Assembly: GCA_014384025.1 (NCBI GenBank)
Contig: JACNGQ010000140.1
Span: forward strand, 1,808-36,341
Length of the DNA: 34,534 nucleotides
Source of the DNA: Planctomycetota bacterium
Lineage (GTDB): Bacteria > Planctomycetota > Phycisphaerae > Sedimentisphaerales > Anaerobacaceae
Direction: 5' to 3'
The translations under genes were made by a program, and so were the position numbers. The notes under the pieces are model-generated. The model was given only the letters and a program-made list of their open reading frames with translations. It was not told where the DNA came from and did no database searches. Below, piece after piece: positions 1 through 34,534 of this stretch (position 1 is the first letter of the stretch; every line of letters starts with the position of its first letter).

Positions 1-78
1 CTTGCTGAGACTTTGGGAGATAAATTAACTATCGAGCAATCTCTAAACGCCCTGGGCAAGCCTGTAAATATTCAGTAA
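1..78 (+). CDS. C-terminal end of an unidentified protein (5' truncated by window)
   Basis: An open frame runs from the first base to a TAA at 76-78 and gives 25 residues ending in GKPVNIQ. The start lies outside the window, so the family cannot be recognised. It ends about 107 nt before the next start codon on the same strand, and a separate promoter-like element lies in that gap. It could be a chance frame, but its length and clean stop ahead of an AT-rich gap make a real gene end plausible. Confidence 0.45.
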   Translation, partial: LAETLGDKLTIEQSLNALGKPVNIQ

Positions 79-127
79 AAACATTTTGCCTATCTTAAAA
101 AATTTCCGGCTTTTTTGTTTTCAAATA

Positions 128-178
128 TGTAGAATAATGGTATCATTCTATATAATAAAAGAAACTCTTTGCAGGGAG
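128..178 (+). promoter_or_regulatory. Candidate promoter and ribosome binding site of the pseudopilin-serpin gene
   Basis: A perfect TATAAT (-10) lies at 151-156, with a weak -35 candidate (TGTAGA, 128-133) 17 nt upstream. An inverted repeat, TAGAAT (130-135) and ATTCTA (145-150), sits just upstream of the -10 and could be an operator. AGGGAG at 173-178 is 7 nt before the ATG at 186. The -10 and the ribosome binding site are clear; the -35 and the operator role are guesses. Confidence 0.4.
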
Positions 179-185
179 AACAAAG

Positions 186-1841
186 ATGCCGAGGCGAGAC
201 AATTCAAAAAAGCTGACAATCGTAGAAGTTGTAATTGTAGTTTTAGTGTGCCTGTTTCTTTTAGGCATCGTACCTCTGGCCCTCCAACAAAGTCGAAACG
301 ATGCTTCCCGTGTCACATGCAACAGGAATCTATCCGAGATAGGCAAGGCGATGATTATCTATGCAAATGACTACGATGAAGAGTTGCCGCGAGCCGGAAG
401 CAGAAACAGTATTTGGAGTATGGCGATACCGAACTGGAAGGCCGACAACCGATTTTACGCTTACTATTTACTTTCCGACGGCAGCGGCGGCCAGGCAACC
501 ATCACATCCAGCTTCTACCTTCTGGTAAAGTATGCCGAGGTATCACCCAAAACTTTTGTTTGTCCGGGTGACAAGGGAGCAACTGAATTTAAGCCATCTG
601 ATTACGGAGAAAATGATAGCGACATTCTAAAGTTCTGGGATTTTGGCGATTTGCCATCGGGACATTGCAGCTATTCCTACCATATGCCGTATGGTCTTTA
701 CGCCCTGAATACATCGAGTGAACCGGGTATGGCGGTAGCGGCCGACCGGAATCCATGGATTAGCTCTTTCGAAGAAGCAAAACCTTATAACCTGCTGAGT
801 TCATACAATCCTGATGGGAGTAAAAAAGAAATCAAGAAGGGAAATTCCGTAACTCATAAGGAGAAAGGACAGAATGTCCTGTTTCTTGACGGCCATGTAA
901 GTTTTAAAGAAAGCCCACTATGTGGGATTAACAACGATAACATATACACTTACTGGGATGGTGGAGATATTCGAAGAGGTGGTTATCCTTTTGTTTCAGC
1001 GAGTGAACAAAGAGATGTATCGGATTCGTACCTTGTAAACGAACCGGGGGCATATAGAACAATAACAAATAAAGAGGTTAGGAGCATAAATTCAACCGAC
1101 CTTAAAGAGAGTTCGGTCGTAGCGACACTTGATTGCCCCATGCCGGAGAATAACAACGTTATCTGGTGCTCTACATTTCAGATGGCCTGGGACAGGCTCA
1201 AGAATGACATCATTGGCGAGCCGGTCAAGGTTCCGGAAGCTGAGGAATTAGCTGAACGTCTGAACAATGCTGAGGTCTCAAAAACAGACCTACAGGAAGA
1301 ATCATTCTACTCGGCAGCCGGCATTGTGAAAGACGGCATTATCGAAGAAATAATGACAGAGATGAAAAAGCGTTTTCCTTCTCAATCGGAGCCTGACTTT
1401 TCAAAGCTTGACAAATTGACAAAAAAGATGAGAGAAGAAACGATTGTAACCTATTCATTTTTAGATGTTAAATTCGATTTCAAGAAACCATTCCATAATA
1501 ACGACAGCAAATTTACCTTCAAAGCCTCAAACGGTAAAGGCACGGCTGTAACATCGTTTGGGACAGGTAAAAAAGATTGGGACGCAGAAGTTGCCGAGCA
1601 AGTTGATATTCTCTATTACAAGCATATCGAATATCCGGACAAGGCAGATTTTGTGGTTGACTTATGTAAATATACAGAGCCTTACCAGGTTGTATTAGCA
1701 CTTTTACCTCGACGAGACACACTCCGTGAGATGGTAGATGCAGTTGAGCAGAAGATAGCAGAATTCAAACATGATCCGCATTATGAACAACTACGTAAGC
1801 TCAAATCCTCGGGAGCTAATTTTGGACCTCCTGTACTTTGA
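186..1841 (+). CDS. Pseudopilin-like protein with C-terminal serpin-like region (frameshifted, part 1)
   Basis: The 551-residue product begins with a type IV pilin-like N-terminus: a short basic leader, then LTIVE and a hydrophobic helix (about residues 12-33). The Gly normally at the -1 cleavage position is Lys9. The region up to about residue 245 resembles planctomycete H-x9-DG pseudopilins: H224 is followed by NVLFLDGHV with D235-G236, a spacing of ten residues rather than nine. From about residue 305 the protein changes character and looks like a serpin core: ENNNVIW near the N-terminus, a PF..F...G....V..F strand region, then VVLALLPRR and a helix. The frame stops at 1839-1841, before the serpin hinge and reactive loop, which continue in the next frame. 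Start chosen on AGGGAG 7 nt upstream. The pseudopilin call is firm; the serpin call is inferred from residue patterns only. Confidence 0.7.
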   Translation: MPRRDNSKKLTIVEVVIVVLVCLFLLGIVPLALQQSRNDASRVTCNRNLSEIGKAMIIYANDYDEELPRAGSRNSIWSMAIPNWKADNRFYAYYLLSDGSGGQATITSSFYLLVKYAEVSPKTFVCPGDKGATEFKPSDYGENDSDILKFWDFGDLPSGHCSYSYHMPYGLYALNTSSEPGMAVAADRNPWISSFEEAKPYNLLSSYNPDGSKKEIKKGNSVTHKEKGQNVLFLDGHVSFKESPLCGINNDNIYTYWDGGDIRRGGYPFVSASEQRDVSDSYLVNEPGAYRTITNKEVRSINSTDLKESSVVATLDCPMPENNNVIWCSTFQMAWDRLKNDIIGEPVKVPEAEELAERLNNAEVSKTDLQEESFYSAAGIVKDGIIEEIMTEMKKRFPSQSEPDFSKLDKLTKKMREETIVTYSFLDVKFDFKKPFHNNDSKFTFKASNGKGTAVTSFGTGKKDWDAEVAEQVDILYYKHIEYPDKADFVVDLCKYTEPYQVVLALLPRRDTLREMVDAVEQKIAEFKHDPHYEQLRKLKSSGANFGPPVL

Positions 1842-2164
1842 TAGTTCCTGATACTCTATATAATTTGACACATCAGTATAAAGAGCTAATTGGGAAGAAA
1901 ATCAAAAACCCGAATTACTGGAATTATTGGTTTCTTATCGCCAGACAGATGATAAATTTCTCACTCAGCCGGACCGGTGTAACGCTAAAGTCGGAAAGCA
2001 TGCTTGCTCCTGCCCCTCCAGCAGCAAGGCTGGGCTTGCCAAGACGCCTACATTGCAACAGGCCTTTTCTTATCTACGTCAAGAAACGGCAGGGGGGAAC
2101 TGATCCATTTTTCGTAATGTGGGTGGACAACGCCGAGCTTATGCAGGAATTTGAAAGTAAATAA
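1838..2164 (+). CDS. C-terminal serpin-like fragment (frameshifted, part 2)
   Basis: This 108-codon frame overlaps the previous stop by four bases (TTGA at 1838-1841) and carries what the preceding ORF lacks. LIVPDTLYNLTHQYKEL resembles the serpin strand and helix before the hinge, FSLSRTGVTLKSESM is hinge-like, and LHCNRPFLIYV (nucleotides about 2048-2080) fits the serpin family signature, hydrophobic-x-hydrophobic-[DN]-[RK]-P-F-hydrophobic. The stretch after the hinge, APAPPAARLGLPRR, would be the reactive-site loop. The most economical reading is one gene of about 660 codons broken by loss of one base near the TTT at 1837-1839, or a sequencing error there. Translational coupling from the TTGA overlap is possible but would give an incomplete fold. 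A separate small gene is unlikely. Confidence 0.6.
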   Translation: MIVPDTLYNLTHQYKELIGKKIKNPNYWNYWFLIARQMINFSLSRTGVTLKSESMLAPAPPAARLGLPRRLHCNRPFLIYVKKRQGGTDPFFVMWVDNAELMQEFESK

Positions 2165-2169
2165 GTTAA

Positions 2170-2194
2170 CGGATTTTATCCGATATTTAATTTT
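2170..2194 (+). terminator. Small terminator-like hairpin between convergent genes
   Basis: CGGAT (2170-2174), loop TTT and ATCCG (2178-2182) form a 5-bp hairpin, followed by an AT-rich stretch ending in TTTTTT. It overlaps the stop codon of the minus-strand sulfatase. It could end transcription of the plus-strand serpin-like gene, but the stem is short. Confidence 0.3.
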
Positions 2195-3621
2195 TTCAGC
2201 CAGGACACAGCCGGGGCATTAACATCGATATTATGGCGGATAATTCGCTGGGCTAAATCGTTCTGTACTTTCCTGTACTTTGGATTCTCGTAGAGATTGT
2301 TAAGCTGCTCGGGGTCGTTGATACGGTCGAAGAGCATGTGATTATCTTTGGCTTTCATGACAAGCTCATATTCAGGCGTAAAAATCCCCGCCGATTCGAG
2401 TGATGCATGATGAATCATCGCCTCATCGGCCCATTTTATTTTCTCACCTCGCAACAGACCGGAAGCATCTCTACCCTGTTCCCGCCCGCATGGCTTAATT
2501 CCCATAAGCCCAAGGATGGCCTGCTGAACATCAACGTTGGTAACGAAATTATTAATCACCGTGCCGGCTCTTATCTTTTTAGGCCAGCGAACAATGAACG
2601 GGATTTGGTACGCAGTCCTATACCATTGATTCTTTCCATAGAGGCCGTGCTCGCCCATATATTCTCCGTGGTCGGTTGTAAAGACAATGATTGTATCATC
2701 GAGAATGTTTTCATCTTTCAGTGTATCGAGGATGCGCCCGACATTGTCGTCTATGCACTTTACAAGGCCGCAGTAATGCGCTTTGCTCTTTTGCATCTGT
2801 GCGGCTGTTATTTTACGCCCCTTACCTGTCGGTGAGTCCTTAAAGTTGTTTGGAACGGTCATATCCTCGGGCCTGTACATAGTCATATACGGCTCACGCA
2901 CGGTGAACGGCCCGTGAGGGTCGGGGATACTCACCATATAGAAGAAAGGTTTTCGTTTGGGCTTTTTTATAAAATCGATTGTCTTATCGGCAAGCCAGTC
3001 TGTAGTAAACGTCTTTTCGTCGCCAATCACCTTGTAAGGCGATACTTCCGGATTACCTTCGGGCTGTTCAACTATTTTCTTCCAGTGGCCTCGGTTGAAC
3101 ATAAAACGGCAGTCCGCAAATCCCATAGATCGCTCAGGGCTGACCCAGCCCGGTTTCGGCGGGCCGTCAATATGCCACTTTCCCGCATAGCCGGTCTCGT
3201 AGCCGTTACTTTGCAGGATATGAGCGATAGTTATCTCATCGCGATTCAACTCGATATTGTTTTTATAAGCGCCGTGAGCGTGCGGATAGCGCCCGGTAAC
3301 AAGACAGCCGCGGGAAGGCGTGCAAACTGCGCTGTTGGTAAAGAAGTTATAGAAAATTGCACCTTCCTGGGCAAGAGAATCGATGTGAGGCGTCTTTACG
3401 AGAACTTTACCATAATTCGCCGTATCGGTTCGCTGCTTTGCATAGATACTGAGTGCCCAGCAGCTCAGTTGGTCTGTGTGGATAATCAGCAGATTGGGCC
3501 TTTCTTTTTTTCGTTGTGCTGATTTTGCTCTGCCAACAGCCAACTGGGGCAGTGCCAGTGACGCCACCCCTATACTCATAGACCTTAGAAAAGAACGACG
3601 TGTATAATTTTGCGTGCTCAT
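2176..3621 (-). CDS. Tat-exported sulfatase (S1 family, DHG type)
   Basis: This 481-residue formylglycine sulfatase should hydrolyse sulfate esters on a glycan outside the cytoplasm. The N-terminus has a twin-arginine motif (TRRSFLRS, residues 7-14) and a hydrophobic segment. Asp50 lies in the first metal-binding strand (IIHTDQ). C100-T-P-S-R is the sulfatase signature, with Cys100 the residue converted to formylglycine, followed by LVTGRYPH. GKWH (147-150), DPH (234-236) and DHGEYMGEHG (from Asp317) supply the remaining active-site residues. Length is normal for the family. AGGAGG lies just upstream of the ATG. It is the last gene of the minus-strand block, 49 nt after the second sulfatase. 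The Cys-type motif needs a maturation enzyme not seen in this window. Exact S1 subfamily and substrate cannot be read from sequence alone. Confidence 0.93.
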   Translation of the reverse strand: MSTQNYTRRSFLRSMSIGVASLALPQLAVGRAKSAQRKKERPNLLIIHTDQLSCWALSIYAKQRTDTANYGKVLVKTPHIDSLAQEGAIFYNFFTNSAVCTPSRGCLVTGRYPHAHGAYKNNIELNRDEITIAHILQSNGYETGYAGKWHIDGPPKPGWVSPERSMGFADCRFMFNRGHWKKIVEQPEGNPEVSPYKVIGDEKTFTTDWLADKTIDFIKKPKRKPFFYMVSIPDPHGPFTVREPYMTMYRPEDMTVPNNFKDSPTGKGRKITAAQMQKSKAHYCGLVKCIDDNVGRILDTLKDENILDDTIIVFTTDHGEYMGEHGLYGKNQWYRTAYQIPFIVRWPKKIRAGTVINNFVTNVDVQQAILGLMGIKPCGREQGRDASGLLRGEKIKWADEAMIHHASLESAGIFTPEYELVMKAKDNHMLFDRINDPEQLNNLYENPKYRKVQNDLAQRIIRHNIDVNAPAVSWLKKLNIG

Positions 3622-3670
3622 ATACTTCCTCCTGATGGTTGGAATTTTTTATCACCGTACAAGTAACTTA

Positions 3671-5173
3671 TTAAATCGGGCGGGTGCGGCCTTGTTCTTT
3701 ATACTTTTCCAACAGCTTCGTCAACCGCTCGACGATTTCCGGATGTTTGCTCCATAAGTTGTTGCTTTCGGCTAAATCATCTTCCAGATTGTAAAGCTGT
3801 CCGGCTGGTCCACCCGGCTCTGGCTCGACTCTTTGAGGTTTGGTGAAACCTCCTGAGCCGAGGCCGAGTATGAGTTTCCATTTTCCCTGCCGGATGGAAA
3901 ATATCCCTATGCTGGAATGGTGCACAATAGCTTCGCGTATCGGCTTATTTAGCTTATGCCCCGACAGGGCGGGCAGGATATTGAAACTGTCTTCGGCGGC
4001 ATTTTCAGGCAGTTTTGCTCCGACAATAGCCGCACAGGTCGCCATTAAATCCGTCAGACAGATGATTTCATCGTTAGTCGTGCCGGCGGGAATCCTGCCC
4101 GGCCAACGGGCGATAAACGGCTCGCGATGGCCGCCGTCCCAGGCGTCGGCCTTGATACCGCGCAAATCACCATTGGGATAGTGACCATAAATTTCAATAA
4201 TAGAATATGGGTCCCGCTTGATTTTTGTCCGGCCCGGTGAGCCGTTGTCACTGGTAAGGAAGATCAAGGTATTGCCGGTAAGTCCGTTGCGCTGCAGAGC
4301 CTTGACAACCTGTCCGACCGTCCAGTCAACTTCTACGACAAAATCGCCATAGCCGCCCGCTTTGCTTTTTCCTTTTACAAAATCAGCCGGGGCGATGGGG
4401 CAGTGCGGCGCCGGGAGGGGGAAGTACATAAAGAAAGGCTTGTCCGGTGACGTTTTAGTATGGTCGTCGATATACTTCACCGCTTTTTCAGTCAGCTTTG
4501 GAAGAACCTCCACATGCTTAAAACCCGGCGCGATTGCTCCCGCCCGCCACCATCCGTCTTCGCTGGCCTTGCCTTCCTCAATTGTTAATGTGGGTTTTTC
4601 CACCGGCCGCTCATTCTCGATATAGCAATATGGAGTCATATCCAGTGACGCCGGGATCCCGTAAAAATAATCAAAGCCAAGTGCATTGGGGCCGGGAACG
4701 AGCGGTTTATCGTAATCTGTCTTTTTAGCGTTGCCCAGGCCAAGATGCCACTTGCCGATACAAGCAGTGGAATAACCATATTGCTTTAGCATTGAGGCTA
4801 CCGTCATCCGCTCAGTATCGATTAAAGCCGGTGAATAGCCGCCGAGAACACCACTTTTCAGCCGGCTTCGCCAGCAGTACTGCCCCGTCAACACGCCATA
4901 GCGGGTAGGAGTGCAGACGGCAGATGGTGAGTGGGCATCTGTAAAACGCATGCCTTCTGCGGCCAGACGATCCATATTAGGCGTTGGAATCTTGGATTTC
5001 TTATTGTAGCAGCCGAGGTCACCATAGCCCATATCGTCGGCCATAATAAAAACGATGTTGGGTTTGTTTGAGTCCGCAGCACCGCTACCTGATTGTAAGC
5101 CATTGGCACAGCCCGGCATTGCCAGCGATGCTATTCCAATACCGGCGGCCTTTAAGAAATTGCGTCGATTCAT
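3671..5173 (-). CDS. Tat-exported, probably lipid-anchored sulfatase (arylsulfatase A-like)
   Basis: This protein is a sulfatase of the arylsulfatase A-like branch. I chose the ATG at 5173 because a GAGG sits 6 nt upstream and it gives MNRRNFLKAAG, a textbook twin-arginine signal; upstream in-frame starts at 5185 (ATG) and 5188 (TTG) are possible. Signal residues LAMPGC end in Cys22, a possible lipobox, so the protein may be a Tat lipoprotein. Asp46-Asp47 (MADDMGYGD), C87-T-P-T-R (formylglycine site), GKWHLG (Lys141) and TSDNG (Asp309) mark the active site. The DNG rather than DHG motif separates it from the neighbouring sulfatase, so the two probably act on different sulfate positions. It lies 44 nt after GH51 and 49 nt before the next sulfatase, consistent with co-transcription. 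Confidence 0.93.
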   Translation of the reverse strand: MNRRNFLKAAGIGIASLAMPGCANGLQSGSGAADSNKPNIVFIMADDMGYGDLGCYNKKSKIPTPNMDRLAAEGMRFTDAHSPSAVCTPTRYGVLTGQYCWRSRLKSGVLGGYSPALIDTERMTVASMLKQYGYSTACIGKWHLGLGNAKKTDYDKPLVPGPNALGFDYFYGIPASLDMTPYCYIENERPVEKPTLTIEEGKASEDGWWRAGAIAPGFKHVEVLPKLTEKAVKYIDDHTKTSPDKPFFMYFPLPAPHCPIAPADFVKGKSKAGGYGDFVVEVDWTVGQVVKALQRNGLTGNTLIFLTSDNGSPGRTKIKRDPYSIIEIYGHYPNGDLRGIKADAWDGGHREPFIARWPGRIPAGTTNDEIICLTDLMATCAAIVGAKLPENAAEDSFNILPALSGHKLNKPIREAIVHHSSIGIFSIRQGKWKLILGLGSGGFTKPQRVEPEPGGPAGQLYNLEDDLAESNNLWSKHPEIVERLTKLLEKYKEQGRTRPI

Positions 5174-5217
5174 ATTCTGCCTCATCAATATATTCTAAAT
5201 TTTGTCCACGTCGTAGA

Positions 5218-6834
5218 TTATTCAATCCCCAACAGCACAACAGATTTGGGCGGCAGGGTAGCTGTTAAGATATTATCTTCAAAATCGAATTTATCGAATG
5301 CATCGGGCCGGACCGCTTCGGGTTTATCAAAGGTATTGTGTGCGTTCAGAGTATCGGCCGTTAAAACCCGGCCGGTGACGCTCGAAGGTCTGGTACCTTG
5401 AAGCTCACAAACAAGTTCTGCTGATTTTGTGGGATTAAGGTTGCAAAGCGTTAGATGAATCTTACCCGAGGCATCTTTAGAAGCCGAAACATCGATTGAC
5501 GGAATTTCTTCATCCTCGAACTGATAATTGCTGCACTCCAGTTCAAAAGGCAGCATAGTAGCATCATGATGAACCGTGTACATCTCGAAAACATGATAGG
5601 TGGGCGTCACAATCATTTTCCCGCCTTCGGTCAATATCATTGCCTGAAGGACATTAACGGTCTGAGCGATGTTTGCCATCTTCACGCGGTCGCAGTAATT
5701 ATTGAAAGCGTTTAGAAATATACCTGCAGATACTGCGTCCCTGAGGGTGTTTTGCTGGTAAAGGAAACTCGGATTCGTACCGGATTCGGTGTCCCACCAC
5801 GTACCCCACTCATCAACGAACAAACCGATACGTCCACGCGGGTCGAATTGATCCATTATCTCGATATTACCTTCCAGTAAAGGGTAGATAGTGAGCGTGT
5901 TCTTCATCAGTGCAAACCAATCGGACTCGCCGAACTGTGTCGCACTGCCCTTTTTAGTCCAGTTGCCCGTTCCCCGGACGTAGTGATGAAGACTAATTGC
6001 GTTCATTCTTCGATGAGAACGTTCCATAACGGTTGTCATCCATGGGTAGTTTTCGCTGCCGGGTCCGCATGCAATTTTGACGATACGGTTGCCGGAGTAG
6101 CTGCGCACATAGGTCTGGAAGCGATTATATAGATCGGCATAATACTCCGGTGACATATTCCCGCCGCAACCCCAGTTCTCATTACCAACGCCGAAGTATT
6201 TTACCCTCCAGGGTTTGTCACGTCCGTTCATCCGACGAAGGTTGGCCATTTCACTATCGGTATCAGACGTCATATATTCAACCCAGTCCTGCATCTCTTC
6301 GACAGTACCGGACCCAACGTTACCTGCAACGTACGCCTCACATTCAAGCTGTTCACACAAATCGAGAAACTCATGAGTGCCGAAGGCGTTGGTTTCTTTG
6401 ACCATGCCCCAATGGGTATTGATCATACCGGGGCGTTGTTCACGTGGGCCGATACCGTCTTTCCAGTGATACTCGTCGGCAAAACAACCGCCCGGCCAGC
6501 GCAACACCGGTATCTTAATCCGCCTTAAAGCCTCGACTACATCGTTACGAATACCGCGCGTGTTTGGAATTTCCGAATCCTCACCGATCCAGATACCATC
6601 GTAGATACACCTGCCTAAGTGCTCTGAAAAGTGGCCGTAAATATTTTTGTTAATAGTATCCTCGCCTTTGTCGGTATGAATAACCATCCAGTTTTCTCCA
6701 AATTCCTCCCGCTGCTTTTTATCCGAAGAAAGTATTGAGGTACAACCGGTAATTAAGAACGAAATCACAAGGCAAATTATCACTGTATTTTTGGCCATTA
6801 CAAACAACCGTTTCTTCAGCTTACTAAGCTTCAT
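5218..6834 (-). CDS. Alpha-L-arabinofuranosidase, GH51, lipoprotein
   Basis: This 538-residue GH51 enzyme should release alpha-L-arabinofuranosyl residues from arabinose-containing glycans by a retaining mechanism. The N-terminus has a basic region, a hydrophobic helix and the lipobox LITGC, with Cys31 the predicted lipidation site, so the enzyme is probably membrane-anchored and extracytoplasmic. The (beta/alpha)8 barrel contains YGHFSEHLG, RWPGGCFADEYHW, the acid/base Glu219 in FGVGNEN, and the nucleophile Glu342 in FVDEWGTWWD. A C-terminal beta domain finishes with LPPKSVVLLGIE. Its length is normal for GH51, and the upstream AAAGGA supports the start. It lies between an AKR-like gene and two sulfatases, suggesting a sulfated, arabinose-bearing substrate. 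A related GH51 specificity, such as endoglucanase, cannot be excluded but is less likely. Confidence 0.92.
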   Translation of the reverse strand: MKLSKLKKRLFVMAKNTVIICLVISFLITGCTSILSSDKKQREEFGENWMVIHTDKGEDTINKNIYGHFSEHLGRCIYDGIWIGEDSEIPNTRGIRNDVVEALRRIKIPVLRWPGGCFADEYHWKDGIGPREQRPGMINTHWGMVKETNAFGTHEFLDLCEQLECEAYVAGNVGSGTVEEMQDWVEYMTSDTDSEMANLRRMNGRDKPWRVKYFGVGNENWGCGGNMSPEYYADLYNRFQTYVRSYSGNRIVKIACGPGSENYPWMTTVMERSHRRMNAISLHHYVRGTGNWTKKGSATQFGESDWFALMKNTLTIYPLLEGNIEIMDQFDPRGRIGLFVDEWGTWWDTESGTNPSFLYQQNTLRDAVSAGIFLNAFNNYCDRVKMANIAQTVNVLQAMILTEGGKMIVTPTYHVFEMYTVHHDATMLPFELECSNYQFEDEEIPSIDVSASKDASGKIHLTLCNLNPTKSAELVCELQGTRPSSVTGRVLTADTLNAHNTFDKPEAVRPDAFDKFDFEDNILTATLPPKSVVLLGIE

Positions 6835-7010
6835 TTTCGTGTCCTTTCCATAGAAACCTTGAAGAGAAGATTAGCTCAAGCGATAAATCAGTGGCAGAGT
6901 ACCACTCTTACACATTCATCGATTCGGCTGATGCTTCTAACCGCTGCATCATCGATATCAAGAGCTATCGGAAAACATGGACTATTTTGTCATACAGGCA
7001 CAGCAGGCTG

Positions 7011-8135
7011 CTACACATATTCCCAGTCTTTCAGCCAATGGTAGTTGGCCGGCAGCCTGGCCCAGGCTTCATCCATAGCCTCTTCCAACTCTTTTGCCTC
7101 AGCCACGTCGAGCTGGCGACGCTCTTTGACGGCCCTGGCCATATTATCCACTTGTTGGGGATTAATCATGCCCGGAATAGGCGCCGTTAAAGCCGGATTG
7201 CAAAGAATATATCTAATAGCCATACGCGCAAGCTTGTCGTCCTCTTCCGCAGTCGGGCTGTCTGGTGAACTATCTCCCTTAAACAGTGAAGTACCTGCGA
7301 ACGGTTTAATTCCGAAGACGCCTACATCGTGTTTTTTGACCGCATCGAAAACACTATCGGCAGGCAGTACCTTGCTCTTGGCGGTGTAGGGCGTGCAGAC
7401 AACCTGGACGGTATCCGGGTAGGTCTCTATCATCCATTTGATGTGCTCACGGTCATGCGAGGAAAGGCCTGTGAAACGAACCTTACCCTGCTTCCTAGCT
7501 TTATCAAGGGCGCCTATCATTTCATCAACTTCGCCGGCGGTATGTCTTCCGCTCTGAGATAGCATTGTGATACGCCAGACATCCACGTAATCGAGCTTCG
7601 CTTCGCGCATTCCCTTATCGAGAGTTCCAAGCAGAGCATTGGCCGTGCGGAAATCTTTCTTTCGCATCTCCTCCTGGTACCAGGAAAAACCGAGGTACAT
7701 CTTATCGCGCCTGCCTTTAAGCGCCCTGCTGTACGTCACCACCTCCTGCCAGGTGCAGGCATCGATATAGTTAATTCCAACTTCCATACACCTGGTTACG
7801 ACATCGCGACGATTCTTAACAAAGGCGTCCATGTCGAGCTTTGCACTCAGCCATGCCTTTGTTTCAAAAACACCTGGCACCATCTTATCGACTCGTTTCC
7901 AGTGTCCACCTAAACACACGGCCGAGACCCAAATGTTGGTTTTTCCGAGCCGCCGATATTCCATATCGGGGTTGTAGCTTAGGGTATTCCGATTGACACC
8001 CTCAGCAAAAGTATTCTTACTGCCCAAGGCGCCAAACCCCACGGTCAGACCCGCTGCGGTCATAGCACCATCACGCATAAAATCGCGCCGGGTCAAATCA
8101 TTGGTCTTATTCGGTTGGCTTTGCTTTTGTTCCAT
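7011..8135 (-). CDS. Tat-exported aldo/keto reductase-like protein lacking the usual catalytic tetrad
   Basis: This 374-residue protein belongs to the aldo/keto reductase fold. It has a twin-arginine signal (LTRRDFMRDG, residues 14-23) and the AKR start MEYRRLGKTNIWVSAVCLGG. A later IGALDKARKQGKVRFTGLSSH and the GMINPQQVDN region near the C-terminus are also AKR-like. Asp125 (NYIDAC) occupies the tetrad Asp position. The position of the catalytic Tyr is Gln130, Ser-Trp (151-152) stands where the Lys should be, and Thr190 (VDVWRITM) replaces the His. The protein may therefore not be a conventional NADPH-dependent reductase. It is a close paralogue of the product at 10346-11353, sharing the tail NYxWLKxWxYV. 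GAGGAG precedes the ATG. It lies 176 nt from GH51 and 141 nt from the ThuA-like gene. Confidence 0.85.
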   Translation of the reverse strand: MEQKQSQPNKTNDLTRRDFMRDGAMTAAGLTVGFGALGSKNTFAEGVNRNTLSYNPDMEYRRLGKTNIWVSAVCLGGHWKRVDKMVPGVFETKAWLSAKLDMDAFVKNRRDVVTRCMEVGINYIDACTWQEVVTYSRALKGRRDKMYLGFSWYQEEMRKKDFRTANALLGTLDKGMREAKLDYVDVWRITMLSQSGRHTAGEVDEMIGALDKARKQGKVRFTGLSSHDREHIKWMIETYPDTVQVVCTPYTAKSKVLPADSVFDAVKKHDVGVFGIKPFAGTSLFKGDSSPDSPTAEEDDKLARMAIRYILCNPALTAPIPGMINPQQVDNMARAVKERRQLDVAEAKELEEAMDEAWARLPANYHWLKDWEYV

Positions 8136-8276
8136 AGCTTTCTCCTCAAATCTTTACACCTGATTCAGAGTCAGCTCAGCTACGCCACTGAGTTTACATC
8201 TAAATAAAATACGAAATTTTCCCCGGAGATTCAATTTAATTCAGGTATTTATAAATCTCCGTTGGATGCCGAGGAC

Positions 8277-9293
8277 TCACTTAAGCTTATGATCCGACGG
8301 TTTCAGACCTTGTTTATGCTTGCCCATACCAATCTGATTGGGATTATACTCGCCGACAAAATCTACATTACTCTTGGCCGGAATCTTATCCTCCATACCC
8401 ATCGCCCAGAAACATGCGTTGACGAGCAGACGACGAAAACCTTCACTATTGAAGTCAAACGAGTGTCCCATTGTCGTTGTGAAAACGCGGGCGGCCTTGC
8501 CTTTTTCACCTGTGTAGGTCTTTGTCCATGCAACAGGCACCAGTTTCTTATCCGGATTTGGTTTATCTTCGGGCTTCATACCGGAAAGAACCTGTCCCAT
8601 AATCAAAGGCTTGCATTCTCCTTCCAGCTTCGTTAAACCATAAACATCGGAAGGGCCCCAGATATCTTCAACACCTTTTACTATCGGGTGGTTTTCCATA
8701 CCTTCTGCGATAAGCCCACGGGTACTTTCCACATTGTGATGTCCATAGTGATTAATCCACGTCTCACCAAAAACCTGTCGACCATATCCGCCGTCCAATT
8801 CCTTGCTTCGAAAACTGTATTTGGCGTAGGGACTGTTTTTATTCTTGGTGTAATTGAACGCATGTGTGGCTGTCCTCAAACCTATAATGGGCTTACCGGA
8901 ATTCGTATAGTCAATGATGTATTTCATCTGTTCATCAGGCAGCTCACGGAAACGCAGGAACATCACCATCAAATCGGCCTTTTCGAGAGCTTTGAGACCG
9001 GGAATATTGTCAAGTGTCCCCGGATCTATCTCGCCAGTCTCTTTGTTTACGGCAAACAGCAATGTGCACTTAAAGCCCTGCCGAACAGCTAATATCTTGG
9101 CAAGCTGGGGCATCAGGTCCTCGGAGCGGTATTCATCATCGCCAATGACAAAAACAATGTGCTTGCCCTTGCCCGGGCCTTTGCGCCCTCTGAGAACTAC
9201 TCCTGACTGGGCTTCAGCCATACCGGCTAAAAGGAAAGTCAATAACATGAAAACCAGCGTAAAAAGATTAATGGAATGTTTTGTCTTGTTCAT
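8277..9293 (-). CDS. Secreted ThuA-like domain protein
   Basis: The 338-residue protein has a Sec signal peptide (hydrophobic stretch FTLVFMLLTFLLAG ending in AEAQ) and one ThuA-like domain, a class I glutamine amidotransferase-like fold found in many planctomycete sugar-use loci. Visible landmarks are HIVFVIGDDEYRSED near the N-terminus, LMVMFLRFRELP, PIIGLRTATHAF, and near the C-terminus the stretch ARVFTTTMGHSFDF followed by LLVNACFWAMGME. The start at 9293 has AAGGAG 6 nt upstream; a longer frame from 9323 has no comparable site. It is the first gene of the minus-strand block. Biochemical function of secreted ThuA-like proteins is largely unknown. A role in carbohydrate handling is inferred from context only. 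Confidence 0.85.
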   Translation of the reverse strand: MNKTKHSINLFTLVFMLLTFLLAGMAEAQSGVVLRGRKGPGKGKHIVFVIGDDEYRSEDLMPQLAKILAVRQGFKCTLLFAVNKETGEIDPGTLDNIPGLKALEKADLMVMFLRFRELPDEQMKYIIDYTNSGKPIIGLRTATHAFNYTKNKNSPYAKYSFRSKELDGGYGRQVFGETWINHYGHHNVESTRGLIAEGMENHPIVKGVEDIWGPSDVYGLTKLEGECKPLIMGQVLSGMKPEDKPNPDKKLVPVAWTKTYTGEKGKAARVFTTTMGHSFDFNSEGFRRLLVNACFWAMGMEDKIPAKSNVDFVGEYNPNQIGMGKHKQGLKPSDHKLK

Positions 9294-9454
9294 CTTCATC
9301 TCCTTATAACATTTACTCGGCAATAGTCAAATTTACAGACAGATTTGAAGTATAACAAATCCTGTCTTGTTTTACAACCCCTTCAACCATATCAAGCATT
9401 TTATATTTCGTAAATTTATCTTTATAAAAATATTTCAAAAAAAGCCAAAGCAGA

Positions 9455-9482
9455 TTGATTTTCCAGTCAGATTTTGTATATT
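9455..9482 (+). promoter_or_regulatory. Candidate promoter for the LamG / AKR-like / cytochrome genes
   Basis: TTGATT (9455-9460) and TATATT (9477-9482) are separated by 16 nt, giving 4/6 and 5/6 matches to the sigma-70-type consensus. They lie in the AT-rich 260-nt gap between divergent genes, 70 nt before the plus-strand start. No equally good element was found for the minus strand. Confidence 0.35.
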
Positions 9483-9553
9483 AGTTGAATTGACTTTCAG
9501 TATTAAGACCGAACGGGTACAGAATGGAAAATATGAAATTTAGGAGAGGCATT

Positions 9554-10315
9554 ATGAGCAGAAGGGTATATTTTTCGATTTTTAGTTTAGCGTTAATACT
9601 ATGCCTGGCGTGGACTACTTTTATCCAGGCCGGTGACAAGCCAAAAACTCTTGATACCGATCCGAATCTTGCCGGCTGGTGGAAGTTCGACGAGACATCG
9701 GGCATAATCGCTGCGGACTCTTCGAAACACAACCGCAAGGGATTCCTCAGAGAAGGTATCTCTTTCGAAAAAGATTCTGCCCCAGGTAGGATATCTAAAG
9801 CTTTGAAGTACGGCAGCGGCGATGGCTATGTACAGATAACCAAATACAAAGGTGTTACAGGAATACGGCCCCGAACCGTAGCAGCATGGTGCAGGACGAC
9901 AGAAACAAAAGGCGAAATCATATCCTGGGGCATGGATGATTTCGGTAAGATGTTTACATTCTGTTTTATTAGAGGCCGTATTGGTATAAGACCCAACGGC
10001 GGATACCTCTATATCAACAAAGAGACCGACGACGACCGGTGGCATCATTTAGCAGCAGTAGTGGAAGAAGCGGAACTGCCGAATCTCCATGATGATGTTA
10101 AACTTTATTTGGATGGAGTGCTTGCTGAAATCCATGACATCGGACTTTTGGACCTCTGGCCTATTGACACCGGCAAGGATTTGGATGTCACCATAGGCGA
10201 TGGATTCAAAGGCTCCATAGACGATGTCCGTATCTACGACCGTGCTCTTTCAGAGGACGAAATAAACGCCATCTTTAAATTGCAAAGTAATGAACCGTTA
10301 CCCAAATCAAAATGA
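9554..10315 (+). CDS. Secreted single LamG-domain (concanavalin A-like) protein
   Basis: This 253-residue protein has a Sec signal (SRRVYFSIFSLALILCLAW, cleavage likely after FIQAG or nearby) and one LamG/concanavalin A-like lectin domain spanning most of the mature chain: LAGWWKFDETSG at its start, DDRWHHLAAVV in the middle, VKLYLDGVL, and FKGSIDDVRIYDRALSEDEI at its end. These motifs are the hallmark of bacterial LamG_3-type modules, which bind carbohydrate or protein. No catalytic residues are visible. AGGAG lies 7 nt before the ATG at 9554; the frame extends upstream to 9524 without a better site. It resembles the second LamG module (residues 421-636) of the 823-residue protein at 13502. 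It is 30 nt ahead of the AKR-like gene and probably shares its transcript. Confidence 0.85.
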   Translation: MSRRVYFSIFSLALILCLAWTTFIQAGDKPKTLDTDPNLAGWWKFDETSGIIAADSSKHNRKGFLREGISFEKDSAPGRISKALKYGSGDGYVQITKYKGVTGIRPRTVAAWCRTTETKGEIISWGMDDFGKMFTFCFIRGRIGIRPNGGYLYINKETDDDRWHHLAAVVEEAELPNLHDDVKLYLDGVLAEIHDIGLLDLWPIDTGKDLDVTIGDGFKGSIDDVRIYDRALSEDEINAIFKLQSNEPLPKSK

Positions 10316-10345
10316 TAATCTCTAAGACGTGAAAGGAGATAAACA

Positions 10346-11353
10346 ATGGACAATAATAAAGTTACTCGACGCCGATTTATGCAAGACAGTGCAATAAAAG
10401 CCGCAGGTGTAGCTGTTGGGCTCGGAGCCCTTGGTCAAAATGCCGGTGCAGCTCCAGTCAATACATCTAAAATTCTCAACTACAACCAGAATATGGAATA
10501 TCGCCGGCAGGGCAAGACCAATCTTATGGTCTCCGCGGTTTGCCTCGGCGGGCACTCCAGAAGCAACCAGGCCGAGCGTAATGAAATCGTCAGCCGTGCC
10601 ATAGATGTCGGCATTAATTACATCGATGCCTGCACCAGAGGCGAGGTCATCAGAGATTCCAAAGCCCTTGAAGGGCGCCGCGACAAAATGTATCTGGCAC
10701 TTTCACATTGCGGCAAAGAAGCACGCGAGGAAGAATACCGCACCACCAAAAAACTGATGGAAGTTCTGGATGGATTACTGAAAGAATCGAATCAGGAATA
10801 TACCGATCTATGGCGCATCACCTGTTACGAACCAGGCGGAAGACATTCATTCAACACTTCCTGTGAAGTTGTCGGTGCTCTGGAAAAAGCCAAAAAACAG
10901 GGCAAGGCACGTTTCGTCGGCTTCTCATCACATGACCGCAGATGGATCAAGTTTATGATTGAGTATTTCCCGCAAATCGATTGCGTCTGTTTCCCGTTCA
11001 CTACGATGAGTAAGGCCGCCCCGAAAGACAGTGTCTTCGAAGCCCTTAAGAAGCAGGATGTCGGCGCCTTCGGTATCAAGCCTTTTGCCGCCGGCTCACT
11101 CTTCAGCAGAGGCGATCAGGCAGAACAAGACCGGCGCGCCCGCCTGGCCATTCGATACATATTGAACACCAATACTGTAATTCCAATCCCGGGAATGAAC
11201 AGCATCCGTTATGTTGATAACGTCGCAGAGGCCGTTATGGAACGCCGCCAGCTCGATATAAAGGAAAAGGCTGAACTGGACAACGCCAACAAACAGGCCC
11301 TGGCAGCACTGCCGAATAATTACCAGTGGCTCAAGAACTGGCAGTACGTCTAA
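10346..11353 (+). CDS. Tat-exported aldo/keto reductase-like protein lacking the usual catalytic tetrad (paralogue 2)
   Basis: This 335-residue AKR-fold protein carries a twin-arginine signal (VTRRRFMQDS, residues 6-15) and the family landmarks MEYRRQGKTNLMVSAVCLGG, ARFVGFSSHDRRWIK, FGIKPFAAGSLF and IPIPGMN. The tetrad Asp is Asp94 (NYIDAC). The Tyr position is Gly99, Ser-His (120-121) replaces the Lys region, and Thr159 (DLWRIT) replaces the His. It shares these substitutions and the C-terminal NYQWLKNWQYV with the protein at 7011-8135, so the two form one subfamily on either side of the divergent gap. AAAGGAG precedes the ATG. It is followed 88 nt later by a tetraheme lipoprotein gene, which may hint at a redox partner. 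It could be a binding or non-NADPH enzyme; the reaction is unknown. Confidence 0.85.
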   Translation: MDNNKVTRRRFMQDSAIKAAGVAVGLGALGQNAGAAPVNTSKILNYNQNMEYRRQGKTNLMVSAVCLGGHSRSNQAERNEIVSRAIDVGINYIDACTRGEVIRDSKALEGRRDKMYLALSHCGKEAREEEYRTTKKLMEVLDGLLKESNQEYTDLWRITCYEPGGRHSFNTSCEVVGALEKAKKQGKARFVGFSSHDRRWIKFMIEYFPQIDCVCFPFTTMSKAAPKDSVFEALKKQDVGAFGIKPFAAGSLFSRGDQAEQDRRARLAIRYILNTNTVIPIPGMNSIRYVDNVAEAVMERRQLDIKEKAELDNANKQALAALPNNYQWLKNWQYV

Positions 11354-11441
11354 AGGATAACCTTTGTCCAATTAACAGTCTATCATGTGTCAAAACAATA
11401 TTGCCTGTCTTGGTGTCTAAATTAATATAAGGACGGAAAGT

Positions 11442-12008
11442 ATGAAATATTTTTTCCTGATAGTCATTCTCGCTGCAGTAGTTGTTGCCGGATCATGTTG
11501 TCAAAACGTAAAGTCAACTCAAAAAGAACAGGCAAAACCGGAACCAGTGACCAACATTAAGCCCGTAATATCCACAGAAGCTGCAACGGAGGATGAACCG
11601 CTTCTGTTACTCGATGATGAACCTCTATTGTTACTTGATGATGAGCCTGGCGAAGATTTGTCATCCGCACCGATGGCCGACAACAGCCGATGCTTTGTCT
11701 GCCACGTCAACTACATGCAGGAAAAAATCGCCGTCACTCACGCACGCCAGAATATGGGCTGCGCACATTGTCACGGCGAGTCCGACGAACACATCGCTGA
11801 TGAATCCTGGGCATCAGGTGGAAACGGCACAGCGCCGGATATAATGTATCCTCGGGAAAAGATTAATCCATTCTGTATGGGTTGCCATACTAAGGACAAA
11901 ATCGACACAGAACAACACAAGCCTCTCTTCGCAGACATCGAGGAGAAATTTTGTACTGATTGCCACGGCGAGCACCGCCTGACAAATCGCAAATGCAAAT
12001 GGAAGTAG
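11442..12008 (+). CDS. Tetraheme c-type cytochrome lipoprotein
   Basis: The 188-residue protein begins with a hydrophobic signal ending AAVVVAGSC, with Cys19 or Cys20 the likely lipidation site. A linker of about 60 residues follows. It contains a near-perfect tandem repeat, DEPLLLLD twice then DEPGED (residues 51-72). The C-terminal part has four heme c attachment motifs: CFVCH (84-88), CAHCH (107-111), CMGCH (145-149) and CTDCH (171-175). Additional histidines (HARQ, QHKP, HGEHR) could be distal ligands. The layout fits small NapC/NirT- or cytochrome c3-like electron carriers at the membrane or cell surface. Specific family is not assigned. It is downstream of an exported AKR-like gene on the same strand. 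It has no membrane helix beyond the signal. Confidence 0.85.
   Translation: MKYFFLIVILAAVVVAGSCCQNVKSTQKEQAKPEPVTNIKPVISTEAATEDEPLLLLDDEPLLLLDDEPGEDLSSAPMADNSRCFVCHVNYMQEKIAVTHARQNMGCAHCHGESDEHIADESWASGGNGTAPDIMYPREKINPFCMGCHTKDKIDTEQHKPLFADIEEKFCTDCHGEHRLTNRKCKWK
11601..11656 (+). repeat. 24-bp tandem repeat inside the cytochrome linker
   Basis: Two and a third degenerate copies of a 24-bp unit beginning GATGAACC encode DEPLLLLD, DEPLLLLD and DEPG. The copies differ mainly at third codon positions, so the peptide, not the DNA, appears to be kept. Confidence 0.7.
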
Positions 12009-12010
12009 TG

Positions 12011-12030
12011 TTCCCTTTATCGGGAGTTTT
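12011..12030 (+). terminator. Weak terminator-like hairpin after the cytochrome gene
   Basis: TTCCC (12011-12015) and GGGAG (12022-12026) can pair around a 6-nt loop and are followed by TTTT. The site lies just after the stop codon and before a convergent gene. The stem is short, so this is tentative. Confidence 0.25.
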
Positions 12031-12062
12031 AAATCTACAAAAAAACTGGCCCCTTATACACT

Positions 12063-12878
12063 CTAATATTCCTTGAAATTTTTCATCCATTCCGGCCAAG
12101 CACTTGACGTTACGCCACCGGCTGTAGTCCAGGGACCGTTAATATTGTACTCTTTATGCCATTTTTGTTTCCACAATTCCTTAAGTCCCACCTTCCTGAC
12201 AGACCAGTCCATGAAAACGTGATTGATAAATCCATTGTGCCGGTTGATGGCGAAATGCATCATTTCTCTGTCGTAACCCAACCACTGACCGTCTAATGGA
12301 GGGGGATCGCCACGCGTGCCGTTTTCGTATGGGCCGCCACCTCTCCACATCGAATCTCCTAACACGGGCGTATTAGCTGAGCCCTTTGTATTCGGCGTCC
12401 TCCAGTTCCATTCCGTGGGACGTGATTGAATTGCCGTAACTCCCGCCGGCGGATGATAAATCCAGTTATTGCCTCCAAAGCTGGGTTCTTCCCCTCCTGT
12501 TGTGGTTCCACTTCCACCAATCGGCATATAGTACGTATGAAACGGCCCACCCCACTCTTCACCAGTAGGTTGCCTCTTAGTAGCCATCGGGCAACGGAGA
12601 ATATTTGACTTTGTTGAGTAATGTTCTCTTAAACAAATAATCCATTCGCCGCGATGCCAACCGCCACCGCCAACCTGACCTACACTGAAATAACCGTCGT
12701 TGTCCTGGCAATACATTGACCAGATAATACCCCATTGTTTGAGCAGCGCCTGACAGGAAACCGTTCTTGCCTGGTTCCTCGCTCTTTGCAGGGCCGGCAT
12801 CAATATCGCCATTAACAATGCAATAATGGCAATTACAACCAATAATTCTATTAATGTGAAACCCCTTGATTTGTTCAT
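12063..12878 (-). CDS. Type II secretion-type pseudopilin (prepilin N-terminal methylation motif)
   Basis: The 271-residue protein begins [20 protein letters not shown], a canonical prepilin signal with cleavage expected between Gly6 and Phe7 and Glu11 at the conserved +5 position. The hydrophobic helix is followed by a globular domain typical of planctomycete pseudopilins: [23 protein letters not shown], then cysteine-containing NILRCPMA. Near residue 225, [15 protein letters not shown] matches the H-x9-DG motif with Trp in place of Gly. Such proteins are numerous in Phycisphaerae and usually have no pilus genes nearby; none are seen here either. It is on the opposite strand from both neighbours and convergent with the cytochrome gene. 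GGAAGG precedes the start. Substrate or assembly partners are unknown. Confidence 0.9.
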
Positions 12879-13068
12879 AGAACCACCTTCCGTTTATACT
12901 GCATTTGTTATAACTTGAAACTCGATAAGATGCTCAAAATGTTCCTCCTGTTTCATAGGGTTTGTTTTTTTCTGTCTGAAACAACATTTAAAAATATATT
13001 ATATATCAAATCGTTTTCCCAAACAATGTAAAAAATGGAAGTACAGATAATTTGTATAAATTTTTTCC

Positions 13069-13098
13069 TTGACGGGAAAGTATATAATTTGGTATATG
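13069..13098 (+). promoter_or_regulatory. Candidate promoter ahead of structured leader
   Basis: TTGACG (13069-13074) is followed after 18 nt by TATATG (13093-13098), with further TATA sequence beside it. Transcription from here would start near 13105 and include the foldable region at 13131-13272. Confidence 0.35.
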
Positions 13099-13130
13099 TA
13101 TATATAGTGGAATACGTGGATTTTGGCCTT

Positions 13131-13272
13131 ACGAGGGACAGAATTCTGGGCATTTTCATACAAACTGTCCTCGTTGGAAGGTTGATGAGAAAGGGGCAAA
13201 GCTGTAAGGCTTTGAATCCCGAAAGTTAATTTCTATCCTTTTTCATTAAGAGATACTATCGGGCTTTTTTTT
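13131..13272 (+). ncRNA. Candidate attenuator or riboswitch-like leader RNA
   Basis: Three elements are visible. First, ACGAGG(G)ACAG (13131-13141) pairs with CTGTCCTCGT (13165-13174), a 10-bp stem with one bulged G. Second, CAAAGC (13197-13202) pairs with GCTTTG (13209-13214) around a 6-nt loop, extended by GGG (13194-13196) with CCC (13218-13220) across an AAT bulge. Third, the same CCC, as CCCGA (13218-13222), can instead pair with TCGGG (13259-13263), enclosing a TTAAT/ATTAA stem and followed directly by C and eight T residues (13265-13272), which is terminator-like. The two uses of CCC exclude each other, as in attenuators. It matches no riboswitch class I recognise with confidence. It could also be an independent small RNA ending at the U-tract. 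The gene downstream begins 229 nt after the T-tract. Confidence 0.4.
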
Positions 13273-13501
13273 GAAGGAAGGAGGCCGTGACAAATCTTGA
13301 AATTTTATCCTGTGCATGGATAGAACGCTCTTCGATTTTAAATTTCTGATTTGATCCTTAGATTTGCGATTTTCTTGTGCCTTATAGATAATTCTCACAG
13401 GTAAGGTTTTTGAAGTTTGTCGGAAACAAAAAATACGTGTCATGTTTTGGTGTGTGGCCGAAGCATGTTTCTTTTGGACTTCATTTTAAAGGAGGACTAT
13501 T

Positions 13502-15973
13502 ATGTGTAAGAAATTGATTTATTTTGTTTCTTTTGTTTTTGTGCTGGGTATAGCCGGCAGCGCATTGGCGGATTTGGTAGCATACTGGCCGCTCGACGAC
13601 GATGCAAACGATACGATTGGGGGGCTGCACTGGACGTTGGATCCAAATGGAACCGGCATCTCGACAGACAGCCTGGTGGGCACTGGTGCCCTGAGATTTG
13701 ATGGAATCAGCGGCGAGGGCAGGCAGGATGCAGTCGGTGCGCTGGTCGATGCGTTCACCACAAAGACGGTGATATTCTGGGTCAGGGCCGACAGCACCAG
13801 CGGCATACAGGCGCTGTACGACGAGGGTGGTTCAACCAACGGATTGGCCGTTCGTATCAACGAAGGAACTCTCCAGGCTGCCGTGCGTGATAATAGTGAC
13901 CAGTACACGCTGACGATACCCTTTGACAGTACAGAATGGACTGAGGTTGCGGTCAGTTACGACAATGGCTTGCTGCTGTTGTTGGTGGACGGGGCCGAGA
14001 AAGCCACGGTCATGGCCACTTTCGACGCCAATGAAGTGAGCAGCCACACCAATAATGCCACGATAGGCTCTACCGAGCAGGATGCATTCGGCAATAACAC
14101 AACCGAACCGTCAGACCATTTTGCCGGCCTTATGGACGATATCAGGTTGTATGACAACGCCTTGCCCGTTCATATAACGACGGCCCCGAGCCCCGCCGAT
14201 GGCGCCGTGCTATCGAGCACGCCTGTGGACCTTTTCTGGACACCGGGAGCATCCGCGGTCTCACAAGACCTGTATTTCGGCGAAAACTATGACGATGTGG
14301 ACGCCGGCGCCGAAAGTACATTCCTTGCACTGGGCCAGACTGCAGCGGGTGTTGACGTTCCCATTACCGTTGATGATCTTGCTGCGGAGACGACTTATTA
14401 CTGGCGGATTGACGCGGTCGATGAAGCAGATCCATGGAAAGGCCAGATCTGGAGCTTTACGCTTGCATCACAGACGGCATCTGATCCCAGCCCAACTGAC
14501 GGCGCTCAGTTTGTACATCCCGCTACAATCCTTAGCTGGGCGCAGGGTCTGAATGCGGAATCGCACACTGTGTATATTGGCAACAATTTAGATGACGTGA
14601 GCAATGCCACAGGAGGCACACCGCAGTCGGAATCAAACTATACACCTGAAGCCACCCTTGGAACAGGTAAGGTTTATTATTGGCGGGTCGATGAGTTCGA
14701 TGGTAAGGACACTTATAAGGGCAATGTTTGGAGCTTCGAAACACCGCCCTTCACAGAAATTTCCGACCCGAATCTTGTCGGGTGGTGGAAGCTCGATGGT
14801 GAGTATCTTGATCTCGGCTATGTCTTCGATTACTCCGGCTATAACCGTCATGGCACTCTCGGTGGAGAGCCTCAGTTGATTGAGGGGCATATAGGCAATG
14901 CCCTGGAGTTTGACGGTGTCGATGACTACGTCAACATTGACGGGTACAAGGGTATCAATGCTATTGATGGTGTCCAGCAGCCATTCAGCGTTGCCAACTG
15001 GTTCAGGATTACAGCAGAGAGTGGCGACCACGAGATGGTGACCTGGGGTACAAGCGCAGGCCAACAGCGACTGACATGGCGCGTCCACCAGGGCAGATTG
15101 CGTACCGAGCACGCCAGCGGCAACCTCAGAGGCAATACCTATGTCAACGACGGTGAATGGCATCATGGCGCCTTGGTTGTAACCGAGGGAGCTAACCTGC
15201 GGGTTCCGAATACTAAGCTCTACGTGGACGGGATAGAAGACACAACTTTCTCCGGTTCGGACAATACCTACAACCTCACGGCCGGCGCAGATGTCAGAAT
15301 CGGCATGAGTGGCCCACAGAACGGCAGGTATTTCCCGGGCTCAATTGACGATGTCCGCATATTTGACAAAGTATTAACAGATAACGAAGTGAAGATAATT
15401 GCGGGCTTATTAGAGTCCACCAGCCCTGATCCGGCCGATGGTGCCAAAATCGTGGATTCGCTTGCTATTCTGACGTGGTCACCGGGTCCATTCGGAGCCG
15501 AGTTTGATGTCTATTTCGGCACGAATCCGGAGCCGGGTGCGGCTGAGCTTGTAGGCCGCGTTAGTGCTGCCACGCATATTGTCACGGATTTGGCCGAAGG
15601 CCAGACGTACTACTGGCGTGTTGATGATGTCGAGGCGGACGGTACGACGATACATACCGGTAACGTGTGGAATTTGTGGGTACCCCCCAAGGGAGCATAC
15701 AATCCCAATCCGGCCAACGGCCAGGAAGTCACAGACATCGACGCAGATCTTAGCTGGGAAGCTGACTGGAGTCCGGTCTTGTCTGTCGTGCACTTTGGTA
15801 CGGACGCCGCTCAGGTGACCAATGCACCCGAAGGCTTTGGTCCTCCGCTTATGGAGCCTGGTTTTGATCCCGGCCCACTGGAACCCGGCCAGACCTACTA
15901 CTGGCGAGTTGATGTATTCTACGGCTCGTGGCTTAAGGGCGAGGTCTTGAGCTTTACAGTGCCGGCACCGTAG
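13502..15973 (+). CDS. Large secreted LamG / FN3-like multidomain protein
   Basis: The 823-residue protein has a Sec signal (MCKKLIYFVSF to about Ala23), LamG module 1 (about 24-222), two FN3-like modules (about 227-322 and 326-414), LamG module 2 (about 421-636), and two more FN3-like modules (about 639-729 and 731-823). FN3-like modules are recognised by PSPADGA at their start, a central YFG or VYIGNNLDDV, and the conserved TYYWRVD followed by GxxWSF. LamG module 2 contains NLVGWWKLDG, GEWHHGALVV, TKLYVDG and FPGSIDDVRIFD. No catalytic domain or C-terminal sorting signal is visible, so a role in binding polysaccharide or surfaces is inferred. AAGGAGG lies 9 nt before the ATG. The first residues, Met-Cys-x-Lys, recur in the next two genes. 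Confidence 0.88.
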   Translation: MCKKLIYFVSFVFVLGIAGSALADLVAYWPLDDDANDTIGGLHWTLDPNGTGISTDSLVGTGALRFDGISGEGRQDAVGALVDAFTTKTVIFWVRADSTSGIQALYDEGGSTNGLAVRINEGTLQAAVRDNSDQYTLTIPFDSTEWTEVAVSYDNGLLLLLVDGAEKATVMATFDANEVSSHTNNATIGSTEQDAFGNNTTEPSDHFAGLMDDIRLYDNALPVHITTAPSPADGAVLSSTPVDLFWTPGASAVSQDLYFGENYDDVDAGAESTFLALGQTAAGVDVPITVDDLAAETTYYWRIDAVDEADPWKGQIWSFTLASQTASDPSPTDGAQFVHPATILSWAQGLNAESHTVYIGNNLDDVSNATGGTPQSESNYTPEATLGTGKVYYWRVDEFDGKDTYKGNVWSFETPPFTEISDPNLVGWWKLDGEYLDLGYVFDYSGYNRHGTLGGEPQLIEGHIGNALEFDGVDDYVNIDGYKGINAIDGVQQPFSVANWFRITAESGDHEMVTWGTSAGQQRLTWRVHQGRLRTEHASGNLRGNTYVNDGEWHHGALVVTEGANLRVPNTKLYVDGIEDTTFSGSDNTYNLTAGADVRIGMSGPQNGRYFPGSIDDVRIFDKVLTDNEVKIIAGLLESTSPDPADGAKIVDSLAILTWSPGPFGAEFDVYFGTNPEPGAAELVGRVSAATHIVTDLAEGQTYYWRVDDVEADGTTIHTGNVWNLWVPPKGAYNPNPANGQEVTDIDADLSWEADWSPVLSVVHFGTDAAQVTNAPEGFGPPLMEPGFDPGPLEPGQTYYWRVDVFYGSWLKGEVLSFTVPAP

Positions 15974-16028
15974 TTTGTGTAGGTTAAGTTGTAAATAGTA
16001 TGTAAAATTCTAAAGTCGAATTGATTGG

Positions 16029-16048
16029 GCTGCTTATCTCTTAGCAGC
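16029..16048 (+). repeat. Short inverted repeat
   Basis: GCTGCT (16029-16034) and AGCAGC (16043-16048) form a 6-bp stem with an 8-nt loop, 55 nt after the preceding stop codon. It lies upstream of a stronger hairpin in the same gap. Confidence 0.4.
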
Positions 16049-16099
16049 ATAGAAAAGGGATTAAGCTGCCAAATTCAGTTCTGATTAAGTGATGTTCAC

Positions 16100-16132
16100 G
16101 GGCTTGGAAGTATGATGTATACTTCCAAGCCC
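16100..16132 (+). terminator. Perfect 14-bp hairpin after the 823-residue protein gene
   Basis: Positions 16100-16113 and 16119-16132 are exact reverse complements (GGGCTTGGAAGTAT and its complement) with a 5-nt loop. No T-tract follows (TTGCTCTG). It may be a terminator of weak Rho-independent type or a transcript-stabilising hairpin. Confidence 0.6.
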
Positions 16133-16172
16133 TTGCTCTGATGGTAATATATCTATTAGTTTAGGTAACAGG

Positions 16173-16200
16173 AATAATCCCGAGAGGTAGGGATTATTTT
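16173..16200 (+). promoter_or_regulatory. Perfect 9-bp hairpin in the leader of the 877-residue protein gene
   Basis: AATAATCCC (16173-16181) pairs exactly with GGGATTATT (16190-16198) around GAGAGGTA, followed by TTTG. It ends 58 nt before the next ATG. It could be a second terminator or a 5' leader structure. Confidence 0.4.
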
Positions 16201-16256
16201 GTGTGGCCTAAATATGATTCATTATTTAAACTCTTTTAATATCAGAAAGGCTGATT

Positions 16257-18890
16257 ATGTGCGGAAAAAAAACTAACTTGATTTTCCTGAGTTTGACGCT
16301 GGCCTTGATTGCAGTGAGCACAGTCAGAGCTTTTGATTTAAACGATCCTGATCTGGTCGCTTATTGGCCGTTTGATGAGGGAGCAGGCAAAGTTGCTAAT
16401 GATCTGTCCGAAAATGGCTATGACGGCACCCTTGTTGGTGGTACATCCTGGACCGATGGCATTTATGGAAGCGCTTTGCAGTTCAATGGAAGCGATGCAT
16501 ACGTGGAAACCGGTCAGAGTTTACTCAACGGCCTTGCCGGATTCACCTTGGCCGGTTGGGTCAGCGCCAGCAATGTTAATGTTTACTCCAGCCTTTTTGG
16601 TCAGAACGATTTAATTGAATTCGGATTTATAGGCGGTGCTCAGGTCGGAACCTGGTTATTAGGCAATAACTGGCAACTTGTTGCCGCGGACTATACTTTT
16701 GATTATCCCTCATGGCACCACTTAGCTTTAACAGGAGATGCGACAAGAATTGTAATCTACATAGACGGCCAGGAGGCGGCAAGTGACGAAGGGGGGCTAT
16801 CGAGCGGCAGCGCCGGGTTTACATTCAAAATTGGTGCAGGTGTCTTTAATACAAGCGGAGATCCGTTTCTTGGAGAAATTGATGATGTCTGGGTCTTCAG
16901 CCGCGCGTTAACACAGGAAGATATTCAGGGCCTGATGCCGGGTTCCGGAGGATACCCATATGTTTTACGTCCGCTCCCGGAAGATGGTGCCATACACGAA
17001 GATACGTGGATCAATCTTAGCTGGCGGGCGGGAGATTTCGCCGTTTCGCACGATGTGTATCTGGGCGATAGTTTTGAAGACGTAAACAACGGTACAGGTG
17101 AGACCTTCCGAGGCAACCATGCCGAGACATTCTATGTTGCCGGTTTTCCCGGATTTGCTTATCCGGCTGGTCTTGTTCCGGGCACAACCTACTACTGGCG
17201 AGTAGATGAGGTCAATGATGCCGAGCCAAATAGTCCGTGGAAGGGCGATATATGGAGCTTTATGATTCCGCCTAGAGCATATAATCCTATCCCGGCTAAC
17301 GGCATCGCGTTCATTGACATGGAGACACACCTTAGCTGGAGCGCCGGCCTGGGTACGAAACTGCACACCATATATTTCGGCGACAATTTTGACGATGTGA
17401 ACAATGCCACCGCAGGAGTGTCACTGGGAACTAAAACATATGACCCGGGCACACTTGAATTAAATAAGACTTATTACTGGCGTGTTGACGAATTCGACGG
17501 TATCGCAACGCATAAAGGCAACGTCTGGAGCTTTACTACTACTGTCCCCGGTCTGGGCACGGTCATAGCAGAGAGGTGGGATAATATCGAAGGTGATAAT
17601 CTGGACACCCTAAAAAGCCATTCGAAGTACCCGAACAATCCTGACGTAACCGAGGTCTTGACACAGTTTTCGTCGGACCTGGACCTCGACAACTATGGCG
17701 GCCGAATTTACGGCTGGCTCTATGTACCGGCGACAGGTGACTATACGCTCTGGCTTTGCGCCGACAACCAGGGTGAATTATGGCTGAGCACCGATGACGA
17801 CCCGGGCAATGCAGTTTTGATAGCGAATGAAAGTACTTGGGCCGGACCCAACACATGGGGAACAGGCGAGGAGCAGTCAGACCCAATCCAACTTCTGTCT
17901 GGAAACAAATATTACATTGAGGCACTCTGGAAGGAAGGCAGCGGCGGCGACCAGTGTCAGGTAGCATGGAGGGGACCAGGCATCCCGACAATCACGATTA
18001 TTCCGGGAGCTAATTTGTCCCCATACGAACCGGTTCAGGCCAACGGTCCTAAACCGGGGAATAACACCTCAGATATAAATCAAAGATCTACTCTTAACTG
18101 GCGGGCCGGAGACGCAGCCGCTTCGCACGAGGTCTATTTCGGTACGGACGCCGATGCTGTGAAAAATGCTGATATGGCTTCGCCTGAGTACAAAGGCAGC
18201 CGGAACCTTGGCTCCGAAATCTATGACCCCGGACAACTCCAGTGGGATACTACTTACTATTGGCGTATTGATGAGGTCAATAATGCTAATCCTGACAGTC
18301 CGTGGGTAGGCAACCTCTGGAGATTTACGACAGCGAACTTCCTTATCGTTGATGATATGGAGAGCTACAATAACATTAATGAAGGTGAGCCCGGGAGCAA
18401 CAGGATATATCTGGCCTGGGTGGACGGATTCGACAACCCTGCAATAAACGGTTCTGTCGTTGGTTACGCCAATCCTCCATTTGCCGAGCAAAGTATAGTT
18501 CACAGCGGTAGTCAGTCAATGCCGTTTTCCTACGATAACAGCGTTGGGAAATCCGAGGCAACTTTGACGTTGACGTACCCGCGTGACTGGACCGAGAACG
18601 GTGTCAACACACTGGCAATTTGGTATTTTGGTGATGCGGCCAATGCTGCTGAACCGATGTATGTTGTTCTAAACGGCACTGCTGCTGTTACCAATGATAA
18701 TCCTAACGCGGCACAGGCAACTGCCTGGACCGAATGGACTATCGACCTGCAGGCGTTCGGTGTTAACCTTACTAATGTCAATACGATTACTCTCGGCTTC
18801 GGCAATAGAAATAATCCTGTGGCCGGTGGTGCAGGTATGGTGTTCTTCGATGATATTCGTCTGTATGCACCGGATCGGGAAACGCCGTAA
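16257..18890 (+). CDS. Large secreted LamG / FN3-like / PA14 protein with C-terminal jelly-roll-like domain
   Basis: The 877-residue protein has a Sec signal (MCGKKTNLIFLSL to about Ala25), one LamG domain (about 30-225: DLVAYWPFDEG, SWHHLALTG, FLGEIDDVWVFSRAL), and FN3-like modules at about 233-337 and 340-428. A PA14-like domain follows at about 433-592 (TVIAERWDNIEGDNLDTL, GWLYVPATGDYTLWL, CADNQGELWLSTDD, YYIEALWKEG). A third FN3-like module (about 598-693) and a C-terminal beta-rich domain (about 695-877: FLIVDDMESYN, WTEWTIDLQAFGV, FFDDIRLY) complete it. PA14 and the final domain are likely carbohydrate-binding. No hydrolase motifs are visible. The C-terminal domain is nearly the same as in the next gene, down to an 86-nt identical stretch. 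AGAAAGG precedes the start. Confidence 0.87.
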   Translation: MCGKKTNLIFLSLTLALIAVSTVRAFDLNDPDLVAYWPFDEGAGKVANDLSENGYDGTLVGGTSWTDGIYGSALQFNGSDAYVETGQSLLNGLAGFTLAGWVSASNVNVYSSLFGQNDLIEFGFIGGAQVGTWLLGNNWQLVAADYTFDYPSWHHLALTGDATRIVIYIDGQEAASDEGGLSSGSAGFTFKIGAGVFNTSGDPFLGEIDDVWVFSRALTQEDIQGLMPGSGGYPYVLRPLPEDGAIHEDTWINLSWRAGDFAVSHDVYLGDSFEDVNNGTGETFRGNHAETFYVAGFPGFAYPAGLVPGTTYYWRVDEVNDAEPNSPWKGDIWSFMIPPRAYNPIPANGIAFIDMETHLSWSAGLGTKLHTIYFGDNFDDVNNATAGVSLGTKTYDPGTLELNKTYYWRVDEFDGIATHKGNVWSFTTTVPGLGTVIAERWDNIEGDNLDTLKSHSKYPNNPDVTEVLTQFSSDLDLDNYGGRIYGWLYVPATGDYTLWLCADNQGELWLSTDDDPGNAVLIANESTWAGPNTWGTGEEQSDPIQLLSGNKYYIEALWKEGSGGDQCQVAWRGPGIPTITIIPGANLSPYEPVQANGPKPGNNTSDINQRSTLNWRAGDAAASHEVYFGTDADAVKNADMASPEYKGSRNLGSEIYDPGQLQWDTTYYWRIDEVNNANPDSPWVGNLWRFTTANFLIVDDMESYNNINEGEPGSNRIYLAWVDGFDNPAINGSVVGYANPPFAEQSIVHSGSQSMPFSYDNSVGKSEATLTLTYPRDWTENGVNTLAIWYFGDAANAAEPMYVVLNGTAAVTNDNPNAAQATAWTEWTIDLQAFGVNLTNVNTITLGFGNRNNPVAGGAGMVFFDDIRLYAPDRETP
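18354..18439 (+). repeat. 86-bp exact repeat, copy 1
   Basis: These 86 bp are identical to 20553-20638. Both lie at the start of the C-terminal domain (MESYNNINEGEPGSN region) of two adjacent large secreted proteins. Third codon positions are also identical, unlike the flanking code. Confidence 0.85.
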
Positions 18891-18944
18891 GCAGCAAATT
18901 AATAATTTCAAGAGATGAGTTTTTAATACATAAGGAGGATTATT

Positions 18945-21074
18945 ATGTGTAGAAAATTAATGTATTTGTTTTCTTTTGCATTGTTGCTGTGCCTACCTCT
19001 GAATAGCGTGGCACAAGATATCGAGACAGGTCTTGTCGGGTGGTGGAAATTTGAAGAAGCAAGCGGGACATTATATGACCAGAGCGATAATCATAACGAC
19101 AGCACTTCCGTTCAGGGCGTACTTTACCAGCAAGCCGGTCAAAAAGGATTCGCTTTAGGCTTTGATGGAATCGATGACGATGTTACTGTTGGGGCTAATG
19201 GAAGACCAACTGATACATTCAGTTTCGGAGGATGGCTGAAAACGTCGGCTACTCACGAAATTGATCCGGAATCAACCTCCGGCACAGGTGGAGTAAATAG
19301 TCAAAGATATGCATTCGACCCGCAACATGGAGGTGAAACAGACGGCGGAGCCGGACTATCTGTCGGAACAAATGGCATTTTAGTTTATGAGCATGGCAGT
19401 AACTATATGCCGGCAACTGCCGTATATAAAGCTGATATAGGAAGTGACTGGAATCACATCATGATAGTTTATGACAACAAACAGCCGACAATTTACCTTA
19501 ATGGCAGTGCCGTTCGTGAAGGCCTTACTTCCCCAAGAGGAGTGGTAAATGCGCCAATCCACTTTGGCGGAATGGCATATGGATATTTTGAAGGCCTGAT
19601 GGATGAGATACGTATCTACAACCGAGCGTTGTCGGCGGCCGAGGTAAGAAAGCTGGCGGCCCGACCAAATGCATATAGCCCACTCCCGGTTGAAGGTACC
19701 ATTCATGAGGACACGTGGTTGAGTATGAGCTGGTCATCGGGAGGTAATGCAGCCTCACACGATGTGTACTTCGGTGAGAATTTTGATGATGTTAGCGCCG
19801 GAGCCGAAAGCGTATTCCGGGGTAATGAGGCCTCAACGTTTTTTGTCGTGGGCTTCCCGGGATTTCCTTATCCGGACGGTCTTGTTCCGGGCACAACATA
19901 CTACTGGCGGGTCGATGAGGTCAATGATACCGAGCCGAATAGTCCGTGGGAAGGCGAGGTCTGGAGCTTTAGTATTCCCGCAAAGACAGCTTACTTCCCT
20001 GAGCCGGCTGATGGTGCCCAGTCTGTCTTCCCTGAGCCCGTTCTTGAATGGACGGCTGGTTTTGGTTCGAAATTGCACTATGTATATTTCGGTGACAATT
20101 TTGAAGATGTGAACAATGCCGCCGTGGGTCTTCCTCAGGGAACTTTGAGCTATACTCCCGGTACACTCAAAATGGCCAAGACATATTACTGGCGGGTCGA
20201 TGAGTTCGACCCTCCCGCCACCTACAAAGGCGATGTCTGGAGCTTTACTACCGAAGGCGCTGTGGGCAGCCCGAGTCCGGCAAATCGAGCTGTCGATGTA
20301 ACGCAGACACCTGTTCTCACCTGGACACCGGGAGTCTTTGGTGCTTCACATGAAGTTTACTTCGGCACCGATGCAACTTCGCTGGAGCATAAGGGCAGCG
20401 GCAACCTTGGTTCCGAAAGCTATGAACCCGCACAGCTCGAGTGGAATACCACTTACTACTGGCGTGTTGATGAGGCCAATGGCACAAACGCCGAAAGCCC
20501 GTGGACAGGCCCTCTCTGGAGCTTTTCCACAGCCAGCTTCCTTATTGTGGACGATATGGAGAGCTACAATAACATTAATGAAGGTGAGCCCGGGAGCAAC
20601 AGGATATATCTGGCCTGGGTGGACGGATTCGACAACCCGGCCGTAAACGGCTCCGTTGTTGGTAATGCCAATCCTCCTTTTGCCGAGCAGACTATCGTTC
20701 ACGGAGGTTCCCAGTCGATGCCATTCGCTTATGATAATGGTGTTGGCAAATCAGAGGCGACTTATGTCTTGACTTCCAATCGTGACTGGACAGTCAAAGG
20801 TGTCAACAGTCTAACAATTTGGTACCGGGGCGCCCCGACTAATGCCGCAGAACCGATGTATGTTGTTCTCAATGGCACCGCTGGAGTCACGAACGATAAT
20901 CCTGATGCGGCAAAGACAACAGCCTGGACCGAATGGACTATCGACCTGCAGGCGTTCGGTGTGAACCTTACTAATGTCAATACGATTACCCTTGGCTTCG
21001 GTAACAGGAGCAATCCTGTAGCCGGCGGTGCAGGTATAGTTTACTTCGATGATATCCGTCTCTATGCTCGGTAA
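18945..21074 (+). CDS. Large secreted LamG / FN3-like protein with C-terminal jelly-roll-like domain
   Basis: The 709-residue protein has a Sec signal (MCRKLMYLFSFALLLCL to about Ala24) and a LamG domain (about 29-235: LVGWWKFEEASG, WNHIMIVYDN, FEGLMDEIRIYNRAL). Three FN3-like modules follow (about 241-346, 347-437, 439-530), each with TYYWRVDE and a GxxWSF-type end. The C-terminal beta-rich domain (about 531-709) is shared with the preceding gene product. Unlike that protein it has no PA14 domain. The two genes are tandem duplicates apart from that domain. AAGGAGG precedes the ATG, in a sequence context very like that of the 13502 gene. No catalytic or anchoring signal is seen. Binding of polysaccharide is an inference from module types. 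A strong terminator hairpin follows at 21122. Confidence 0.87.
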   Translation: MCRKLMYLFSFALLLCLPLNSVAQDIETGLVGWWKFEEASGTLYDQSDNHNDSTSVQGVLYQQAGQKGFALGFDGIDDDVTVGANGRPTDTFSFGGWLKTSATHEIDPESTSGTGGVNSQRYAFDPQHGGETDGGAGLSVGTNGILVYEHGSNYMPATAVYKADIGSDWNHIMIVYDNKQPTIYLNGSAVREGLTSPRGVVNAPIHFGGMAYGYFEGLMDEIRIYNRALSAAEVRKLAARPNAYSPLPVEGTIHEDTWLSMSWSSGGNAASHDVYFGENFDDVSAGAESVFRGNEASTFFVVGFPGFPYPDGLVPGTTYYWRVDEVNDTEPNSPWEGEVWSFSIPAKTAYFPEPADGAQSVFPEPVLEWTAGFGSKLHYVYFGDNFEDVNNAAVGLPQGTLSYTPGTLKMAKTYYWRVDEFDPPATYKGDVWSFTTEGAVGSPSPANRAVDVTQTPVLTWTPGVFGASHEVYFGTDATSLEHKGSGNLGSESYEPAQLEWNTTYYWRVDEANGTNAESPWTGPLWSFSTASFLIVDDMESYNNINEGEPGSNRIYLAWVDGFDNPAVNGSVVGNANPPFAEQTIVHGGSQSMPFAYDNGVGKSEATYVLTSNRDWTVKGVNSLTIWYRGAPTNAAEPMYVVLNGTAGVTNDNPDAAKTTAWTEWTIDLQAFGVNLTNVNTITLGFGNRSNPVAGGAGIVYFDDIRLYAR
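20553..20638 (+). repeat. 86-bp exact repeat, copy 2
   Basis: These 86 bp are identical to 18354-18439 in the neighbouring gene. A further run of about 41 identical bases lies downstream in both copies (around 18723 and 20932), in the WTEWTIDLQAFG region. Confidence 0.85.
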
Positions 21075-21121
21075 TCCCAGATAGTTGGTTGTGTCGTTTC
21101 GATAACAGATTCGAGTAAATT

Positions 21122-21165
21122 CGGGGCCTATACTGATTTGATTCGGTATAGGCCCCGCTTGTTTT
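21122..21165 (+). terminator. Strong Rho-independent terminator
   Basis: CGGGGCCTATAC (21122-21133) pairs exactly with GTATAGGCCCCG (21146-21157), giving a 12-bp GC-rich stem with a 12-nt loop, followed by CTTGTTTT. It lies 48 nt after the stop of the last large LamG gene and 105 nt before the sulfatase start, so it separates two transcription units. Confidence 0.8.
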
Positions 21166-21261
21166 ACAATCAATAAAGTTCAATAGGTGAAATATTAGTT
21201 ATAATAACTTATAATGTTCACTAAGTACTGTCGAAGACCTGGTCATTAAAGAAGGATTAAA

Positions 21262-22743
21262 ATGAATAACATCCTGAACCGTCGTGACTTTCTTAAGAAA
21301 ACAATAAAAACATCGACAGCCACTGTTGCAACGTTCAATGTTCCTTCAATTCTTAAGGGAAGAAACTCCGGCTCGCCGCCAAATGTCGTCTTTATCATTT
21401 GCGATCAAATGCGTTTTGATGCCCTGAGCTGTCTTGGACATCCCAACGCCCGCACGCCTAATTTGGATAAAATGGCCGCTGCAGGAGCATTATGCGAAAA
21501 CTTTTTTGTAAATAATCCTGTCTGCGTTCCCTCAAGAATTTCTTTATTCAGTGGACAATATCCGCACCAGCATGGCAGCCTTGCAAATAAAAGCAGTAAA
21601 TTAATAGAGTCACTTGCCGGCTCTATGCTGGGCTATTTTCGCCGGCGTGGTTACCACACAGGATGGGTTGGTAAAAATCATACCTATTCAAAAGCTGTTC
21701 TTCAAAGTCTGGATTTGTGTTCGATTAGGGCCCGCGAACCATTTCGAGCTTACAGCAAATTTGTTCCGCCGTATTGGCACAGTGACACATTGTGGCCCGA
21801 AGATAAGTGTCATCCACGAATGAACACCGACGAAGCTATATACTTTATTAAAAGCGCAAAAAAGAATGAGCCGTTTTTCCTTCACGTCAGCTATTTCGAC
21901 CCGCATCCGCCTTATATGGCGCCTTCCGAATATACAAGCAAATATGCCGGCAAGGAAATTGTTCTTCCGCCGTTCGTGCATCCTGAAAAATTATGCGCCA
22001 GGTTGGATGAACAGTATCGGGCACTCCATTACGACCGCATAAAAGATGCAGACCTCACCGAGACGATGAGATACTATTATGCCTCGATAGAATGGGGGGT
22101 GGATTACCAGGTCGGCAGGATTATGGATACTCTCAGAAATAGAGGACTCATCGATAATACAATCGTCGTGTTTACTTCGGACCACGGCGACTTTATGGGC
22201 GAGCACCGTATGGTTAGAAAAGGTATGTTTCTTTACGATGCGCTGCTTCACGTCCCTATGATATGGCACGCCCCGGGGCTGGTAAAACGCGGCGTACGCA
22301 TAAATAATATGGCACAGGGCGTTGACCTCTTTCCGACCTTGGTCGATTTAACCGGCGGCAATATCCCCGGCGAACTTCCCGGCAGGTCATTAAAATCCTT
22401 CCTGCGCGGAGAACCGAAAAAAGAAAATGATTTTACTGTTTTCGCATCCGCAGCCTATAGTGACTTACCGCCGAATTATTTTGATAATCCCGAACCGGCT
22501 TATGATCCCGACAGCGAGGTTCCATTCCACTCCCGCGTTGAAAACCTCACATGGAAAGCTGAAAACAAAACAGCTATGGCTCGAATGGGCCGGTGGAAGC
22601 TGATATTGAATGAAACACGACCGCCGGAATTATATGACATGGCAACCGGCTGGATCGAGAAGGAAAACCTCACCGATAAACAGGATTTCAAAAATATACG
22701 AAGAACGCTTGAGGCCAAAATAAGAAACATCTGGAAATGGTAA
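21262..22743 (+). CDS. Tat-exported sulfatase (S1 family, DHG type)
   Basis: This 493-residue formylglycine sulfatase has a twin-arginine motif (NRRDFLKK, residues 6-13). Asp48 lies in the first metal strand (IICDQMRFDAL). C88-V-P-S-R is the formylglycine site, followed by SLFSGQYPHQHG. FDPH (212-215) and TSDHGDFMGEHR (Asp307-His308) supply metal and sulfate contacts. The usual GKWH is GKNH here (about 137-140), a substitution that some S1 subfamilies may share. The enzyme should act on sulfated glycan outside the cytoplasm. It differs clearly from the two minus-strand sulfatases. Only 12 nt separate its stop from the GH127 start, so the two genes are almost certainly co-transcribed. Confidence 0.93.
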   Translation: MNNILNRRDFLKKTIKTSTATVATFNVPSILKGRNSGSPPNVVFIICDQMRFDALSCLGHPNARTPNLDKMAAAGALCENFFVNNPVCVPSRISLFSGQYPHQHGSLANKSSKLIESLAGSMLGYFRRRGYHTGWVGKNHTYSKAVLQSLDLCSIRAREPFRAYSKFVPPYWHSDTLWPEDKCHPRMNTDEAIYFIKSAKKNEPFFLHVSYFDPHPPYMAPSEYTSKYAGKEIVLPPFVHPEKLCARLDEQYRALHYDRIKDADLTETMRYYYASIEWGVDYQVGRIMDTLRNRGLIDNTIVVFTSDHGDFMGEHRMVRKGMFLYDALLHVPMIWHAPGLVKRGVRINNMAQGVDLFPTLVDLTGGNIPGELPGRSLKSFLRGEPKKENDFTVFASAAYSDLPPNYFDNPEPAYDPDSEVPFHSRVENLTWKAENKTAMARMGRWKLILNETRPPELYDMATGWIEKENLTDKQDFKNIRRTLEAKIRNIWKW

Positions 22744-22755
22744 CGGAGCTTGAAA

Positions 22756-24849
22756 ATGAATAGGTTAAAAATAAAGCATATGTTTGTCTTAATTGCGGTT
22801 TTATTAAGCAGCACACTTTCCAGCGCCGATACGGTTAATCACGATTACGGTATCATCAAAAATCAGAACAGCCCGCATGCAAAACTTAAGAGCGTTGACT
22901 TGAAAGATGTTCGCTGGACTGATGGTTTCTGGGCGGATCAGTTCGCAAAGACATGTGATGTCACACTGCCCCGCCTATGGGAGCTGGCGTCGGATCCGGA
23001 AAAAGGACACGCCATTCAGAATTTGAGAATCGCCGCCGGCATCGAAACCGGAAATTTTGAAGGAACTCACTGGCAGGATGCCTGGATTTACAAGTGGCTT
23101 GAAAGTGCCTGTTATATTTACGCTGTTACAGGTAACAGGGAGCTTGATGAACAAATGGATGAAATCATCAACGTCATTTCCAGGGCGCAGAGACCGGATG
23201 GCTACATCGCCTCCCAGACTATTGCCCGCAACTGGCCGAGGCTCCAGAATCAACATCATCATGAGCTTTACACAATGGGACACTTAATCACTGCCGCCTG
23301 TATTCATCACCGGATTACCGGCAAGGCAACACTGCTAAACGTTGCCCGTAAAGCAGCGGATTATATTTATGATACATTTAAAGGACGCGACCCAAAGCTG
23401 GCCGATTTCCCAATCAATCCATCAATTATTATGGCCGGCGTCGAATTGTATCGTACTACGGGTGTAAAAAAATACCTGGACATGTCCAATTTCTTCATCG
23501 ACTGGCGAGGAAGCCGTTATGGAAACGGAAGGCGAAATGCCTGGGGTATTTTAACAAACGGCAGCGACCTCAACCAGAACTGGCGGCCGCTCCGTAAAGA
23601 AACCGAAGTTGTCGGCCATGCCGTTTTTTTCAGCTACCTGTATGCAGGTGCGGCGGATGCCTTTATGGAAACCGGCGACAAAACGCTGTTCGATGCACTT
23701 GAAAGACTCTGGTCTGACCTCGTAAACAAAAAGATGTATATCACCGGCGGTGTAAGCCCGATGCACAAGGCCCACCCCGTCCGAAGCTTTCAACCCGGCC
23801 ACCTTTCAGCTATCGTCGGTGATTCCATCCATGAAGGCGTCGGCGGCCCTTATGATTTGCCTAATGACTCGGCCTACAACGAGACCTGCGGCCAAATCGG
23901 AAACCTGATGTGGAACTGGCGCATGCTCGCCATTACCGGCCAGGCGCAATTCGCTGATATAATGGAACGCACTCTTTTCAACTCCATTCTTTCCGGTATC
24001 GAGGTTGATGGTGACAACTGGTCATATACAAATCCGCTTCGCTGGCACGGACATGAACACCTACTCCGCAGCAACGATACGCACAAACGCCTGGAACCTG
24101 GAAAAAATATGATTTGCTGTCCTACTAACCTGATGCGAACGGTCGCCTCCTGGCATAATTATCTTTACAGCACCAACGATAAAGGTCTATGGATCCATCA
24201 CTACGGAGGGAACGTTTTTGACGGCGAGTTTGCCGATGGACGAAAACTAAAGCTCACGCAGAAAACCGACTACCCATGGGACGGAAATGTGCATATTACT
24301 ATAGATGCTGTTGACTCCGGCAATGAGTTCTCAATTCTTCTGAGGATTCCTGCCTGGGCGAAGAGTTCCAGCCTGGAAATTAATCATAAACCAACTAACA
24401 TCTTCCGATACACGCCGTCATCATATACAACCATTACACGAAAGTGGGCCGCCGGTGATACCATTGAGCTGAACCTGCCTATGCCGGTCAGATTGATTTC
24501 CGCAGACCCGCTCATAGAGCAGACACGAAACCAGGTCGCGGTCATGCGCGGCCCGCTCGTCTATTGCCTTGAGTCTATTGATGTGCCGGAGGGAATTCAG
24601 TTCGAAGATATTTACCTTCCAGCTAATGCCAAATGGAAAACTCAGTATAAGCCCGACCTGCTCGGCGGCGTAACAGTGCTAAAGACAAAAGCTTTGGTCC
24701 TTGATAAAACCATCGAAGAAGATATAGGCGGCTACCGCCAGGTAAGAAATATTCAACCACGTCATATAGACATCACTATGATACCGTACTACGCATGGAA
24801 CAACCGCGATGAGCCAAAAATGACCGTCTGGCTACCCGTCAGATGGTAG
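22756..24849 (+). CDS. Beta-L-arabinofuranosidase, GH127 family
   Basis: This 697-residue enzyme should remove beta-L-arabinofuranosyl units. A signal peptide (MFVLIAVLLSSTLSSA) is followed by the GH127 alpha/alpha-barrel start VRWTDGFWADQF. The zinc-thiolate active site is visible as NETCGQIGNL (Glu376, Cys378) and MICCPTN (Cys454, Cys455), the residues known in GH127 to hold zinc and supply the nucleophilic cysteine. HHELYTMGHL, GGVSP and the late LRIPAWA and RGPLVYCLE stretches are also family-typical. The ATG at 22756 has GGAG 7 nt upstream; a TTG at 22750 is in frame but only 1 nt beyond the GGAG. It lies 12 nt after a sulfatase gene. A GH146-type specificity in the same clan cannot be excluded. 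Confidence 0.9.
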   Translation: MNRLKIKHMFVLIAVLLSSTLSSADTVNHDYGIIKNQNSPHAKLKSVDLKDVRWTDGFWADQFAKTCDVTLPRLWELASDPEKGHAIQNLRIAAGIETGNFEGTHWQDAWIYKWLESACYIYAVTGNRELDEQMDEIINVISRAQRPDGYIASQTIARNWPRLQNQHHHELYTMGHLITAACIHHRITGKATLLNVARKAADYIYDTFKGRDPKLADFPINPSIIMAGVELYRTTGVKKYLDMSNFFIDWRGSRYGNGRRNAWGILTNGSDLNQNWRPLRKETEVVGHAVFFSYLYAGAADAFMETGDKTLFDALERLWSDLVNKKMYITGGVSPMHKAHPVRSFQPGHLSAIVGDSIHEGVGGPYDLPNDSAYNETCGQIGNLMWNWRMLAITGQAQFADIMERTLFNSILSGIEVDGDNWSYTNPLRWHGHEHLLRSNDTHKRLEPGKNMICCPTNLMRTVASWHNYLYSTNDKGLWIHHYGGNVFDGEFADGRKLKLTQKTDYPWDGNVHITIDAVDSGNEFSILLRIPAWAKSSSLEINHKPTNIFRYTPSSYTTITRKWAAGDTIELNLPMPVRLISADPLIEQTRNQVAVMRGPLVYCLESIDVPEGIQFEDIYLPANAKWKTQYKPDLLGGVTVLKTKALVLDKTIEEDIGGYRQVRNIQPRHIDITMIPYYAWNNRDEPKMTVWLPVRW

Positions 24850-25074
24850 TCAAATATAGGTATCAAAAGGCGGAATATCTGGAGCTTAAAAAAAGAACTG
24901 ATTTATTTACATCAAGCAAAGAGCTTTTTCAGATATGAAAGTCCTTCGCCAATACCCTAAAACCGTATTATTTTATACTTCCATTATAGCCTTGCTTGAG
25001 TTATGATTATTATGGTCGGTGATTTCGTATCTCCTGCCCATAATCAACTAAGAAACAATGGATGGTAATACGCT

Positions 25075-26583
25075 ATGTTAACAGAAAAAAAACTGTCTAA
25101 ATTATCAATCCCCACTTTAATCTTTAGCCTGATAGTCATCTCCGCTGTCTATGCGGACGACCAGCCGCAGTGGGGCCAAAGGTATTCCCGAAACATGGTC
25201 TCTGACGAAACACACCTGCCTGAGAGCTTCGACCCGGCCACAGGAAAAAACATAAAATGGATAGCAGACCTGGGTACGGAAACCTACTCAACCCCCGTAG
25301 TCAGTGGGGGCAGGGTGCTGATTGGCACAAACAACAATATCCCGCGCGACCCGCGCCATAAAGGAGACCGCGGTGTGTTACTATGTCTGGACGAAAAAGA
25401 CGGCAGCCTCTGCTGGCAGCTTGTCGTTCCCAAGCTGATACCAGACCTGTACCGGGACTGGCCCAAGTCCGGCATCTGCTCGCCGGCCACCGTTGAAGGG
25501 GACAAAGTTTATATCGTCAGCAACCGTGGCGAAGTGATGTGCCTTGACCTCAACGGTCTGGCCAACGGTAATGACGGACCATATAGGGACGAAGCCCGGC
25601 ACATGACACCGCAAAAAGCCGAGCCTATCGAGCTGTCAAAAACAGATGCCGACATCATCTGGCTGTTCGATATACGAAACAGCGTGGGTGTCCATCAGCA
25701 CGACAGCGCCCATAGTTCGATTCTCTTACACGGCCAATACTTATATGTCAACACCAGCAACGGCATAAATGACCAACACAAATTCATTCCCGCACCCGAT
25801 GCCCCGAGCCTGATTGTGCTCGACAAAAGGACAGGCTGTCTTGTAGCTCAGGACAACGAACAGATCGGCCCCCGGATATTCCATTGCACCTGGTCGTCGC
25901 CCGCTCTGGGCAAGATAAACGGCCGCCCGCTGGTATTCTTCTGCGGCGGCGACGGTATCTGCTATACCTACGACGCATTAAGCTCTGCTTCTGATACGCA
26001 GAATGTACAGAAAATAAAAAACATCTGGAAGTACGATTGCGACCCCGATTCACCTAAAGAAAACGTACACCAATACATGAGAAACCGCAATAAAAGCCCA
26101 AGTAATATCAAGAGCATGCCCGTCTTCCACGAAGGCCGTCTCTATATTACCCATGGAGGCGATATCTGGTGGGGCAAGGAGCAATGCTGGCTCAAATGTG
26201 TCGATGCAAAAAATTCCCGTGAGCTTTGGTCTTACGAGCTTAGTAAAGGTCACTGTTGTTCGACGCCCTCTGTACACAATGGTCTGATTTTTGTCGCAGA
26301 TTGCGAGGGATACATACACTGCGTAGATGCCAAAACCGGAAAACCTTACTGGACACACGACACCGGAAATGAAATATGGGCTTCGACACTTGCCGCCGAT
26401 GGAAAAGTATATATCGGTACCCGGCGCGGGAATTTCTGGGTATTCGCCGCCGACAGGAACAAGAAGATTGTCAGCTCGATTAAGCTGGACAGCCCCATAC
26501 ACGGCTCACCCGTCGCCGCCAATGGTGTGCTATATATTGCTACAATGAAGAAACTCTACGCTGTGAAACAATCATCAGAATAG
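25075..26583 (+). CDS. Secreted PQQ-like beta-propeller protein
   Basis: The 502-residue protein has a Sec signal (hydrophobic IPTLIFSLIVISAVYA) and a propeller of PQQ/BamB-like repeats. Typical blade signatures include TPVVSGGRVLIGT, SPATVEGDKVYIVSNRGEVMCLDL, CSTPSVHNGLIFVADCEGYIHCVDAKTGKPYW and ASTLAADGKVYIGTRRGNFW. Such proteins are abundant in planctomycetes, and most are not confirmed quinoenzymes. It is rich in cysteines (for example GHCC and DCEGYIHC), suggesting disulfides or metal binding. A 225-nt gap separates it from GH127, so it may have its own promoter, although none is obvious. Scaffold, binding or dehydrogenase roles are all possible. Confidence 0.82.
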   Translation: MLTEKKLSKLSIPTLIFSLIVISAVYADDQPQWGQRYSRNMVSDETHLPESFDPATGKNIKWIADLGTETYSTPVVSGGRVLIGTNNNIPRDPRHKGDRGVLLCLDEKDGSLCWQLVVPKLIPDLYRDWPKSGICSPATVEGDKVYIVSNRGEVMCLDLNGLANGNDGPYRDEARHMTPQKAEPIELSKTDADIIWLFDIRNSVGVHQHDSAHSSILLHGQYLYVNTSNGINDQHKFIPAPDAPSLIVLDKRTGCLVAQDNEQIGPRIFHCTWSSPALGKINGRPLVFFCGGDGICYTYDALSSASDTQNVQKIKNIWKYDCDPDSPKENVHQYMRNRNKSPSNIKSMPVFHEGRLYITHGGDIWWGKEQCWLKCVDAKNSRELWSYELSKGHCCSTPSVHNGLIFVADCEGYIHCVDAKTGKPYWTHDTGNEIWASTLAADGKVYIGTRRGNFWVFAADRNKKIVSSIKLDSPIHGSPVAANGVLYIATMKKLYAVKQSSE

Positions 26584-26671
26584 ACCGGATAAATCCTGCC
26601 TGTGGAATAAAAGGTATTTAATTCGCAGGATAATTATAAAAGTACGGCAACAATAATTTCAGGAGACAATC

Positions 26672-28321
26672 ATGAAACACATCAATCCCTTTCTGCCTAC
26701 TCTCGTTTTTGGACTTTTCCTGACACTCACTTATAGCACCACCGCACCGGCCGCAAACATTATTGTAGAGCAATGGACCCGTTTTGAGAACACATTAATA
26801 AGCACAAATGATTATGGAAATCCCGCTCAGGATATTAAGGTAAAGGTTGAATTTACTTCACCCAGTGGAAACAAAAGAACGCTCCTTGCCTTCTGGGACG
26901 CAGGCAGCCTATGGCGTATGCGATTTTCGCCGGACGAACCGGGCAACTGGACTTACAGAACTGCCTGCTCGGACAAAAATAATAATGGGCTTCATAACCA
27001 GATCGGCTCGTTTAAATGTGAACAATACACGGGTGTTCTTCCGCTTTTCAGGCATGGAGAATTGCGCCTCTCTGAAAATCGGCGATACTTCGAGCACTTT
27101 GATGGTACTCCTTTTTTCTGGCTGGCCGATACAGTCTGGTGCGGTCCGTCTCTTTCCGAGCTGAATGACTGGAATATTTTCCTCAATGATCGTCTGTGGA
27201 AAGAATTTACAGCTATCCAGTTTGTAATGACCCAATGGCGTATGACCAAAACAGACGCCGAGGGAAATCCAGCTTTTTTGGGCAATGACAAAATCTTCAT
27301 CAATCCCGCATATTTCCAGCGCCTGGACAAATATATCGACGCAATTAACGACGCAGGGCTTGTCGCAGTACCGGTTCTGCTCTGGGCAATCCGCGGCGAC
27401 GAAAATCCCGGCTACTATTTGCCCGAAGACCAGAAAATTGTTCTGGCCGAATACATGATAGCAAGATACGGTGCTCATCAGGTAATATGGTTCCTCGGCG
27501 GCGATGGAAATTATAGCGGCGAAAATGCTCAAACATGGAAGAATGTCGGCCGTGCGGTGTTCAACAATGACCAGCATCGTCTGGCAACAATGCACCCCAG
27601 TGGAAGAAGCTGGGTAGGTAAAGAATTCCGCGGTGAGCCGTGGTTCAGTTTCATTGGTTACCAGAGCGGACACGGTGACGACGAAAAAACCTTCCGCTGG
27701 CTTAACCAGGGCCCGCCCGCCACAGAATGGGGCAACAAACCAAACCTGCCCGTCATTAATATCGAACCCAACTACGAAGCACACAACGGTTACACATATC
27801 GAAAAGTCCACGACGACCATTCAGTCCGTCGCGCTGCTTACTGGAGTCTGCTTGTCTCTCCCACAGCAGGCGTAACCTACGGCGGCCAGGGAATCTGGGG
27901 CTGGCACACAAAGGTACAGGCCCCGGCTGCTCATATCAGCACAGGTCTCGGCTCGCCATGGTTTATCGCAAAAGACCTTCCAGGCGCATTTAGCATGAAA
28001 TACCTCTGCCAGCTATTTAAGTCAATCGAATGGTGGAAGCTGGTTCCTGCTCAGGAAATTATCATCGATCAGCCCGGAGCAAAAGACGCCTCGAAATTCA
28101 TCGCTGCGGCAAAATCAAATGAAGGTGACATAGCTGTCGTTTATCTCCCTGAAGGCGATTCCGTTACTGTAAAAACCGACTCACTCAACAAAACTGCAAC
28201 CGCTCGCTGGTACCATCCCCGCACCGGCGGCTGGCTCAATGCCGGCAAAATCGAACAATCCCCACAGACTTTCAAGGCCGCAGACAAAAACGACTGGATC
28301 CTGTTGATTGAAGCAAAATAA
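26672..28321 (+). CDS. Secreted DUF5060/DUF4038 apiosidase-like glycoside hydrolase (GH140-like)
   Basis: The 549-residue protein has a signal peptide (about 1-28). An N-terminal DUF5060-like beta domain follows (about 30-117: VEFTSPSGNKRTLLAFWD, WRMRFSPDEPGNWTYRT). A DUF4038-type (beta/alpha)8 barrel begins at about 135 (YFEHFDGTPFFWLADTVW). Asp278 (VIWFLGGDGN) and Glu365 (VINIEPNYE) occupy the acid/base and nucleophile positions known for GH140 apiosidases. A C-terminal beta domain of the Collagen_bind_2 type begins at about 450 and closes with RWYHPRTGGWLNAG. The family hydrolyses side chains such as apiose in rhamnogalacturonan II; the substrate here is unknown. AGGAG precedes the ATG. 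It is 88 nt after the propeller gene. Together with GH51 and GH127 it points to furanoside-rich pectin-like or algal glycans. Confidence 0.85.
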   Translation: MKHINPFLPTLVFGLFLTLTYSTTAPAANIIVEQWTRFENTLISTNDYGNPAQDIKVKVEFTSPSGNKRTLLAFWDAGSLWRMRFSPDEPGNWTYRTACSDKNNNGLHNQIGSFKCEQYTGVLPLFRHGELRLSENRRYFEHFDGTPFFWLADTVWCGPSLSELNDWNIFLNDRLWKEFTAIQFVMTQWRMTKTDAEGNPAFLGNDKIFINPAYFQRLDKYIDAINDAGLVAVPVLLWAIRGDENPGYYLPEDQKIVLAEYMIARYGAHQVIWFLGGDGNYSGENAQTWKNVGRAVFNNDQHRLATMHPSGRSWVGKEFRGEPWFSFIGYQSGHGDDEKTFRWLNQGPPATEWGNKPNLPVINIEPNYEAHNGYTYRKVHDDHSVRRAAYWSLLVSPTAGVTYGGQGIWGWHTKVQAPAAHISTGLGSPWFIAKDLPGAFSMKYLCQLFKSIEWWKLVPAQEIIIDQPGAKDASKFIAAAKSNEGDIAVVYLPEGDSVTVKTDSLNKTATARWYHPRTGGWLNAGKIEQSPQTFKAADKNDWILLIEAK

Positions 28322-28422
28322 GAGATTGACTTTTTTAAGGACATACGAAAATGAAAAACGATATCATCCTCAAACAAAGTTGTTCTTTGACTGTAAGGGA
28401 ATCATTATGGCAGGGCGATGCA

Positions 28423-29388
28423 ATGGACCGCCGGGAATTCCTGAAAAAGATTGGCTGCGCCGGCGCCGGGCTTGCTCTTGCCGCCGTTGGAAAGCAGGCA
28501 TCCGCCCGACAAGTCGATGAAATGCCAAAACGTGTCCTTGGGCGAACAAATGAAAAAGTCTCTATCCTCGGGCTCGGCACGGCCCCGGCGGGAGAAGGCC
28601 CCGTTGATGTCCAGGAAGGTATTAAAATCTTTGGCGAAGCTATCGACCGAGGTGTAACCTATATCGACACCGCGAGGATATACGGCAATGCCGAGGAAAT
28701 ACTCGGGCATTTAATTCCAAAATGCCGCGAAAAGCTGTTCGTTGTGTCAAAAGTCTCGACCGATAATGCAGAAAGGGCGGAGCGTTCCCTGGCCGAATCA
28801 CTGCGCCTGCTTAAAACTGATTACCTCGATCTCGTCCACATTCACAGCATCGGTGGAAAAAATATCGACCGCGTCCTCGCTAAGGACGGCGCCCTCGAAT
28901 ATCTGCTGAAGCAGAAGGAAGCAGGCAAGATACGTTTCATTGGAATATCAGGGCACAACAGGCCGCCTAATTTCGTCCGTATGCTCAAGACTGACCAGAT
29001 TGACGTGATTATGTGCGTGATGAATTATGCTGACAGAAACATCTATGATTTCGAAAGTAAGGTTTTGCCCGAAGCAAGAAAACGTAACGTCGGCTGCGTC
29101 GCCATGAAGGTCTATACCGGGATTAAAGGCGGCTTTCGCAACCACAGAAGCGGCTACATAGGCTGCGTTACCGAGCCTGCTTATTTGCCAAACGCAATGG
29201 CCTATGCCCTCGACCTCGAAGGCGTCAGTGTAGCGGTGGTCGGCCCCTATACGGTTGAGCAGTCCATACAGAACGTACAGTTCGCCCGGAAATACAAGCC
29301 GCTCTCCAATGAGCAGCGCACCTCGTTGTTGGAGCACGGCAGAAAGCTGGCGCCGAGTCTTGGGCCTCGCTATGGAGCGATAACATAA
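28423..29388 (+). CDS. Tat-exported aldo/keto reductase with intact catalytic tetrad
   Basis: The 321-residue protein starts MDRREFLKKIGCAGAG, a twin-arginine signal, then the AKR barrel (KRVLGRTNEKVSILGLGTAP). The tetrad is complete: Asp82 and Tyr87 (IDTARIYGNAEEIL), Lys110 (FVVSK) and His141 (LDLVHIH). This is the only one of the three exported AKR-like proteins here with the full catalytic set. The usual cofactor is NADPH, unusual for an exported enzyme, though Tat export of pre-folded, cofactor-loaded protein is possible. I prefer the ATG at 28423 (AGGG 7 nt upstream, RR near the N-terminus); the frame also opens at 28351 with AAGGA upstream, which would put 24 extra residues before the signal. 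It lies between the DUF4038 and propeller genes. Confidence 0.88.
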   Translation: MDRREFLKKIGCAGAGLALAAVGKQASARQVDEMPKRVLGRTNEKVSILGLGTAPAGEGPVDVQEGIKIFGEAIDRGVTYIDTARIYGNAEEILGHLIPKCREKLFVVSKVSTDNAERAERSLAESLRLLKTDYLDLVHIHSIGGKNIDRVLAKDGALEYLLKQKEAGKIRFIGISGHNRPPNFVRMLKTDQIDVIMCVMNYADRNIYDFESKVLPEARKRNVGCVAMKVYTGIKGGFRNHRSGYIGCVTEPAYLPNAMAYALDLEGVSVAVVGPYTVEQSIQNVQFARKYKPLSNEQRTSLLEHGRKLAPSLGPRYGAIT

Positions 29389-29450
29389 AACTGATACGTT
29401 TCGGCTGCAACTGGCCGTAAAGCAGCAAAATAAAATATTGGAAACATTAG

Positions 29451-30758
29451 ATGGCAAAAAACAAAATTCTACTTTGGACAACTGTTACAATCCTGATGAT
29501 ATTTATGCCGGTTCTGGCTGCGGATTGGCCTCAATGGCGCGGGCCGTTTTTTAACGGCTCCACCAATGAAAAAAAACTCCCTGATTCCTTCAGTCAAACC
29601 GAAGGCGTCGCCTGGGTCAGTCCGCTGCCAGGCCCCGGCGGCGCAACTCCCGTCATCTGCAACTCCCGGATTTTCGTCAGTTCAACTGTCAGAGGAGAGC
29701 CCAATTTTGTCGCCTTGTGCTTCGACGCCCGCAATGGCGGACAGCTATGGAAAAAACATATCGGCTCGGATACCCGACGATTTCCACGCAATAACGTGGC
29801 CTCACCTTCCCCTGTGACCGACGGCGAATACGTCTTTTTCCTTTACGGCAGCGGACACCTGGTCGGTTTCGACTATGAAGGGAACAAACTATGGTCCCGC
29901 AACATCGAAGAGGAATACAGTAACCTGGCATTGCAGTTCGGATATAGCTCCAGCCCATTCTTTTATAAAAGCAAACTCTTTATTCTCGTGGTTCGTCGCA
30001 ACAAGCCTTACCGCGAACCGTGGAGCGATACGCCTCTCGATTCGTTCCTTATGGCACTCAACCCACAAACCGGCAAAACTATCTTCAAACAGCAGCGCAA
30101 AACCAACGCATTTGACGAGGGAATGGAAACCTACAGCACTCCAATTCCCTTTGTTCGCAATGGACGCACCGAAATCCTCAATACTGGTGCCGACTTTATA
30201 ACTGCGCACGACCCCGATACAGGAACAGAATTATGGCGATTTGAATATCATACGAATAAAGTCCGGGATACCCGTATCATCCCTTCTCTTGTAACCGGCG
30301 ACGGGCTGATTTTCGGCACTCGTCACAAGCACGGCGGTGTTTTTGCACTCCAACCCCCCAACCCTAACAATCAGTCTCAGGCAAGCATTATCTGGAATTA
30401 TCATGGCCCATCCCCCGATGCCAGTACTCCTCTTTATTATCTGGATCGTCTGTATGTCCTGAACGGCGTCAAGCAGGGAAAAGTAGTGACCTGTCTTGAG
30501 CCGAAAACAGGCAGTGAAATCTGGCAGGGCACTATCGGCGGCCGCGGCCCATGGCGTGCCTCACTCACCGGCGCAGACGGAAAACTCTACTGCATCAACG
30601 AGACCGGCGAAATCGTAGTGCTCGCCGCAGGCGGCATTGAGTTCAAAATTATTTTCCAGACAAAAATAGACGAGCCGCCAATTCAGTCTTCTATAGCTGT
30701 CGCTGATGGCCGCCTGTTTATCCGTACCGCTCAAAATCTCTACTGCATCGGCAAATAA
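29451..30758 (+). CDS. Secreted PQQ-like beta-propeller protein (DWPQWRGP type)
   Basis: The 435-residue protein has a signal peptide ending LAA and the planctomycete propeller start DWPQWRGPFFNGS (residues 25-37). Repeats of the PQQ/BamB class follow: FVALCFDARNGGQLWKK, LVGFDYEGNKLWSRN, FLMALNPQTGKTIF, ITAHDPDTGTELWRFEYH, VTCLEPKTGSEIWQG and, near the end, GRLFIRTAQNLYCIGK. About six to seven blades are visible. It is a distant relative of the 502-residue propeller at 25075, but not a recent duplicate. The ribosome binding site is poor (TTGGAAAC). It is 62 nt after the AKR gene, so probably in the same transcript. No residues diagnostic for a PQQ dehydrogenase were recognised. Confidence 0.82.
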   Translation: MAKNKILLWTTVTILMIFMPVLAADWPQWRGPFFNGSTNEKKLPDSFSQTEGVAWVSPLPGPGGATPVICNSRIFVSSTVRGEPNFVALCFDARNGGQLWKKHIGSDTRRFPRNNVASPSPVTDGEYVFFLYGSGHLVGFDYEGNKLWSRNIEEEYSNLALQFGYSSSPFFYKSKLFILVVRRNKPYREPWSDTPLDSFLMALNPQTGKTIFKQQRKTNAFDEGMETYSTPIPFVRNGRTEILNTGADFITAHDPDTGTELWRFEYHTNKVRDTRIIPSLVTGDGLIFGTRHKHGGVFALQPPNPNNQSQASIIWNYHGPSPDASTPLYYLDRLYVLNGVKQGKVVTCLEPKTGSEIWQGTIGGRGPWRASLTGADGKLYCINETGEIVVLAAGGIEFKIIFQTKIDEPPIQSSIAVADGRLFIRTAQNLYCIGK

Positions 30759-30814
30759 CAACTGTTTTTGTTATTGAAATCTGCCCGGATAAGACGGATA
30801 TCCTACCTAAAAGG

Positions 30815-30871
30815 TTGTATAATAAATATAAATCGAGTAGTATTAACTTTCTTTTACACTTTGTTATACAA
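30815..30871. repeat. Inverted repeat upstream of the DUF5916-like gene
   Basis: TTGTATAA (30815-30822) and TTATACAA (30864-30871) are exact reverse complements, 41 nt apart, in the 178-nt gap before the next gene. This arrangement would suit an operator or a loose hairpin. AT-richness makes chance occurrence likely. Confidence 0.25.
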
Positions 30872-30936
30872 CTGAAGCTTAATATGAGAAATGCCCGTTC
30901 AGAATAAGGTGGGGCTCAAGCAATATAAACAACGTT

Positions 30937-32979
30937 ATGAAATACACTACGGCAATGCTTATAGCCCTGCCGGCAATTGTACTGCTAACAAACACGGGCT
31001 CAGCAACAGAAAGAGGACCAGAGCGTTCTATGGTAGCTGTACGTACGGACACACCTCCGGTAATTGATGGAAAACTCGATGAAGCCTGCTGGTCGCATGC
31101 AAATGTAGCTACAGGTTTCACCGACTATAGAATCGAACAATTGGCCAAAGAACAAACATTTGTACGAGTACTCTATGATGACGAGAACCTCTACATCGCT
31201 TTTGAGTGTATGGAACCGGATCCCAACAGCATAGTAGGTGTCGAAAGAAAATACGACCAGCCGCTTCATGAAGAAGACTACGTAACTGTCCGACTCGACA
31301 CCTTTCATGACCATCGCTGTACTTACACCTTCTCCGTTAATACCCTGGGAACCCGCTACGATGCACGAATGGGGCTTTTCGATTATTTTGATGATGAAAC
31401 ATGGGGCTGTGACTGGACGACTGCCTGCACGGTTGAGAAAGACCGCTGGTTTGCGGAAATAGCTATCCCGATTTCCAATATGCTCTTTGAACAAAAAGAC
31501 GCGATTACCTGGGGGCTTAATTTCTACCGCAGCGAAAAAAACAAATCGGAAAGAAGTTACTGGTGTTACCGAAACAGCCGGGCCAGATATCCGAATGAAT
31601 TCGGTCATCTGACAAATCTGGACCTCGCGAAAGTCAAACTCAAGCAGAAACCTTCGTACGAAACCTATTTCAGCACTACATCAGACCTCACAAGATTCAG
31701 CAACAAATTGTCCACCGGTCTGGACATGTCATTAAGGTTAAATTCAGAATTAACAAGCGCATTCACCATCAATCCGGACTTCGGTCAGGTCGAGGCAGAT
31801 CCCGATACCATCGAACTCAGAGACACCGAGCGATTTCTCAGGGAGAAACGTCCTTTCTTCCGTGAAGGCAACGAGTTGTTCGGCTCGCCACTGAATATCT
31901 ATTACAGCCGGCGTTTCACGGATATCGAGGCAGGAGGGAAAATGACCGGGCAGGGCAAAAATTGGGCACTTGGAATCCTGGATGTTCAGGGTGAAATAGA
32001 GCGGGACGATAGAATATTCACTGGTAATTACCATGTCGGAAGGTATATTCACAATATTGGAGAAAACTCTCACATAGGCGGAATCTGGGCCAACTCCAAC
32101 CGCTCGGATGGCGGGAATATTACAGGCGGTATCGATGCACGTTTGTTTTTTGACAGTGTAACTTCGTTCACCGCCCAGTTTTTGGGATTGAGAGATTCCG
32201 AGGGCATCGAAACGGACGGAATTTATGACCATGATGCTTACGGTTTGCTTACCGCTATCAGTGGAGGAACCAGGCCCATCTACTGGCGGTTTGACTACCG
32301 TGATATTACACGGGGTTTTCGGCCTGACCTCGGCTACATCCCAAGGCGGGATATCCGAGGCCCCGGTTCCTACCTGCGGTATAGAGACTATTATGATGAG
32401 GGGATTTTCAAATCTATTGGTGCATTTTCTGAAGTTGACATTTATGAAAACAATGACCACGAGACTACTCTTCGCGATTTCTTAGAGGGCGTTGGGGCCG
32501 GTTTTCGAAATGAAATCGAAATCTGGTACATACGCAGCGATAGGTATCATGCCCCGTATCAGAACTGGTCCGACAGAATCCGAGTCGAATATAATGAGGA
32601 GGTGGATGTTTGGGATTCTATCAGCGCCAGCGTTGCAAAAGGAGTCTATGAAGAGAATCCTTATAAAGAATATTCTTTGGAAAAACCTTTCAAAATGACC
32701 GAACGCCTTGTATCAACTTTTGAGGGCAACTACCGCGAACAAAAAGAAAATGGTAATTCGGATATCTGGCTTTGGCGCTCGGTTACACAATATACCTTTC
32801 CATGGAACGGAAGAATAAAGTTCACCGCGGAACAAACTTCAGAGGACCGACATAACCTTACTATGCTGTTTTCCTGGCCGATGAAGGATGATACCGACCT
32901 TTACTTCCTGCTTAACGATTATGAACTTGACGGCGACAAAGTTCGCGCAGCGTTCTTAAAAATAGTGTACCGTTTCTAA
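30937..32979 (+). CDS. CBM9-like / DUF5916 family protein, likely outer-membrane beta-barrel
   Basis: The 680-residue protein has a signal peptide (about 1-23). A CBM9-like sandwich follows at about residues 34-225 (PPVIDGKLDEACWSHA, FVRVLYDDENLYIAFECMEPDP, RWFAEIAIPISNM). The DUF5916-type region begins with FTINPDFGQVEADPDTIEL, RFLREKRPFFREGNELF and YYSRRF. The C-terminal half has alternating aromatic and polar strands and ends in a terminal strand with final Phe (AFLKIVYRF), a typical outer-membrane barrel ending. The protein may bind sugar or move it across the outer membrane. No SusC/SusD pair is seen, so this could be the surface component of the locus, but that is inference. There is no clear ribosome binding site directly before the ATG. 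Confidence 0.82.
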   Translation: MKYTTAMLIALPAIVLLTNTGSATERGPERSMVAVRTDTPPVIDGKLDEACWSHANVATGFTDYRIEQLAKEQTFVRVLYDDENLYIAFECMEPDPNSIVGVERKYDQPLHEEDYVTVRLDTFHDHRCTYTFSVNTLGTRYDARMGLFDYFDDETWGCDWTTACTVEKDRWFAEIAIPISNMLFEQKDAITWGLNFYRSEKNKSERSYWCYRNSRARYPNEFGHLTNLDLAKVKLKQKPSYETYFSTTSDLTRFSNKLSTGLDMSLRLNSELTSAFTINPDFGQVEADPDTIELRDTERFLREKRPFFREGNELFGSPLNIYYSRRFTDIEAGGKMTGQGKNWALGILDVQGEIERDDRIFTGNYHVGRYIHNIGENSHIGGIWANSNRSDGGNITGGIDARLFFDSVTSFTAQFLGLRDSEGIETDGIYDHDAYGLLTAISGGTRPIYWRFDYRDITRGFRPDLGYIPRRDIRGPGSYLRYRDYYDEGIFKSIGAFSEVDIYENNDHETTLRDFLEGVGAGFRNEIEIWYIRSDRYHAPYQNWSDRIRVEYNEEVDVWDSISASVAKGVYEENPYKEYSLEKPFKMTERLVSTFEGNYREQKENGNSDIWLWRSVTQYTFPWNGRIKFTAEQTSEDRHNLTMLFSWPMKDDTDLYFLLNDYELDGDKVRAAFLKIVYRF

Positions 32980-32998
32980 ATCTTCAGGAGGACATAAA

Positions 32999-34384
32999 AT
33001 GTATAATCAAAAAATATTATCACGACGCGATTTCATGAAAATAACGGCGCTGGCAACCGCTGGTGCGGCTTCCGTTATCCGCAGCAGACCGGCAGTAGCT
33101 CAGGATAAAGGCCAGCGGCCAACTCAGGCTGACGCAGTCACTGTACTAAATCCGCAGAACCGCGTACCACTGAGTTTCATTATCGACGATTCGACCTGCC
33201 TGGTGAATATGGCTCACTTCGGCATACCGCACTTCGCGACGGCCTGGCCCGACAGGTACAAGCAGGACTGGAAAAGCCTGCCGCGTGAGATACCAGATTC
33301 ATTCGTGCGCAAGTTCGGCCAGTGGTGCCATGAGCACAATGTTAAGGGCAAATACAGCATCGTCCCATACCCGGCCTGCGTCGGCTGGCTCGACCGCTGC
33401 CTTCCCGGCTGGTCGCAAAAGGAACTGGACGACAGCCTTAAGCTCGTCCGCGAATTAATGCTGCCCGACTGGGACATTCATCCGGAGATGATAAGCCACA
33501 CCTGGGTCATTAATACAAAGACCGGCAGGCCATATCCCGAACAAACCGGCTACTACATTGAGAACGCCGGTTGGAGCCAGGACAAATCGGCCGACGAATT
33601 GGCGGATTATATGGCCTACGCCCTGCGAATCCTCAAAAACGTCGGCCTGCCGTGCGAAGGAATCACGACACCGGGCGGTTTCGGCGGCCAGAACCGTGTC
33701 AATCTCGCCAAGGCAACGCTCCAGTCATGCCGTGACGTATTCAATGCCGAGATTCCACACTATTTCCGCGACCTTTTCACCGATGACCAAAGTGTCGCTC
33801 CTCTTGTTCAATATGCATCCGGTCTTGACGGCGACGATCCGAAATGCGTTGTTTCCATCATCGGCTGCACTGGCGACTGGTTCGGCGGCTGGGACGGGCT
33901 AAATCCCGGCTCGGTCGATAAATTCATTACCGAAGACCTCAAAAGCGGCCGGCTTCCACAGGTCATAGACAAAGGCGAGCCGGCAATACTGGTATGCCAC
34001 TGGCCCGGGCAATATTTCAACGGCGAAGAAATCGGTTTTAACATCTTCAAAGAAGTCGTCAAGAGAATCCACGCACGGTACGACAATCTACTCTGGATGA
34101 AGAATAGCGAGATTTCGCGATATTGGGCCGCTAAGGAGCTTACAAAGATTGAAAAGCAGGGCGGCCGTATTACTTTCAATGCGCCGTTTGCCACAACGCG
34201 GTTTACTGTGCGTACCCAAACAAACTCGACAACACCTCCTAAGCTGATAGCTGGGAGAAAACCCATCCAACTTGGTCGTGTAAATAGGCCACTGCAATTG
34301 CAAAGCCAAACATGGCATGCAGATGGCGGGGACGTTACGGTCTGTTTTGATCTGCCTAAGGGCAAATCAACTTTGGATATTTGA
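32999..34384 (+). CDS. Tat-exported polysaccharide deacetylase-like (NodB fold) protein
   Basis: The 461-residue protein starts with a twin-arginine signal (LSRRDFMKI, residues 8-16). The core appears to be a glycoside hydrolase/deacetylase (beta/alpha) barrel. LSFIIDDST (Asp63-Asp64) resembles the first NodB metal motif and HPEMISHTW (His161, His167) resembles the second. ITTPGGFGGQNR and LVCHWPGQYFN are later conserved-looking loops. The motifs are not canonical (usually TFDDG and H-[ST]-x-x-H), so deacetylase activity is uncertain. A beta-rich tail of about 90 residues follows the barrel. AGGAGG lies 8 nt before the ATG, and only 19 nt separate it from the DUF5916 gene. It might de-esterify the polysaccharide to open it to the hydrolases. 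Confidence 0.7.
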   Translation: MYNQKILSRRDFMKITALATAGAASVIRSRPAVAQDKGQRPTQADAVTVLNPQNRVPLSFIIDDSTCLVNMAHFGIPHFATAWPDRYKQDWKSLPREIPDSFVRKFGQWCHEHNVKGKYSIVPYPACVGWLDRCLPGWSQKELDDSLKLVRELMLPDWDIHPEMISHTWVINTKTGRPYPEQTGYYIENAGWSQDKSADELADYMAYALRILKNVGLPCEGITTPGGFGGQNRVNLAKATLQSCRDVFNAEIPHYFRDLFTDDQSVAPLVQYASGLDGDDPKCVVSIIGCTGDWFGGWDGLNPGSVDKFITEDLKSGRLPQVIDKGEPAILVCHWPGQYFNGEEIGFNIFKEVVKRIHARYDNLLWMKNSEISRYWAAKELTKIEKQGGRITFNAPFATTRFTVRTQTNSTTPPKLIAGRKPIQLGRVNRPLQLQSQTWHADGGDVTVCFDLPKGKSTLDI

Positions 34385-34426
34385 TGAGCAAAAAATGCTC
34401 GCCGCTGCATCTTGACAGGACTTTGA

Positions 34427-34517
34427 AATTGGGTTTGTTTTGGCTTTGATAGGCATAAAATTGGCTTAAATTGGCTTTGATTGGGTTTGAATTGGCTTTG
34501 AATTGGGTTTGTTTTTT
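34427..34517. repeat. Degenerate 11-bp direct repeat array near window end
   Basis: Units of the form AATTGG[CG]TTTG occur in tandem at 34427-34437, 34469-34479, 34480-34489 (10 nt), 34490-34500 and 34501-34511, with decayed copies between (for example TTTTGGCTTTG at 34438-34448). It lies 43 nt after the last stop codon, is G/T-rich on this strand and may continue beyond the window. Confidence 0.75.
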
Positions 34518-34534
34518 GGCCTGAGCCAGCGGAA

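Follow-up and report, generated by a model that had tools for sequence, protein, structure and literature searches.

The DNA analysed here, referred to as the window, is a stretch of 34,534 nucleotides on contig C27 of a planctomycete genome (6.69 Mb in 448 contigs). Its first part carries two overlapping open reading frames that differ by -1 in frame, with the stop codon of ORF1 overlapping the TTG start of ORF2 in the sequence TTGA (Table 1). The break falls just before strand s6A of a serpin-like domain. An initial annotation of this DNA had reported the two ORFs at these positions, where they are indeed present, and had proposed that they represent a single gene broken by a frame change, a proposal borne out by homologues that cross the junction without a gap in a single open frame. 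When 392 genomes of the phylum were searched with the read-through C-terminal part, domain homologues were found in 20 genomes at E<=1e-9, the source genome included, and in most of these a single open frame spans the parts equivalent to ORF1 and ORF2. Scanning species-representative contigs yielded 53 homologue loci, dozens of homologues are continuous in one frame at the ORF1/ORF2 junction, and unbroken homologues exist in other planctomycetes. Furthermore, wherever a full-length homologue was examined, its ORF1 and ORF2 parts were joined, contrary to what would be seen if ORF2 were always an independent gene.

Table 1. Features of the two-ORF locus (positions in the window)
Feature	Position	Strand	Remarks
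ORF1, 551 aa: pilin scaffold and first ~250 residues of the serpin-like domain	186..1841	+	ends with TGA at 1839-1841
Pilin scaffold, ~286 residues, ending ...DSYLVNE	186..1043	+	same-scaffold proteins without a fused domain stop there (...DSFLVND)
N-terminal hydrophobic helix of prepilin origin, KK-LTIVEVVIVVLVCLFLLGIVPLAL	213..284	+	Lys at the place of prepilin Gly(-1), Glu5 kept; no TIGR02532 match
Serpin-like domain, first part, up to just before s6A	1089..1838	+	homologue alignment, models
Frame-change point CTTTGA	1836..1841	+	frame 0 stops, -1 frame goes on; homologues unbroken (gap-free against L029/L059 and others)
ORF2, 108 aa: C-terminal part of the serpin-like domain (s6A, s5A, hinge, loop, s4B, s5B)	1838..2164	+	-1 frame
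Hinge-equivalent P15-P8, GVTLKSES	1976..1999	+	all 62 members have Gly at P15; Leu/Val at P12 and Ser at P10
Variable loop after the hinge, MLAPAPPAARLGLPRRL	2000..2050	+	29% mean pairwise identity
Serpin signature-like segment LHCNRPFLIYV (s4B)	2048..2080	+	pattern fit; PDB profile matches end here

ORF1 and ORF2 belong to one gene that a frame change of one base has divided; the break may stem from assembly or sequencing or may be a natural mutation of recent date. Five same-genus genomes contain no copy of the gene at E<=1e-5. Among 37 strongly conserved positions of the family (>=85% conserved), 35 are kept in the window protein, the two exceptions being a Thr-to-Ser change and the X placed at the junction. 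Since the ORF2 part is conserved no less than the ORF1 part of the domain (60% versus 50% identity to the homologue L085) and the strongly conserved residues are kept, there is no decay behind the break. It is conceivable, if somewhat doubtful, that the frame change arose naturally and left a pseudogene in the source organism. This would agree with the in-frame stop itself and with other damaged copies in the family, namely an internal stop in the member L090, an in-frame TAG in a match from G786 and a 5'-rearranged copy in G702. However, the lesion is a single one, all strongly conserved residues behind it are kept in a part that is the more similar to L085, and the data fit an error of the assembly, or a change that happened very recently, at least as well. 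Far harder to credit is a functional split, in which the ORFs would be translated separately via the TTGA stop-start overlap, or joined by programmed -1 frameshifting, to give a two-chain or regulated serpin. Apart from the overlap of the ORF1 stop with a TTG start, the evidence runs against it: full-length homologues all read through this point in a single frame, an export signal is missing from ORF2 although the remainder of the protein is exported, and no split conserved in other species was found. Programmed frameshifting was rejected on sequence grounds, as the junction (A-CTT-TGA) contains no X-XXY-YYZ slippery heptamer, and prfB-like +1 shifting was likewise rejected, the +1 reading reaching a stop after three codons.

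The serpin-like domain had been described as running across both ORFs, and homologues do align to it without a break, although only family profiles, and not single window sequences, detect serpins. Single-sequence searches of Pfam, NCBIfam and PDB with the window proteins (E<=1 to 10) returned no serpin, and the window ORFs gave nothing against PF00079 at E<=1. In contrast, a profile of 47 family members matched serpins only among PDB entries at E<=0.01, with PAI-1 as the best match (E 1.4e-6), and a 19-member profile gave a similar result. Thirteen of the 19 members match PF00079 singly below its cut-off, and a stretch of a member from G090 (G090:C98) lies just above it (27.8 versus 27 bits); in most members, the family reaches no Pfam cut-off. 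Alignment of the family with 11 serpins of the phylum by hhalign gave a weak local match over 64 C-terminal columns (probability 13, E 0.002). Profile-level sequence similarity to serpins is confined to the last ~90 residues, with nearly all members below the Pfam cut-off. The suggestion that the s4B segment fits the serpin signature holds as well for the PROSITE-type pattern, to which 50 of 62 family members conform, versus 2 of 491 background ORFs, which were taken from the retrieved loci. The family ranges over Planctomycetota, Hydrogenedentota and others, and rarely Firmicutes. One member has a cultured source (L101, from the isolate Clostridium polyendosporum JCM 30710; 28% identity to L059) and has the best single-sequence Pfam serpin score (E 4.2e-4) among the members listed individually. 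A distant member (L112, 23% identity) sits behind a lipobox-like start on a viral-collection contig, IMGVR_UViG_3300020147_000035.

The fold was examined in AlphaFold2 models of two homologues, L085 at full length and L059 as the domain alone, which were based on 47 sequences for the domain; the domain of the window protein is 50-60% identical to that of L085. In the L085 model, the domain has a pLDDT of ~90 and the pilin part is unreliable (pLDDT 25-50, three sequences), while the L059 domain model reaches a pLDDT of 95.7 and a pTM of 0.90. The top Foldseek matches of both are all serpins (E 3e-8 for L085 and 1.7e-10 for L059). Residues 312-647 of L085 superpose on cleaved serpins with a VIA Z of 18.0 (rmsd 4.5-4.6, 279-288 aligned residues), and residues 19-307 of L059 superpose on serpins with a VIA Z of 14.7 (rmsd 4.7-4.9, 247-256 aligned), the best structural matches of both models being cleaved or loop-inserted serpins. 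The predicted fold is therefore that of a serpin for both L085 and L059, rather than the absence of a serpin fold that would have spoken against the initial annotation, and the C-terminal domain can be regarded as a remote serpin whose fold is secure as far as prediction goes. In the L059 model, the C-terminal 37 residues (308-344) do not superpose on solved serpins despite their high pLDDT, and the best Foldseek match of this model is the alpha-1-antitrypsin trimer 3t1p, which we take to be C-terminally swapped. Together, these model features give a weak hint of C-terminal strand exchange. Conservation across the family is also highest in residues 308-344 of L059 (PFL...PFFVMWVDNAELL).

The N-terminal part of the protein is shared with three paralogues from its own genome (L002, L003 and L004) at 59-62% identity over residues 6-287, which indicates common descent with planctomycete pilin-like scaffolds. 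The pilin-like N-terminus that had been noted is thus upheld, since two of the three paralogues also match prepilin motif models: L002 and L003 have a canonical GFTLVE prepilin site and match both PF07963 and TIGR02532, while L004 is without the canonical motif. The DG motif is present too, with a spacing of H-X10-DG that is one residue over the usual H-X9-DG. PF07596 is above its cut-off in L085 and L047 and weak in the window protein; ~80 places of the DUF1559/H-X9-DG type are found in its own genome (E<=0.01). At E<=1e-20, the scaffold itself occurs in 155 of 397 genomes of the class. Scaffold proteins in related genomes mostly end at or soon after ...DSFLVND, which is the place where the extra domain of the window protein starts. 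The scaffold is also found in other combinations. In four proteins, two of the source genome (L002:1480-2763 and L003:1087-2373, contig C292) and two of relatives (L154 and L159), an intact prepilin site is followed by the scaffold and a C-terminal Hint-like domain, which resembles PT-HINT (PF07591) below the cut-off (E 2.6e-4 and 5.5e-6); these proteins end after the Hint-like domain, with the usual released cargo absent. In L004:1471-2607 (own genome, C278) and in L156, L157, L162 and L164 from relatives, a zinc ribbon and a DUF4190 membrane segment replace the prepilin helix, and the globular part of the scaffold is therefore used with several different anchors.

Fusions of the pilin scaffold with the serpin-like domain are present in at least six relatives of the same family. 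Five of these are complete and unbroken in a single frame, at ~650-670 aa, with two copies in G764 (L184, identical to L087, and L204) and one each in G766 (L185, identical to L085), G784 (L187) and G711 (L188); another, L190 from G628, lacks its 5' end at a contig edge. In a FastTree tree, all fusions form one clade with a support of 1.0, within which the window protein branches first, and helix-only forms (L189/L191), in which the helix is kept and the globular pilin part is gone, are nested inside this clade. This topology points to a single fusion, followed by later loss of the globular pilin part with retention of the helix. A DUF1559-serpin-like protein, L047, is independent of this clade (PF07596, E 1.1e-28). 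Among other arrangements, the N-terminus of L040 and L041 resembles an ECF sigma factor (Sigma70_r2/r4 in L040) and is linked to the serpin-like domain by a short hydrophobic stretch, which suggests transmembrane signalling arrangements, and L086:342-2078 has a lipobox and serpin-like domain followed by a dual-specificity/tyrosine phosphatase domain. Tandem serpin-like genes, one of them apparently broken or 5'-rearranged, occur at G764:C34, G786:C306, G702:C260 and G744:C166 and point to local duplication and turnover. In the gene neighbourhoods of the homologues, no partner recurred among 74 neighbours, the commonest being peptidase M20 (3/74). Three CorC/HlyC-type matches (L049, L050 and L052) were dropped as chance matches involving the helix only.

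When the N-terminal helices of the fusions are compared, it is evident that the glycine recognised by prepilin peptidase is frequently lost. The residue at -1 is Lys in the window protein and L184, Arg in L185, Asn in L204 and Gly in L187 and L188, so Gly(-1) is replaced in four of six fusions with a readable N-terminus, while an acidic residue at position 5 is found in all six. The window protein matches neither TIGR02532 nor PF07963 and falls short of a class III signal peptide, which combines Gly(-1) with a hydrophobic residue at +1 and Glu5 ahead of a hydrophobic helix. Similarly, the fusions tested have no TIGR02532 match, whereas L002, L003, L124 and L154 do. Because Gly(-1) is lost in the window protein and most fusions, the tether is probably a former prepilin that now serves as an uncleaved membrane anchor, judging from sequence; against this, two of the six fusions keep Gly(-1), and prepilin processing may occur in some of them. 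Display by a pilin, as initially envisaged, thus stands with regard to the pilin-derived scaffold, but for the helix a pilin role is less likely than that of a simple membrane anchor.

The features expected of a protease inhibitor were sought in the hinge, shutter and breach of the domain. Inhibitory serpins have E-x-G-T-E-A-A-A-A at P17-P9 (PMC8233489). The window protein has R-T-G-V-T-L-K-S-E at these positions, and the family hinge is G-A/V-x-L-x-S-E-A in place of G-T-E-A-A-A-A (n=62; P17 Arg in 33 and Glu in 24, P15 Gly in 62, P14 Ala in 45 and Val in 15, P12 Leu in 46 and Val in 11, P10 Ser in 58, P9 Glu in 40). The shutter and breach residues S53, S56, N186, W194 and H334 (antitrypsin numbering), as equated through the PAI-1 profile alignment and motif order, are mostly replaced by Cys, Phe, Ala/Ser, Phe and Gln, respectively. 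Gln occupies the H334 position in 98%; PAI-1, which is known for spontaneous loop insertion, also has Gln there (Gln319), and Q319L is one of four changes in its latency-resistant variant 14-1B (PMC7782431). In both models, the hinge is already inserted in sheet A as a strand beside s5A (L059 293-306; L085 591-600). AlphaFold has been reported to force the native state on antithrombin even against experiment (PMC11226102), so the predicted insertion would not be the expected artefact. The loop past the hinge changes fastest, with a pairwise identity of 29%, while the core reaches 54% and the strands past the loop 68%. This suggests recognition of a variable partner, but would also be compatible with the bait loop of an inhibitor.

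These observations bear on two further readings of the protein. It is possible that the domain is a functional inhibitory serpin, in which an exposed loop would be cut and the protease trapped, with the anchor allowing it to guard the envelope from foreign or own proteases. The serpin fold, a P15 that is Gly throughout, the small size of P14 (Ala/Val), P10 (Ser) and P8 (Ala/Ser), which could allow their burial during insertion, a length of 23-34 residues after P15 that is near that of the usual serpin loop, and the rapid evolution of the loop relative to the core are all in its favour. On the other side are the missing T-E-A-A-A-A with Leu/Val at P12, the replaced shutter and breach residues, the loop-inserted models, and the neighbourhoods, in which no protease class recurs beside the gene (M20 three and M28 two of 74, both metallopeptidases). 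Owing to the non-canonical hinge, shutter and breach as well as the inserted models, protease inhibition, which the initial annotation had assumed, is considered possible but less likely, and we regard an inhibitory serpin as an unlikely explanation overall. A comparably low probability attaches to the fusion being a functional type IV pilin of the modular kind, which prepilin peptidase would cleave and a pilus or pseudopilus would carry. The pilin scaffold with its constant acidic residue 5, the Gly(-1) of L187 and L188, and a Peptidase_A24 gene in the source genome would be compatible with it, and grafted modules are common among modular pilins (PMC8179133). However, Lys, Lys, Arg or Asn stands at Gly(-1) in the window protein, L184/L087, L185/L085 and L204, the fusions tested leave TIGR02532 unmatched, helix-only descendants exist, and most other family members reach the envelope by an ordinary N-terminal transmembrane helix (a single segment) or a lipobox, as judged by eye.

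The reading we favour, with fair though not high confidence, is that of a non-inhibitory serpin-fold domain in the loop-inserted state, with a hypervariable loop, displayed at the membrane on a decayed-pseudopilin anchor, derived from one fusion and encoded by a gene with one frame change. The single gene would yield an exported, membrane-anchored protein of ~660 residues, whose helix and ~286-residue scaffold appear to stem from a planctomycete DUF1559/H-X9-DG pseudopilin with a decayed prepilin cleavage site. Presumably, the helix remains uncleaved and anchors the protein in the membrane, the remainder lying outside. According to the tree, the divergent serpin-fold domain of ~345 residues was added by a single fusion event, which took place in the common ancestor of one clade of the family. 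Sequence and models suggest that this domain folds directly to a relaxed-like state in which the hinge is already strand 4 of sheet A, so it would not act as a suicide inhibitor, and the fast-changing loop past the hinge could provide a recognition surface for a ligand or protein partner. More tentatively, the family as a whole might be a widespread serpin branch that folds straight to the relaxed, loop-inserted state and serves, displayed on the membrane, as a module for recognition or assembly. Such a module would have been attached to DUF1559 anchors on more than one occasion and could perhaps link molecules by C-terminal strand exchange.

With this family, the serpin superfamily gains a highly divergent branch that has gone unnoticed in free-living bacteria and is tied to membrane anchors. 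If it is relaxed by design, this would bear on the origin of the serpin trap mechanism, as the fold would serve without metastability. Furthermore, a pilin module that has probably become a simple membrane anchor would go uncounted in surveys of modular pilins that rely on motifs. In the open-access literature, we found no paper that links serpins to pilins or planctomycetes in such a way, and no description of this serpin branch or of its union with a degenerate pilin. As kinds, the serpin fold and the modular pilin (PMC8179133) are both known.

The closest known system is the serpin superfamily (PF00079), with PAI-1 nearest by profile and cleaved PAI-1, cleaved corticosteroid-binding globulin and thermopin (1mtp) nearest by fold. 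The domain shares with serpins the fold over nearly its whole length, the order s3A, s6A, s5A, hinge, s4B, s5B, the C-terminal signature and Gly at P15, and with PAI-1 the Gln at the shutter position. It differs in its identity of 10-16%, in the replacement of S53, S56, N186 and W194, in a hinge other than E-x-G-T-E-A-A-A-A, in its length (~345 versus ~370 residues) and in a predicted loop that is already inserted. The prokaryotic serpins of groups S-U and the hub serpins (for example thermopin, miropin, tengpin and chloropin; PMC8233489) have in common with it a bacterial, often exported serpin fold; they keep the canonical hinge, shutter and breach motifs, which was that survey's own selection criterion, whereas the family described here departs from them. 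The source genome also encodes a true serpin, L058, with an EEGTEAAAAT hinge and 433 bits to PF00079, in contrast to the window ORFs. On the pilin side, modular type IV pilins, such as PilB and PilC of Streptococcus sanguinis among 264 architectures, similarly carry a bulky functional module behind a pilin module, unlike most of the present fusions in retaining the cleavage motif; owing to that loss, the fusions would escape a survey based on IPR012902, and a serpin-like module was not found reported among modular pilins within the part of that survey consulted (PMC8179133). The N-terminal scaffold belongs with the planctomycete DUF1559/H-X9-DG prepilin-like proteins, from which the window protein differs by its H-X10-DG spacing, degenerate prepilin site and added serpin-like C-terminal domain. 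Since the defining features of both an inhibitory serpin and a bona fide type IV pilin are lacking, the window protein is classified as neither, and is instead placed among divergent serpin-fold proteins.
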